Source of the DNA: Sphaerochaetaceae bacterium
GTDB taxonomy: Bacteria; Spirochaetota; Spirochaetia; Sphaerochaetales; Sphaerochaetaceae
Direction of reading: 5' to 3'
Assembly (NCBI GenBank): GCA_028700425.1
Contig: JAQVSP010000003.1
Coordinates: 1-51,065, forward strand
Length of the DNA: 51,065 bases
A program made the position numbers and the translations under genes. Positions 1 through 51,065 of the stretch are shown piece by piece (the first letter of the stretch is position 1; each line of letters begins with the position of its first letter). Below the pieces are notes generated by a model. The model ran no database searches. It saw only the letters and a list, made by a program, of their open reading frames with translations, and had not been told where the DNA came from.

Positions 1-23
1 CCTACACGACGCTCTTCCGATCT
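1..23 (+). other. Illumina TruSeq adapter remnant (not genomic)
   Basis: The first 23 bases are identical to the 3' end of the Illumina TruSeq universal / read-1 primer sequence (it ends in GCTCTTCCGATCT). It sits exactly at the contig edge and is followed immediately by coding sequence. This is an untrimmed library adapter carried into the assembly. Bases just after it may be less reliable. Confidence 0.96.
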
Positions 24-866
24 GGCCTTGATTTTGCCGCCATCGACAGCCTGTACTTCCACGAGAGAATCGATGAGGTGCAAGCTGAGCTTGAGAAGCT
101 CAATGCCCAGGCCGGCCTATCCAATGAGGACAAGGCCAAGGTGCTCTGGAGGCTCTCCAGAAACTGCGTGGACCTGGGAGACAGGCTTGCTGACGACCAG
201 AAGAATGAGAAGTATGCTATCTACGAGAAAGGCCAGAGCCTAGCTGAAGAGTCCATCTCCTATTTTGAGACTCCCGATGCCTACATCTGGAAATGCTCCA
301 ATGTTGGTCGCTGGGGCCAGACAAAGGGCCCGCTCAACTCCCTTGCAAAGGCCAAGCCCATGTACAAGGACCTTGAGGTCGTAGTCAACAAGCTTGGCTA
401 TCTTGATTCCTCCGATGTATGGTATGTCCTTGGATCGCTGTTTGACCAGCTTCCTGGAAGCCCGATCAGCTTTGGCGACAGCAAGGCTGCTGTGAGCTAC
501 ATGAGAATGGCTGTTGAGAAGATTCCCAGCTGGGTCTACTACGGCGGAACCTACAAGTACCTGGCAACCATGCTCTATGCAAGAGACTGGAGCGCATCCA
601 AGCGCTCAGGCGAGTTTGCCAAGATGCTCAAGAGCTATGAAAAGCAGAAGACCACAATCGAGCAGTACAAGTACTATGAGGGCAAGCTTGGAGACTCCTA
701 TGTCCCCTTCTATTGCTCCACACCCCTATCGCAGATGAGCGACAGGGAGGAGGCGGTGAAGGTCCTGGAATTTGCAGTGAGCATGTATTCCAAGAGATCC
801 TTCCACACCCCAGGCGATGACGAGAGCCTAGCTGAGATCAAGAGCCTTCTGGCCAGCTGGAAGTGA
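24..866 (+). CDS. TPR-like protein, 5' truncated by contig end
   Basis: The reading frame is open from base 24, directly after the adapter, to the TGA at 864-866, giving 280 residues without a start, so the N-terminus is missing. A GTG at 78 is in frame but has no Shine-Dalgarno, and the frame upstream of it reads as normal protein (GLDFAAIDSLYFHERIDEV). The sequence is helical with TPR-like spacing: pairs of aromatic and alanine positions such as DAYIWKCSNVGRWGQ and WVYYGGTYKYLATMLYA. It resembles spirochaete tetratricopeptide proteins distantly related to the RMD1/FAM82 type, from memory only. No enzymatic motif is visible. A hairpin follows the stop, so it probably ends a transcript. Its cellular role is unknown. 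Confidence 0.7.
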   Translation, partial: GLDFAAIDSLYFHERIDEVQAELEKLNAQAGLSNEDKAKVLWRLSRNCVDLGDRLADDQKNEKYAIYEKGQSLAEESISYFETPDAYIWKCSNVGRWGQTKGPLNSLAKAKPMYKDLEVVVNKLGYLDSSDVWYVLGSLFDQLPGSPISFGDSKAAVSYMRMAVEKIPSWVYYGGTYKYLATMLYARDWSASKRSGEFAKMLKSYEKQKTTIEQYKYYEGKLGDSYVPFYCSTPLSQMSDREEAVKVLEFAVSMYSKRSFHTPGDDESLAEIKSLLASWK

Positions 867-874
867 TCTATGAA

Positions 875-896
875 AGGCGGACTGCGAGGTCCGCCT
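875..896 (+). terminator. Hairpin after the TPR gene
   Basis: An 8-bp perfect stem (AGGCGGAC / GTCCGCCT) with a 6-base loop lies 9 bases after the stop codon. The tail (TCCCTATTG) is a poor U-tract, so it is a weak intrinsic terminator or an RNA 3'-end stabiliser. Confidence 0.55.
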
Positions 897-906
897 TCCC
901 TATTGC

Positions 907-942
907 TTGGACAAAAGCCTCTAGTCTGCTATATTGGCCTCA
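907..942 (+). promoter_or_regulatory. Leaderless promoter of rnd
   Basis: The -35 is TTGGAC (907-912), then a 17-base spacer, then -10 TATATT (930-935) with an upstream TGC extended -10. The ATG at 942 begins 6 bases after the -10, exactly where transcription should start. No ribosome-binding site precedes the ATG. This also decides the start codon against the upstream in-frame ATG at 870, which lies in the preceding terminator hairpin. Confidence 0.62.
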
Positions 943-1811
943 TGCAATTTGAATACATCACAACGGATTCTCTTCTTCAGAAGAAGCTTGAGGACTATAG
1001 CAGAAGAAAGGTCAGCACCATTGCCATGGATTTTGAGGAGGAATCGAACCTCCATGTCTTTGGCGAGCATTTGTGCATAATACAGGTCTATGATGGATCT
1101 GGGTATGCGATAATCGATGCCTTGCAGCTTAGCAAGCAGGCCCTGGACAGCTTTCTTTCCTCACCTATAGAGAAGATCATGTTTGATTGCGGCTCTGACT
1201 GCTCGCTATGCCGCAAGACCCTTGGCATACAGGTGCAGAATGTCTATGACGTGCGCCTTGATGCCTTGGCCCTAGGCTTCACAGGAAACCTAACCTCTGT
1301 TGAGAGAGAGGTCCTTGGCATCGACACAGAGGATCCATCGCTGAAAAAGAGATACCAGAAGGCCAACTGGATGAAGCGCCCTATAGCCCAGGCTCAGCTG
1401 GAGTATGCCCTTGGGGATGTAGAGCATCTATTCGACTTGAAGGAAAAGCTTGGCGAGAGGGTTCTCGCCCTTGATTCCCAAGTTCAGAAAGACCTGAGAA
1501 AGGACCAGGCCAGCTGTGCCCTGCAGAAGAACCCAGAGAGGCCGGGCTGGGAGAAGATCTGCAACTACAAGCTTCTTCGCAAGGACCAGAGGATTATGAT
1601 CAAGCATCTTTTCCTGGCTCGACAGGATATCGCCATGAAGAGAAACGTTCCTGCCTCCTGGGTGCTGGAGAAGGGCCTCATTGTCCAGATGGCTTGCTCC
1701 ATGGCCCTCAGCGAGCAGGTTCCCGCCAATCTCAAGAGCCACTTTCAGAATGCCATCGACAATGCCAGAGAGGAATTGTCAGGACCTGCATCAGCCCACA
1801 AGCCCAGTTAA
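942..1811 (+). CDS. rnd: Ribonuclease D-like 3'-5' exonuclease with HRDC domain
   Basis: A 289-residue protein of the DEDDy exonuclease family, which trims 3' ends of tRNA precursors and other structured RNAs. Visible motifs: Exo I around residues 28-32 (AMDFE, Asp30 and Glu32), Exo II in KIMFDCGSDCSLC near 82-95, and Exo III YALGDVEHL near 154-162 with the Tyr-x3-Asp pair. The C-terminal third (DQRIMIKHLFLARQDIAMKRNVPASWVLE) fits an HRDC nucleic-acid-binding domain. It is shorter than E. coli RNase D (about 375 residues), consistent with one HRDC domain. The upstream start at 870 is rejected because it falls inside the terminator hairpin and before the promoter. Transcript appears leaderless. 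Confidence 0.85.
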   Translation: MQFEYITTDSLLQKKLEDYSRRKVSTIAMDFEEESNLHVFGEHLCIIQVYDGSGYAIIDALQLSKQALDSFLSSPIEKIMFDCGSDCSLCRKTLGIQVQNVYDVRLDALALGFTGNLTSVEREVLGIDTEDPSLKKRYQKANWMKRPIAQAQLEYALGDVEHLFDLKEKLGERVLALDSQVQKDLRKDQASCALQKNPERPGWEKICNYKLLRKDQRIMIKHLFLARQDIAMKRNVPASWVLEKGLIVQMACSMALSEQVPANLKSHFQNAIDNAREELSGPASAHKPS

Positions 1812-1874
1812 CATGATGAGAATTATCAGGTAACTTCTTATAGCATCAAGCAATCCATTACAAGGAGAAAGAAA

Positions 1875-2522
1875 ATGAAAAAGACAATCGCAATCTTAGC
1901 GCTCATTGCCTTGCTCATTGTCCCAGCCTTTGCAAGGACAAGACAGCGAGACAACATCCTAAGTCTCACAGCAGGCCCGGAATGGCAGATGACCACCACG
2001 ACAGACGATCAAGGCAACACCGTCATCAAGGATGTCAAAAGGTTCGGCATAGGCGTCGACGCCTTTGGCGCCTTCTACTTCACAGCCAAGCTTCCCGTAG
2101 CTCTCACAGCAGCTGTCAACTTCAGCTTCCCTGTCAAGTACACCACCAGCAGCGGCGAGCAGGACATCTCCGACAACCCGACAATCGCCACCTTCAAGGC
2201 TGGAGCTCTCTATGCTTATGATGCAAGCAGGGACATCACACTCTATGCAGGACTGGACCTGGGCTTTTCCGTGCAGAAGTGGACAGCCGAGATCCCTGGA
2301 GTGACAACGAAGACAACTATAACAAAGCTTTCTCTTGGCCTTAATGCCAAGAGCGAATACCACCTTGAGAACAATCTCAGCCTTATTGCAGGCATGGTCT
2401 TCACCCTGCCGCTCAGCTACACAACTAGAGTCTCTGTGGGCAACGCCAGCGCAACTACAGATGCTTACAAGATCAAGGGCTTTGAGATAACAGTTCCAAT
2501 GGGAGCATCAATCGCCTACTAG
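1875..2522 (+). CDS. Small beta-barrel-like outer-membrane protein
   Basis: A 215-residue secreted protein. Residues 1-20 form a clear signal peptide (KK, then a hydrophobic run ending PAFA). The rest alternates polar and hydrophobic residues in short strands rich in Thr, Tyr and Gly (LSLTAGPEWQMTTTT, ALYAYDASRDITLYAGLDLGFS, LSLIAGMVFTLPLSYTTRVSV) and ends in an aromatic residue (IAY), as 8-strand outer-membrane barrels do. The start ATG at 1875 has a strong AAGGAG 8 bases upstream. A perfect 10-bp terminator follows, so it is monocistronic or last in its transcript. The family is not identified; an OmpA/OmpW-like porin is a guess from architecture. Confidence 0.7.
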   Translation: MKKTIAILALIALLIVPAFARTRQRDNILSLTAGPEWQMTTTTDDQGNTVIKDVKRFGIGVDAFGAFYFTAKLPVALTAAVNFSFPVKYTTSSGEQDISDNPTIATFKAGALYAYDASRDITLYAGLDLGFSVQKWTAEIPGVTTKTTITKLSLGLNAKSEYHLENNLSLIAGMVFTLPLSYTTRVSVGNASATTDAYKIKGFEITVPMGASIAY

Positions 2523-2538
2523 GGATTCTCAATCATCC

Positions 2539-2570
2539 AGAAGCGCTGAGGCCAGCGCTTCTTTCTTTTT
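2539..2570 (+). terminator. Intrinsic terminator after the barrel protein
   Basis: A perfect 10-bp stem (AGAAGCGCTG / CAGCGCTTCT) with a 4-base loop is followed by TTCTTTTT. It lies between two convergent genes and ends the plus-strand transcript just before the mntP stop codon. Confidence 0.9.
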
Positions 2571-2572
2571 CT

Positions 2573-3169
2573 CTAGCCAAGCAGATGCTCTAAAAGCATC
2601 TTGATTCCCAGGGCCATCAGGACTCCGCCTCCCAGGTAAGCTGAAGTGCTCTTCAGCCTGGAGCCAAAGACCTTGCCCAGCAAGGTTCCTAGGTAGGAGA
2701 TGGCAAAGGTCGTGCTTCCGATGACTGCTATGGAAAGCCATATGTCAACCTCCAGGAATGAAAAGGTCACCCCTACTGCAAAGGCATCGATGCTTGTGGC
2801 AATTCCCAGGACCATAAGCTCAAGAAGACGCTTGGGGCTGAAGAAGCCTGGCCCCTCAGTCTCGCAGGCCTGGCAGCCATCGTCCTTCTTTCTTGAGTCC
2901 CTTATGGCATCCATGATCATCTTGGCGCCTATGCCTACAAGTATGATGCAGGCTATCCAAGGTCCAAGAGAGGAGACAAGACCGCTGAAGGCCGAGCCAA
3001 GAAGCCAGCCAAGAAGGGGCATGAGGGCCTGGAAGAAGCCAAAGGTGAAGGCGATCACCAGGCCATGGAGAAGTGAATGCCTCTTCTCTGAAAGGCCCTT
3101 GCATAGGGCTATTGCAAAAGCATCCATGCTAAGAGATATTCCAATAAGGATCAGATCGATAATTGACAT
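2573..3169 (-). CDS. mntP: Manganese efflux pump MntP
   Basis: A 198-residue inner-membrane protein of the MntP (DUF204) family, exporting Mn2+. It has six predicted membrane segments in two repeats. Each repeat carries the family Asp motif: SMDAFAIALCKG near residues 12-23 and ATSIDAFAVGVTF near 122-135. The length matches the family (about 190). The chosen ATG at 3169 is the second of two in-frame ATGs; the first (3178) lies inside the apparent -10 element CATCAT, and the family N-terminus (MSIIDLILIGISLSMDA) also fits. In E. coli mntP is under a yybP-ykoY riboswitch and MntR, but here the transcript seems leaderless, leaving no space for a riboswitch. Divergent from clcF with a shared -35. 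Confidence 0.92.
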   Translation of the reverse strand: MSIIDLILIGISLSMDAFAIALCKGLSEKRHSLLHGLVIAFTFGFFQALMPLLGWLLGSAFSGLVSSLGPWIACIILVGIGAKMIMDAIRDSRKKDDGCQACETEGPGFFSPKRLLELMVLGIATSIDAFAVGVTFSFLEVDIWLSIAVIGSTTFAISYLGTLLGKVFGSRLKSTSAYLGGGVLMALGIKMLLEHLLG

Positions 3170-3206
3170 GGGAGCCATGATGCAGGCTTTGAACCCCTAT
3201 TGTCAA
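3169..3206 (-). promoter_or_regulatory. Leaderless promoter of mntP
   Basis: On the minus strand: TTGACA (3206-3201), 18-base spacer, CATCAT (3182-3177), 7 bases, then ATG (3169-3167). The -35 is consensus. The same bases read on the plus strand (TTGTCA, 3200-3205) serve the divergent clcF promoter, so both promoters share one -35 box. Confidence 0.55.
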
Positions 3207-3238
3207 GAACCTGTTTAAAAACGATAATCAAAAGGCAA
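3200..3238 (+). promoter_or_regulatory. Near-leaderless promoter of clcF
   Basis: TTGTCA (3200-3205), 17-base spacer, GATAAT (3223-3228), then 9 bases to the ATG at 3238. The predicted 5' leader is only about 3 bases and no Shine-Dalgarno is convincing. This rules out a fluoride (crcB-type) riboswitch directly upstream. Confidence 0.6.
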
Positions 3239-4473
3239 TGAAAAACATCAGATGGATAATTCGCGCCCTGGTTTTGGGCTGTCTGGTTGGCCTTACAAGC
3301 TATTTTCTTTCCTGGTCTATTGCCAAGGCCTCTGAGCTGCGCCAGTCCCAGCAATGGCTTGTCTGGCTTCTGCCTGTATCCTGCATCCTTATAAGCCTTG
3401 CCTATGAGAAGATTGGAGCCAGGCTTCGGGAGTTCTCCAACAACGCAATGGATCTTATCAATGAAAGGCTAATTGCCAAGACCAACCCTACCTCTGTGGC
3501 TTCGGAGAAAGGCTGGGACACTGATCAGCTCGGCGTTCCTGTAAAGCTTGCCCCGCTAGTGCTTGCCACAACCTTCCTAAGCCATCTCACCGGCGCCTCT
3601 ATCGGCAAGGAAGGAGCAGGAGTCCAGATCGGAATTGCTGTGTCGGCAATCATCTACGCCCTGGAGAGAAGGATGAGGAAAAACATCATCCTTGACACAG
3701 ACATCGAGATCTATCTCATAACTGGAGCAGGAGCTGCCTTTGGCTCGCTCTTCAACGCTCCAATAGCTGGAACCCTGTTTGGCCTGCAGTTTGCTGGTCC
3801 TAAGTACAACAGGCTTGATGCTCTGCTGCCCTGCCTTGTCTCAAGCTTTGCTGCAAGCCTTGTATCTAGGTCCCTGGGAATTGAGAGGCCCTTCATAGCA
3901 GGCATCGAGGCTATCAGCTTCAGCCTTTCCAACATCCTCTGGACTATCGCCTTTGGCGTTGTGCTTGGCCTGTGCTCCTCTGCTTTTCTATGGCTGTCGA
4001 AGACCTTGAAGCATCTTTGGGGATCGCTGAGAATCAAGGATGTCTATAGAAAGCTCCTTGGATCGCTGGCTGTTCTTGGGCTTTACTGCCTTGTAAGCCT
4101 CTCTTGGGGCTCAAATCCCTATGCTGGGCTTTCGGCTGTCTTGATCAACGAAGGGCCCTGGTATGGCGCGCTTATCAAGCTTGCCCTGACCAGCCTGTGC
4201 CTGGCCTGTGGCTTTACAGGAGGAGAGGTTGTCCCCTCCCTTGTCATTGGATCCAGCCTTCTCAGGGCCTTTGCCTTTACTGGCATCCCTCTTCCTGTTC
4301 TCAGCTGCCTAGGAGCCCTAGGCTTTCTCAGCGGAGCGACAGGCCTTCCTGTAGTCTGCTTTGCCCTTGGCCTTGAGGTTTTCGGAACCCAGAACGCAGG
4401 GCTATGCTTTCTTTGCTGTGCGGTGTCCTGCCTATGCAAGGCAAAGGGAAGCATCTACGAAAACCAGATCTAG
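3238..4473 (+). CDS. CLC-F type fluoride/proton antiporter
   Basis: A 411-residue CLC-superfamily transporter. It fits the fluoride-exporting CLC-F (EriC-F) branch better than chloride ClcA. The selectivity loop normally GSGIP reads SNNAMDL (about residues 67-73), like the GNNLILD of CLC-F. The block VPVKLAPLVLATTFLSHL then leads to GKEGAGVQIG with the gating glutamate at residue 125, and the C-terminal loop is GFTGGEVVPSLVIG, close to the CLC-F form GFKGGEVTPLFFIG. These family comparisons are from memory. About ten membrane segments are visible. Role: F-/H+ antiport protecting the cytoplasm from fluoride. Translation starts at ATG 3238 with essentially no leader. Confidence 0.8.
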   Translation: MKNIRWIIRALVLGCLVGLTSYFLSWSIAKASELRQSQQWLVWLLPVSCILISLAYEKIGARLREFSNNAMDLINERLIAKTNPTSVASEKGWDTDQLGVPVKLAPLVLATTFLSHLTGASIGKEGAGVQIGIAVSAIIYALERRMRKNIILDTDIEIYLITGAGAAFGSLFNAPIAGTLFGLQFAGPKYNRLDALLPCLVSSFAASLVSRSLGIERPFIAGIEAISFSLSNILWTIAFGVVLGLCSSAFLWLSKTLKHLWGSLRIKDVYRKLLGSLAVLGLYCLVSLSWGSNPYAGLSAVLINEGPWYGALIKLALTSLCLACGFTGGEVVPSLVIGSSLLRAFAFTGIPLPVLSCLGALGFLSGATGLPVVCFALGLEVFGTQNAGLCFLCCAVSCLCKAKGSIYENQI

Positions 4474-4481
4474 CCTAGGGC

Positions 4482-4510
4482 TGTTAAAAAGACATTCTTT
4501 CTGATACAAT
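4482..4510 (+). promoter_or_regulatory. Promoter of fusA
   Basis: A TGTTAA box (4482-4487), 17-base spacer, and TACAAT (4505-4510) with an upstream TGA extended -10. The expected transcription start is about 4517, so the leader before the ATG at 4529 is at most about 12 bases and contains no Shine-Dalgarno. Alternative in-frame TTG (4517) or GTG (4520) starts would make the mRNA leaderless. Confidence 0.45.
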
Positions 4511-4528
4511 TGCCCTTTGGTGAATAAT

Positions 4529-6556
4529 ATGAACGCAGAAAAGACCCGAAACATTGGAATAATTGCCCATGTTGATGCTGGCAAGACAACAACGACAGAG
4601 AGAATGCTCTTCTATTCTGGTGAGAACCATAGCATTGGAGAGGTGGATGATGGATCAGCCACCATGGACTTCATGGAGCAGGAGCAGGACAGAGGGATAA
4701 CCATATCCTCTGCAGCCACAACAATATACTGGAAAGATCATCAGGTTAACATTATCGACACTCCGGGCCACGTGGATTTCACGGCCGAGGTGGAGCGAGC
4801 CTTGAGGGTCCTTGATGGAGCCGTAGGCATATTCTGTGCAGTCAGCGGCGTAGAGCCGCAGAGCGAGACTGTCTGGAGACAGTCCAACCACTACAATGTG
4901 CCGCGCATTGCCTTCATCAACAAGATGGACCGCATGGGCGCTGACTTCTACAACGTCATGGAGGACATACATCACAAGCTTGGCGAGAGCTGTCTTGCCC
5001 TCAGCCTGCCGGTAGGAAGCGAAAGCTCCTTCTCTGGGATAATCGACCTTCTTGAGATGAAGATGATCGTCTACGACCAGAGCAGCAAGGGCCTGTCCTT
5101 CAGCATTGAGGACATACCTGAGGACCTTGTCGACAAGGCCCAGGAATACCATGAGAAGATCATTGACGCCGTTGCTTCCATAGATGACAGGATAATGGAC
5201 CTCTACTTCAATGGAGACGAGATACCTCATCAGATGATTGTCGATGCCCTGCGGAAGGGAACCATCAACAGGGCTTTTTTGCCAGTATGCGTAGGCTCAT
5301 CGCTGAAGAACATCGGAGTGCAGAACCTGATGGACTGGATAGTCGCCCTTCTGCCCTCTCCTTCTGATGTGCCGCCTATCAAGGGCATCAGCGTCAGAAA
5401 GGGCGAGGAGGTCAATGTCAAGCATGACAAGAACGCACCTCTTCTTGCCCTTATATTCAAGATCAGCTTCGATCCGCAGGCCGGCCCGCTATGCTTTGTA
5501 AGAGTCTACAGCGGAGTGCTTCGCAAGAGCTCCACGGTCTACAACATCGGAAAGAAGAAGCGCGAGAGGGTCAATAGGATCCTGCGCATGCATGCTGACA
5601 AGACTGATGACCTTACCGAGCTTGAGGCTGGAGACATTGGAGTCGTTGTAGGCTTCAAGGACATACAGACGGGAGACACCATCGGCACAGAGGGCTACCA
5701 GGTCCTGCTTGAGAAGATGGACTTTCCAGATCCTGTCATCTCCATCGCCATCGAGCCAGAGAGCACCAGCGACCAGGGAAAGCTGGCCGAGGCGCTCAGG
5801 ATGCTCTCTATAGAGGATCCGACCTTCACTGTCAAGGAGAATGAGGAGACAGGACAAGTGGTCATCAGCGGCATGGGAGAGCTTCATCTTGATGTGCTCT
5901 ACACAAGGATCACCAAGGAGATGAAGATAAGCTGCCAGAAAGGCAATCCCCAGGTCTCCTACAGAGAGTCCATCACCTCTGCAGCCACTGTCACACAGGA
6001 GTTCAAGAAGGTCATCGCCAACAAGGAGAACTGGGCCAAGATCACTCTCACGGTCAGGCCAGCAGGAGAGAAAGGCGGAGTGCATTATATCTGCAGCGCC
6101 AAGAACAGGGATGTTCCCCCTGAAATGTTCCAGGCTGTGGAAAGAGGAGTCAAGTCCTCATTTCAGAGCGGCATAAAGCTAGGCTATGAGGTCTGCGACC
6201 TAGTCGCTGAGCTTGTTGACATACAGTACAGCGAGCTTACAGCCAGCGAGTTCGCCTATGAGGCCTGCGGAGCCCAGGCCTTTGATGCTGCCTGCAATCA
6301 GGCCCAGCCAGTTCTCATGGAGCCGATCATGGACCTGGTCATAACCACGCCAAGCCAGTATATGGGAGAGGTCATGTCCACATTGTCGATGAGAGGCGGA
6401 ATCGTCTCAAGGATGGAGTCAAAGACATCTGCCGACCAGATATTTGCGCAGGCGCCGCTTGCTCAGCTTTTCGGCTATTCCACAGCACTTAGAGGAGTTA
6501 CACAGGGCAGAGGCTCCTTCGTGATGCAATTCGACCACTTTGCCCCCAAGAGGTGA
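4529..6556 (+). CDS. fusA: Elongation factor G (paralogue 1)
   Basis: A 675-residue translational GTPase that moves tRNA and mRNA through the ribosome or helps recycle ribosomes. G1 is AHVDAGKTT at residues 13-21, the switch region [11 protein letters not shown] is intact, G3 is DTPGHVDF with the catalytic His at about 81, and G4 is NKMD at about 131. Domain IV/V signatures ([23 protein letters not shown]) are present. The [19 protein letters not shown] start resembles canonical EF-G and mitochondrial EF-G2. Spirochaetes carry two EF-Gs, one for translocation and one for recycling in Borrelia; sequence alone does not settle which this is. ATG 4529 is the first ATG, but TTG 4517 or GTG 4520 are possible leaderless starts. 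An acetyltransferase gene follows with essentially no gap. Confidence 0.93.
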
Positions 6557-6558
6557 CC

Positions 6559-7038
6559 ATGGCAGACATGCTAGTCAAGCTATATGAGCTTCCTGATTCA
6601 GGCGAGCTCTGCAAGGCCCTTGAGAGCAAGGGCATAAGGATTGTACGCGCTCTCGCCCCTGACAGGCTTGCCATTGTCGACTGGGTGAAGAAGCACTCAG
6701 GGCCCTTTGCAGCCGGCGAGGCTGAGGCCTGCTTCTCCTCCAGGAGGCCGACCATCTATGTTGCGGTAAAGGATTCAGCAATCCTCGGCTATGCCTGCTA
6801 CGAGGCTACAGCCCCAGACTTCTTCGGCCCTACAAGGGTTCTGGATGAGTATCAGGGCCAAGGAATCGGCAAGGCCCTTCTTATCAAGAGCCTTGAAGGC
6901 CTTAGGGAGCTTGGCTATGCCTATGCAGTCATAGGCTCAGTCGGACCGGTTGAGTTCTATGCAAAGTGCTGCAATGCAATCATCATCCCCGATTCCAAGC
7001 CTGGAATCTACAAGGACTTTCTGAAGATCAGGTTCTAG
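6559..7038 (+). CDS. GNAT-family N-acetyltransferase
   Basis: A 159-residue protein with the GNAT acetyl-CoA fold: VAVKDSAILGYACYE (strands 3-4), then DEYQGQGIGKALLIKSL, the Q/RxxGxG/A pyrophosphate-binding motif, followed by GYAYAVIGSVGPVEFYAKCC in the C-terminal region. The substrate is unknown. Start options are GTG 6553 (GTGA overlap with the fusA stop), ATG 6559 or ATG 6568; ATG 6559 has AGAGGTG just upstream. Co-transcribed with fusA by position, which might suggest ribosomal protein or factor acetylation, but that is only inference. Its stop overlaps the stop of the convergent gene in the palindrome CTAG (7035-7038). Confidence 0.8.
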   Translation: MADMLVKLYELPDSGELCKALESKGIRIVRALAPDRLAIVDWVKKHSGPFAAGEAEACFSSRRPTIYVAVKDSAILGYACYEATAPDFFGPTRVLDEYQGQGIGKALLIKSLEGLRELGYAYAVIGSVGPVEFYAKCCNAIIIPDSKPGIYKDFLKIRF

Positions 7039-7760
7039 TACCCATAGACCTTGCTTAGGATCTCTGCATACTCCTGGTCAAGCTCATCGATTCTTGCCCA
7101 GTACTCCTGCATTGCCTGGTCGCACTTGAGAAGGTACTCATTGTAGATTGCAAGCTCCTCCTCTGTCAGCACCGGCTCCTCTTCCTCATACTCCTCATCC
7201 CAGCTCCAGTCATCCCCGCCAAGATCTCCAAGGCTGTCCAGCCAGGATGAGAAATCCCCTGAAGCCTGAGGAATTGTGAAGTCGTGTCCGCTTTCAGCTT
7301 CCAGCCTGAGGACCTTCATGAAGGCATAGGTGCCGTCCTCCAGTGAGCCGATGTAGCAGATCCTCCCTGACAGGCTCAAGACCCTAGTGGAGCTTTCCTG
7401 CTGGGCATACTGGTCATAATCGTAAAGCTGGCCTTCATGCTCCATGGATCCAGAGGATTCATAAGCAAGGCTTGCAAGAATGTTCTCCTGTCCCTCTGAA
7501 GGCATGTCTCCCATGTAGACTGAGGAGCCTTCGCTTATCAGATAAAGGCCGATTCCGTCATAGACCATCCTCATGGGCTCTCCCATTCCATAGTCGATGA
7601 TGGTGTCGAACATATTTCCATCTACATGCATTATGCATGCGATGCCTTCGACCTCGAACTCCAGCACATAGCTGGACATAGGGTCCAGCTGAACAAACGG
7701 CCCTGCAAAGGCGGCGGCGACTGCAATAAGAAAGACAAGAGCAATGGCAAGCTTCTTCAT
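7035..7760 (-). CDS. Secreted acidic protein of unknown function
   Basis: A 241-residue protein not recognised as a known family. The start at 7760 is chosen because it gives a textbook signal peptide (MKKLAIALVFLIAVAAAFA) and has AAGGAG 7 bases upstream; an in-frame ATG at 7778 also has AAGGAG. The mature part (FVQLDPMSSYVLEFEVEGIACIMHVDG...) looks beta-rich and might be LolA-like or a periplasmic sensor. A strongly acidic stretch (DDWSWDEEYEEEEP, about residues 190-203) precedes a helical tail. There are no cysteines for lipidation at the signal-peptide end. It is last in a minus-strand run after DUF2975 and XRE genes, with an inverted repeat in the gap. Confidence 0.7.
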   Translation of the reverse strand: MKKLAIALVFLIAVAAAFAGPFVQLDPMSSYVLEFEVEGIACIMHVDGNMFDTIIDYGMGEPMRMVYDGIGLYLISEGSSVYMGDMPSEGQENILASLAYESSGSMEHEGQLYDYDQYAQQESSTRVLSLSGRICYIGSLEDGTYAFMKVLRLEAESGHDFTIPQASGDFSSWLDSLGDLGGDDWSWDEEYEEEEPVLTEEELAIYNEYLLKCDQAMQEYWARIDELDQEYAEILSKVYGY

Positions 7761-7792
7761 AATGATTCTCCTTGCCATGTAAACTCCTTGAC

Positions 7793-7808
7793 ATGTAGAT
7801 AATTACAT
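7793..7808 (-). promoter_or_regulatory. Inverted repeat, candidate operator
   Basis: ATGTA-N6-TACAT lies between the XRE regulator stop and the secreted-protein gene. Its size and position fit a dimeric HTH-regulator operator, and the adjacent regulator is the obvious candidate. No binding data; the palindrome is short. Confidence 0.35.
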
Positions 7809-8011
7809 CAGCCTTCCTGATATTCGAGAATATCGCCTGGCTGGCAATCCAGGGTCTTGCATATGGCATCCAGCGTGGAGAAGCGTATTGCACTGATCTT
7901 GCCTGTCTTTATCTTGGACATATTGACGTTGGCAATGCCTACCCTATCGCTGAGCTCATTGAGGCTTATCTTGCGGTCTGCCATTACACGATCAAGCCTA
8001 AGGATTATCAT
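7808..8011 (-). CDS. XRE-family HTH regulator, YozG-like
   Basis: A 67-residue protein that is almost entirely one Cro/C1 helix-turn-helix domain: MADRKISLNELSDRVGIANVNMSKIKTGKISAIRFSTLDAICKTLDCQPGDILEY. This matches the small YozG-type regulators that are usually encoded beside DUF2975 membrane proteins. The start ATG overlaps the upstream DUF2975 stop by 4 bases (ATGA), so the two are translationally coupled. Probably regulates its own operon or the downstream secreted-protein gene; the inverted repeat at 7793-7808 is a candidate site. Confidence 0.88.
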   Translation of the reverse strand: MIILRLDRVMADRKISLNELSDRVGIANVNMSKIKTGKISAIRFSTLDAICKTLDCQPGDILEYQEG

Positions 8012-8541
8012 AGGGTCTCATCCTGCTGCTTCTGAAGCACCACGCCATGCTCAAAGGCCAAGGCCAGGCAGTAAATGACAAGGGCATAGACCCATGTGTC
8101 TATATGAAGCTCTCCCTCCGGCTCAATATGGGTTGCCAGTGAGGCGGCCATGCCGACAAGGTAAGGCACAACAGTAAGCAGCACCATATAGAGGGCTACC
8201 TGCTTGATCCTAGTCACATTCGCCATGGTAAACGGACTTTCATCCTCCTTTATCCTTGAGAGGATGAAAAGAATCGAGTTGAGCATCAAGCATGCGATGA
8301 GAAGCGCTGGAGCGCTGACACTTAAATCCTCTATTACGCTGAGGGCAGTCTCTCCCTCCTCCAGCACAACAGGCGAATAGACGCTGGTCGAGCCTATCTT
8401 GAACAAAAGGGCTCCTGTGGAGGGGAAGATAGCCAGGCTGGCGATGGCCGCCAACATAGCCCCAAAGCCAATCCAGCCCATGATCCTAATGATCCTGACA
8501 CATACATATGCAACCTTAGATATCTTCTTCAAGTTTTCCAT
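8008..8541 (-). CDS. DUF2975-type four-helix membrane protein
   Basis: A 177-residue integral membrane protein with four hydrophobic segments (about residues 14-36, 72-94, 110-133 and 146-166). Between segments 2 and 3 is the family-typical SRIKEDESPFTMANVTRIKQVAL, matching DUF2975 (KD..PF...N...IK). Function in this family is unknown. Partnership with an overlapping XRE regulator is the classic arrangement, so the membrane protein may sense a signal or control the regulator. ATG 8541 has GAGGT upstream and a TTGACA promoter. Confidence 0.8.
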   Translation of the reverse strand: MENLKKISKVAYVCVRIIRIMGWIGFGAMLAAIASLAIFPSTGALLFKIGSTSVYSPVVLEEGETALSVIEDLSVSAPALLIACLMLNSILFILSRIKEDESPFTMANVTRIKQVALYMVLLTVVPYLVGMAASLATHIEPEGELHIDTWVYALVIYCLALAFEHGVVLQKQQDETL

Positions 8542-8562
8542 GACAACCTCGCTGCAAGGGCT

Positions 8563-8591
8563 ACATTATTGTTTTGATTCATGTTTGTCAA
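8563..8591 (-). promoter_or_regulatory. Promoter of the DUF2975-XRE operon
   Basis: On the minus strand: consensus TTGACA (8591-8586), 17-base spacer, TAATGT (8568-8563). The start codon at 8541 follows after about 21 bases and carries a GAGGT site, a conventional leader. The sequence upstream (8592-8700) is strikingly AT-rich and shared with the divergent fusA2 promoter region. Confidence 0.55.
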
Positions 8592-8719
8592 TAGTTTTTT
8601 AACGTTTATCGTATATTTTTAAATATTCTTTATTAAAACTAAAAATTAAGTTACAAACACCGCCAATGAAAATCTTTACAGCCTGATATTTCCTAAGCAA
8701 AACATTGTTACATTTATGT

Positions 8720-8748
8720 TTGACATATGCAATTTCACCATATATTAT
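8720..8748 (+). promoter_or_regulatory. Near-consensus promoter of the second EF-G gene
   Basis: TTGACA (8720-8725), exactly 17 bases, TATTAT (8743-8748), preceded by AT-rich DNA. The leader of about 48 bases contains a 7-bp hairpin (GAGACGT 8753-8759 with ACGTCTC 8779-8785 or nearby) and ends in AGGAGGA before ATG 8803. It is the best sigma70-type promoter in the window and implies high expression. Confidence 0.8.
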
Positions 8749-8802
8749 GGTAGAGACGTTTTTAATCCAATTAACATTACGTCTCACAACACAGGAGGAA
8801 TC

Positions 8803-10887
8803 ATGGGCATTAATAGTGTCGACCTTAGGAATTTTACAATCGCCGGTCATAATGGAACCGGTAAAACATCGCTTGCAGAACAGCTCCTCTTCTATGCTGA
8901 TGCAATTGCAAAGGCTGAAACCGTGGAGAGCGGAAAGACCGCCAGCGACTTCACTGAAGAGGAGATCCAAAGGAAGATATCCATTCATGCAAGCCTCTGC
9001 AGCATGAACTGGAATGGAAAGGTCATCAATGCCCTGGATACCCCGGGTACAGCAGACTTCATAGGCGAGGCTATCTGCGGCTTCAGAAGCTGCGAAAGCG
9101 CTGTCATGGTAGTGGATGCCCGCGACGGAGCCCAGATTGAGACAATCAAGCTCTGGAGGCATCTAGACCAGAGAAAGAAGCCAAGAGCTGTCTTCTTCAA
9201 CAAGATGGACAGGGAGAGAGTCAGCTTCGCCTCTGCCTTTGAAAGCATCAAGAAGGAGTTCAAGTGCACCTTCGTCCCAGTGACGATTCCAATGGGAGCA
9301 GCCAATGACTTCAAGGGAGTCATCGATCTTATAGAGAACAAGGCCTACTCGTTTACCAGCGGCAAGGAGACAGCCGGAGAGATTCCAGCAGAGTATGCTT
9401 CTGATGTTGAGAAATACAGGGCAATCCTCTGCGAGGCAGCAGCCGAAGGCGCCGATGACCTGATGGAGAAGTTCTTTGAAGAAGGCGAGCTTAATGGCGA
9501 GGAGATTCATCGTGGCGTTTCTGAAGGACTTAAGTCCGGAGCCCTGGTTCCTGTGTTCTGCGGCTCAACCCTCAAGTCCAGTGGAATGACCAGCCTCCTG
9601 AATTTCATTTCCGAGATTTTCCCAAGCCCGATTGGAGCCAAGGATTTCATCGTCAACGATGATGGAAGCAATGGCGAGCTTGAGATCTCCGAGGAAGGGC
9701 CAGTGGCTGCATATGTATTCAAGACAACGATCGACCAGTTCTCTGGCAAGCTCAGCTTCCTGAAGGTTGTCAAGGGAACGATTTCTTCTGACACCGACCT
9801 GATCATCCCGACCATCGGACGCAAGGAGAAGCCAGGCAAGCTGTACAGGGCTGTTGGAAAGAAGCTCCTCGAGACAGCTTCCCTTTCTGCTGGAGACATT
9901 GGAATCATTGCCAAGTCAAGCAACGCATACACCAATGCATCCTTGCTTGGAACAAGCGACCAGAGATACACCTTCCTTCCGCTTCGCTTCCCTTCCCCAG
10001 TATTCAGCCTGGCCATCAGCGCTGGAGACAAGAAGAGCGAGGACAAGATGAACGAAGCCCTTCACAAGATAGCTGAGGAAGACCTGACATTCCAGGCCTC
10101 CTTCAATGAGGAGACCAAGCAGGGCCTGGTCGCTGGAATGGGAGAGCTTCATATCAACATGATCCTGGACAAGGTCCGCGACAAGCAGAAGATCTCCATC
10201 AACACCAAGCTTCCTAAGATAGCCTACAGGGAGACCATCACCAAGAAGAGCGGAATCGCTGAATATGCCCATAAGAAGCAGTCAGGCGGACACGGACAGT
10301 ATGGAAAGGTTCTCATCGAGATCGAGCCATCTGAACGCGGAGCCTACTACACCTTCACCAACGCCATCAAGGGCGGCTCTGTATCCAAGGGCTACATACC
10401 TGGAATCGAGAAGGGCTTCCATGAGGCTATGGAAGAGGGCTTCCTTGCCGGCTATCCCCTTGTGGATATAGCCGTCACCCTCATAGATGGAAAGGAGCAC
10501 CCAGTCGACTCGTCCGAAATGGCATTCAAGCTTGCTGCAAAGGGAGCTATGAAGCTCGCCCTTGAGAAGGCTGGAGCCGTTCTGCTTGAGCCGTTCATGA
10601 AGCTGTCTGTCTACATCCAGAACGAGTACCTGGGAGACATACTCTCAGACCTTTCCGGAAAGAGAGGGCGTGTCCTTGGACAGGAGGATCTTGGCGGAGA
10701 CCTGCAGCTGGTCAAGGCAGAGGTGCCGCAGGCAGAGATGCTCAACTATGCAATCGACCTTAAGTCGATGACAAGCGGAACAGGAAGCTTCGACCTGGAG
10801 TTCGACCACTACGAGAACCTCACCGGCAAGCTTTCTGACGATGTCATAAAGGCTGCAAAGGAAGCTGCTGCTGAAGAAGAGAAATAA
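8803..10887 (+). CDS. EF-G-like translational GTPase (paralogue 2)
   Basis: A 694-residue EF-G paralogue with all domains but a non-canonical G domain. G1 is GHNGTGKTS (residues 15-23) instead of AHVDAGKTT; the switch I end is EEIQRKISI instead of EQERGITI; G3 is DTPGTADF (about 79-86) with Thr where the catalytic His normally sits; G4 NKMD is intact. This matches the divergent EF-G2-type family known from Thermus and other bacteria. Domain IV (GGHGQYGKVLIEIEP) and domain V (YLGDILSDLSGKRGRVLG) are well kept. The start is set by AGGAGGA before ATG 8803; the frame opens earlier at 8716 but that lies in the promoter. In spirochaetes one of the two EF-Gs acts in ribosome recycling; which one this is remains open. 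Confidence 0.9.
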   Translation: MGINSVDLRNFTIAGHNGTGKTSLAEQLLFYADAIAKAETVESGKTASDFTEEEIQRKISIHASLCSMNWNGKVINALDTPGTADFIGEAICGFRSCESAVMVVDARDGAQIETIKLWRHLDQRKKPRAVFFNKMDRERVSFASAFESIKKEFKCTFVPVTIPMGAANDFKGVIDLIENKAYSFTSGKETAGEIPAEYASDVEKYRAILCEAAAEGADDLMEKFFEEGELNGEEIHRGVSEGLKSGALVPVFCGSTLKSSGMTSLLNFISEIFPSPIGAKDFIVNDDGSNGELEISEEGPVAAYVFKTTIDQFSGKLSFLKVVKGTISSDTDLIIPTIGRKEKPGKLYRAVGKKLLETASLSAGDIGIIAKSSNAYTNASLLGTSDQRYTFLPLRFPSPVFSLAISAGDKKSEDKMNEALHKIAEEDLTFQASFNEETKQGLVAGMGELHINMILDKVRDKQKISINTKLPKIAYRETITKKSGIAEYAHKKQSGGHGQYGKVLIEIEPSERGAYYTFTNAIKGGSVSKGYIPGIEKGFHEAMEEGFLAGYPLVDIAVTLIDGKEHPVDSSEMAFKLAAKGAMKLALEKAGAVLLEPFMKLSVYIQNEYLGDILSDLSGKRGRVLGQEDLGGDLQLVKAEVPQAEMLNYAIDLKSMTSGTGSFDLEFDHYENLTGKLSDDVIKAAKEAAAEEEK

Positions 10888-10905
10888 GCTGTAGACAGGC
10901 TTTTG

Positions 10906-10932
10906 GCCCACCCTGTGGTGGGCTGTTTTTTT
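10906..10932 (+). terminator. Intrinsic terminator abutting the trmB ribosome-binding site
   Basis: Stem GCCCACC / GGTGGGC with loop CTGT, followed by TG and seven T. The next base starts AGGAGG (10933-10938), the Shine-Dalgarno of trmB at 10943. No promoter fits between them, so trmB needs read-through or an internal promoter. Confidence 0.88.
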
Positions 10933-10942
10933 AGGAGGCCTT

Positions 10943-11686
10943 ATGGCTGTCAAGAAGACCGTAGAGCAGATACTTGAGGAGAATCCCTGCATCAGGGATG
11001 TTGAGGTTCATGACTCAAGAAGATCCATAAAAAGCTATGTGCTGAGAACCAGCAAGCTTTCCAAGACAGAGGAAGAGGCCATCGGCCTGTACTACAAGGA
11101 CTATGGCGTAGGCTACAGGGCAGAGCTCGTCGACCCAGCTGATCTCTTTGAAGTCAAGAGGCCTGTGATCATAGAGATCGGCTTTGGCGATGGAGAGCCT
11201 ACCTTCCAGATTGCTCAGTCCAGGCCGCAGTACAACTATCTTGGACTGGAGGTTTATCTCAACGGATTCTGCTCTCTTCTGGACAAGGTTGGAAAGGCTG
11301 GCCTGGACAACGTTAAGATGATGAGATTTGATGCAGCAGAGGTGCTTTTCACCATGATAGAGCCAGGTTCGGTGGATGGCTTTCATATATTCTTTCCTGA
11401 TCCTTGGCCAAAGAAAAAGCATCAGAAGAGAAGGCTTCTCAATGAGGACTTTGCAAGGACTCTTGCTTCCAGGCTCAAGGAAGGGGGCTACATCTACTTT
11501 GTCACAGACTGGCAGGATTATGCCAACCAGGCCCTTGAGGTTCTTGAGCATACACAGGATCTGGCCAATGAATATGACGGCTTTGCACCCTCCATGCCCT
11601 GGAGACCGCTGACAAGATTTGAGCGCAAGGGCCTTGTACAGGACTTTCCTATTTCTGAACTGTGGTTTGTTAAGAAATCACAATGA
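10943..11686 (+). CDS. trmB: tRNA (guanine-N7-)-methyltransferase
   Basis: A 247-residue SAM-dependent enzyme that makes m7G46 in tRNA variable loops. The Rossmann SAM motif is VIIEIGFGDGEPTFQIA (about residues 73-89), and the TrmB signature IFFPDPWPKKKHQKRRLL is complete near 150-167, followed by the C-terminal block PWRPLTRFERKGL. The N-terminal stretch of about 45 residues before the core is longer than in E. coli. ATG 10943 has AGGAGG 4 bases upstream, formed right after the terminator U-tract. Its expression therefore depends on read-through from the EF-G-like gene or on an unseen promoter. Confidence 0.93.
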   Translation: MAVKKTVEQILEENPCIRDVEVHDSRRSIKSYVLRTSKLSKTEEEAIGLYYKDYGVGYRAELVDPADLFEVKRPVIIEIGFGDGEPTFQIAQSRPQYNYLGLEVYLNGFCSLLDKVGKAGLDNVKMMRFDAAEVLFTMIEPGSVDGFHIFFPDPWPKKKHQKRRLLNEDFARTLASRLKEGGYIYFVTDWQDYANQALEVLEHTQDLANEYDGFAPSMPWRPLTRFERKGLVQDFPISELWFVKKSQ

Positions 11687-11743
11687 TTTGGGATTGTAAA
11701 ACCTGAACACTAAGTGATATTGTTTCATCAACTTGGAGGTTTC

Positions 11744-13111
11744 ATGGAAAACAAGCTAGTAAAAAAATACGGCCTGCCTACAGCCATTACAATGGTCATC
11801 GGTATAGTCATCGGGAGCGGAGTGTTCTTCAAGGCTGAGAAGGTTCTCACTGCAACCTCAGGCAACCTTGGGCTGGGCATACTTGCATGGGGCCTCGGAG
11901 CCCTGATCATGATAGTCTGTGCCTACGTCTTCTCGCTCATGGCCAACCGCTATGAGAAGATAAACGGCCTGATAGACTATTCTGAAGCCACGATTGGACG
12001 CGGATACGGCTTCTTCATGGGATGGTTCATGACCACCATCTACACCCCTGCCATGACCAGCGTCCTGGCCTGGGTATCAGCCAGATATACCTGCGTCCTA
12101 TTCGGCGTAAGCGACATCACAGGAGGAATATGCCTTGTCATCTCCTGCTTCTTCCTTGTCGCCGACTATGCGATGAATCTTCTCTCTCCAAAGCTTGCTG
12201 GAAAGTTCCAGATATCCACAACAGCTATCAAGCTTATACCGCTTATCATGATGGCTGTGGTGGGCACCATAGCAGGCCTGTTCAACGGAATACTTGTGCG
12301 GAACTTCACAGCTGGCTTCATCACTGAAGTCAAGGGCTCTCCTCTTCTCACTGCCATGGTAGCCACCAGCTTTGCATACGAGGGCTGGGTTCTTGCCACA
12401 TCCATCAACAGTGAGCTCAGGGATTCCAAGAAGAACCTTCCGCTGGCCCTGGTCTTCGGAACCATGCTTGTCGCTGTCATCTACATCCTCTACTACATCG
12501 GCCTTGCCGGCGCTGTAAGCAACCAGGTCGTCATGGAAGGCGGAGAGGCTGGAGCCAGGATTGCATTCTCAAGACTGTTCAGCAACATCGGCGGAACTGC
12601 CCTGTTCGTGCTGGTCATCATCAGCTGCCTGGGAACGCTCAACGGCCTTATGATGAGCGCCACACGCAACTTCTACAGCATGGCTATCCGCAATGAAGGG
12701 CCAAGGCCTGACATGTTCAGAACCGTCGACCCCGTGACCAACATGCCGCCTAACTCTGGCGCCATGGGTGTCCTCCTTTGTGCAGCATGGCTTCTCTACT
12801 TCTATGGAGCCAACCTGACAAAGTCCTGGTTCGGAGTGTTCACCTTTGATTCATCCGAAATCCCAATAGTCACAATCTATGCTCTCTACATCCCGATCTT
12901 CATTGCCTTTGCTGTCAAGAACAAGGATCTAGGGTTCTTCAATCGCTTTTTCATGCCGATTCTCGGTGTCATCGCCTGCGCATTCATATGCTATGCCTGC
13001 TGGGTGAGCCACGGACAGTCCATCATCTATTACCTTATCGTCTTTGCAGTTATCCAGGCCATTGGAATGCTCATCTATTACAGAAAGGGACAAAATAAGG
13101 AAATTCAGTGA
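11744..13111 (+). CDS. APC-family amino acid permease
   Basis: A 455-residue inner-membrane transporter with about 12 hydrophobic segments. The N-terminal TM1 motif TMVIGIVIGSGVFFKAEKVL is the amino-acid-binding unwound helix typical of the APC superfamily (GxGIF-type), with the TM6 region VATSFAYEGWVLATSINSELRDSKKNLPLAL also diagnostic (F..Y.GW......E..NP/LP). It looks like the LAT / serine-threonine exchanger branch, but the substrate is not determinable. ATG 11744 is set by TTGGAGG 6-7 bases upstream; an earlier TTG/ATT region extends the frame but has no ribosome-binding site. A strong terminator follows. Confidence 0.85.
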   Translation: MENKLVKKYGLPTAITMVIGIVIGSGVFFKAEKVLTATSGNLGLGILAWGLGALIMIVCAYVFSLMANRYEKINGLIDYSEATIGRGYGFFMGWFMTTIYTPAMTSVLAWVSARYTCVLFGVSDITGGICLVISCFFLVADYAMNLLSPKLAGKFQISTTAIKLIPLIMMAVVGTIAGLFNGILVRNFTAGFITEVKGSPLLTAMVATSFAYEGWVLATSINSELRDSKKNLPLALVFGTMLVAVIYILYYIGLAGAVSNQVVMEGGEAGARIAFSRLFSNIGGTALFVLVIISCLGTLNGLMMSATRNFYSMAIRNEGPRPDMFRTVDPVTNMPPNSGAMGVLLCAAWLLYFYGANLTKSWFGVFTFDSSEIPIVTIYALYIPIFIAFAVKNKDLGFFNRFFMPILGVIACAFICYACWVSHGQSIIYYLIVFAVIQAIGMLIYYRKGQNKEIQ

Positions 13112-13132
13112 CTTTTTGTGAATAATAGCAAT

Positions 13133-13161
13133 AAGAGCCGTACCAAAACGGCTCTTTTTTT
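13133..13161 (+). terminator. Intrinsic terminator after the permease
   Basis: A 9-bp stem (AAGAGCCGT / ACGGCTCTT) with loop ACCAAA is followed by a run of T to 13161. The next gene starts 37 bases later and has its own AGGAG. Confidence 0.92.
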
Positions 13162-13197
13162 GTTACAGTTGTTATGATAATTTGCTTAGGAGTGAAG

Positions 13198-14718
13198 ATG
13201 TATTCAATCAAACGACTTTGTCTTGTTCTGGCTTTGGCTTTTATTGTCATTGCTGATGTTCTAGCAGTTCAGACCTATATCCAGACCTCCCCGATCTACA
13301 CCAGCGAAGAAGGATCCGATTCATCAATTGACTTTGCAATAGAGGACTATTGCATCCAGCTTGGCCTTGAGCCAGACAGCCTGGCGATGAATCCTTCGCC
13401 GAGCCTTCTCTTGGCAAGCTCATCCTATGATTACTCCATAACTCCCGGAGATACATTCAGCCTTGCCTATACCAACGGCAACAGCCTTGTCACCCTGTCT
13501 CTTGCCTGCGATGTAAACAATGTAATAACCATCCCTTCCATCGGCAAGATCAATACAGCCGGCAAGACCCTCATAGCGGTCAAGAGCGAGATTGAGAAGA
13601 GAGTCGAGGGCTTCTACCCTTACAGCTACCCGATCTTCTCTCTTGTCAGCTGCGCAAGCTTCAATGTAAGGATCACAGGCCTGGTGAAGGCTTCCAGGGA
13701 TGTGGCCTGCTGGGGGCTGTCAAAGCTCAGCGACCTGGCAATCTACGCTCTTCCTTATGCAAGCACAAGATCGGTGACAATAATCTCCAAGGATGGAAAG
13801 AGCACAAGCTATGATCTTTTCGATGCCATGCAGAATGGATCTCTGGACCCATACCTCAAGCCTGGCGATACAGTCCAGTTCAACAGGGCTGAGACCTTTG
13901 TCCGCATCGATGGCGCTGTATATGCTCCAGGCCTTTACCAGGTCAAGCCCGGCGAGGATGTCAATGCTCTCATTGACCTATATGCCAGGGGCGCCAAGGA
14001 GTTTGCTGACATCTCCAAGGCAACCATCAAGCGCTACGAAGCTGACGGCACAATGTCCCTTGGCCTTGCAGAAGGCTCAATGACGCTGCAGAACATGGAT
14101 TGCATCCATGTACCAGCCACAACTGCATCAACAGCATTTGTCACGATTGAGGGCGCACTGAGCTCAGAGTCAGCCAATCTTTCAGCTGCCCGCACAGCAA
14201 GCCGAGTGATGTACAGCTTCTTCCCTGGCGAGACCATCGACACACTGGTGCGCAACATAGCAGGCCAGCTTACAAGCGTAAGCGACCTTTCAAGCCTCTA
14301 CGTACAGCGAGATGGACAGATAACAGTCTTTGATGGAGAAAGCTTCCTGAATGGCAAGAGCAGCGACTTTGCTCTTAAGAGCGGAGACAAGGTTGTAATT
14401 CCCTTCATCCAGCTGTTTGTCACTGTCCAGGGTGGAGTCAACGTGCCTGGCACCTTCGGCTATGTTCCAGGAGAGACAGCCAGCTACTACATCAACCTTG
14501 CGGGATCCTTCAGCCAGACAAGCCTGAAGACCTACAACATCTACGACAAGCAGGGCAACAAGCTCCAGGACTCCGATCCTGTTCCAGCCCAGGCTGTGAT
14601 AAAGGTTGCAAACAGCACACTGGTAAGGGATCTCGGGATAGCGGCCTCTGTTGTTGCGCTGGTTGCATCCGTGCTCAGCATAATACTCGATGGCCAGACC
14701 ATCATCAGCAAGCTATAG
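13198..14718 (+). CDS. SLBB-domain polysaccharide export protein
   Basis: A 506-residue secreted protein of the Wza/polysaccharide-export family. Residues 1-24 are a signal peptide (LCLVLALAFIVIADVLA), without a lipobox. YDYSITPGDTFSLAYTNGN...ITIPSIGKINTAGKTLIAVKSEIEKRV is the Poly_export domain (about 75-145). Repeated SLBB beta-grasp modules follow (VRIDGAVYAPGLYQVKPGEDVNALIDLYARG; VTIEGALSS...SFFPGETIDTLVRNIAG; VTVQGGVNVPGTFGYVPGETASYYINLAG). The C-terminus is a hydrophobic helix (IAASVVALVASVLSIIL), which in Wza forms the outer-membrane pore. No other capsule genes lie nearby, so it is an orphan here. ATG 13198 has AGGAG 6 bases upstream. Confidence 0.85.
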   Translation: MYSIKRLCLVLALAFIVIADVLAVQTYIQTSPIYTSEEGSDSSIDFAIEDYCIQLGLEPDSLAMNPSPSLLLASSSYDYSITPGDTFSLAYTNGNSLVTLSLACDVNNVITIPSIGKINTAGKTLIAVKSEIEKRVEGFYPYSYPIFSLVSCASFNVRITGLVKASRDVACWGLSKLSDLAIYALPYASTRSVTIISKDGKSTSYDLFDAMQNGSLDPYLKPGDTVQFNRAETFVRIDGAVYAPGLYQVKPGEDVNALIDLYARGAKEFADISKATIKRYEADGTMSLGLAEGSMTLQNMDCIHVPATTASTAFVTIEGALSSESANLSAARTASRVMYSFFPGETIDTLVRNIAGQLTSVSDLSSLYVQRDGQITVFDGESFLNGKSSDFALKSGDKVVIPFIQLFVTVQGGVNVPGTFGYVPGETASYYINLAGSFSQTSLKTYNIYDKQGNKLQDSDPVPAQAVIKVANSTLVRDLGIAASVVALVASVLSIILDGQTIISKL

Positions 14719-14736
14719 CAGAATATGAGATGAAAT

Positions 14737-14769
14737 AAGCGACCCTCTTAACGAGAGTCGCTTTCTTAT
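14737..14769 (+). terminator. Terminator hairpin after the export gene
   Basis: Stem AAGCGA / TCGCTT interrupted by a two-base bulge, continuing as CTCT / AGAG with a TAACG loop, followed by TTCTTATA. It lies 19 bases after the stop and just before the mfd-like duplicated segment. Confidence 0.7.
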
Positions 14770-14796
14770 ATCCCATTATAGCTAGGCGATGGTAAA

Positions 14797-14858
14797 TGAA
14801 TCAGATGCGTGTCAGGCATTGAGTCTCTGCAGCTTCTCCAGCAGGAAGAGCGCGTTGT
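14797..14858 (-). pseudogene. Diverged copy of the mfd 3' end (mfd remnant)
   Basis: Aligns without gaps to 15690-15751 with 57 of 62 bases identical (offset 893). On the minus strand it encodes ALFLLEKLQRLNA followed by TGA, against KALFLLEKLQRLNT in intact mfd. The substitutions inside the coding part are synonymous apart from its first and last residues. Beyond 14858 homology stops abruptly. It marks the far end of an inserted segment carrying the toxin-antitoxin pair, or a trace of recombination with a related mfd locus. Confidence 0.85.
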
Positions 14859-14860
14859 GT

Positions 14861-14916
14861 ACTTCATTTGCTTGCTCAGTAAATGAAGTGATCAGTATAC
14901 TGTTGCTTCATTTGCT
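14861..14916. repeat. Inverted and direct repeat cluster at the element end
   Basis: ACTTCATTT (14861-14869) and AAATGAAGT (14881-14889) are a perfect 9-bp inverted repeat around an 11-base centre. CTTCATTTGCT occurs as a direct repeat at 14862-14872 and 14906-14916. The cluster begins 2 bases after the mfd-like segment ends. It could be a recombination site, or a 3' hairpin for the toxin transcript. Confidence 0.6.
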
Positions 14917-14967
14917 ATCTCAATCTATCACAAGAAAATAGACTCTGACGACTTTTGATTCAAGCAG

Positions 14968-15246
14968 TTAAAGCAAATCGCAATGGCTGCCAGTTCGAAT
15001 AAGCCTTAAAATAAGGATATCCTTTACAACTTGATACACAAGAAGCCAGTCTGATTCTATTTGACATTCTCTCATTCCTTTGTAATTTCTAGAATTTGCA
15101 AGCTGGTGATCGTGATAAACCTCTGGTAAAGTCTCTTCCTTACATAAAAGCTCAATAACAGTTTCTAGCTTTTGGGGATTGCAGCCTCTTTTAAGTGCCA
15201 GCTTATAATCTTTCTTAAACTGTCCTGTGAACTCAGCTTTCAGCAT
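14968..15246 (-). CDS. YafQ-family mRNA interferase toxin
   Basis: A 92-residue RelE/ParE-superfamily toxin. The start KAEFTGQFKKDYKLALKRGCNPQKLETVI, the block NYKGMRECQIESDWLLVYQV, and the end LRLIRTGSHCDLL match YafQ (RTGSHSDLF), including the catalytic His in GSH. It cleaves mRNA on the ribosome in the YafQ family. Its start at 15246 lies inside the antitoxin gene (14-base overlap), the standard order of antitoxin first. The module is AT-rich relative to its neighbours and sits in a probable insertion, suggesting horizontal acquisition. Confidence 0.92.
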   Translation of the reverse strand: MLKAEFTGQFKKDYKLALKRGCNPQKLETVIELLCKEETLPEVYHDHQLANSRNYKGMRECQIESDWLLVYQVVKDILILRLIRTGSHCDLL

Positions 15247-15508
15247 TGAGAGCCTCCTTTAAAGAAGAAACACTATCAAAAGGTCCATATACATCATCAC
15301 CCTTTTCAGCAGCTTCCATGGCTGCATACGTTGCTTCATTCGGCTCATCAATCCTAATTTCAAAGGGAATACCCTGACATCTAAGAGCTTGTCGGTAAAA
15401 CATTCCAGTTGCAGTGCTCAAATCTAATCCAAGAGCCTTAAACAGTGCTGCTGCTTGTGCTTTCAGCTCCGGTTCAATGCGAAGAGTCATATTTTTCTTG
15501 TTTGTCAT
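15233..15508 (-). CDS. RelB/DinJ-family antitoxin
   Basis: A 91-residue antitoxin with an N-terminal ribbon-helix-helix: MTLRIEPELKAQAAALFKALGLDLSTATGMFYRQALRCQGIPFEI, the DinJ signature including the GLDLSTA turn and the C-terminal IPF. The remainder is an acidic toxin-binding tail. The start ATG 15508 has AAAGGAG upstream; the open frame continues upstream to 15592 but covers the promoter. It pairs with the overlapping YafQ-type toxin and should repress the shared promoter at 15539-15567. Confidence 0.92.
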   Translation of the reverse strand: MTNKKNMTLRIEPELKAQAAALFKALGLDLSTATGMFYRQALRCQGIPFEIRIDEPNEATYAAMEAAEKGDDVYGPFDSVSSLKEALNAES

Positions 15509-15538
15509 ACAATACACTCCTTTCTTGTTTCTATAATA

Positions 15539-15567
15539 ATTATACTCATGAATTATGTGCAATGCAA
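15539..15567 (-). promoter_or_regulatory. Toxin-antitoxin promoter with palindromic -10 region
   Basis: On the minus strand: TTGCAT (15567-15562), 17-base spacer, perfect TATAAT (15544-15539). The -10 is embedded in a near-palindrome, TATAATTATTATA (15544-15532), a likely operator for the ribbon-helix-helix antitoxin. The leader of about 24 bases ends in AAAGGAG. Confidence 0.75.
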
Positions 15568-15633
15568 GTAAAAATGCATAACCAGCAAACAATATTCCTC
15601 AAGTAAACGATATTCTAAAATTAGAAAACGATT

Positions 15634-15660
15634 AAAAAAAACCAGCCGATTAGGCTGGCT
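15634..15660 (-). terminator. Intrinsic terminator of mfd
   Basis: On the minus strand: AGCCAGCC-TAATC-GGCTGGTT, an 8-bp stem with one G-U pair, then a run of T. It lies 45 bases past the mfd stop and before the toxin-antitoxin promoter. Confidence 0.88.
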
Positions 15661-15704
15661 TGAATTTTAGTATGCTGTTCCTTAGTGGATGAATCAGATA
15701 TGTG

Positions 15705-18700
15705 TCAGGTATTGAGTCTCTGCAGCTTCTCAAGCAGGAAGAGCGCCTTGTCCTTGAGGCTGACCATGCCTGTCTGTATGCGAAGCACGTTCGGACTTGC
15801 AGGATCAAGCTTGACCTTGCCCGATGAGGTCCTGATAAGCTCTAGAAGCCTTGACAGGGACAGCTTGCTCATCTTGCCAAAGACCAGGGTGGTTGTGCCC
15901 TGACGATCCTGGAGATGGCCAATCCTCAGGGCCTTGCACAGGACCTTGAGCTCTGCAATGTACAGAAGGCTTGAGACCTCGTCAGGAATTGGCCCGAAGC
16001 GGTCTACAAGGCTTGCCTTGAGAGACGAAAGCTCTACATCGCTGGTCACGCTGGCTATTCTCTTGTAGATCTCGAACTTGGTCGAGGGCTCGGATATGTA
16101 GAAATCCGGAATGAAGCCTGAGTAGTCCAGCTCGAAGTAGGTGTCCTCGGCTGTCTCCTCTGTCTTGTTCTGAAGCTTGTTGATCTCCTCATCCAGGAGC
16201 CTGATGTACATATCAAGGCCTACAGTGGACATATGCCCGCTTTGCTCACGGCCAAGCAGATTTCCAGCCCCCCTGAGCTCCATGTCCTTCATGGCGACCT
16301 TGAACCCAGACCCAAGCTCTGTATTCTCGCTTATGGTCTTCAGGCGCTTGACCGCAATCTCGGACAGGGCATGATCCTGCGGATAGAAAAGATAGGCGTA
16401 GGCTGTCCTGTCGCTTCGCCCCACCCTTCCTCTTAGCTGGTAGAGCTGGCTTACGCCATACATGTCAGCCCTGTCGATGATTATGGTGTTCACGTTGGAG
16501 ATGTCTATGCCGTTCTCGATTATCGTAGTGGCCACGAGGACGTTTATGCCTTCGTGTATGAAGCGTGTCATTGTGTCCTCAAGAACCTTTGGCTCCATCT
16601 GGCCATGGGCTGACTCGACTATGGCCTGTGGAACCCTGCGCTGAATGAAGGCCACTATGTCATCAAGATTCTCAATCCTGTTGTGCAGGTAGAATACCTG
16701 TCCTCCACGATCCAGCTCCATGCGTATGGCCTTCTCAACCTCATCCAGGCTGAATTCCTCAATCATGGTCTGTATGGGCTTTCTGGATATGGGAGCTGTA
16801 GTCAGCAGGCTCATGTCCCTTATCTTCAGCAGCGACATGTAAAGGGTTCTTGGAATCGGGGTTGCTGACAGGGACAGGCAGTCCACGTTGGTCTTGAGCT
16901 CCTTGATCCTCTCCTTGTCCTTGACTCCAAAGCGCTGCTCTTCATCCACGACCAAAAGCCCTAGGTCCTTGAACTTGATGTCCTTCTGTATGATCCTGTG
17001 GGTTCCAAAGAGGATGTCGATCTTGCCATCAAGCAGGTCCTTTATGGTCTTCTTCTGGTCCTTGGGGGCAATCATGCGGCTTAGCAGGCCTACATTTAGA
17101 GGAAAGCCCTCGCTTCTCTTGAGAAAGTTCTTGTAATGCTGCTCGGACAATATGGTCGTAGGGGCCAGGAAGGCCACCTGCTTGCCGCTTAGAACGGCCT
17201 TGAAGGCAGCCCTGAAGGCTATCTCGGTCTTGCCATAGCCGACATCTCCACAGACCAGGCGGTCCATGACCTGAGGCTTCTCCATGTCCTCCTTAATGTC
17301 CTGTATGCAGCTTATCTGGTCCTCTGTCTCCTGGAAGGGGAAGGCTGCCTCGAATCTGACCTGCCACTCATTGTCCTTCTCGAATGCGTAGCCCTTTGAG
17401 TTCTGGCGCCTTGCATATAGGCTGATGAGCTGGGCTGCCAGATCCTCGGCGCTCTTTCGAGCCTTGGCCTTCTTGTTCTCCCAGCCCTTGCCGCCTAGGG
17501 TGTCAAGCTTGGGAGCATTGCCGTTGCTGCCTATGTAGCGCTGGACGTAGTTGGCCTGCTCGATAGGAACGAACAGGGTCTCATCGTTGGCGTACTCGAT
17601 CTTGATGTAGTCGCGGCTTCGAAGCCGATCTATCTTTACAAAGCGCCCTATTCCATAGTTCACATGGACAATATAATCGCCAGGGTTAAGGTCGACAAAG
17701 GAATCAAGGGGACTTGACTGAGTATGCTGAAGAGTCTTGACAACCTGCTTTCGCCTTCCAAGGATCTCAAAGTCGCATATCAGCAGGAACCTGGACTGGG
17801 CTATGGCAAAGCCGCTTGATGGGCACTGGGCCATGTAGGTCAGCCTAGGATTTTCATAGTCCTTGAGTATCTGGCGTATTCGGTCCAGCTGTGGCTGGGA
17901 CGAGGAGCATACGCAGACTGTCCAGCCTTCATCAAGAAGATGCCCAAGCTCATCCTTGAACAAGGTCACATCGCCAAAATAGGACCTGGGCCCATCTATC
18001 TTGAAGCGATAAGCCTCCGCCTTCTCATCTACGATGTCGCGGACCAGCAGGCTGGCGCCAGCCTGCTCCACAAGATCGGTGAAGTCTATCAGCATGGTGC
18101 TTGGCAGGCTTGCATCCTTGTCCTCAAGGTAGGCCTTTCTGTAGGCGCTCTTGGCTTCAGCCTGCAGGCTCTTGAAGCTTGTGGACAGGCGCATGTCGCC
18201 TACAAAGATGAAGTAGTCATCCTTGCCAAGGTAATCGGTTATCATGGAAAGCCGGTCATCGCCCTCATCATTGACCAGGGCCACGTCATAGTGCCCTAGG
18301 GTCTTGATGGTGGCTTGGTTCAAGGGATCGAAGAGAGAGATGCTCTCTATGGTCTCCCAAGCTGTATGGATCCTTATAGGATAGTCCTCTCCCATGACAA
18401 AGATGTCGAACACCTCGCCCTTTGAGGAGAAATCCCCTTCAATGCTTACGCTTGAGGTGTTGAAGTAGCCAGACAAGGCAAGGCTCTGAGAAGCCTTCTG
18501 GGGATCGAAGGAGCCTCCCACCCTTAAATTCAAGGTGGCAGACTTTATGCCCGATGCCTGTGGCAGGCGGCCGCAGAAAGCCCTGAGGCTGGCAACCACA
18601 GCGGCTCTTGGATCGGTCTGCATGGCAGACAGGGCCTTGACCTGCTCATAGGTTCTCCTGGACTTCTCATACTGGGAATAGAAAGCCTGGCCATCGGTGG

Positions 18701-18923
18701 GCAGGTAGATGGCCCTTGAGCCTTCCTGCAGCATCATATCATCAAAGGCGAGCTTGGCTGTCTCCTCTGTCGGGCAGATCATCCATACCCTTGATCTTCT
18801 TGCCTCGGCTATGAGGTTGGCACAGCAAGACAGTGCAAAGCCATCAAGGCCCTGCACTTGAATTCTTTTATCAAGCACTCTGAGAATGCCGCTTTGCTTG
18901 AGATAAGCGTCTACGATCTTCAC
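15705..18923 (-). CDS. mfd: Transcription-repair coupling factor Mfd
   Basis: A 1072-residue DNA translocase that removes stalled RNA polymerase at lesions and recruits UvrA. Domains in order: UvrB-like module (about 1-360), RNA-polymerase-interaction domain (PGDYIVHVNYGIGRFVKIDRL...DETLFVPIEQANYVQRYIG, about 410-470), RecG-like translocase with Walker A GDVGYGKTEIAFRAAF, DEEQRFGVK, LSATPIPRTLYMSL and GRVGRSDRTAYAYLFY, then the C-terminal TRCF domain ending LQRLNT. The start is GTG 18923 or TTG 18926; neither has a Shine-Dalgarno, and TATGAT lies 8-11 bases upstream, so this may also be a leaderless mRNA. Slightly shorter than E. coli Mfd (1148). Its last bases are duplicated at 14797-14858. 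Confidence 0.96.
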   Translation of the reverse strand: MKIVDAYLKQSGILRVLDKRIQVQGLDGFALSCCANLIAEARRSRVWMICPTEETAKLAFDDMMLQEGSRAIYLPTDGQAFYSQYEKSRRTYEQVKALSAMQTDPRAAVVASLRAFCGRLPQASGIKSATLNLRVGGSFDPQKASQSLALSGYFNTSSVSIEGDFSSKGEVFDIFVMGEDYPIRIHTAWETIESISLFDPLNQATIKTLGHYDVALVNDEGDDRLSMITDYLGKDDYFIFVGDMRLSTSFKSLQAEAKSAYRKAYLEDKDASLPSTMLIDFTDLVEQAGASLLVRDIVDEKAEAYRFKIDGPRSYFGDVTLFKDELGHLLDEGWTVCVCSSSQPQLDRIRQILKDYENPRLTYMAQCPSSGFAIAQSRFLLICDFEILGRRKQVVKTLQHTQSSPLDSFVDLNPGDYIVHVNYGIGRFVKIDRLRSRDYIKIEYANDETLFVPIEQANYVQRYIGSNGNAPKLDTLGGKGWENKKAKARKSAEDLAAQLISLYARRQNSKGYAFEKDNEWQVRFEAAFPFQETEDQISCIQDIKEDMEKPQVMDRLVCGDVGYGKTEIAFRAAFKAVLSGKQVAFLAPTTILSEQHYKNFLKRSEGFPLNVGLLSRMIAPKDQKKTIKDLLDGKIDILFGTHRIIQKDIKFKDLGLLVVDEEQRFGVKDKERIKELKTNVDCLSLSATPIPRTLYMSLLKIRDMSLLTTAPISRKPIQTMIEEFSLDEVEKAIRMELDRGGQVFYLHNRIENLDDIVAFIQRRVPQAIVESAHGQMEPKVLEDTMTRFIHEGINVLVATTIIENGIDISNVNTIIIDRADMYGVSQLYQLRGRVGRSDRTAYAYLFYPQDHALSEIAVKRLKTISENTELGSGFKVAMKDMELRGAGNLLGREQSGHMSTVGLDMYIRLLDEEINKLQNKTEETAEDTYFELDYSGFIPDFYISEPSTKFEIYKRIASVTSDVELSSLKASLVDRFGPIPDEVSSLLYIAELKVLCKALRIGHLQDRQGTTTLVFGKMSKLSLSRLLELIRTSSGKVKLDPASPNVLRIQTGMVSLKDKALFLLEKLQRLNT

Positions 18924-18953
18924 CAAGGCAGGCTATCATAAAAGAGCTTTCTG

Positions 18954-18982
18954 TTGCAATAAACATCCAGGATGATTATCAT
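18954..18982 (+). promoter_or_regulatory. Leaderless promoter of the IMPase-family gene
   Basis: TTGCAA (18954-18959), 17-base spacer, TATCAT (18977-18982), then 7 bases to ATG 18990. The upstream in-frame ATG at 18972 lies within the promoter spacer and would not be transcribed from it. Confidence 0.6.
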
Positions 18983-18989
18983 CAAAGCC

Positions 18990-19772
18990 ATGAAAGAACT
19001 AGATAAGCTTCAGGACTTGATGATAAAGGCAGGCAATGCAGCCCGAGAGAACCAGAAAGGGATAAAGAGCGACTACAAGAGCGATGGAAGCCCAGTTACG
19101 CAAAGCGATCTTATGATAACCAGGCTCGTGCTTGACTATCTAGGCACAAGCTTCAGCGACTGCAATATTGTTAGCGAGGAAGAGGATCATAACACCATGC
19201 ACAAGGACGCTGAGTACACCTTTGTGCTGGATCCTCTTGACGGAACTGACGTCTATTCCCAGGGCCTGCCCAGCTGGACTCTAGCACTTGGCATTCTTGA
19301 CAGGAACCTAAGGCCTTGCGGAGCAATGATCTACGCTCCACGCTTCGGTGTGGGCGAGGAAAGCCTTCTTATGAGAAGCGACCCTGACTGGGATGAAGTC
19401 CTGATCAATGGCAAAAGGCTTGTCGTAGAGCCTAAGCACGACATGCGCCAGCTTACCATCGGCAGCCATTGCTTCAGGCTGCTGGACCTGTCAGCCTACC
19501 ATGGCAAGATGAGGATATTCGGCTCAGCCATACTTCAGCTGGTCTGTCCGCTGATCTTCTTCAGGATAGCAGGAGCCATAGACGACAGTGTCTATCCCTG
19601 GGATATGTGCGCCAGCTGGGCTCTGCTGGAGAAATGCGGGTACCACATATACAACAAGGACAAGACACTCTTCAGCTTCACCCCAGAAAGCCTGTTTGGG
19701 CGCAGGAAGCTGGGCACGATCATAGCATGCCATCCAGATCAGCTGGCTTCTATTTCGTCCCTGATATTGTAG
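18990..19772 (+). CDS. Inositol monophosphatase-family phosphatase
   Basis: A 260-residue Mg2+/Li+-sensitive phosphatase-fold protein. Metal-site motifs are visible: SEEED near residues 67-71, DPLDGTD near 88-94 (the family signature), and the C-terminal YPWDMCASWALLEKCGY (WDxAAG-like, here WDMCAS). Substrates could be inositol phosphate, PAP (CysQ-like) or a sugar phosphate; sequence does not decide. The WDMCAS variation of the usual WDxAA is mild. ATG 18990 is chosen because a promoter ends 7 bases before it. It is divergent from mfd and its 3' end overlaps convergent nrdR by 23 bases. Confidence 0.85.
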   Translation: MKELDKLQDLMIKAGNAARENQKGIKSDYKSDGSPVTQSDLMITRLVLDYLGTSFSDCNIVSEEEDHNTMHKDAEYTFVLDPLDGTDVYSQGLPSWTLALGILDRNLRPCGAMIYAPRFGVGEESLLMRSDPDWDEVLINGKRLVVEPKHDMRQLTIGSHCFRLLDLSAYHGKMRIFGSAILQLVCPLIFFRIAGAIDDSVYPWDMCASWALLEKCGYHIYNKDKTLFSFTPESLFGRRKLGTIIACHPDQLASISSLIL

Positions 19773-20223
19773 TCTCCAGGCTCTGGATCTCGCTTACGAA
19801 CTGGGAAACATCGGCAAAGGCCTTGTAGACAGAGGCGAAGCGCACATAGGCCACGCGGTCTATGTTGTACAGAAGCTTCAGAACCTCATCGCCTATGGCT
19901 GAGGATTCAATGATCCTGTCAGCTCCAACCCTGTTGTCTATCTCCACTTGCAAGGTGTTCAGCAGATTGTCTATCTGTTCGGGAGATATGTTGCGCTTCT
20001 GGGCAGCTGAGTCTATGCCGCGCCGAACCTTGTCTATGTTGAAATCCTCATAGCTGCCGTCTTTCTTGTGAACCACTATGTGCCTTCTCTCTATGGTCTC
20101 ATAGCTTGTGAACCTATAGCCGCAAGCATTGCATACACGCCTTCTTCTGACGGCTGTGCCAGCGCTGTTGGACCTTGAATCGATGACCTTGTCATCATCT
20201 GAAGAGCAATTTGGGCATTTCAT
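19750..20223 (-). CDS. nrdR: Transcriptional repressor NrdR
   Basis: A 157-residue repressor of ribonucleotide reductase genes. The zinc ribbon is MKCPNC...VCNACGYRF with Cys at 3, 6, 31 and 34; DSRSNSAGTAVRRRRVC is the family signature. An ATP-cone follows (IVVHKKDGSYEDFNIDKVRRGIDSAAQKR), and the C-terminus VAYVRFASVYKAFADVSQF is typical. Length matches the family (about 150). The longer open frame to 20301 is upstream of the promoter. ATG 20223 starts 6 bases after the -10, so the mRNA looks leaderless. It overlaps the convergent IMPase gene. Confidence 0.96.
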   Translation of the reverse strand: MKCPNCSSDDDKVIDSRSNSAGTAVRRRRVCNACGYRFTSYETIERRHIVVHKKDGSYEDFNIDKVRRGIDSAAQKRNISPEQIDNLLNTLQVEIDNRVGADRIIESSAIGDEVLKLLYNIDRVAYVRFASVYKAFADVSQFVSEIQSLETTISGTK

Positions 20224-20229
20224 GTACCT

Positions 20230-20258
20230 ATAATAACATTCAAATGTGTTTACTTCAA
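20230..20258 (-). promoter_or_regulatory. Leaderless promoter of nrdR
   Basis: On the minus strand: TTGAAG (20258-20253), 17-base spacer, TATTAT (20235-20230) with TGT extended -10, then 6 bases (AGGTAC) to ATG 20223. The AGG falls inside the predicted pre-transcript region and cannot act as a ribosome-binding site if the start is at the ATG. Confidence 0.65.
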
Positions 20259-20317
20259 GAATAGTGCCCTTGCCAAGCAAAAAAGCAGCTTGGCTGTGCA
20301 TCAGGCAAGGCCTTGTA

Positions 20318-20347
20318 TTGATTGGAAGGGCAAAAAGCTACTACAAT
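20318..20347 (+). promoter_or_regulatory. Promoter of the ACT-protein operon
   Basis: TTGATT (20318-20323), 18-base spacer, TACAAT (20342-20347). The short leader carries GAGAGG (20353-20358) 8 bases before ATG 20367, a conventional site unlike its leaderless neighbours. Confidence 0.5.
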
Positions 20348-20366
20348 ACCCCGAGAGGTTATCATA

Positions 20367-21002
20367 ATGACAGGCTCTGTTAGTGATTTAGTCAGAAAGA
20401 GCATAGACTCAAGCCCAAGTCTTAAGGAACTCCTTGCCAAGGGCCTTCTGAGCCTATCAAGCTATGCAATCCACATTCAGCCGGAGATTGAGCATGCAGC
20501 GGGCAAGAGCGTTCGCAGCGCTGCAATCATCATGGCCCTTAGAAGATACGCAGAGGATCTCAGGCTTGAGAGCAGAAGCTTCTCAAAGCCCGGCCTTACC
20601 TTCAAGATCAACATGGCCACTGACATCAACTCAATCAACTTCAGGACAAATGGCTTCACCCAGCCCCTTCGCGGAATCAAGAGCGGCTTTCTGAATGTTA
20701 TCATAGGCACACAGGAAGCCTGCATAATCTACTCAGCCGAGAACCATGAGTTCATAAAAGCCCTGATCGAGCCTTCACAGATCCTTTCATTCAACAAGGA
20801 CCTGGTTGCCCTGTCCTTGATCTTCAACGGCGGATTCGACCAGACGCCTGGAATAATATATGAGTCAGCAAGGCAGCTTGCCTGGGCCGACATCAATGTC
20901 ATTGAGATTATAAGCACAAAGACTGAGCTTACCTTTGTCATCAAGCGAACAGACAGCCTGAAGACATATGAGATCCTTCAGTCCTTCAAGCCGGGGTTAT
21001 GA
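20367..21002 (+). CDS. ACT-domain-like protein, function unknown
   Basis: A 211-residue cytoplasmic protein. The N-terminal about 65 residues (VRKSIDSSPSLKELLAKGLLSLSSYAIHIQPEIEHAAGKSVRSAAIIMALRRYAEDL) look like a winged/helical module seen in spirochaete ACT-domain proteins. The rest alternates strands and helices as in paired ACT modules (GIIYESARQLAWADINVIEIISTKTELTFVIKRTD), the regulatory fold that binds amino acids or similar ligands. No catalytic motif is seen. The stop overlaps the start of the transporter gene by 4 bases, suggesting a ligand sensor linked to that operon, but this is inference. The start is set by GAGAGG before ATG 20367. Confidence 0.65.
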   Translation: MTGSVSDLVRKSIDSSPSLKELLAKGLLSLSSYAIHIQPEIEHAAGKSVRSAAIIMALRRYAEDLRLESRSFSKPGLTFKINMATDINSINFRTNGFTQPLRGIKSGFLNVIIGTQEACIIYSAENHEFIKALIEPSQILSFNKDLVALSLIFNGGFDQTPGIIYESARQLAWADINVIEIISTKTELTFVIKRTDSLKTYEILQSFKPGL

Positions 21003-21700
21003 TGAACGAAATATACTGGTTAATTATGATGGTGGCAAACTTTGCCCTGATTCTGCTTGCTTTCAGGCTATGGGGCAAGGCTGGAATGCTGACCTGGTGC
21101 GCCATGGCCGTGATTGTTGCCAACATGCAGGTGACAAAGACCGTGATGCTTTTTGGAATTGAGGCCACGCTGGGCAATATAGTCTATGGCACGTGCTTTC
21201 TTGCAACCGACATACTCTCTGAGTTCTACAGCAAGAAGGAAGCCGACAAGGCTGTCCACATAGGCTTCTTCTCCCTTATTGCCATGACAGTCCTCATGCA
21301 GCTTGCCCTGCTCTTCAAGCCTGCATCCTCCGACTACGGCTCCGCTGCCCTCAACAGCATATTCTCCATAATGCCAAGGATCACCATAGGCTCCCTTACA
21401 GCCTATATAGTCAGCAACCTGCTGGACATCGAGCTTTATTTCATGTTCATGAGAAAGTTTCCCAAGCAGCTCTGGCTTCGCAACAACCTGTCCACAATGA
21501 CAGCCCAGGCCCTGGATACAGTGATGTTCACCCTCATATCCTTCTATGGCGTCTACGAAAACGATGTACTTTGGCGCATAATGCTCTCCACATATCTGCT
21601 GAAGTTCATCGTCGCTGCCTGCGACACTCCATTCCTGTATCTTGCAAGGAAGATGACAAAAAAGGGTATTATTGGAGACCTTAAGGTCGAAAAGCGATGA
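20999..21700 (+). CDS. Queuosine precursor transporter, YhhQ/VUT family
   Basis: A 233-residue inner-membrane protein with about six hydrophobic segments. Family blocks are clear: ATLGNIVYGTCFLATDILSEFYSKKEADKAVHIGFF, then SNLLDIELYFMFMRKFPKQLWLRNNLSTMTAQALDTVMFTLISFYGV (the LDxxLF...WLRNN.ST...Q..DT region of YhhQ). The family imports queuosine precursors (preQ0/preQ1) for tRNA modification. ATG 20999 overlaps the upstream stop (ATGA); ATG 21002 is an equal alternative. The 3' end overlaps the next gene by 4 bases. Confidence 0.88.
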   Translation: MMNEIYWLIMMVANFALILLAFRLWGKAGMLTWCAMAVIVANMQVTKTVMLFGIEATLGNIVYGTCFLATDILSEFYSKKEADKAVHIGFFSLIAMTVLMQLALLFKPASSDYGSAALNSIFSIMPRITIGSLTAYIVSNLLDIELYFMFMRKFPKQLWLRNNLSTMTAQALDTVMFTLISFYGVYENDVLWRIMLSTYLLKFIVAACDTPFLYLARKMTKKGIIGDLKVEKR

Positions 21701-22194
21701 AAGAGCATGATGGGCTTGTCTTCGAGACAGTGAGGCCAGAGGATATTGAGGAGCTTGCCAGAATAATGGCAAGGGCCTTCGACGCTGACTCGATGATGCA
21801 CCTAGGGCGGCCTGGCGGGCCTCCCGGATACAGCGATGGAAGCTTTCTTCGCAGATACGCGCTCTCTCCAAGAAGCACATCCTACAGGATACTGAAGGAT
21901 TCCAGGACCGCAGGCTGCATCATACTGTGGATAAACAGCGCCACAAGAGTGCATTTTCTCGGATGCATATTCATCGATCCAGAATTGCAGGGCCTAGGAC
22001 TTGGGACCAAGGCCTGGAGCTTTGTGAAAAGCGAATACCCTGATGCTCTGGCCTGGAGAACAGAAACCCCTGCATTCTCCCATCGCAACCATTGCTTCTA
22101 TGTCAACAAGCTAGGCTTTCACATAGTGCATATCAACAGCCCCAGGGATGCAGACAATGCGATGTTCCAGCTTGAGAAGAGAAGAGAAAGCTAG
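21697..22194 (+). CDS. GNAT-family N-acetyltransferase
   Basis: A 165-residue GNAT enzyme. FETVRPEDIEELARIMARAF is the usual first strand-helix, FLGCIFIDPELQGLGLGTKAWSFVKSEYP contains the acetyl-CoA-binding QGLGLG loop, and AFSHRNHCFYVNKLGFHIV is the final N..FY.K.GF motif. Substrate unknown. It begins in an ATGA overlap with the transporter gene, so it belongs to the same operon. Its stop and the stop of convergent dgt share CTAG (22191-22194). Confidence 0.85.
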   Translation: MKEHDGLVFETVRPEDIEELARIMARAFDADSMMHLGRPGGPPGYSDGSFLRRYALSPRSTSYRILKDSRTAGCIILWINSATRVHFLGCIFIDPELQGLGLGTKAWSFVKSEYPDALAWRTETPAFSHRNHCFYVNKLGFHIVHINSPRDADNAMFQLEKRRES

Positions 22195-23327
22195 TCGAAG
22201 AGCTTGCCGCTTCTGAAGCCCTCAAGGGCCTCATTGAGGTGCTCAGGCTTGAGGATCTCGTTTGCACAGTCCAGGCAGAAGTTGTCGGTCATGCCGCTGA
22301 CATAGTCGAATATCATCTGCTTCAGGCTCTCGCCTCTGGCCTCATAGCTGGCCTTTTTCTCTATCATATGGCTGTAGAAGCTTGCTGCAAGCATGTTCTT
22401 TTCGCCTTCATAGCCTTCCTTCTGGGTGCCAAAGCGATCATACAGGCCTTCAATATAGCCAACGACAAGCCTTATCAGGCGGTTGAAGTAGCCCATGTAG
22501 CTGCTTAGCAGCGTACTGTGATAGATCCTTCGGTAGTTGAAGTCCTTCATGTCGTGAACGGCCTCAAAGACAGGCTCAGAGAAGCTTATCCCCTTCTCCG
22601 GGCTTGAGTGGTCTATTATGTCGTACACCAAGGTGTTTATGATCTCGCCGTTGGTCGATCCCAGGACCTTCCTTATTTCTGGGCTCAGGTCGCCTCTGTC
22701 AATGAGGTTCAGCCTGACAGCGTCCTCGAAGTCTCGCCCAAGGTAGGCAATCTGGTCAGAGAAGCGCACAACGCAGCCCTCCCAGGTAGAAGGCAGCTCC
22801 TTCTTCCTGGATCCGAGCACGCTTAGGTCCTTGAAGCCCTCCTGAGGCCTGATGGACTGTATGAAATGCTCGCCGCAATGGCAGACGATTCCATCCCGCA
22901 CTGCATAGGTCAGGTTCAGCGGATAGAGGCATTGCACAACCCTCAGGGAGTTGGCCTCGTGCTCAAAGCCGCTAAGGCCCTCCTCCTTCATCATGGCATC
23001 GATGATGTGCTCACCTGTATGCCCAAAGGGCGTATGGCCAAGGTCATGGCCCATTCCTATTGCCCAGGCCAGCTCGTTGTCCAGCCCAAGGCCTCGGCAT
23101 ATGGCGCTGGCTATGGAGGCCACATGGAGGCTGTGCTCTATTCGGGTGCAGATGTGATCATTGGAGGGAGCAAAGAATACCTGCGTCTTATGCTTGAGCC
23201 TTCTGAAGGCTGAGCAATGGATTATGGCTGTTGTGTCACGATAATAGCTTCCCCTGATGTCCTCAGTGCGCTCCTTGAGCCGCGACTGGAGCATATTCAT
23301 TGGAAGGTAGTTCTCAAACTTTGTCAT
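22191..23327 (-). CDS. dgt: Deoxyguanosinetriphosphate triphosphohydrolase-like protein
   Basis: A 378-residue HD-domain dNTPase that hydrolyses dNTPs to nucleoside and triphosphate. The HD metal motifs are CTRIEHSLHVASIA (His), GMGHDLGHTPFGHTGE (HD) and later FSDQIAYLGRDFEDA (Asp). The N-terminal RGSYYRDTTAIIHCSAFRRLKHKTQVF is the diagnostic dGTPase block. The C-terminal Cys-containing part is normal. ATG 23327 follows TAAAAT by 6 bases with no Shine-Dalgarno, so it looks leaderless. Divergent from aroK. Confidence 0.92.
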   Translation of the reverse strand: MTKFENYLPMNMLQSRLKERTEDIRGSYYRDTTAIIHCSAFRRLKHKTQVFFAPSNDHICTRIEHSLHVASIASAICRGLGLDNELAWAIGMGHDLGHTPFGHTGEHIIDAMMKEEGLSGFEHEANSLRVVQCLYPLNLTYAVRDGIVCHCGEHFIQSIRPQEGFKDLSVLGSRKKELPSTWEGCVVRFSDQIAYLGRDFEDAVRLNLIDRGDLSPEIRKVLGSTNGEIINTLVYDIIDHSSPEKGISFSEPVFEAVHDMKDFNYRRIYHSTLLSSYMGYFNRLIRLVVGYIEGLYDRFGTQKEGYEGEKNMLAASFYSHMIEKKASYEARGESLKQMIFDYVSGMTDNFCLDCANEILKPEHLNEALEGFRSGKLFD

Positions 23328-23333
23328 AGCAGC

Positions 23334-23342
23334 ATTTTAGCA
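23334..23342 (-). promoter_or_regulatory. Extended -10, leaderless promoter of dgt
   Basis: On the minus strand: TGC-TAAAAT (23342-23334), then 6 bases to ATG 23327. No good -35 is visible at 17 bases; the extended -10 may compensate. Confidence 0.5.
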
Positions 23343-23362
23343 TAGGTTTTTGTTTTATGATA

Positions 23363-23371
23363 TGCTATAAT
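23363..23371 (+). promoter_or_regulatory. Extended -10 promoter of the aroK operon
   Basis: TGC-TATAAT (23363-23371), a perfect extended -10. The leader is about 12 bases and contains GAGGTG just before ATG 23390. It lies back-to-back with the dgt promoter, the -10 boxes being 26 bases apart. Confidence 0.6.
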
Positions 23372-23389
23372 GCTTCCTCTGAGGTGATT

Positions 23390-23878
23390 ATGATAATTCT
23401 TTGCGGCCTTAAGGGCTGCGGAAAAACAACATTAGGATCTGCTGCAGCATCGCATTTAGGCTTGAGCTTCATCGACCTGGATGCCCTTCTTGGGCAGAAT
23501 CCCAGGGATCTCTACAGACAGAGCCCTCAGCTTTTTGCCCAGGCCGAATATAAGGCCCTTTTGTCCATTGACCTAGAAAGGGATGGAATGCTCGCCCTTG
23601 GCGGCGGGACCCTGGAAAACGATAGCTGCAGGACCTATCTCAAGGGCCGAAAGACGATTTACCTGATGCAGGATGAGGACGTGCTTTTTGAGAGAATGAG
23701 AAGCACAGGCTGGCCAGCCTGGCTTGAGGGTGAAGCGGACAAGAGGCTTGCCTACCACAAGGTCTATGAAAAAAGAAACAAGACCTGTTTATCTTTTTGC
23801 CAGTATAGGCTAAAATTGAACGATTGCACGGATAGGGACCTTCAAGGCCTTGTCCGCTTGATTGGAGGAATCATTTGA
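23390..23878 (+). CDS. aroK: Shikimate kinase
   Basis: A 162-residue P-loop kinase that phosphorylates shikimate at the 3-OH. Walker A is GLKGCGKTTLG near residues 7-17 and the shikimate-binding FIDLDALL follows at about 31-38; LALGGGTLEND is the GGG motif. The lid segment reads RSTGWPAWLEG instead of the common R..RPLL, as in some short anaerobe-type shikimate kinases. The start is ATG 23390 with GAGGTG upstream. The stop overlaps the aroC TTG start, so the two are coupled. Confidence 0.88.
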   Translation: MIILCGLKGCGKTTLGSAAASHLGLSFIDLDALLGQNPRDLYRQSPQLFAQAEYKALLSIDLERDGMLALGGGTLENDSCRTYLKGRKTIYLMQDEDVLFERMRSTGWPAWLEGEADKRLAYHKVYEKRNKTCLSFCQYRLKLNDCTDRDLQGLVRLIGGII

Positions 23879-24816
23879 GCTCTACCTTTGGAACAATCTG
23901 CCGCCTTACTACCTTTGGTGAATCCCACGGGCCCTGCATTGGCATGGTGCTTGATGGGCTGGAAAGCGGGCTGGAAGTGGACCTGAGCTTTATTAGGAGC
24001 CTGCTAGCCAGACGAAGGCCCTCTCATAGCTTCGAGACCTCAAGAGTCGAGGCAGACGAGCTGCACATAGAAAGCGGAATCAAGGATGGCAGGACCACTG
24101 GAGATCCTCTTTGCATGCTCATCGAGAACAAGGCTCATGATGATAAGTCCTGCATAAAGGGCTTCTATCGCCCGGGCCACGGGGACTATGTCTACAGCCA
24201 GCGCTTTGAGAACGCCAACCTTCTAGGAGGCGGCCGCTACAGCGGGCGAGAGACAGCAGCTAGGGTGGCTGCGGGAGCCATAGCCATGCTGGCACTGAAA
24301 AAGAAGGGCATTGAGCTATCCTCAGCCCTTGTCCAGGCCGGCCTTGAGACAGATCCAGAGCGCTTTGAGACAGCGATAGACAATGCCAGATGCAACAAGG
24401 ACTCAATTGGAGGCATCATTCTCCTTAGGGCCAGCGGACTGCCCATAGGACTGGGGGAGCCGATCTTCGACAAGGCCGAGGCTCTTCTCTCCCATGCCAT
24501 AATGAGCATAGGATCGGTGAAGGCCATAAGCTTTGGAGACCTGGACCTGTCCAGCGCTCTGTCAAACAACCAGAAAGCCTCCGGTGGAATGGTGGCCGGG
24601 CTCACTGATGGAACCGAGCTGCTGGCAAGAGTCACCTTCAAGCCCACTCCCTCCATAGCAGCTGAGCAGAATATCCTTTTTCAGGATGGGACTGTCCAGA
24701 GCATGAGCCTTGAAGGACGCTTTGATGCCTTTCTTGGCTACAGGATAGGCTGCGTGATCGAGGCCATGGCAGCCTTGAGCCTGCTGGATATGTGGTACAT
24801 GCGCTATGGCAGATAA
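23875..24816 (+). CDS. aroC: Chorismate synthase
   Basis: A 313-residue FMN-dependent enzyme converting EPSP to chorismate. FGTICRLTTFGESHGPCIGMVLDG holds the first catalytic His; GFYRPGHGDYVY the second; GGGRYSGRETAARVAAGAIA is the FMN/substrate signature; FDAFLGYRIGCVIEAMAAL is the C-terminal motif, with Phe in place of the usual His of RHDP. About 40-50 residues shorter than most AroC, apparently from internal loop loss. The start is TTG 23875, overlapping the aroK stop (TTGA), with GGAGG 6-8 bases upstream. The 3' end overlaps the XPB gene by 11 bases. Confidence 0.92.
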   Translation: MSSTFGTICRLTTFGESHGPCIGMVLDGLESGLEVDLSFIRSLLARRRPSHSFETSRVEADELHIESGIKDGRTTGDPLCMLIENKAHDDKSCIKGFYRPGHGDYVYSQRFENANLLGGGRYSGRETAARVAAGAIAMLALKKKGIELSSALVQAGLETDPERFETAIDNARCNKDSIGGIILLRASGLPIGLGEPIFDKAEALLSHAIMSIGSVKAISFGDLDLSSALSNNQKASGGMVAGLTDGTELLARVTFKPTPSIAAEQNILFQDGTVQSMSLEGRFDAFLGYRIGCVIEAMAALSLLDMWYMRYGR

Positions 24817-26446
24817 GCCCTTGATAATCCAAAGCGACAGGTCAATGCTGCTGGATGTCCATCATCCCCTCTTTGCCGAATGCCGCAACGCAATCTCACC
24901 TTTCTCAGAGCTCATCAAGAGCCCCGAGCATGTCCACACCTATGCAGTGACATCCTTGTCGCTGTGGAATTCACTCTGCTCTGGGTCCACCCAGGCATCA
25001 ATCCTTGACACCCTGGCGAAGTACAGCGCCTATGGCTTGCCAGATTCCCTTTCCTCCTTCATAACCGATGTATGCTCCCGCTTTGGGGTCATAAAGCTCA
25101 CAGAGGAGGATGGAAGGCAGGTCCTGAGGATCCATGACAACAGGGTTGCCTTCATGATACTTGGCAAGAAGGCTGTCACAGACCTTCTTGGAGAGCGCAT
25201 AGGCACAGATTATGCCTATGAGATAAACCCCTTGGACAGGGGAAGCCTCAAGGTTCTGCTGATCAAGCTTGGCTTTCCTGTGGAGGACCTCATTCCGCTG
25301 AACCGAAGCGAGGACATTTCAATTGCCTTCAAGCCAGGCTTCAGCCTGAGGCCTTATCAGAAGAACGCAAGCGACTCGCTTCTTGGGGATGGAAGGCCTG
25401 GGCTGGGATATGGGGTCATAGTAGCTCCCTGCGGAAGCGGAAAGACAATTATCGGGCTTGACATCATAATCAGGCTTCACACCCCTACCATCATACTCTG
25501 CCCTTCCATAGTCAGCGCCCATCAATGGAGAAACGAGCTGCTGGACAAGACCGACATAAAGGAAGAGGACATTGGCGAGTTCTCCGGAGAGAGCAAGAAT
25601 CCAAGAAGCATAACGCTATGCACCTACCAGGCCTTGACCTACAGGCCTGACAAGGACGTCAGCTACTTTCCCAACATGGACCTGGTCAAGAGCCGTCCTT
25701 GGGGGCTGGTGATATACGACGAGGTCCATATGCTCCCCGCCCCTGTATTCAAGTTCACAGCAAGCCTGCAGAACCTTTATAGGGTTGGATTGACAGCAAC
25801 CTTGATAAGAGAGGACGGCCTGGAGGCCGATGTCTTCTCGCTGGTAGGGCCAAAGAGGTTTGACGAGCCCTGGATTGAGCTTCAGAACCAGGGCTTCATA
25901 GCAAGCGCCACCTGCACTGAGATACGCATTCCTCTGTCCAGCAGCCAGCTGGCTTCATACTACAGCTCAGGATCCCGTGCCAAGTTCACCATAGCAAGCT
26001 GCAATGTTGACAAGACCGCGGTGGTAAAGGAGCTACTGGAAAGGCACAAGGGCCAGCAGATCCTGATAATCGGGCAGTTCCTGGACCAGCTCAAGGAACT
26101 TTCAGAGACGCTTGGCTACAGCCTGCTTACTGGATCCACCTCAAACAAGGAGCGCGAAAGGCTGTACAGCGCCTTCAGAAACGGCGAGGAGAAGGTGCTT
26201 GTGGTATCCAAGGTTGCCAACTTCGCTGTTGACCTGCCCGATGCCTCAGTGGCCATCCAGGTATCAGGAACCTTTGGCTCCAGGCAGGAGGAAGCCCAGA
26301 GGCTTGGAAGGATCATGAGGCCAAAGGAGATTCCCTCTTCCTTCTACACCATAGTCACACGCTATTCCCCGGAGGAGGAATTCTCGGCGAACCGCCAGAA
26401 GTTCCTTGCCGAGCAAGGCTACAAATACCAGCTGGAGATACGCTGA
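24806..26446 (+). CDS. XPB/Ercc3-family superfamily 2 DNA helicase
   Basis: A 546-residue homologue of the eukaryotic TFIIH helicase XPB, in the bacterial branch known from Treponema and Actinobacteria. The N-terminal HPLFAECRNAISPFSELIKSPEHVHTYAVTSLSLWNSL is the bacterial XPB N-domain. The helicase core has Walker A APCGSGKT (about 206-213), DEVH (about 305-308), TAT in GLTATLIREDG with the XPB-specific RED motif, and GSRQEEAQRLGRIMRPK (motif VI). Expected to unwind or remodel damaged or transcribed DNA. It is translationally coupled to aroC (11-base overlap) and to the downstream partner gene (TGATG). Confidence 0.93.
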   Translation: MADKPLIIQSDRSMLLDVHHPLFAECRNAISPFSELIKSPEHVHTYAVTSLSLWNSLCSGSTQASILDTLAKYSAYGLPDSLSSFITDVCSRFGVIKLTEEDGRQVLRIHDNRVAFMILGKKAVTDLLGERIGTDYAYEINPLDRGSLKVLLIKLGFPVEDLIPLNRSEDISIAFKPGFSLRPYQKNASDSLLGDGRPGLGYGVIVAPCGSGKTIIGLDIIIRLHTPTIILCPSIVSAHQWRNELLDKTDIKEEDIGEFSGESKNPRSITLCTYQALTYRPDKDVSYFPNMDLVKSRPWGLVIYDEVHMLPAPVFKFTASLQNLYRVGLTATLIREDGLEADVFSLVGPKRFDEPWIELQNQGFIASATCTEIRIPLSSSQLASYYSSGSRAKFTIASCNVDKTAVVKELLERHKGQQILIIGQFLDQLKELSETLGYSLLTGSTSNKERERLYSAFRNGEEKVLVVSKVANFAVDLPDASVAIQVSGTFGSRQEEAQRLGRIMRPKEIPSSFYTIVTRYSPEEEFSANRQKFLAEQGYKYQLEIR

Positions 26447-28284
26447 TGCTTATCAACGACAATGAATCCTATCAGCTTTTCTGCTCACTGCTTGGACAGG
26501 CTCCAACATTCTTCGATGTCTACAAGACCTATTTTGGTTCCTTGCCAAGCCCCTTCAACAAGTCACGGATGCTTGAGGACCTTTTCATCAAGCTATCCAG
26601 CGCCTCTGTCGTGAAGTCCGTGATGGACTCAATTACGCCAGTGCAGTCAGCCATACTTACCTACATAAGGATCAACGGCAAGGTTCAGCTGAAAGCTATG
26701 CTTGCCCAGCTCTCCAGCCTAGGGCAGCAGGAGGTTGCCGCCGAGCTTGACAGCCTTCTGTCAAAGGGCCTTGTCATACAGGCCTCTCAGCTCTACGTCC
26801 TAAGCCCTGTGTTCAAGGATGAGGATCTGGAGAAGGTCATGAGCCTTCCAAGGACCGTTGACCTGCCTGAAAGGCCGCAGGTCAGGATCATCAGCAACAT
26901 GGCAATGTTTTTGTATGCAATCCTTGCATTGATCATCAACCGAAAAGCCACAGCCAATGGCGCCATAAGGTTCAAGAAGGCAGATTGCGACATATTCAGC
27001 TGCAGCAAGGAGACGCTGGAGAGCCTGGCCTCCGATGCCAGCCATCTGTTTGCTGTCTCAGGAGTCATCGATGCCAAGACAGACAATCTGAAGATAAATC
27101 CAAATATGGCAAGGGATTTCTTCAGTGCAGAGACCTATCGCATAGGCTGCGCCTTCCTTGAGCTTAAGCAATTCGGCCTTCAATACTACGAAAAGCATCT
27201 TTTCCGATCTGTATACCAGATGATATTCAGCCACCAGACAAAGGTCCCTCTTCTTAAGGCAGTGCAGAGATGCTTCATGGGCGGAGTTCCAGTCCAGACC
27301 ATCTCCACCATAATCCAGGGCCTATATCAATATGGCCTGATCGACTGGTCAGATGAGGCCATCAGCGTGAAGCTGGATACCCCAAAGGCCCCAATCCTTG
27401 ATACAGACCTGAAGGCGAACTATTTCTCCAGGCCTCCTCTTGGCTCCCTTCTTCCCTTGTTCTGCGAGCCTGTAAAGAGCGATGAGGCAACCGTGCTGGC
27501 CTTTTCCAAGCAAAGCGTGTTTGCAGCCTTTTCAGCAGGCCTTGAATCCAGCCTCATAGAGGGCGAGCTTGAATCGTCCTTCTTCCGCAGCCAGCTTGAA
27601 GCCTACACCAGGGAGCATTCCAGGGCATGCATCTATGAAGGCACTGTCCTGGTCCTTGATGCAGATGTGGCGGACTTCATCTCCCAGAGCCCGACCATTG
27701 AGCCTTACATCATAAAGCGCCTCAGCCAGAAGGTCTTCTTCATGAAAGGCTCAAGGAAGGACATGAAGGCCTGGTCGACCCAGCTCAACAAGCTTCTAGG
27801 AAGCAAGGCTGAGATACCTGTGATCACCGAGCCATCCGCTGATGCAGATACCTTTCTCTCAAGCGACTGGAATGATGACAGCCATATCATGCCAAGATCA
27901 AGCAGCATAAGCCTTGAGCCTGGGTATGAGGACAGGACCAGGGAGCTTAAGGACAGGCTATTCAAGGATGCACAGGAAATGGGCCTGCTGAATGCAGAGC
28001 TTCAGCAAGCCATCGAGGATGGCACAGTCATCCAGAAAGCTCAGTTTGCCCTTTATTCAAGAAAGCCCGAGCCTGGATGGGGCGACTACAGCGATGCCAT
28101 TCTTACCGCCCAGTCGGCAGGCCTTCCCATTGTCTATAGGGACAAGGTCCTTAAGCTTCAGCGCTGCAGGAAGCAAAGCGATGCAGTATGCGGATATGGC
28201 TACAGCGTGGTGGATGAATCAATGACCTACGTGAGCCTCTCACGCTTTGAGAAGCCCAGGATACTGCATCATCTGCACGTCTAG
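26446..28284 (+). CDS. XPB-associated protein, Helicase_C_3-like
   Basis: A 612-residue protein starting in the TGATG overlap with the XPB gene. In Actinobacteria and spirochaetes XPB is commonly adjacent to a protein with an XPB/Ssl2-like helicase-associated domain. Here N-terminal winged-helix stretches are visible (SITPVQSAILTYIRINGKVQLKAMLAQLS; about 60-120), then a long helical middle, and a C-terminal part with ACIYEGTVLVLDADVADFISQSP...KKLSQKVF-type strands that fits the Helicase_C_3 pattern. No nuclease motif like archaeal Bax1 is recognised. Probably acts as a DNA-binding partner of XPB; this is inference from neighbourhood and weak similarity. The stop shares CTAG with aroDE. Confidence 0.7.
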   Translation: MLINDNESYQLFCSLLGQAPTFFDVYKTYFGSLPSPFNKSRMLEDLFIKLSSASVVKSVMDSITPVQSAILTYIRINGKVQLKAMLAQLSSLGQQEVAAELDSLLSKGLVIQASQLYVLSPVFKDEDLEKVMSLPRTVDLPERPQVRIISNMAMFLYAILALIINRKATANGAIRFKKADCDIFSCSKETLESLASDASHLFAVSGVIDAKTDNLKINPNMARDFFSAETYRIGCAFLELKQFGLQYYEKHLFRSVYQMIFSHQTKVPLLKAVQRCFMGGVPVQTISTIIQGLYQYGLIDWSDEAISVKLDTPKAPILDTDLKANYFSRPPLGSLLPLFCEPVKSDEATVLAFSKQSVFAAFSAGLESSLIEGELESSFFRSQLEAYTREHSRACIYEGTVLVLDADVADFISQSPTIEPYIIKRLSQKVFFMKGSRKDMKAWSTQLNKLLGSKAEIPVITEPSADADTFLSSDWNDDSHIMPRSSSISLEPGYEDRTRELKDRLFKDAQEMGLLNAELQQAIEDGTVIQKAQFALYSRKPEPGWGDYSDAILTAQSAGLPIVYRDKVLKLQRCRKQSDAVCGYGYSVVDESMTYVSLSRFEKPRILHHLHV

Positions 28285-29726
28285 AATGTTATGCTGCAGC
28301 TTGGCGGCAGGTGGTAGCCGGTGAAGAACTCAAACTGAAGCTTGCCCTGCTCCAAAAGCATGTCCTTGCCGAACATCAAGCGGCATCCTGCCTTGCTTGC
28401 ACGGCTGAGGAACTTTGTCATGCCAGGCTTGTAGATCAGCTCGCAAACTCTCTCAGACCCTGTGAACCCGAGCTTGGGAGCTGGATCCTTGCCGTCATCT
28501 GGAGCCATTCCAACAGGAGTGGCCTGGACAATCAGATCGGCTTTCCCAGTATATTTTCCTGCATTATCAAGGCTGTCATAGGCGCTCATGGTCTCGGCTG
28601 CGAGAACCTTGGCCCTCTCGGGGCTGCGGTTTAGGATGGTGACCTGGCAGCTGTAGGTCTTTAAGGCCCACACAACAGCTCTAGCAGCTCCACCTGCCCC
28701 TACAACGATGGCAGTCTTGATCTTCTTGTCGATCAGGTCCTTCTCCAATGGGGTGAGAAAGCCATAGTAGTCTGTGTTGTAGCCTTTCCATAAGCCTGGC
28801 TCCCTTATGACGGTGTTGCAGGAGCCGATCCTGATGACTTCCCTGCTTGTCCTGCCCAAAAATGGGATCACATCCCTCTTGAAGGGGATTGTCACTGAGA
28901 ATCCGTTTATCTTCAGCTGTTCAGCCAGGCGGAAGAACGCTCTGATGCTTTCTGCCTGGAAAGGAACATATATTGCATTGAAGTGTATGGCGTGGAATCC
29001 TGGATTATGGATCATTGGGCTCACAGTCTGCATGACAGGATTCCCGACGACCCCATATATCCTGGTCTGTGCATTGACTCTGTCAGCATGGTACAGCTCG
29101 CACAGATCTCTTGGGCTTAGCATGCCTGGAGCGGCTTCCTCGTCGCTGCAATAGGTCAGTATGGATCCAAGCTTCTTGTAGAGGACTCTGGTCGGAACTC
29201 CAAAATCGCCCATTCCGACAATGATCTTCCTTGGGATGTTGGCAAGCTGTGTCTGGACTGAGAACAAGGTCATCAGGTCCTCTGTCTTCTGAGGCATGAC
29301 AGCTAGCTTTGGTATGTCCCCGTCCTTGGCAAGCTTGGTTATGAGGCTGAATATGTCCACAGGGATTCCAGTGAAATCATGATGGCTTCTGATTATCTGG
29401 ACGCCCTTTGCCCTGACCGAGTCAAGAAAGGCCTTTCGCCTTACATCATCCTCTATGTCCAGATATGCAAATCCACCTTCAAGAGCCTGCTCAAGATACT
29501 CGATGCGCTGCTTTTCGCTGAGGGTGCACTTGCCGCCCTCGGAGGTTCGCCTGAAAGTAAGGATTACTGGAAGGTCCACCTGGCTGGGAAACAGCTTAAC
29601 ATCAGAGAGCTCTGAAGCCTTAAGGTAATCCATCCGAAGCTCAGCTGCATTTATGTAGGGACGGTTTTTCCAGAACTGATCAAGATCTTCCTTGATGGTC
29701 TTTCCGGTCATGGTCAAGCAAAGCAT
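28281..29726 (-). CDS. aroDE: Bifunctional 3-dehydroquinate dehydratase / shikimate dehydrogenase
   Basis: A 481-residue fusion carrying steps 3 and 4 of the shikimate pathway. The N-terminal type I AroD (about 1-215) has AAELRMDYL (ExRxD), SHHDF with the catalytic His, and PKLAVMPQ with the Schiff-base Lys. The C-terminal AroE (about 220-481) has VVGNPVMQTVSPMIHN, SVTIPFKRD with the catalytic Lys, NTDYYGFL, and NADP-binding VVGAGGAARAVVWAL. Such fusions are known in plants, Chlamydia and some spirochaetes. ATG 29726 with GGAGG upstream is preferred over GTG 29732. With aroK and aroC on the facing operon, four shikimate activities cluster here. Confidence 0.95.
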   Translation of the reverse strand: MLCLTMTGKTIKEDLDQFWKNRPYINAAELRMDYLKASELSDVKLFPSQVDLPVILTFRRTSEGGKCTLSEKQRIEYLEQALEGGFAYLDIEDDVRRKAFLDSVRAKGVQIIRSHHDFTGIPVDIFSLITKLAKDGDIPKLAVMPQKTEDLMTLFSVQTQLANIPRKIIVGMGDFGVPTRVLYKKLGSILTYCSDEEAAPGMLSPRDLCELYHADRVNAQTRIYGVVGNPVMQTVSPMIHNPGFHAIHFNAIYVPFQAESIRAFFRLAEQLKINGFSVTIPFKRDVIPFLGRTSREVIRIGSCNTVIREPGLWKGYNTDYYGFLTPLEKDLIDKKIKTAIVVGAGGAARAVVWALKTYSCQVTILNRSPERAKVLAAETMSAYDSLDNAGKYTGKADLIVQATPVGMAPDDGKDPAPKLGFTGSERVCELIYKPGMTKFLSRASKAGCRLMFGKDMLLEQGKLQFEFFTGYHLPPSCSITF

Positions 29727-29763
29727 GCACACCCTCCATATCCTTGTAAGTCAAAGCGCCTTT

Positions 29764-29793
29764 ATGATAGAATCAATAATACTTGAAATCCAA
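29764..29793 (-). promoter_or_regulatory. Promoter of aroDE
   Basis: On the minus strand: TTGGAT (29793-29788), 18-base spacer, TATCAT (29769-29764). A leader of about 30 bases ends in GGAGG before ATG 29726. The remaining AT-rich DNA to 29863 should hold the ABC-F promoter, which I could not fix. Confidence 0.5.
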
Positions 29794-29863
29794 AAGCGTT
29801 TCAATAAACTTTGCATAAAAAATAAATATTGATGCAAAATTTGCAAACATAAGGTTAAGAAAA

Positions 29864-31822
29864 ATGAAGACTCTTCAAGCACAGGATATAAATCTGGCAT
29901 TTGCCGATAGGGACTTGCTAAGGAATGTAAGCTTCACTCTTGACCAGAACAGCCGTGTGGCTCTGGTCGGAGGAAATGGAGAGGGCAAGTCTACGCTGCT
30001 GAAGATTGTCTGCGGAGCCATGGAGCCAGACAGCGGGACTATATCCAGGACAAAGGATTCGGTGATCACCTATCTGCCGCAGTCTGACATAGTCCTAGGT
30101 TCTGATACTGTGGCAGCAGAGCTTGACAAGGCCTTCGAGAGCCTGCACAGCCTGGAGCAGAGACGCCAGCAGGCAGCAGGCTTGCTGGCCCATGATGCTC
30201 ACAACGCCAGCCTGGTCATTGAGCTGGGGGAGCTGGATGAGAAGCTGCAAAGCTCTGGCTACTACGACCGCAGCCTCAAGGTTGCCATGATAGCCCATGG
30301 GCTGGGCTTTGAGGAGAAGGACATGGGCATGCCATGCTCCACCTTCAGCGGTGGCTATCAGATGAGGATTGCACTGGCAAAGGTGCTTCTGAGCGATCCC
30401 GACTTCATGCTTCTCGATGAGCCCACAAACTACCTCGACCTGGATACCCGAGTCTGGCTGAAGAACTACCTTAAGACCTTCAAGGGAGCTGTGATGCTTG
30501 TCTGCCATGATCGCTATTTCCTTGATCAGACAATAAATGAGGTCTATGAGCTTTTTAATTCCAACTTAAAGCACTACAGCGGCAACTACTCCGAATACGA
30601 GAGACAGCGCCAGCTTGAGCTGGACCAGCTTGAGGCAGCCTTTCGCAAGCAGCAGGCCGAGATAGAGAAGGCCGAGGCTTTCATAGAGAAGTTCCGCTAC
30701 AAGGCGACAAAGAGCCGCCAGGTCCAGTCAAGGGTAAAGGCCCTGGAGAAGATAGAGCCCGTGGTCATCCCTGGCCATCTCAAGAAGCTGGTCTTCCACT
30801 TCCCCCCTGCCCCTCACAGCCCCAACACCATAGTGAACATAGAGGGCCTTCATAAGCAGTGGAGCCCAGACAAGGTCATCTATGACGATTTCAGCCTCCA
30901 TGTGGCAAAGGGCGAGCACCTGGCCGTCACTGGACACAACGGAATCGGCAAGACGACGCTGCTTCGCATCATCGCCGGCGAGGACACAGACTACACGGGT
31001 ACCGTAAGCCTAGGACCTGGAGTCAAGCCTGGCTTCTTTGCCCAGGACAATGAAAAGGGCCTGGATCCCTCCAACACGGTTCTCGAGGAGATACAGAGTG
31101 TTGCAACCACTGCAGACCTTCCCAGGCTTCGCAGCATGCTGGGAGCCTTTCTCTTCCAGGGCGATGACATCTACAAGAGCGTAGGAGTGCTGTCGGGTGG
31201 AGAAAGAAGCCGCCTGTCGCTTCTGAAGATCCTGCTTCACCCAACAAACCTGCTTATCCTTGATGAGCCGACAAACCATCTGGACATCAATGCAAAGGAC
31301 ATGCTGCTGGATGCACTTAAGGAGTATGAGGGAACCCTGATCTTCGTAAGCCATGACAACTACTTCATCAAGGACCTTGCAACCTCGATCCTGTATGTAT
31401 CCCACCAGGCCCCAGAGCTCTTCAAGGGCGATTACGAGTACTTTGCCTGGAAGATGGAGAGCCGAGACAGTGTCGGAGAGCCCCAGTCAAGGCCGCCTGC
31501 AGTGCAAAAGCAGGTCGAAGAGCCACCTGCAGAGGCTGTAAAGCCGCAAGCCTTCAGCCGAGAGGAATCCAAGAGGCAAAGAGCCAAGAGGTCCAAGCTC
31601 AAGGCCAGCCTTGAGGATCTTGAGACTCTCAGCCTCACTATCAAGGCCCGCATAAAGGCCGATGAGGACAAGATGGCCCTTGAGGAATACTATTCTGATG
31701 GGCTGAAGATGAAGGCCCTGGCTGATGACGTGGAGAAGGCAAAGGCTGAGCTTGAGAGAACAGAAGGCCAATGGCTCGAGACCTCAATGGCCCTGGAGGA
31801 GCTTGACAATGAAGCTCTCTGA
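29864..31822 (+). CDS. ABC-F family ATPase
   Basis: A 652-residue soluble twin-ATPase of the ABC-F class, which acts on ribosomes or stalled translation and has no membrane domain. First cassette: Walker A GGNGEGKST (about 36-44), FSGGYQMRIALAKVLL, LLDEPTNYLDLDT. The linker/arm is charged and helical (ERQRQLELDQLEAAFRKQQAEIEKAEAFIEKFRYKATKSRQVQSR). Second cassette: GHNGIGKTT, LSGGERSRLSLLKILL, ILDEPTNHLDINA. The last about 110 residues are a charged coiled coil, as in YheS/Uup-like members. ATG 29864 is preceded by AAGG. The 3' end overlaps maf by 14 bases. Confidence 0.93.
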   Translation: MKTLQAQDINLAFADRDLLRNVSFTLDQNSRVALVGGNGEGKSTLLKIVCGAMEPDSGTISRTKDSVITYLPQSDIVLGSDTVAAELDKAFESLHSLEQRRQQAAGLLAHDAHNASLVIELGELDEKLQSSGYYDRSLKVAMIAHGLGFEEKDMGMPCSTFSGGYQMRIALAKVLLSDPDFMLLDEPTNYLDLDTRVWLKNYLKTFKGAVMLVCHDRYFLDQTINEVYELFNSNLKHYSGNYSEYERQRQLELDQLEAAFRKQQAEIEKAEAFIEKFRYKATKSRQVQSRVKALEKIEPVVIPGHLKKLVFHFPPAPHSPNTIVNIEGLHKQWSPDKVIYDDFSLHVAKGEHLAVTGHNGIGKTTLLRIIAGEDTDYTGTVSLGPGVKPGFFAQDNEKGLDPSNTVLEEIQSVATTADLPRLRSMLGAFLFQGDDIYKSVGVLSGGERSRLSLLKILLHPTNLLILDEPTNHLDINAKDMLLDALKEYEGTLIFVSHDNYFIKDLATSILYVSHQAPELFKGDYEYFAWKMESRDSVGEPQSRPPAVQKQVEEPPAEAVKPQAFSREESKRQRAKRSKLKASLEDLETLSLTIKARIKADEDKMALEEYYSDGLKMKALADDVEKAKAELERTEGQWLETSMALEELDNEAL

Positions 31823-32387
31823 TTGCATAGGCTCCATCATCCTTGCCAGCCAGTCCCCTGCCCGCAAGGCTGTGCTTGAGAGCATGGGCATCAAGGTGAC
31901 TGTCCATGTCACTCATGCTGATGAGACTCATGAAGGCTCTGATCCTGGCTCAATAGTAGCCCTGCTGGCCAGGCGCAAGCTGGACAGCGCAATCAAGAGC
32001 CTTGGCGACAGAGAGTGCATACTATGCTGTGACACGCTCGTCTACTGCAATGGCGCACTTGTGGGCAAGGCGCACAGCCCTGAAGAGGCAAGAGGAATGC
32101 TCAGGTCCTTCAGCTCCCAGTCCCAGGAGGTCTACAGCGGCTATGCCTTGCTTTATTCAGGCAGGATCATTGAAGGCTTTGACAAGGCTGTTGTAACCTT
32201 CAAGGCTCTTTCTGATGAGCAGATAGACAGCTACATAAGCACAGGCGAGTATATTGGAGCTGCCGGGGCCTATCGAATACAGGGCAAGGCGAGAGCCTTA
32301 ATCGACTCCACACAAGGCGACATCAACACCGTCATAGGGCTTCCCCTTGCTGCCTTGGAGCAAAGGCTGGACGAACTTTGCAGATAA
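31809..32387 (+). CDS. maf: Maf/YhdE-family nucleotide pyrophosphatase
   Basis: A 192-residue house-cleaning NTPase that hydrolyses non-canonical or methylated nucleoside triphosphates. SIILASQSPARKAVLESMGIKV is the N-terminal signature (ASxSPRR, here ASQSPAR), followed by ALLARRKLDSA, CDTLVYCNGALVGKAHSPEEA (catalytic Asp) and EYIGAAGAYRIQGKARALIDSTQGDINTVIGLPL. The start is ATG 31809 inside the ABC-F gene end. An earlier in-frame start is rejected because it adds sequence unrelated to the family. Confidence 0.92.
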   Translation: MKLSDCIGSIILASQSPARKAVLESMGIKVTVHVTHADETHEGSDPGSIVALLARRKLDSAIKSLGDRECILCCDTLVYCNGALVGKAHSPEEARGMLRSFSSQSQEVYSGYALLYSGRIIEGFDKAVVTFKALSDEQIDSYISTGEYIGAAGAYRIQGKARALIDSTQGDINTVIGLPLAALEQRLDELCR

Positions 32388-32400
32388 TGAGCCTCAAGGC

Positions 32401-32430
32401 TTGAAACAATCAAGGCTTTTCTGCAATAAT
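32401..32430 (+). promoter_or_regulatory. Promoter of rpsB-tsf
   Basis: TTGAAA (32401-32406), 18-base spacer, AATAAT (32425-32430). Transcription would start near 32437, giving a leader of about 90 bases that contains the hairpins described separately. Confidence 0.45.
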
Positions 32431-32438
32431 CAATGTTA

Positions 32439-32521
32439 CCGTGCTTGCACGGAATCTCCGCCTTTGGCGAGAAATATTTGAAGGGTGCTAAGTTAGTGAG
32501 ACTATTTAGCCAATATAGGAG
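32439..32521 (+). promoter_or_regulatory. Structured 5' leader of rpsB
   Basis: Between the promoter and ATG 32528 are two tandem hairpins: CCGTG-CTTG-CACGG (32439-32452) and CTCcGCC-TTT-GGCGAG with a bulged C (32456-32471). GCTAA (32487-32491) can pair with TTAGC (32506-32510) just before AGGAG (32517-32521). Leaders of rpsB are autoregulated by S2 in other bacteria, so this is a candidate S2-binding leader; no covariation evidence is available. Confidence 0.45.
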
Positions 32522-32527
32522 TTAACT

Positions 32528-33427
32528 ATGTCAGTAGTTACAATGAAGAGCCTGCTCGAGTCAGGCGTGCATTTTGGGCACCAGACTAAGCGCTGGAATC
32601 CGAAGATGGCCCGTTTCATCTTCAGTGAGAGAAACGGAATCCATATCATCGACCTGCAGAAGACAAGCAAGTGCATCGTCTCCGCCTATGACGTGATCAC
32701 AAAGACAGTCAAGGCAGGAAAGGACGTTCTCTTCGTTGGAACCAAGAAGCAGGCACAGCAGGCCATCGAGACCGAGGCAAAGAGATGTTCCATGCCTTAT
32801 GTCAACAACCGCTGGCTCGGCGGAATGCTCACAAACTTCACCACCATCAAGAAGTCAATCACAAAGCTCAAGAAGATCGAGAAGATGGAAATCGACGGAA
32901 CCTTCGACAGCCTCACAAAGAAAGAAGCATCCAATTACCTTGAAGAGAAGTCAAAGCTCGAGAAGAACCTTGGCGGAATCAAGGAGATGAGCGAGCTCCC
33001 GGGAATCGTCTTCGTAATCGACACCCGCAAGGAAGCAATTGCAATCGCAGAAGCCAACAGGCTTGGCATCCCAGTAGTTGCAGTAGTCGATACAAACTGC
33101 GATCCCACTGGAATAGACTATCCAATCCCGGGCAACGATGATGCAATAAGGGCCATCAGCCTCTTTGTTGAGATCATTGCAAACGCAGTAATTGACGCGG
33201 ACAACAACGTCGGCATCCAGATCATCGAGACCATGCCTGCCAACGAGGAAGAGTATCAGCATCCGGAAGTGGACAAGGACCTGCAGATTGAAGCAGAGGC
33301 CGAGGCCGAGAAGGAAGCAGAGGAGGCCGCAGCTAAGAAGGCCAAGGCAGCCAAGAAGGCAGCAAAGGTACAGGAGAGCGACGATAACGCTGAAGCCGAT
33401 GAAGCTTCAGAGAAAGAGGAGAACTGA
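32528..33427 (+). CDS. rpsB: 30S ribosomal protein S2
   Basis: A 299-residue uS2. The core is unmistakable: [104 protein letters not shown]. After about residue 240 it ends in a low-complexity Ala/Glu/Lys tail of about 50 residues ([23 protein letters not shown]) absent from E. coli S2. AGGAG lies 6 bases before ATG 32528. tsf follows after 2 bases. A similar tail occurs on L9 in this genome. Confidence 0.98.
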
Positions 33428-33429
33428 CA

Positions 33430-34278
33430 ATGGAAATCACAGCCACATTGATCAAGCAGCTTCGTGAGCAGACTCACGCTGGAATCATGGATTGCAAGAA
33501 GGCTCTTCAGGCCAGCAACGGAGATTTCGACGAGGCTGAGAAGTACCTGAAGAAGGTAGGACTTGCCGCTGTTGCCAAGAGAGAGGGCAGAGTCACCGAG
33601 TTTGGCGGCATCTTCATCGCAAGAAACGACAAGGCCATTGCAATGGTCGAGATCACCTGCGAGACAGACTTCGTTGCAAAGAACGAGTCCTTCAAGGCCA
33701 TGGGCAACGATGTTGCCAGGACAGTGGTCGAGAAAGGCTACACTGAGGCTGTCCCTGAGCTCGTAGAGAAGGTCAACGCACTCATTGCCACAATCAATGA
33801 GAACATGCTCATCAAGAACATCTACCTTCAGCAGATTGCAGATGATGAGTATGTCGTCTCCTACATTCATGGCGATGGGCTCATTGGAGTCGTTGTGACT
33901 ATCAAGGCTGCTGACAAGGCCGCCTATCAGAACGAGGCTTTCCAGAAGCTTGCATTCAACACAGCACTTCATGTTTGCGCAAGCGATCCTATGTTCCTTG
34001 ATGTCAAGGACATCCCTGAGGCATACACCGCAGAGCAGACCGAGATCTTCAATGCACAGGTCGCTTCCCTGGACAAGCCAGAGAACGTAAAGGCCGGCAT
34101 CGTCAGAGGCAAGCTCACAAAGCTCTATTCTGAGATCACCCTTCTCAAGCAGGAATTTGCCATCGAGAATGACGATCACGTCAGCGTTGAGGCTCTTTTT
34201 GCCAAGGTCGGCAAGGAGAATGGCTTCAAGGCTACAGTGACCAAGTACGTCAGATTCAAGGCTGGCGCAACGAACTAG
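33430..34278 (+). CDS. tsf: Elongation factor Ts
   Basis: A 282-residue nucleotide exchange factor for EF-Tu. The N-terminal UBA-like domain (TATLIKQLREQTHAGIMDCKKALQASNGDFDEAEKYLKKVG) and the core motif VEITCETDFVAKNESFKAMGNDVA are diagnostic; the C-terminal dimerisation part follows. The start is in a GAGGAG context made by the last codons of rpsB. A strong terminator lies 8 bases after the stop. Confidence 0.98.
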   Translation: MEITATLIKQLREQTHAGIMDCKKALQASNGDFDEAEKYLKKVGLAAVAKREGRVTEFGGIFIARNDKAIAMVEITCETDFVAKNESFKAMGNDVARTVVEKGYTEAVPELVEKVNALIATINENMLIKNIYLQQIADDEYVVSYIHGDGLIGVVVTIKAADKAAYQNEAFQKLAFNTALHVCASDPMFLDVKDIPEAYTAEQTEIFNAQVASLDKPENVKAGIVRGKLTKLYSEITLLKQEFAIENDDHVSVEALFAKVGKENGFKATVTKYVRFKAGATN

Positions 34279-34286
34279 CCTATCCA

Positions 34287-34322
34287 AGGCCGTCCCATAT
34301 ACAGGGGCGGCCTCTTTTTTTT
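34287..34322 (+). terminator. Intrinsic terminator abutting the frr ribosome-binding site
   Basis: A 10-bp stem (AGGCCGTCCC / GGGGCGGCCT, one T-G pair) with a 7-base loop is followed by CT and eight T in total. The AGGAG of frr begins at 34324. As at trmB, no promoter fits between terminator and start, so expression of frr-uppS-cdsA must rely on read-through or a promoter inside tsf. Confidence 0.92.
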
Positions 34323-34334
34323 CAGGAGTCTTAT

Positions 34335-34889
34335 ATGCAGCAGGTTTTGGAAAACACAGAGAGCAGGATGAGCAAGAGCGTAAGCTCGCTGGCTGAGAGC
34401 TATCAGGCTCTTCGCACAGGAAGAGCTTCAGCATCCCTTTTCGATAAGATCAAGGTTGACTATTACGGCCAGGAAACCCCTCTGAGCCAGGTAGCCTCCA
34501 TCGCAGTGCCGGAAGCTAGGCTGGTCGTCATCACTCCATGGGACAAGACTCTTCTCTCCCCCATTGAGAAGGCAATTCAGAAAAGCGAGCTTGGACTCAA
34601 TCCATCAAACGATGGCAAGCTTCTCCGCATTCAGTTTCCTCCACTCACCCAGGACAGGAGAAAGGAGCTAGCCAAGGTTGCCAAGACCGAGGCTGAAGGA
34701 GCCAAGGTGGCCATCCGCAACATCCGCCGCGATGCTATGGATGATATAAAGAAGCTCCAGAAGTCCGGCGACATATCCGAGGACCAGCAGAAGGAAGCCG
34801 AAGCCAAGATCCAGAGGATGACCGATCTCTACACAGCCAAGGTCGCTGAGACCCAGGCTGCCAAGGAGAAGGAGATCATGGAGATCTGA
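34335..34889 (+). CDS. frr: Ribosome recycling factor
   Basis: A 184-residue RRF that splits post-termination ribosomes with EF-G. ESRMSKSVSSLAESYQALRTGRASASLFDKIKVDYYG, PLSQVASIAVPEARLVVITPWDK and the C-terminal RRDAMDDIKKLQKSGDISEDQQKEAEAKIQRMTD are standard and the length matches. ATG 34335 is preceded by AGGAG directly after the terminator T-tract. It ends in a TGATG overlap with uppS. Confidence 0.98.
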   Translation: MQQVLENTESRMSKSVSSLAESYQALRTGRASASLFDKIKVDYYGQETPLSQVASIAVPEARLVVITPWDKTLLSPIEKAIQKSELGLNPSNDGKLLRIQFPPLTQDRRKELAKVAKTEAEGAKVAIRNIRRDAMDDIKKLQKSGDISEDQQKEAEAKIQRMTDLYTAKVAETQAAKEKEIMEI

Positions 34890-35563
34890 TGCATATCGGC
34901 TTGATCCTTGATGGAAATGGACGATGGGCCGCAAGACATGGCCTGCCAAGAGTGGCGGGCCATATCGAGGGGCTGAAGACCGCGAAGAAGATTGTTGCCG
35001 AGGCCGCAAGAAGGCCTGACATCGACTTCGTGACTCTCTATGTCTTCTCCACCGAGAATTTCCGGAGGCCTAAGACGGAGGTTGATTACCTTACCAATCT
35101 TATAGCCACCGCGCTTCCATCTGCAATGAAGTTCTACCGCGAGCATGGAGTGCGCGTGATAGTCAGGGGCAGACGGGATGATCTGACGGACCGGATGAGA
35201 CGCAAGATCGAGCAGACAGAGCAGATGACCAGCTCCTTTGACAAGGTCACCTGCATACTTGCCCTCAATTACGGCGGCCAGGATGAGATTGAGAGAGCTG
35301 TAAACGCCTTCATCAAGTCAAGCCCTGGCTCTATGATAACGGCCTCTGACATCAGGGCCTGCATGGAGCATCCTGAGATACCCCCAGTTGATATAATCGC
35401 CCGCTCGGCAGGCGAGAAAAGGCTGTCCAACTTTCTTCTATGGGACAGTGCATATGCTGAGCTTTACTTCGATGACAAGCTGTGGCCAGACTGGGACGAA
35501 GAGGACCTTGACCGCATAATCGAGGCCTACAAGACCAGAAACCGCAAGTATGGTGGACTTTAA
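34889..35563 (+). CDS. uppS: Undecaprenyl diphosphate synthase
   Basis: A 224-residue cis-prenyltransferase making the C55 lipid carrier for peptidoglycan. GLILDGNGRWAARHGLPRVAGHIEG is motif I with catalytic Asp9; LYVFSTENFRRPKTEV, LALNYGGQDEI, and the C-terminal ARSAGEKRLSNFLLWDSAYAELYFDDKLWPDW complete the family set (usually RTSGE..SNFLLWQ). The start is in TGATG with the frr stop. 37 bases separate it from cdsA. Confidence 0.97.
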   Translation: MHIGLILDGNGRWAARHGLPRVAGHIEGLKTAKKIVAEAARRPDIDFVTLYVFSTENFRRPKTEVDYLTNLIATALPSAMKFYREHGVRVIVRGRRDDLTDRMRRKIEQTEQMTSSFDKVTCILALNYGGQDEIERAVNAFIKSSPGSMITASDIRACMEHPEIPPVDIIARSAGEKRLSNFLLWDSAYAELYFDDKLWPDWDEEDLDRIIEAYKTRNRKYGGL

Positions 35564-35565
35564 GC

Positions 35566-35594
35566 TTTAACAAAACGCATTCTTAGGCTATCCT
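35566..35594 (+). promoter_or_regulatory. Internal leaderless promoter of cdsA
   Basis: TTTAAC (35566-35571), 17-base spacer, TATCCT (35589-35594), then 6 bases to ATG 35601. The -10 is imperfect, but position and spacing match the other leaderless promoters, and no Shine-Dalgarno is present. Confidence 0.4.
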
Positions 35595-35600
35595 TTGCCT

Positions 35601-36437
35601 ATGAAGACCTCATTTATACAGAGATTGCTCACTACTGTAATTGGCGTTCCCATGGTTTTTTCAATCATGGTATTCCTTCCGCAGGCTCATTTCCTAGGAA
35701 TCTCGCTTGTGGTGCTTGCATGCTCAATCCTTGGATCTATTGAGATGAGCCGCATTCTTCTTGGAAGGTTTCATCCGTTCTGCCTGCTTCCCAGCCTTAT
35801 AGTCATAGGCAGCTGGCTTGATCATAGCCTTGAGCTGCCCATAAGCCTGCAGCAGACCGCTCTATTTGCCTGCATACTTGTCTTTCTAGCCTTAGCCATC
35901 TTCACCGACCAGGACAATGGCTTCAAGGCTGTAAGATCCTCAGTGTCCAGCCTTGCGCTGATCACGCTGTATCCTTCGTACCTGCTTAGCTATCTCATTG
36001 AGATAGTCAACCTGGAGGTCGAGGCGCTGCAATCCAACTATCTTCTTCTCATATTCATAGCCCTGGTGTTCAGCAATGACATATTCGCCTATGTATTTGG
36101 CATGCTGCTGGGCAGAAAGAGCCAGGGCATAGTCAAGGTCAGCCCTCACAAGAGCCTGGCAGGCTTCATAGGCGGAGGGGCTTGCTGCATGGGCGTAAGC
36201 TGGCTGCTGTTCAGCATCTTCCTTCCACAGCTCAGCTGGGCTCTCAGCCTGGCTCTTGGACTGGGCATAAGCCTTGCCGCCAATATCGGGGACCTGGCTG
36301 AGTCTGCCTTCAAGAGAAGCGCCGGCATCAAGGACTCAGGAGCTGTCATACCTGGCAGAGGTGGAATCCTGGACTGCGTTGACAGCATCAGCTTCAGCGC
36401 ACCTGTCTTCTATCTGATGCTGGAGCTGGTCCTATGA
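35601..36437 (+). CDS. cdsA: Phosphatidate cytidylyltransferase
   Basis: A 278-residue polytopic membrane enzyme making CDP-diacylglycerol from phosphatidate and CTP. About seven hydrophobic segments; the CdsA signature near the C-terminus is clear: ANIGDLAESAFKRSAGIKDSGAVIPGRGGILDCVDSISFSAPVFYLML (S/AKR..KDSG..IPGHGG.LDR.D). The usual LDR is LDC here. ND in FSNDIFAYVFGMLLGRK is also typical. ATG 35601 lacks a Shine-Dalgarno; TTG 35595 is an alternative. Overlaps dxr by 4 bases. Confidence 0.93.
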   Translation: MKTSFIQRLLTTVIGVPMVFSIMVFLPQAHFLGISLVVLACSILGSIEMSRILLGRFHPFCLLPSLIVIGSWLDHSLELPISLQQTALFACILVFLALAIFTDQDNGFKAVRSSVSSLALITLYPSYLLSYLIEIVNLEVEALQSNYLLLIFIALVFSNDIFAYVFGMLLGRKSQGIVKVSPHKSLAGFIGGGACCMGVSWLLFSIFLPQLSWALSLALGLGISLAANIGDLAESAFKRSAGIKDSGAVIPGRGGILDCVDSISFSAPVFYLMLELVL

Positions 36438-37492
36438 AAAGAATCCTCCTTCTAGGGGCCACCGGCTCGATAGGCAGCACAGTGCTGAGATCCATCGAGC
36501 CCTACAAGGACCAGATTGGCCTTCATGGGGCCACAGGATTCTCAAGCCTCCAGGCCCTTGAAGGAATCAAGTCGATCTATGGCTGCAGGATAGCCTCTAG
36601 TCATGATGACATCATGGCTCTAATCGACTCCTGCAATTATGACCTGGTCATCAATGCCATTGCCGGCACTGCCGGCTTTGAATATTCGCTTAGAGCATGC
36701 AAGACCGGCATTCCTCTTGCCTTGGCCAACAAGGAGACCATAGTCCTTGGAGGCCGCCTAGCCCTCGATTCAGCAAGCCCTGTGATTCCCTTGGACAGCG
36801 AGCACTCAGCCATAGATCTTCTCATCAAGGCTCATGGAAGGAAGAATATCGACCGGATTCTCATAACTGCTTCAGGCGGTCCCTTTTTGGGCAGAGGCAA
36901 GGATGAGCTTAAGTCGATGACTGCAGAAATGGCTGCAAGGCATCCGACCTGGTCAATGGGGAGGAAAATCTCCATTGACAGCGCAACGCTTGCCAACAAG
37001 GCTCTTGAGATCCTTGAGGCCAAGGCCCTTTTCGATCTGCCCATAGAGGTTGTCATTCATCCTCAGAGCATAGTCCATTCCATGGTTCTGACCAAAAGCG
37101 GCCAGGTCTATGCCCAGATGAGCCCTCCCGACATGGCCTTCCCCATAGCCCAAGCCATTGTCAATGCTCTTGGAATCGAGCAGACAGCCTACCCTGCCCC
37201 AGTTCTCGATTTTGGCAGCCTTGACCTGCATTTCCAGCAGGGGCCCCAGGATGGATTCGTAGGGCTGGCAATGAGGATCAAGGACCAAAAGCAAAGCCTG
37301 AAAGCTGCCTTCCTTGCCTCCGATGAGGTTGCCGTCGAGGCCTTCTGCTCACATAGAATCGGATTTCTGGATATATTTGACATTGTGCAGCGGACTGTAG
37401 AAGGCTTTGAGCAAAGAGACCTTGCTAGTTCGCAGGATTGCCTGGATTGCCTTGAAGAGGCCAAGGAAAAGGCAAGGAGCCTCATTGGATGA
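36434..37492 (+). CDS. dxr: 1-deoxy-D-xylulose 5-phosphate reductoisomerase
   Basis: A 352-residue NADPH enzyme of the MEP isoprenoid pathway, feeding UppS. LLLGATGSIGSTVLRSI is the nucleotide-binding loop; LANKETIVLGG, DSEHSAI, ITASGGPF, HPTWSMGRKISIDSATLANKALEILEA, HPQSIVHSMV and SPPDMAFPIAQA are all family motifs including metal-binding Asp/Glu. A little shorter than E. coli Dxr (398). ATGA overlaps on both sides (cdsA and rseP) suggest tight coupling. Confidence 0.97.
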   Translation: MKRILLLGATGSIGSTVLRSIEPYKDQIGLHGATGFSSLQALEGIKSIYGCRIASSHDDIMALIDSCNYDLVINAIAGTAGFEYSLRACKTGIPLALANKETIVLGGRLALDSASPVIPLDSEHSAIDLLIKAHGRKNIDRILITASGGPFLGRGKDELKSMTAEMAARHPTWSMGRKISIDSATLANKALEILEAKALFDLPIEVVIHPQSIVHSMVLTKSGQVYAQMSPPDMAFPIAQAIVNALGIEQTAYPAPVLDFGSLDLHFQQGPQDGFVGLAMRIKDQKQSLKAAFLASDEVAVEAFCSHRIGFLDIFDIVQRTVEGFEQRDLASSQDCLDCLEEAKEKARSLIG

Positions 37493-38793
37493 GCAGCATC
37501 TTCTCCATCATCATCGGCATGGTGGCCATAAGCATCATGATACTCGTTCATGAGCTAGGCCACAGCCTGACTGGAAGGATCTTTGGGGTGCGAACAGAAG
37601 CCATAAGCTTTGGCTTTGGGCCTGCCATTGCAAAGTGGGGCAAGAAGATCGAGTATCGCATTGGGGTTTTTCCCTTCGGCGGCTACACTAAGCTCAAAGG
37701 CTCAAAGGATGTAGAGTCGTCACTGGCCAGGTCCCTGGATAGGATTGCGGCCTCTGACAGCGACAGCCTTTATGCAAAGTCCTCGCTTCAAAGGCTTCTG
37801 ATCTACCTTGGCGGACCGCTTTTCAACATCTTCTTCTCCTTGATATGCTTTTTCTTCCTGATGCTCATCGGCACAAGCCAGAACGTCTATGGGAACAAGA
37901 TAGCTCTTGCCTGCGACTATCCCAGGCTTTTCTCAGAAGCCTGCCTCAGTCCAAGAGAGGCAGGCCTCTTGACAGGAGACATAATAGTCAGGGTCAACGG
38001 CGTGGATACCGCAAGCTTCGAGGATATCAGCGCTGCCTTGAAAAAGGGAGACACTGCCTTGGTGGAGACCAGCTCCAAAAAGCAGTATGTCCTTGAGTCC
38101 CAGAACGGCCTCTTCGGGCTTTCACCCTTCATCGAGCCTGTAGTTGCGACAGTGAAGCTCAGAAGCCCAGAAAGGAATGCCGGCCTGAAGGCAAAGGACC
38201 GCATTGTCAGCATCAATGGCAAGAGAATAGGCAATATGCTTGATATTCTGATGATAGAGGCCACCGAAATTGAGATGATTGTCGAAAGGGACTCGAGCCA
38301 GGTCAAGCTGAGCTATGAGTCAGATGGCAAATGGAACTTCACTCTCTTGACTGACAAGGCCTTTGTGAAGGGCCTTGGGCTTGTGCAGAGCATAAAAGCC
38401 AGCTTCTCTGAGACCGCCAGGGAGCTGAAGGCTACAGTTGACGGATTCATTGGCTTCTTTGCTGGCGACAAGGACAAGAGCGATTCAATAACTGGCTCAA
38501 TAAGCGCTTCATCAAGCATTGGAGACCTTACATCTGAAGGCTTCAATGTTGACTTTGTTACAGGGCTCAGGACCTTGATATACGCCTTTGCAGGAGTCTC
38601 GATCTCATTGGCCGTTGCCAATCTTCTGCCCTTTCCATCGCTGGATGGCGGCTTCATACTCCTCTATCTCTTTGAGATAATAAGAGGCAGGAGCGTAAGT
38701 CCAAGGACCTTGGCAGTCTTTGAGTCCATGGGCTTTGTCTTCATTGCAATAATGCTGATTGCCCTGTCAATGGCTAAATATTTGATGATTTGA
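37489..38793 (+). CDS. rseP: Site-2 protease RseP
   Basis: A 434-residue intramembrane zinc metalloprotease. HELGH is at residues 21-25 in the first membrane helix, and the second metal-ligand motif NLLPFPSLDGGFIL lies in a C-terminal helix. Between are two PDZ-like stretches (SPREAGLLTGDIIVRVNGVDTASFEDIS; SPERNAGLKAKDRIVSINGKRIGNMLDI). In E. coli RseP cleaves RseA and signal peptides. The conserved place after dxr is common in bacteria. Its last 20 bases overlap the 3' end of convergent dnaB and no terminator is seen between them. Confidence 0.95.
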   Translation: MSSIFSIIIGMVAISIMILVHELGHSLTGRIFGVRTEAISFGFGPAIAKWGKKIEYRIGVFPFGGYTKLKGSKDVESSLARSLDRIAASDSDSLYAKSSLQRLLIYLGGPLFNIFFSLICFFFLMLIGTSQNVYGNKIALACDYPRLFSEACLSPREAGLLTGDIIVRVNGVDTASFEDISAALKKGDTALVETSSKKQYVLESQNGLFGLSPFIEPVVATVKLRSPERNAGLKAKDRIVSINGKRIGNMLDILMIEATEIEMIVERDSSQVKLSYESDGKWNFTLLTDKAFVKGLGLVQSIKASFSETARELKATVDGFIGFFAGDKDKSDSITGSISASSSIGDLTSEGFNVDFVTGLRTLIYAFAGVSISLAVANLLPFPSLDGGFILLYLFEIIRGRSVSPRTLAVFESMGFVFIAIMLIALSMAKYLMI

Positions 38794-40219
38794 TAGGCTG
38801 CTCGCAAGTGTCGAACCTAGCTATGCGGCCTACGAAGTTCATGAAGAAATGTCCTGTTGCTCCGTTTCGGTTCTTGGCGACAATTACCTTGATCTTCTGG
38901 ATTCCCCTCTTCTGATCGGCTTCAGAGACCTTGTAGTCATCAATATCCTCTTCAACCTCATGCTTCTTCTTGGCTTCCTCTATGGTCTCCTCGCTTGCCT
39001 TGTTGGCTTGCTTTTCAGGCCTATGAAGAAGAATGACCATGTCTGCATCCTGCTCTATGGCTCCAGTCTCCCTTAGGTCTGCCAGATCCGGCTCCTTGTG
39101 ATCCTTTGCCACCTGTCGGCCAACCTGGCTAAGGGCGCATACAGGCACCTTGAGCTCACGGCAAAGCTGCTTGAGAGACCTGGATACCTGGCTCATCTGC
39201 TCATAGCGCGGAATACGCGAATCCATGTCCGGGTCAATAAGGCCTATGTAGTCTATGAAGATGATCTGGACGCCATTCTCTCGCACAAGCTTGCGAGCCT
39301 GGCTTCTCAGCTCACGCAGCTTCATGTTTGGAGTATCGACAATGTAGAAGTTGGAGGTGTACATATTCTCGCTGACCACATTGATGATCTGGTCCTTCTC
39401 CTGACTGCTCACAGTGCCGTCCATGATCTTTCTAAGCCCGACATCGCTTTCAGCAGCTATCATCCTGTTGACTATGGAGTCCTTGTCCATTTCCAGGCTG
39501 AAGAAGCCAATGTTCACCTTGCCGTTCTCGCGAAAGGCCATCTTTCGCATGATGGAAATTGCCAGAGCGGTCTTTCCAACAGAAGGGCGTGCTCCGATGA
39601 TTGAATACTCTGAGTTCTTGAAGCCTCCAATCAAGGCATCAAGGTCCTCGAATCCTGTAGGAATTCCATTGAACTTTCCACTCTGGATCCTTTCTTCTAG
39701 CATTCTTATTGAATCGTTGAGCAGTCCCTGTATTGGATAGTACAGGTTTATAGCTGCAGCGTTCATGAGACGATTAAGCTTGCCTTCAAGCTCGTCTATG
39801 GTCTTGGATATATCCTGCGATCCATCATAGGCATTGGTTCTCATGAGATCGGAAAGCTCGATGGCCTTCCTTCTCATGGAGTTCTCCTTGATTATCTCGA
39901 CATAGGTCTGGGCGTTTGCTGTTGCAGGAGTCTGCTCGCTAAGGGAGCTGATGTAGGCTATTCCACCGCATTTCTGAAGAGCATCCTTGCTTTGCAGATA
40001 GTTCTTCAGGGTTATGATATCCAATGTAGCGCCTGGATTGTCAGGCTTGAAGTTCAGTATTGCAGCAAAGAGCGCAGAGTTCGCAGACTTATAGAAATCA
40101 TCAGGACCGATGCTTCCTTCAATCTGATCGACTATGGAGGGATCCAGCAGGATGGCTCCAAGCAGTGCTGCTTCCGCTTCTTGGTTATTTGGCGGTACGT
40201 TTGCGGGCAATTCGTTCAT
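38774..40219 (-). CDS. dnaB: Replicative DNA helicase DnaB
   Basis: A 481-residue hexameric replication helicase. The N-terminal domain (PPNNQEAEAALLGAILLDPSIVDQI) is standard. The RecA-like core has GARPSVGKTALAISIMRKMA (Walker A), NIGFFSLEMD, IIFIDYIGLIDPD (Walker B) and LRETGAIEQDADMVILLHR, and AKNRNGATGHFFMNFVGRIARF ends the family homology. An acidic/charged insertion near 415-450 is usual. ATG 40219 has GGAGG 7 bases upstream, just after the rplI terminator-like hairpin. No intein is seen. Confidence 0.97.
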   Translation of the reverse strand: MNELPANVPPNNQEAEAALLGAILLDPSIVDQIEGSIGPDDFYKSANSALFAAILNFKPDNPGATLDIITLKNYLQSKDALQKCGGIAYISSLSEQTPATANAQTYVEIIKENSMRRKAIELSDLMRTNAYDGSQDISKTIDELEGKLNRLMNAAAINLYYPIQGLLNDSIRMLEERIQSGKFNGIPTGFEDLDALIGGFKNSEYSIIGARPSVGKTALAISIMRKMAFRENGKVNIGFFSLEMDKDSIVNRMIAAESDVGLRKIMDGTVSSQEKDQIINVVSENMYTSNFYIVDTPNMKLRELRSQARKLVRENGVQIIFIDYIGLIDPDMDSRIPRYEQMSQVSRSLKQLCRELKVPVCALSQVGRQVAKDHKEPDLADLRETGAIEQDADMVILLHRPEKQANKASEETIEEAKKKHEVEEDIDDYKVSEADQKRGIQKIKVIVAKNRNGATGHFFMNFVGRIARFDTCEQPIKSSNI

Positions 40220-40240
40220 TCAAAACCTCCATAGACAATG

Positions 40241-40263
40241 AAAGCCCGGTTTTTAAGCCGGGC
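40241..40263 (-). terminator. Hairpin between rplI and dnaB
   Basis: On the minus strand: GCCCGG-CTTAAAAA-CCGGGC followed by TTTC, 18 bases after the rplI stop. The T-tract is short, so it is a weak terminator or attenuator, reducing transcription into dnaB relative to the ribosomal genes. The GGAGG of dnaB follows about 13 bases later. Confidence 0.65.
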
Positions 40264-40280
40264 CTTGACAGCAATTCAGC

Positions 40281-40898
40281 TTACTGCTGATCTGCCTGTG
40301 CCTCTGGCTCGGCAGCATCTTCAGCAGGTGCTTCAGCTGCCTCAGCTGCAGCAGCAGCGGCAGCAGCTGCAGCCTTCTTGGCTTCCTCTGCTTCCTTCTT
40401 GGCCTTCTCAGCAGCAGCCTTTTCAGCAGCTGCAGCGGCAGCCTTGACTACGGCCTCGCTCTCGACAACGATCTTCACAAGTGAAGTCTCATTTTCATAA
40501 AGGTGAACACACACTGTGTAGTTGCCAACAGCCTTGATGGCGTGAGTGGCGACCTCGATTCTCTTGCGATCCACTGTGATTCCGCGCTTTGCAATCTCTT
40601 CCTGGATCATGGCTGATGTGACAGAGCCGAACAGCCTTCCTGTCTCTCCAGCAGAAACGACGAGGTTGAGTGTCATAGAGTCCAGCCTCTCCTTCATGGA
40701 TGCTGAAGCAGCTCTCTTCTCTTCCTTGCGCTTCTCAATGGCCTCAGCCCTGCTCTTGAAGATCGCTTGGTTGCCCTTGTTGAAAAGTACCGCAGCGCCG
40801 GAGGGCAGCAGATAGTTTCTGGCATATCCGTCCTTCACAACTACGACGTCTCCCTCTTCTCCGAGGTTAGGTACATCTTGGTTCAGAATGATTTTCAT
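40281..40898 (-). CDS. rplI: 50S ribosomal protein L9 with Ala/Glu-rich tail
   Basis: A 205-residue bL9. The N-terminal domain MKIILNQDVPNLGEEGDVVVVKDGYARNYLLPSGAAVLFNKGN is diagnostic, the long connecting helix and C-terminal domain (LFGSVTSAMIQEEI) follow. From about residue 150 the protein continues in a 55-residue low-complexity tail (AAAEKAAAEKAKKEAEEAKKAAA...APAEDAAEPEAQ) not found in E. coli L9 (149 residues). AAGGAG precedes ATG 40898, which overlaps the upstream gene by 4 bases. Confidence 0.97.
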   Translation of the reverse strand: MKIILNQDVPNLGEEGDVVVVKDGYARNYLLPSGAAVLFNKGNQAIFKSRAEAIEKRKEEKRAASASMKERLDSMTLNLVVSAGETGRLFGSVTSAMIQEEIAKRGITVDRKRIEVATHAIKAVGNYTVCVHLYENETSLVKIVVESEAVVKAAAAAAEKAAAEKAKKEAEEAKKAAAAAAAAAAEAAEAPAEDAAEPEAQADQQ

Positions 40899-41830
40899 AA
40901 TGAAATCTCCTTATCTTTATTCTTTCGAAATCCAATCCATGTCTCAAGCACGCCTAGAAGCGGCAGGCCCGCGACAACCAATGCATTGGCCCCTGGGATG
41001 AAAGCCAGAAGCATCATCAACGACAAAAGAGCCTGCATTGTAGCCCTCTCATTCCTTTTCCTTTGCCAAAAGCAGACTATCGAAGCCCCCTGCACCGCAT
41101 AGAAGACGCTTATAACAAGCGCCAGGTTCCAGCATACACTGCTTACCAAGACATTCCAAGAGCCCAGGTAGCTGAAAAGAGCCAAAGCCCAGGATCCTAG
41201 GAAGGCCCAGATGAAGTACTCTGGAAGCCTTATGTCTGAACCCCAGTCCAGCCTGGCCTGTCTTGCCGCCAGCACAGATTCGCTGAACAGGATGTTGAAA
41301 CCCAATGCAGCGCACCCTGCCCCAGCCACAGAGTGGCTAAGCAGAAGGACCATGGCGTTCTTGACAGCGTCCTGGTCCACAGCCTCAGACATCCCGGTAA
41401 GCTGGAAGGAGACTTCCAGCATTGTATCGACGTATTGCATCGCAATTGCATCCTTGCTGAACCACAGGGAGAAAAGTCCCAGCAGCAGGCAGCAAAGAAG
41501 GCTTGAAGCCACGGTCCTGTAAACCTTGCTCATCCTTTGCTCAAGAGCCTCGTAGCACATGCAGCAAAGGCATATCATGCAAGGAAAGAAGGCAGTGAGG
41601 ATGACAACCGAGGTCGAGAATGCGCCAATGCTGGCAACAAGCTCCCAGGCTATCACTCCCACCATCTCGACCAGGAACAGGACGACCTTCTTCCAAGGCC
41701 TGTCCAGGCTTCCAGCTGACACCAGAAGCGGCACTGCAAAGACCAATGCGCCGACACTGAGCCTGGAAATGACCAGGCAGACCGCCATGGTCAAGCCCAG
41801 CCTCAAGGCCTTAGTCTGCTTTTCGGTCAA
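40895..41830 (-). CDS. DUF2232 (YybS-like) membrane protein
   Basis: A 311-residue polytopic membrane protein with about eight hydrophobic segments. Position between rpsR and rplI is where DUF2232/YybS proteins occur in Firmicutes and spirochaetes, and the ending FIPGANALVVAGLPLLGVLETWIGFRK fits that family (G......LP.L.GL.D...DFRK). Function unknown, probably a transporter-like component. ATGA overlaps at both ends couple it to rpsR and rplI. Confidence 0.75.
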   Translation of the reverse strand: MTEKQTKALRLGLTMAVCLVISRLSVGALVFAVPLLVSAGSLDRPWKKVVLFLVEMVGVIAWELVASIGAFSTSVVILTAFFPCMICLCCMCYEALEQRMSKVYRTVASSLLCCLLLGLFSLWFSKDAIAMQYVDTMLEVSFQLTGMSEAVDQDAVKNAMVLLLSHSVAGAGCAALGFNILFSESVLAARQARLDWGSDIRLPEYFIWAFLGSWALALFSYLGSWNVLVSSVCWNLALVISVFYAVQGASIVCFWQRKRNERATMQALLSLMMLLAFIPGANALVVAGLPLLGVLETWIGFRKNKDKEISL

Positions 41831-42123
41831 TTCTGCTTCTCAAATGGCAGATAAGCAAGCACACGAGCCTTCTTGATCTCGTTGGTGACAGCTCTCTGAT
41901 GCTTGGAGCAGCAGCCAGTGATCCTTGCTGGAAGAATCTTGCCTCTCTCTGTTGTATAGCGGCGAAGGAGCTCTGGATTCTTGTAATCCGGCTCTGTCTT
42001 CTGGCTGCAGAACTTGCAGATCTTCTTCTTGAAGGGGGCTCTCTTATTCATTCCGCCCTTGCGGTCCCTGTTGTAGCCGCCATTTCCTTCGTTATTCATT
42101 GATTCCTTATCATCGTGAAACAT
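41827..42123 (-). CDS. rpsR: 30S ribosomal protein S18
   Basis: A 98-residue bS18. NKRAPFKKKICKFCSQKTEPDYKNPELLRRYTTERGKILPARITGCCSKHQRAVTNEIKKARVLAYLPF is the whole family core. The cysteine set CKFC...GCCSKH is the zinc-binding (C+) form. An N-terminal extension of about 24 residues (DDKESMNNEGNGGYNRDRKGG) is disordered-like. AGGAG lies 6 bases before ATG 42123. Confidence 0.97.
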   Translation of the reverse strand: MFHDDKESMNNEGNGGYNRDRKGGMNKRAPFKKKICKFCSQKTEPDYKNPELLRRYTTERGKILPARITGCCSKHQRAVTNEIKKARVLAYLPFEKQN

Positions 42124-42136
42124 TTAAAACTCCTAA

Positions 42137-42601
42137 TTAAAATGGAATCTCATCCTGGTCAAAGCTTTCTGGACCTGAGAAGTCTGCCTGTTGTGCAGCA
42201 TTTCTTGGCTCATTTGCCGGACGAGAGTTATAGCTTGATGCCTGGGCTTCCCTTGCTGGAGCGGCTGCTCCTTCGCGTGTGCCCAGAAGCTGTACCGAAT
42301 TGGCAACTACCTCGAGCTTGCTCTTAGCCTGCCCGTCCTGCTCCCAGCGATTCTGCCTGAGCTCGCCTTGAATGCAGACCTGCCTTCCCTTGCCGAGATA
42401 AGGGTTGATTATCTCAGCCTGCTTGCCCCACACGACAATGTCGATGTAGCTTACTTCCGTCTCTCTCTTGTCTGCCGACCCCTTTACACGGTTGACTGCG
42501 ATGGAAAAACGGCAGACCGCAGTGCCTGCGCTTGTTGACTTCAGCTCGCTTTCCCTGGTCAGTCGACCTATGAGAACCACGCTGTTGATATCAGTTGCCA
42601 T
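42137..42601 (-). CDS. ssb: Single-stranded DNA-binding protein
   Basis: A 154-residue OB-fold protein. NSVVLIGRLTRESELKSTSAGTAVCRFSIAVNR, VSYIDIVVWGKQAEIINPYLGKGRQVCIQGELRQNRWEQDGQ are family motifs; a disordered Gln/Ala/Asn linker leads to an acidic tip DQDEIPF, which matches the DDDIPF-type tail that recruits repair and replication proteins. Located between rpsF and rpsR as in many bacteria. Confidence 0.97.
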   Translation of the reverse strand: MATDINSVVLIGRLTRESELKSTSAGTAVCRFSIAVNRVKGSADKRETEVSYIDIVVWGKQAEIINPYLGKGRQVCIQGELRQNRWEQDGQAKSKLEVVANSVQLLGTREGAAAPAREAQASSYNSRPANEPRNAAQQADFSGPESFDQDEIPF

Positions 42602-42614
42602 AACTTTCTCCTGC

Positions 42615-42890
42615 TTACTTTGCGACGAACAGGAACTTCAGGATCTGTGACTTGAGCAAGAACTCCTGGCTCATCGGATTGATGGTAGCTCCATCAGCGT
42701 TGAGCTCAAAGTAAAAATAGTGCCCCTTGTCCTGCTTCTTGATTGGATAGGCTGTCTGACGGACACCCATATCTTCCTGCTTGGTGATCTCTACACCATT
42801 GGACTTAAACTGCTCGAGCATGAAATCCATGCCCTCTTGTGTCTTCTCATCATCGGAGTGGAAGATCACAGTGAACTCATAATTTCTCAT
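42615..42890 (-). CDS. rpsF: 30S ribosomal protein S6
   Basis: A 91-residue bS6: MRNYEFTVIFHSDDEKTQEGMDFMLEQFKSNGVEITKQEDMGVRQTAYPIKKQDKGHYFYFELNADG. RQTAYPIKK...GHYF is the diagnostic block (R.LAYPI.K...G.Y). AAGGAGG precedes ATG 42890. First gene of the rpsF-ssb-rpsR-DUF2232-rplI-dnaB operon. Confidence 0.97.
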   Translation of the reverse strand: MRNYEFTVIFHSDDEKTQEGMDFMLEQFKSNGVEITKQEDMGVRQTAYPIKKQDKGHYFYFELNADGATINPMSQEFLLKSQILKFLFVAK

Positions 42891-42952
42891 GGTTCCTCCT
42901 TACGGACTTAAAATTTTTCTGATCCGCATAGTGCGGATAAAGAGGTATCTTC

Positions 42953-42981
42953 AAAATATCATCGAAGGGTCTTTTAGTCAA
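42953..42981 (-). promoter_or_regulatory. Promoter of the rpsF-dnaB operon
   Basis: On the minus strand: TTGACT (42981-42976), 17-base spacer, TATTTT (42958-42953). The leader of about 55 bases has a perfect hairpin ATCCGCA-CTA-TGCGGAT (42938-42922) and then AAGGAGG. S6:S18 autoregulates this operon in many bacteria through leader RNA, so the hairpin is a candidate site, but I did not find the bulged CCG motif. Confidence 0.65.
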
Positions 42982-43046
42982 CAACGCCCATTGCCTTAAG
43001 ACCTGCTCCCAGAGCTGTTTTTTCTCTTCTTTGCTTTCCTGCTCTC

Positions 43047-43075
43047 TTGACGTTCGACACCCTAATCTAGATAAT
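43047..43075 (+). promoter_or_regulatory. Promoter of the bS22-like gene
   Basis: TTGACG (43047-43052), 17-base spacer, GATAAT (43070-43075). Divergent from the rpsF promoter. The leader is about 66 bases and ends in AAGGAG (43135-43140), 7 bases before GTG 43148. Confidence 0.7.
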
Positions 43076-43147
43076 GGAGCGGTAATTACAAATCATCCTT
43101 ATGAAGCCTCACGGCAAAACCAATTCATGGGATTAAGGAGCTCAAAA

Positions 43148-43237
43148 GTGCCTTGTGGAAGAAAGAGAAAAAAGCATAAGATTGCTACTCACAAGAGAAA
43201 GAAGAAGCTGAGAATGAATAGACACAAGAAAAAGTAG
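43148..43237 (+). CDS. AURKAIP1/COX24 (bS22-like) small ribosomal protein
   Basis: A 29-residue, extremely basic protein: PCGRKRKKHKIATHKRKKKL, then RMNRHKKK and stop. It matches the bacterial COX24/AURKAIP1-type peptides (pattern KKRKRHKI.THKRKKRLRKNRHKKK), whose mycobacterial relative is bS22 and mitochondrial relative mS38, both small-subunit proteins near the decoding site. The start is GTG 43148: AAGGAG 7 bases upstream and a matching family N-terminus (M-P-x-G). The frame also opens at 43031, before the promoter, which is not used. It has its own promoter and a nested-hairpin terminator, so it is a free-standing gene. Confidence 0.85.
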   Translation: MPCGRKRKKHKIATHKRKKKLRMNRHKKK

Positions 43238-43263
43238 TCTGTGCAGGATAGCGATTTCTGGAT

Positions 43264-43305
43264 AGAGGCCGGGCAAGAGGAAACTTGAGCAGGCCTCTTC
43301 TTTTT
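43264..43305 (+). terminator. Terminator of the bS22-like gene
   Basis: Outer stem AGAGGCC / GGCCTCT (43264-43270, 43292-43298) encloses an inner CAAG-AGGAAA-CTTG hairpin, followed by TC and a seven-T run. Lies 26 bases after the stop. Confidence 0.85.
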
Positions 43306-43357
43306 TTCTTTTGATGAGTTTTAGTTGATTCATCCTGTAATTTCAAGGATTCTTTGC

Positions 43358-43366
43358 TGTTATATT
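43358..43366 (+). promoter_or_regulatory. Leaderless extended -10 promoter of murD
   Basis: TGT-TATATT (43358-43366), then 6 bases to ATG 43373. No clear -35 at 17 bases (TAATTT). No Shine-Dalgarno upstream of the ATG. Confidence 0.55.
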
Positions 43367-43372
43367 AGTCGT

Positions 43373-44794
43373 ATGAATGTTCTTGTTTTTGGCTTGGGCT
43401 TGGTTGGTGGAGGCTTGGCTGCTGCTAAGTACTATCTGCAGAAAGGCGACTTTGTCAGGGTCACAGATCTAAAGGAAGAGAAGGCCTTTCCAGCATCTCA
43501 GATAAATGAGATAAGGCGGAGAGGCGGGGAGCTTATATTCGGCACTCATCGCCTAGAGGATTTCCAATGGGCGGACCTGGTGGTTCGCAATGCAGCCATC
43601 AGGGACGACAATCCCTACCTTGAGCACTGCAGGAGCATCACAACAGACCTTGTGTGCCTTCTAAGCTCTCCGCTGGTCAAGAGCATAGGCATAATTGCTG
43701 TAACAGGCTCAAAGGGCAAGACAACAACAGCCACATCCATATCTCATCTTCTCACCCGCAATGACATGGAGACCTTGATCTGCGGCAACATGGGCATATC
43801 CGGCTACACGGTGCTCACCGAGCTGGAGAAAAGAGCCAAGCATCATGACAAGATGCCGCGCTTCATCTGCATCGAGTTCTCAAGCTGGAATATCAGGGAT
43901 GCCTTCAATCCCCCGCTCAAGGACTATCCGGTCTTCAGCGCCACAGTCATCACCAATCTTCTTGAGGATCATCTCAACTACTACAAGGACTTTGAGTCTT
44001 ATGCAAGGGAGAAGCTTCTCATTGCCCAGGCTCCCACCCGCGTGATCATATGCCCCGACGAGCTTAAGACTCGCATCCTTGACATCTACCCCAAGCTGAA
44101 GACAGAGTTTCTCAGCCTTGAAGGCCTTTACCAGAAGCTGGACACCGACAATCTCAAGGTCGAGCCAAGATTCTTCACAAGCTTTGCAGTATGCAAGAGC
44201 CTGGGGCTGACCAAGGCCAAGATGCTCAGCGCCCACAAGACGTTCAGCGAGCAGGAGCATAGAAGCGAGTTTGTAGGCTATGCTGACAACGTGCTCTTCA
44301 TAAACGACTCCTCAGCTACCATACCATCGGCTGTCCTGTACACCATCAGCAGCATGAAAGGCTATGCAATAACCCTGATTTGCGGAGGCACTGACAAGAA
44401 CCTGTCCCCTGCTCCATTTATTGAGGTGATCAACAAGGTCGGCCCGATCATTCTTCTTGACGGTACTTTCACCAGAGAGAAGCTGATCCCGCTTCTTCTG
44501 GAGAAGCAAAGAGCCTATGAAGGACCCTTCGAGACCATGGGGCTTGCTCTCAAGTGCGCCTTTGCCAAGAGCAAGGAGCTTGCCGATTCCAAGCTTTCCA
44601 TGTTCCAGTACATAGTCCTGTCTCCAGGAGCAGCAAGCTTTGAGCTGTTTGAGAACGAGCTGGACCGTGGACGGCAGTTCAAGAACGAGGCCGTGAAGAT
44701 CATAAAGAAGCATGGTGGAGAGCATGTGGGACTGCTCAACCTTGGTGAGCTGGAGGCCTTTCTAAAGAAGCTGTTCAGCAGCGTAAAAAGCTAG
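43373..44794 (+). CDS. murD: UDP-N-acetylmuramoyl-alanine--D-glutamate ligase
   Basis: A 473-residue Mur ligase. The N-terminal NVLVFGLGLVGGGLAAAKYYLQKGDFVRVTDLKEE is the MurD Rossmann domain; the ATP site is GIIAVTGSKGKTTTATSISHLL (P-loop GSKGKTT); ICIEFSSWNI, ITNLLEDHLNYY (catalytic His), HRSEFVGYADNVLFINDSSATIPSAV (E-HR...NDSKATN-like) and ICGGTDKNLSP complete the set. FSSWN and NDSSAT vary slightly from canonical SSFQL and NDSKATN. ATG 43373 starts 6 bases after a -10, so appears leaderless. Its stop is base-to-base with the convergent FemAB gene (CTAGCTAG). Confidence 0.93.
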   Translation: MNVLVFGLGLVGGGLAAAKYYLQKGDFVRVTDLKEEKAFPASQINEIRRRGGELIFGTHRLEDFQWADLVVRNAAIRDDNPYLEHCRSITTDLVCLLSSPLVKSIGIIAVTGSKGKTTTATSISHLLTRNDMETLICGNMGISGYTVLTELEKRAKHHDKMPRFICIEFSSWNIRDAFNPPLKDYPVFSATVITNLLEDHLNYYKDFESYAREKLLIAQAPTRVIICPDELKTRILDIYPKLKTEFLSLEGLYQKLDTDNLKVEPRFFTSFAVCKSLGLTKAKMLSAHKTFSEQEHRSEFVGYADNVLFINDSSATIPSAVLYTISSMKGYAITLICGGTDKNLSPAPFIEVINKVGPIILLDGTFTREKLIPLLLEKQRAYEGPFETMGLALKCAFAKSKELADSKLSMFQYIVLSPGAASFELFENELDRGRQFKNEAVKIIKKHGGEHVGLLNLGELEAFLKKLFSSVKS

Positions 44795-45712
44795 CTAGTC
44801 CTTCCTGTAAGCCTTGTATCGGATATTCTCGCAGAACACAAAAAGCCTGTGGAAAAGCTTGTGCACGGGATAGTCGCTTGTTCCCTGGCGCTCTATCATG
44901 ACTCCGCCAAAGCCTGCCTTGAACTGCGTAAGGGTGCAAAGATGGCCGCTCATGCCGGCTCCCTGGAAGTCATATACCTCCAGGCCTTTCTCGCAAGCAA
45001 TTCGAATTGCCATATCCTGCACAGGCACAGACGCAGAGTAGGTTCCCTTCTCCCTTATGGTGGCTCCATAAAGGAAGGTCGCAACCTTAGGGCCCTCCAG
45101 CACAATTATGCCGGCCCTCATCTCAAGATCCTGGTAGGCAAGATAAAGCCTGCAGCCATTCTCAAGAAGCGCTTTCATGTACGAGAGCGACCTGGCTGAA
45201 AAGCCATCATGCCTAGCCGTTTCAAGATAGATGGCATACCAGGCCTCAAGATCGGCCATGCCCCCTTCCCTTGTCGTAAAGACTGGGCGGGACAGGCTGC
45301 GCTTCACCCGGGACCTATAGCCCAGGTATACCTGGTCGTAGCCCTTGTCCAGTCGATTGACTATGGTCATGGACGGCTGGACTGAATTCTTCTGGACCTT
45401 AAGGCAGCTCTTGCCAATTTCCTTGTTCTCACCGTCTGGTGAGAAGTAGAAATCATAGCGTATTACGAAGACCCTTGGACCAAGGCACCTGGCCAAGGCT
45501 CTTGAGAAAGCGCACCAGTCCTGGCTGATTGGCTGGATGTAGGGCACATAGGCAAGCTTGAAGAGGCTTATTGGCCTCAGAAGAACCAGGAATACCAGTC
45601 CATCGGACTCAAAGGCCCTGGCCTCCCATCCCTGGGAAGCCTTTATCCTAGCCCATGCCTGCGTCTGAAAGCCATGGGGTCCTGCAAGCCTGTCAAGTCC
45701 TACTTCATTCAT
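44795..45712 (-). CDS. FemAB/FemX-family peptidoglycan aminoacyltransferase
   Basis: A 305-residue protein with two tandem GNAT folds, the Fem arrangement used to add amino acids to lipid-linked peptidoglycan peptides from aminoacyl-tRNA. QTQAWARIKASQGWEARAF (first lobe start), RVKRSLSRPVFTTREGGMADLEAWYAIYLETARHDGF (the helical R..IR.A-type segment) and GIIVLEGPKVATFLYGATIREKG...QDMAIRIACEKGLEVYDFQGAG (W.aI..A...G...YDf.G) are family features. ATG 45712 starts in a TGATG overlap with metG, so it is co-transcribed with metG; convergent murD supports a wall role. The added residue is unknown. Confidence 0.85.
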   Translation of the reverse strand: MNEVGLDRLAGPHGFQTQAWARIKASQGWEARAFESDGLVFLVLLRPISLFKLAYVPYIQPISQDWCAFSRALARCLGPRVFVIRYDFYFSPDGENKEIGKSCLKVQKNSVQPSMTIVNRLDKGYDQVYLGYRSRVKRSLSRPVFTTREGGMADLEAWYAIYLETARHDGFSARSLSYMKALLENGCRLYLAYQDLEMRAGIIVLEGPKVATFLYGATIREKGTYSASVPVQDMAIRIACEKGLEVYDFQGAGMSGHLCTLTQFKAGFGGVMIERQGTSDYPVHKLFHRLFVFCENIRYKAYRKD

Positions 45713-47922
45713 CAACCTACCGGTCCATTAAGATATTTTCTAGCCTTGAGGTAGCTTTCGCCGCAGCAGATTCGTCTTCCATCAACGGTTACATAGCCAT
45801 CCTTGGTCTCTATCGGCATCGAGAAGAACTTGTCAGCCTTGACGTAGCAGACTGGGGTCTCAGGGTTGCTCAGCCCTTCTGGAACAAGCTTGGATCCAAC
45901 AGGAAGATCATCGGCAAAAAGCACTTCGCAAGTTGTGTGTGGCTCTGCATTTGGATCGCTTGCTGCCAGGAGCATTCCCCTGGACTTGACAGACCGGAAG
46001 TTAGCTGGCTTGAGGTTGCTCACAAGCACAATGTTATGTCCAAGAAGCTCTTCTTCCTTGTAGTATGGAACAATGGAGCTGACTATCTGCCTTCTCTCTG
46101 TCTCGCCGGTGTCAAGCTGAAGGATGTACAGCATGTCTCCTGCTGGATGGCGCTGGATCTCTACGATCTTGCTGACGCAAAGAATCACTCGGCTGGCAAA
46201 ATCCTCTGCAACCGACAAGGCCTCAGCGGCCTCGGCGGCCTTCTTGGTTTCCTCTTCCATTATCTTTTCCTCTCTTTGGGCCTGGGATCCTGAGAATCGG
46301 ACCTTGAGGCTCTCTATGTAATCTGGATCAAGCTTTGAGAAAAGCATCACTGGCTCAGTGCACTGGCCAATGCCTTCCTTGGTTCCCAGCGCCTTTATGC
46401 CAGCGCCTTTGCTCTTGGTCATGCTGAGCATCTTCTCTGCACTTTGGGGCATGAAGGGCATGGACATGACTCCCAGGTCGCGTATGACCAGAAGCAAGGT
46501 CCTGAGCAGCACCTTGGCCTTTTCAGGCTCGGTCTTGACAAGCCTCCAGGGCTCGGCAGCCTGGAAGGCCTTGTTGCCGATGTCGCTGAGGGCGAAGACT
46601 GAATGCATTGCATCCCTTTCGTCGGCTCGCTCCATCTGCTGGATGTACTCAGCCTCGATGGCTTTCGCACCACTGATGAGCTCTTCATCCCACTGGCCTT
46701 CTCCGAGGCCTTCTGGGAAGAGCTTGGTTATGAAGGTTATGGTCCTGTTGACCAGGTTTCCCAGGTTTCCGATAAGCTCGCCGTTGACCTTGTCCAGGAA
46801 GTCTGACCAGGCGAAGTTCACATCCGCCTTCTCAGGCCTGTTGTAGAATATGTAGAATCTCCAGACATCTGCTGGAATGCCTGTGGCCTGGACATCGTTG
46901 CCGAAGATCCCCACTCCCCTGGACTTGGAGAACTTGCCGCCCTCGTAGTTCAGGTACTCAGTGGAGGACATGTGATGAAGCATTGTCCACTTCCAGCCAG
47001 TTGCCAGAAGAGTCGATGGGAAGATCACAGTATGGAAAGGTATATTGTCCTTGCCGATGAACTGGAAAAGCTCAGTGTCCCCAGGGCTCTGCCACCAGCG
47101 CTTGTAGTCTTCAGTGTGGTTTGCAGTGATGGAAATGTAGCCGATAGGAGCATCGAACCATACATAGAATACCTTGTCCTCAAAGCCTGGCTTGGGAACT
47201 GGGATGCCCCACTTAAGGTCGCGTGTTATGCAGCGCTCCTGAAGGCCGTCGCGGATCCAGCTTCGCGTAACCTGGACAGCGTTCTTGGCCCAGAAGCCTC
47301 TCTCTGAGGCCTCCTCTATCCACTTCTCCAGCAGAGGAAGGGCCTTGGGAAGATCCAGAAACAGGTGCTTGGTCTCCCTGAGCTCAGGCTTGGAGTGGCA
47401 GACAGGGCAATAGGGATCGATAAGCTCGGTCGGCTCAAGAAGGCTCTGGCAGTTGTCGCACTGGTCTCCTCGGGCGCCTTCGTGGCCGCACTTGGGGCAG
47501 GTGCCCTCCACATAGCGGTCAGCGAGAAAGCGCTGGCACTTCGGGCAATAGAGCTGGCTGATGACCTTCTCTGTTATATAGCCAGCCTCATCAACAGCCT
47601 TGAATATCGACTGCACTATCTCGGTCTGCCTTGGGGTGGATGTGCGTCCAAAGTAATCGAAGGCGATGTTGAACCACTTGTAGGTCTCTTCATGAATGGC
47701 GTGAAATCGATCGCAGAGCTCTCTTGGAGAGCAGCCCTCGATGGAGGCCTTGGTCTCGGTGGCAGTCCCATACTCGTCAGTGCCGCAGATATACATGGTC
47801 TCGTACCCTGCAAGGCGGCAATAGCGTGCAAAGGCATCTGCGCTGAGGACCTGTATTATGTTCCCAAGATGCGGGATGTTGTTTACATAAGGCAATGCGC
47901 TTGTTACTAGTCTTTTTTTCAT
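45712..47922 (-). CDS. metG: Methionyl-tRNA synthetase with C-terminal tRNA-binding domain
   Basis: A 736-residue class I synthetase. KKRLVTSALPYVNNIPHLGNIIQ holds the HIGH-type motif (PHLGN); a two-knuckle zinc region (CPKCQRF...CPKCGHEG...CDNCQSLL...CPVC) marks the four-Cys-pair MetG1 type; GKFSKSRGVGIFGND is KMSKS. The C-terminal about 110 residues (VILCVSKIVEIQRHPAGDMLYILQLDTGE...ILLGHNIVLVSNLKPANFRSVKSRGMLLAAS) are the Trbp111-like OB domain. ATG 47922 lies 7 bases after a -10 and lacks a Shine-Dalgarno; the longer frame to 47961 is rejected as it includes the promoter. Confidence 0.97.
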   Translation of the reverse strand: MKKRLVTSALPYVNNIPHLGNIIQVLSADAFARYCRLAGYETMYICGTDEYGTATETKASIEGCSPRELCDRFHAIHEETYKWFNIAFDYFGRTSTPRQTEIVQSIFKAVDEAGYITEKVISQLYCPKCQRFLADRYVEGTCPKCGHEGARGDQCDNCQSLLEPTELIDPYCPVCHSKPELRETKHLFLDLPKALPLLEKWIEEASERGFWAKNAVQVTRSWIRDGLQERCITRDLKWGIPVPKPGFEDKVFYVWFDAPIGYISITANHTEDYKRWWQSPGDTELFQFIGKDNIPFHTVIFPSTLLATGWKWTMLHHMSSTEYLNYEGGKFSKSRGVGIFGNDVQATGIPADVWRFYIFYNRPEKADVNFAWSDFLDKVNGELIGNLGNLVNRTITFITKLFPEGLGEGQWDEELISGAKAIEAEYIQQMERADERDAMHSVFALSDIGNKAFQAAEPWRLVKTEPEKAKVLLRTLLLVIRDLGVMSMPFMPQSAEKMLSMTKSKGAGIKALGTKEGIGQCTEPVMLFSKLDPDYIESLKVRFSGSQAQREEKIMEEETKKAAEAAEALSVAEDFASRVILCVSKIVEIQRHPAGDMLYILQLDTGETERRQIVSSIVPYYKEEELLGHNIVLVSNLKPANFRSVKSRGMLLAASDPNAEPHTTCEVLFADDLPVGSKLVPEGLSNPETPVCYVKADKFFSMPIETKDGYVTVDGRRICCGESYLKARKYLNGPVG

Positions 47923-47929
47923 GTTTCCA

Positions 47930-47958
47930 ATCTTAACCAAAGAAGCTTCTTGATTCAA
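47930..47958 (-). promoter_or_regulatory. Leaderless promoter of metG with two palindromes
   Basis: On the minus strand: TTGAAT (47958-47953), 17-base spacer, TAAGAT (47935-47930), 7 bases, ATG 47922. The 12-bp perfect palindrome AAGAAGCTTCTT (47940-47951) fills the spacer, and GATTCAA-CA-TTGAATC (47952-47967), a perfect 7-bp inverted repeat, covers the -35. Both look like operator sites. Confidence 0.6.
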
Positions 47959-47997
47959 CATTGAATCTAAGGTTTTTTACATGCTTGTCCGGTTTGC

Positions 47998-48026
47998 TTG
48001 ACGAAAGCATCAAGGGGTATTAGATT
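47998..48026 (+). promoter_or_regulatory. Promoter of hflK-hflC
   Basis: TTGACG (47998-48003), 17-base spacer, TAGATT (48021-48026). The leader of about 27 bases carries AAGGAG (48049-48054) before ATG 48060. Divergent from metG. Confidence 0.6.
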
Positions 48027-48059
48027 TAAGCCAGCGCTAAACTAAAACAAGGAGATGAA

Positions 48060-49076
48060 ATGGCATTCACCTTTTATGAAAACAGCCAGCAGGAACCCAA
48101 GCAGGGGGAGAGGCCAAGGACTTCCAGAAGGAAGCCCAGCTTCAGCCCTAAGCTCATATGGGCTGTCCTGGCTGCCATTGTCCTGATAGCGGTCCTCTCC
48201 ACGAGCTTCTTCGTGGTGGACCAGACCGAACAGGCCGTCGTGCTTCGCTTTGGCAAGTACATCAAAACTGTAGGGCCGGGACTTCAGACCAAGCTGCCTC
48301 TGGGAATTGACCAGAACTACAACATCCCAACCCAGGTGGTTCAGACCATGACATTCGGCTACAACGTAGCCTCTTCAAAGAACGCCTACACAACGATCTA
48401 TGACAACACCGATGTCAACAACGAGTCCATGATGCTCACCGGAGACCTGAACATCATCGATCTCGAGTGGATAGTCCAGTACAAGATCGAGAACCCCTAC
48501 CAGTGGCTGTTCAGCGTCGAGTACAAGGAGCAGACCATCAAGGATGTGTCAAGAAGCGTTCTCAACCAGCTGGTTGGAAACCTTCCCATACTGTCCATCA
48601 TGACAAGCGAAAGGACTGCAATAGAGATTGAAGCCCAGCAGCTTATGCAGGAGATCTTCAACAAGTACAACTTTGGCGTCAAGGTCGTAACCGTCAAGCT
48701 CCAGAACATTGTTCCGCCGGAAGGAGATGTCCAGGATGCCTTTGAGGATGTCAACAAGGCCATACAGGACATGAACAGGCTCATCAACGAAGGAAAGCAG
48801 AACTACAACAGCGAGATTCCTGCTGCCCAGGGAGAGGCCAATCAGCTGATCCAGCAAGCCCAGGGCTATGCTGCCGAGAGAGTCAACACCGCCAAGGGAG
48901 ATGTGGCCAGGTTCAACAGCGTCAGGGAGGCCTATGAGACCACCAAGAGCGTTACAGCCGTAAGACTTTATCTTGAGACCATGGAGGAGATATTCAGCAA
49001 GGCCACCAACCTGACAGTCATTGACAAGAACCTTGACAACTTCCTGCCCATCTCGCAGATAGGAGGCGCAAAATGA
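48060..49076 (+). CDS. hflK: HflK, SPFH/prohibitin-family protease modulator
   Basis: A 338-residue membrane-anchored SPFH protein. A basic N-terminal region is followed by one membrane helix (IWAVLAAIVLIAVLSTSFFVV, about 37-58), then the HflK block DQTEQAVVLRFGKYIKTVGPGLQTKLPLGID. The middle has DLNIIDLEWIVQYKI and the C-terminus VNTAKGDVARFNSVREAYETTKSVTAVRLYLETMEEIF, diagnostic for HflK. HflK and HflC form a cage around FtsH. AAGGAG precedes ATG 48060. ATGA overlap with hflC. Confidence 0.95.
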   Translation: MAFTFYENSQQEPKQGERPRTSRRKPSFSPKLIWAVLAAIVLIAVLSTSFFVVDQTEQAVVLRFGKYIKTVGPGLQTKLPLGIDQNYNIPTQVVQTMTFGYNVASSKNAYTTIYDNTDVNNESMMLTGDLNIIDLEWIVQYKIENPYQWLFSVEYKEQTIKDVSRSVLNQLVGNLPILSIMTSERTAIEIEAQQLMQEIFNKYNFGVKVVTVKLQNIVPPEGDVQDAFEDVNKAIQDMNRLINEGKQNYNSEIPAAQGEANQLIQQAQGYAAERVNTAKGDVARFNSVREAYETTKSVTAVRLYLETMEEIFSKATNLTVIDKNLDNFLPISQIGGAK

Positions 49077-50053
49077 AGAAGACAATAACTGTTCTTGTAA
49101 TAATAGCCGTGCTGCTGATCATCCTTGTGATCCTCGGGCCGTTCTACATCCTCAACGAGGGTGAGCAGTCTGTGATCACCAGGTTCGGCAAGATCATTGG
49201 AGTTGAGACCGAAAGCGGACTCAAGTTCAAGATGCCCTTCGTCGACAACGTGCTCAAGTACCCCAAGAAGATCCTGAGCTGGGATGGAGAGGCACAGAGG
49301 ATCCCCACCAAGGAGAACCAGTTCATATTTGTCGATCCTACAAGCAGATGGACCATAGCTGACCCGATCAAGTTCTATGAGACAGTCAAGACTGTGGAGA
49401 ACGCAGAGAGAAGGCTGGATGATGTGCTTGACTCGACCATCCGCACTGTCATAAGCGAGAACTACCTCAATGAGGCCGTCAGGACCAACAACGACATAAA
49501 CAAGATCAAGGTCACTGAAACCGTCACGAACGTAGATAACATTGAGGATGCAGAGACGCTTCGAAACCTCACCGACACCCAGACCCAGCAGGAATCCATC
49601 TCCAAGGGCCGAGAGAACCTTTCCAACACCATGCTTGAGAAAGCAAGGCCGTTCGTAGCCGAATATGGAATCGAGCTTAGGGATATCGTGATTCGCCAGA
49701 TCCGCTACTCGGACGACCTGACTCAGAGCGTCTACCAGAGGATGATCAAGGAGCGAAACCAGATTGCCGAAGCCTACAGGTCCTATGGACGTGGCCAGCA
49801 GTCCCAGTGGCTTGGAAAGACCGAGAATGACAAGAAGACCATACTCTCCGAGGCTTATGCCACAAGCGAGCAGATAAAGGGAGTCGCAGATGCCCAGGCA
49901 ACAGCCATATACGCTGAAGCCTATGAGGCAGACCCAGAGTTCTTTGAGCTCTACAGGACCCTTGAAAGCTACAAGAAGACTCTTCCTGGAATCGACAAGA
50001 TCCTGTCCACGGACCTCGATTACTTCTCAATGCTCTACGGCACAACGAAATAA
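49073..50053 (+). CDS. hflC: HflC, SPFH/prohibitin-family protease modulator
   Basis: A 326-residue partner of HflK. An N-terminal membrane helix (TVLVIIAVLLIILVILGPFYIL) is followed by NEGEQSVITRFGKIIG...SGLKFKMPFVDNVLKYPKKILSWDGEAQRIPTKENQFIFVDPTSRWTIADP, the HflC signature. The C-terminus GIELRDIVIRQIRYSDDLTQSVYQRMIKERNQIAEAYRSYGRGQ and EFFELYRTLESYKKTL is typical. The helical insert near 155-195 (VTNVDNIEDAETLRNLTDTQTQQESI) is longer than in E. coli HflC. Starts in ATGA overlap; a hairpin follows the stop. Confidence 0.95.
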   Translation: MKKTITVLVIIAVLLIILVILGPFYILNEGEQSVITRFGKIIGVETESGLKFKMPFVDNVLKYPKKILSWDGEAQRIPTKENQFIFVDPTSRWTIADPIKFYETVKTVENAERRLDDVLDSTIRTVISENYLNEAVRTNNDINKIKVTETVTNVDNIEDAETLRNLTDTQTQQESISKGRENLSNTMLEKARPFVAEYGIELRDIVIRQIRYSDDLTQSVYQRMIKERNQIAEAYRSYGRGQQSQWLGKTENDKKTILSEAYATSEQIKGVADAQATAIYAEAYEADPEFFELYRTLESYKKTLPGIDKILSTDLDYFSMLYGTTK

Positions 50054-50076
50054 TCAACAACCCAGATTCATAGAAT

Positions 50077-50100
50077 AGGGAGCTTTGGCTCCCTGTTCTC
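50077..50100 (+). terminator. Hairpin between hflC and the PrsW gene
   Basis: Stem AGGGAGC / GCTCCCT with loop TTTG, then GTTCTCAT. The U-tract is poor; it sits in the 45-base gap between convergent genes and could act in both directions weakly. Confidence 0.65.
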
Positions 50101-50821
50101 ATATTATCGGGCGATCCTGCCGGCTTTCTCTCTTGATGATCCTTATGACAACCACATACATGAGGACGACAAACACTACAAAGAGAGTGGTTGAAAGGGC
50201 TGTAGACTTCATGACACAGGCATCATAGAAGCCATGAAGAGCCACCGATGAGACATAGCCTGCAACAAGATTGGCTGTCTTGGCAGCCTTGTTGCCCCTT
50301 GCTTCAGCCATCTTGGCCCTTCCATAGAAGAGCCCCATGAAGACTGCAAATCCCATATGTGCAGGAACTGCCAGGAAGGCCCTGGGAAAAGCCACTGACA
50401 AGCCGAAGCTGAATACGTACTTGACATTCTCAAACAATGCAAATCCCATGGATACGAACACTGCATAGACAATGCCATCGAAGGTGTAGTCGAAATCCTC
50501 AAGATTCCAGGTCTTTCTCTTCAAGAAGAAGAACTTGGTGCCCTCCTCCACTACTGCCACCACCAGGAAGGCCATGGCCATCACATAGTAGGGGTTGGAC
50601 TGGGAAAGGCTGAGATTGAGCGCTACCTGGCCTGCCATCTCCAGGATGATGGATGCAAGGGCTGCAAGAACGCCCTGCAAAAGCAGCTTGCCAAGCAGAA
50701 CAGGGCTCTCCTTGTCCACCAGGTCCTTCCTATAGACATAGCGAAGCAGGAAGAAGCCTGGCACAAGGGCTGCCAGAAGATAGATGATGGTTATGAGCCT
50801 TGCAGGAAGAATGAAGAACAT
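50099..50821 (-). CDS. PrsW-family intramembrane metalloprotease
   Basis: A 240-residue polytopic membrane protein. VAVVEEGTKFFFLKRKTW is the EExxK catalytic motif, DGIVYAVFVSMGFALFENVKYV carries FD.I.Y....GFA..EN, PAHMGFAVFMGLFYGRAKM has the catalytic His, and SVALHGFYDACVM the second His. PrsW in Bacillus cleaves anti-sigma factor RsiW; the target here is unknown. ATG 50821 has AGGAG 6 bases upstream. It is near hflKC, so two membrane-proteolysis units are neighbours. Confidence 0.92.
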   Translation of the reverse strand: MFFILPARLITIIYLLAALVPGFFLLRYVYRKDLVDKESPVLLGKLLLQGVLAALASIILEMAGQVALNLSLSQSNPYYVMAMAFLVVAVVEEGTKFFFLKRKTWNLEDFDYTFDGIVYAVFVSMGFALFENVKYVFSFGLSVAFPRAFLAVPAHMGFAVFMGLFYGRAKMAEARGNKAAKTANLVAGYVSSVALHGFYDACVMKSTALSTTLFVVFVVLMYVVVIRIIKRESRQDRPII

Positions 50822-50838
50822 TTGAATCTCCTAGCCAC

Positions 50839-50866
50839 ATTATGCAGCATTGATTGATTATGACAA
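50839..50866 (-). promoter_or_regulatory. Possible promoter of the PrsW gene
   Basis: On the minus strand: TTGTCA (50866-50861), 16-base spacer, CATAAT (50844-50839), then an AGGAG-containing leader of about 10 bases after the expected start. Moderate match. Confidence 0.45.
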
Positions 50867-50908
50867 GACTGTTCTTCATCCTTTCACTTCTCTGAAGCCC
50901 TGCTTTTC

Positions 50909-50917
50909 TGCTATAAA
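50909..50917 (+). promoter_or_regulatory. Leaderless extended -10 promoter of the HAD gene
   Basis: TGC-TATAAA (50909-50917), then GCTAGT (6 bases) and ATG 50924. No -35 match at 17 bases and no Shine-Dalgarno. Confidence 0.5.
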
Positions 50918-50923
50918 GCTAGT

Positions 50924-51065
50924 ATGGATTACTTGATCAGCTTTGACTTCGATGGAACTCTCTACCCTTTCTGCCCTTGCGACAGCGAGTGCTGGACACT
51001 GGCAGTGCTTTGCGGCCTGGACATGGGCAAGGGCCCTGCCAACCCTGACCAGGAGGAGGTCTCTT
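50924..51065 (+). CDS. HAD-superfamily hydrolase, 3' truncated by window end
   Basis: The first 47 codons of a gene that runs off the window. MDYLISFDFDGTLYPFCP contains the HAD motif I DxDGTL (Asp8 nucleophile, Asp10 acid/base), so a phosphatase or phosphatase-like enzyme is expected. CPCDSECW is cysteine-rich, which is unusual right after motif I but may be chance. ATG 50924 begins 6 bases after TATAAA. The subfamily cannot be told from this fragment. Confidence 0.72.
   Translation, partial: MDYLISFDFDGTLYPFCPCDSECWTLAVLCGLDMGKGPANPDQEEVS

Follow-up and report, generated by a model that had tools for sequence, protein, structure and literature searches.

The gene directly downstream of the XPB-type helicase in a Sphaerochaetaceae bacterium very probably encodes a protein that is the prokaryotic equivalent of p52/Tfb2 in TFIIH; its clutch domain would pair with the N-terminal domain (NTD) of XPB, and its C-terminal domain would regulate the helicase. 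The window, i.e. the whole stretch of DNA that was analysed, comprises 51,065 nucleotides (positions 1 to 51,065 of contig JAQVSP010000003.1, assembly GCA_028700425.1), and the features concerned are listed in Table 1.

Table 1. Genes and domains of the XPB locus, with coordinates counted from the first base of the window
Feature	Position	Strand	Evidence or remark
aroK, shikimate kinase	23357..23878	+	PF01202 5e-16; context only
aroC, chorismate synthase	23875..24816	+	PF01264 3.3e-83; context only
XPB/ERCC3-type DNA helicase, 546 aa	24806..26446	+	NF045503, PF13625, PF16203, PF04851, 8ebt_A
XPB N-terminal clutch-type domain, aa 6-132	about 24821-25201		PF13625
p52/Tfb2-like XPB partner, 612 aa	26446..28284	+	profile against PDB sequences, Foldseek of AF2 model, co-occurrence
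Partner N-terminal helical arm, aa 1-305, winged helix about aa 48-133	26446..27360	+	MarR_2, winged-helix folds
Partner clutch (HubA-like) domain, aa 306-462	27361..27831	+	homologous to XPB NTD and p52 clutch; profile A8, hhalign, tree
Partner C-terminal domain, about aa 494-612, probably p8-like by fold	27925..28281	+	Foldseek; place inferred; WYL in relatives
aroDE, bifunctional dehydroquinase (type I)/shikimate dehydrogenase, convergent	28281..29732	-	PF01487 1.3e-42, PF08501 1.3e-19; context only

The XPB gene and its junctions

The helicase scored 731 bits against the NCBIfam profile NF045503 over residues 5-543, above the equivalog cut-off of 610 and with the NTD included. Pfam matches were PF13625 (2.1e-28), PF16203 (4e-40) and PF04851 (1.1e-17), and the XPB chain of TFIIH (8ebt_A) was matched with an E-value of 1.3e-76. 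Besides the N-terminal clutch-type domain, both RecA domains are present.

An initial annotation of the locus had described aroK, aroC, XPB and the partner gene as overlapping in series, with aroDE facing them and sharing a stop. Each of these junctions was found in the sequence. The TTG start of aroC at 23875 overlaps the TGA of aroK (23876-23878) in the motif TTGA, the ATG of XPB at 24806 lies within aroC, whose TAA ends at 24816 (an overlap of 11 bases), and the TGA of XPB (26444-26446) and the ATG of the partner gene (26446-26448) form TGATG. As for aroDE, a CTAG palindrome is common to the TAG of the partner gene (28282-28284) and the aroDE stop (complement of 28281-28283). The ORF directly 3' of XPB overlaps it in 29 of the 42 relatives with a called ORF at this place, and starts at most 50 bases from the XPB end in 39 of them; the overlap is therefore more than a chance event.

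Sequence relationships of the partner

While XPB proteins were 46-55% identical to the window copy (n=17), the identity of the partners was only 13-19% (n=44). Owing to this fast evolution of the partner, a search for related loci with its sequence alone gave no match.

Profiles were more informative. When a profile built from 45 partners (A2) was compared with all PDB sequences, p52/Tfb2 chains came first (5.9e-9 to 5.9e-6), followed by XPB from 1.4e-3 and by unrelated proteins from 0.009. The profile of the clutch domain (A8) found Tfb2 at 1.4e-8, p52 at 5.6e-5 and XPB at 0.0025, and the control profile of the XPB NTD reached XPB (1.2e-19) but none of the p52 chains at E<=1. From the two domain searches it follows that the partner clutch and the XPB NTD correspond one to one to their eukaryotic namesakes. 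Aligned to each other by hhalign, they gave 98.0% with an E-value of 1.9e-13. Judging by these homologies, the partner carries as its central domain a further copy of the domain found at the N terminus of XPB, and p52 of TFIIH does likewise. This second copy had been overlooked in the initial annotation.

The clutch of the window's group is thus a homologue of the XPB NTD that lies closer to p52 than to XPB. With the actinobacterial profile (A4), XPB was hit first (1.1e-5), ahead of Tfb2 (0.013). At the place of Tfb2 E342, an acidic residue was read from the printed alignment in 29 of the 45 spirochaete partners, and at the place of R380 a basic residue in 41 of 45; all 20 members of the actinobacterial set carry Q at the E342 place. 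An alignment of fused and single chains together (A3) was dropped, as single partners placed their clutch on the XPB NTD.

The clutch domain itself is already known, since Pfam groups it with the XPB NTD as PF13625. This family matched 32 of the 45 partners (best 7.6e-12), and the Tfb2 family of Pfam matched one of 45, at 0.0075. Conversely, none of the 61 genomes described below held a protein over the PF03849 (Tfb2) cut-off of 34.5 bits, and the genome of the window gave no match at all; the nearest score seen was that of an archaeal partner (L251, 33.6 bits). The 20 best matches of PF03849 at E<=1 fell in the partner (10), in XPB (3) and elsewhere (7), and this reverse search was weak and not specific: sub-threshold matches also turned up in 6 of 14 control genomes.

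Predicted structure of the partner

The AF2 model of the window partner had a pLDDT of 76.7 and a pTM of 0.58. In a Foldseek search of the PDB, all 16 matches at E<=1e-3 were chains of TFIIH-containing entries, aligned over 330-515 columns. Three of them (8ebt_D, 7o4i_2 and 7zs9_2) are named p52/Tfb2, and the other 13 were taken to be so from their entry and length. A p52-like overall fold with an N-terminal winged-helix arm was therefore found by Foldseek, with low TM-scores by query (0.16-0.25) and an N-terminal half in which similarity to p52 was not found by sequence. For this model, the 50 rows listed by VIA-align included winged-helix regulators but not a single p52 chain, which does not exclude p52. 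A second model was made of L175, in which a partner from Cryobacterium continues into XPB as one chain. Besides XPB, Foldseek matched it to 8ebt_D (2.7e-9 over 525 columns) and 9pd3_D (4.1e-10); its VIA-align rows were XPB and other helicases, again without excluding p52.

The winged-helix-like stretch that the initial annotation had noticed near the N terminus was recovered both in sequence, as a MarR_2 match in Pfam (E 0.0085), and in the model, where ArsR/MarR-type folds matched residues 52-133 (for example 2zkz_C, Z 10.1, rmsd 2.2, 79 residues aligned). A plausible interface with XPB, of which the annotation had also spoken, is favoured by the clutch homology; the fused Cryobacterium model, with a pTM of 0.50, does not fix the docking.

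The C-terminal domain of the window partner is probably p8-like in its predicted fold. Chains taken to be p8/Tfb5 (7nvr_5, 5oqj_5, 3dom_B and 1ydl) were matched by Foldseek with a probability of 0.97-0.99 but an E-value of about 1. In many relatives outside the spirochaetes the partner ends, according to profile matches, in a WYL domain (PF13280). This was recognised in 13 of 19 C-terminal segments (17 actinobacterial and two others; best 2.8e-11), in two of the three archaeal partners scanned and in one Hydrogenedentes partner. A WYL domain is what these partners share with PafBC, DriD and Pif1. The profile of the WYL-type segments finds PafBC at 1.6e-7, and the spirochaete C-terminal profile gave a weak match (E 0.1) to a Pif1 for which a WYL domain has been described. 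According to the excerpts of the respective sources, the WYL domains of PafBC bind single-stranded DNA and thereby trigger the DNA damage response (PMC11804915), and that of Pif1 binds single-stranded DNA as well (PMC9964779); unlike the partner, PafBC is described there as a transcription factor and Pif1 as an SF1 helicase.

The partner shares with p52/Tfb2 (GTF2H4) the order of winged-helix arm, clutch homologous to the XPB NTD and small C-terminal domain, the match of its model to p52-type chains of TFIIH, and its presence only alongside XPB in the 61 genomes. It differs in being prokaryotic and mostly encoded beside XPB, in staying below the PF03849 cut-off, in size (about 520-830 aa among relatives, compared with 462-513 aa) and in the C-terminal WYL domain of many relatives. 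No match to Ssl1/p44 was found in the window's own genome (94% complete). Because of the scores below the cut-off, the arm unlike p52 by sequence, the greater proximity of A4 to XPB, the low TM-scores and the negative search for p44 in the window's own genome, we describe the window protein as p52-like rather than assign it to PF03849.

Co-occurrence of XPB and its partner

We examined whether the two genes occur together, a check that had been named in the initial annotation. The result was clearly favourable. Both genes were present in 50 of 61 genomes (the genome of the window plus 60 relatives) and neither in the other 11; there was no genome with XPB only or with the partner only, XPB being called over the NF045503 cut-off and the partner with profile A2. 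The XPB cut-off was passed by one of 14 well-known genomes used as a control. As 45 of the partners counted here had gone into the building of A2, its search is a test of absence, and of presence in the XPB-bearing genomes outside A2 (G031, G047, G048, G052 and G059), more than of presence elsewhere. In 45 of the 49 XPB-bearing relatives the partner lies directly beside XPB, i.e. in 29 of 29 members of the same family and 16 of 20 from other families of the class. Sometimes it is kept though unlinked to XPB: in G046, G047, G057 and G059 it was found elsewhere or on another contig, and Treponema vincentii presents a further such case.

The pair is not confined to spirochaetes. Within 118 actinobacterial genomes (the class of a Streptomyces genome), where the partner was called with profile A4 at E<=1e-25, 96 carried both genes, two the partner only, none XPB only and 20 neither; one of them (G141) was scored as XPB-bearing because its XPB is covered by pieces on two contigs. 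These actinobacterial PF13625 proteins beside XPB belong to the same family as the window partner (hhalign 98.2%, E 5e-14, 597 columns), and we take them to be the Rv0862c type. They differ in that their gene is upstream of XPB, their clutch is nearer to XPB by profile and their WYL domain is recognised. The order of partner then XPB was observed in all 73 tabulated pairs on the same strand, 29 of them within 300 bases; the underlying table holds 75 partner and 73 XPB places and leaves out genes on different contigs or on opposite strands (G105, G181).

Of 80 named XPB loci from spirochaetes, actinobacteria and other phyla, 62 had a partner match in the flank examined and 18 had none. Treponema vincentii, which belongs to these 18, encodes a full-length partner elsewhere in its genome (5.7e-118), and candidate clutch-bearing proteins of 602-837 aa away from XPB were detected in two Brevibacillus genomes, a Ktedonobacteria MAG and a Hydrogenedentes MAG. 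For Brachyspira pilosicoli, one cyanobacterial MAG and Methanolliviera, XPB was present and a genome search did not find the partner. In the archaeal phylum of Methanolliviera, five of 147 genomes contained it (8.4e-22 to 3.2e-38), in three cases divergent from the adjoining XPB gene with 35-77 bases between them.

The conserved unit is the XPB-partner pair, whose link is general; the aro neighbourhood is a lineage trait. In the initial annotation, the shikimate genes had been the point of interest, on the reading that XPB and its partner are coupled to aromatic biosynthesis by one mRNA serving both. The overlapping genes of the window would agree with this, as would the family as a whole, in which aroC is upstream of XPB in 22 of 29 members (26 of the 29 with at least 1300 bases upstream) and aroDE is convergent in 22 of 29. 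However, aroC was upstream in none of 20 other members of the class, 16 of which retain the partner beside XPB (aroDE is convergent in 11 of these 20), and the actinobacterial gene order contains the pair in a different arrangement. The adjacency that persists is thus that of XPB and partner, coupling to aromatic biosynthesis is very unlikely, and the shikimate operon is local context in one family, outside the mechanism.

Origin of the clutch domain

A tree of 86 clutch-type domains was examined in unrooted form. A 100/99 branch separated the 41 XPB NTDs, without exception, from the partner clutches and p52, and the two eukaryotic p52 rows grouped with 15 spirochaete partner clutches (98/82), on a short domain with long branches. 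With a midpoint root, the XPB side also took in partner clutches from archaea and actinobacteria, along with some others. Due to this placement, the long branches and the short domain, the age of the clutch duplication is not fixed by the tree.

Proposed mechanism and alternative explanations

Excerpts of two papers on TFIIH (PMC6422496, PMC9557730) describe that the XPB NTD and the p52 clutch form a pseudo-symmetric dimer, that p8 touches the second RecA domain, and that p52 and p8 each stimulate the ATPase. Based on homology, the clutch of the bacterial partner should serve to anchor XPB, and the C-terminal domain of the partner to regulate the helicase. Most likely, the partner clutch and the XPB NTD would pair as a pseudo-symmetric clutch, fixing the helicase to the partner. 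Contact with DNA or another factor, or its recruitment, would fall to the winged-helix arm, and the C-terminal domain would sit near the second RecA domain, regulating the ATPase/translocase activity, perhaps through binding of single-stranded DNA. By analogy with these systems, we infer that the partner may bind XPB physically and stimulate it, sense single-stranded DNA and take part in repair. The suggestion of a distinct type of XPB cofactor, made in the initial annotation, stands in so far as co-occurrence marks the protein as a real partner; its distinctness is diminished by the p52-like character and by the central domain that copies the XPB NTD.

Several other explanations have to be weighed against the p52-like subunit. 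In archaea, the Bax1 gene adjoins the XPB gene, and the partner resembles Bax1 in being the product of a dedicated gene beside a prokaryotic XPB. Yet no nuclease family was detected in it by Pfam or NCBIfam scans, which may overlook a distant domain, in agreement with the initial remark that it lacks a nuclease motif, and no Bax1 chain was among the PDB matches of the partner profile at E<=1. Moreover, Bax1 is characterised in the excerpt of PMC13024598 as a nuclease binding the thumb and HD2 of XPB, whereas the partner would pair with the NTD; a Bax1-type nuclease subunit is thus extremely improbable. The winged-helix folds, and the WYL domain of relatives with PafBC as its nearest match, a DNA-damage activator that senses single-stranded DNA in the excerpt of PMC11804915, would also suit a DNA-damage regulator or transcription factor acting on promoters, in which the XPB-like domain is incidental. 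Near-perfect co-occurrence with XPB, even when unlinked, together with the clutch nevertheless points to a helicase subunit, and WYL domains are found on helicases too, e.g. on Pif1 as described in the excerpt of PMC9964779, so that we regard such a regulator as improbable.

The remaining possibility is that the clutch arose as a local duplicate of the XPB NTD that was fused to winged helices, a bacterial invention whose likeness to p52 is due to convergence. Clutch and XPB NTD are clearly homologous, A4 is nearer to XPB than to p52, sequence likeness to p52 is missing from the N-terminal arm, and the unrooted tree of a short domain with long branches fixes neither the direction nor the age of the duplication, all of which would be compatible with this origin. 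On the other hand, no partner clutch fell inside the 41 XPB NTDs and the p52 rows lay among partner clutches, the clutch profile prefers p52/Tfb2 while the XPB NTD profile never reaches p52, and models from two distant families match p52-type chains of TFIIH over about 500 columns. A local duplicate is therefore rather improbable, if slightly less so than the regulator, and a p52-like subunit of XPB is the explanation that we prefer.

Implications

In the excerpts of earlier papers, p52 homologues were not found in bacteria (PMC3353954, 2012) and archaea were described as lacking a TFIIH-like factor (PMC7672443, 2020). Among the open-access literature matches listed, none reported a p52 from bacteria or archaea or an XPB partner of this kind, nor did we see the clutch-bearing partner stated to be a p52-like subunit. 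XPB and the p52-like protein appear to constitute a two-part TFIIH core in bacteria and some archaea. One might tentatively go further and regard them as an ancient module common to bacteria, some archaea and eukaryotes; this is possible but rather doubtful, and the reading is weakened by the unrooted domain tree.

The XPB-p52 clutch carries disease mutations in human XPB, as stated in the excerpt of PMC6422496. If a p52-like partner indeed accompanies XPB in spirochaetes, actinobacteria and some further phyla, as well as in some archaea, it would become directly testable what XPB does in bacteria, and the pair would provide a two-protein model of the XPB-p52 clutch and bear on the origin of TFIIH.

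Neighbours of XPB and related frames

XPB is followed in three Hydrogenedentes loci by a protein of 1036-1058 aa. Two of the three (L125 and L143) were covered by the domain scan and proved AddB-like, with a PDDEXK_1 nuclease domain; XPB and the AddB-like protein possibly form an XPB-nuclease gene pair in these bacteria. In the window's own genome (G000), the Helicase_C_2 frame and XPB are located on different contigs. The family match of the window aroC is split into two stretches, and the gene perhaps carries an internal deletion.

Coordinates of the features
Feature	Location	Remark
Large protein after XPB, Hydrogenedentes	L125 6662-9802	
Same	L126 2111-5215	
Same	L143 3337-6510	
714-aa open frame, own genome	G000:C178:30256-30738	XPD/DinG-type Helicase_C_2 domain, 1.1e-43
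aroC	window 23875-24816	short, 313 aa
Small open frame, Brevibacillus (example)	G074:C38:30746-30970	

Archaeal partners and matches to the partner profile

Four small open frames (90-102 aa) in Brevibacillus genomes G063 and G074 matched the partner profile solely in its WYL-like C-terminal part. In the domain scan, PF13625 and Tfb2 both scored on the archaeal partners L248, L250 and L251, and WYL additionally on two of them; the archaeal proteins look as if they were intermediate between the bacterial partner and p52.
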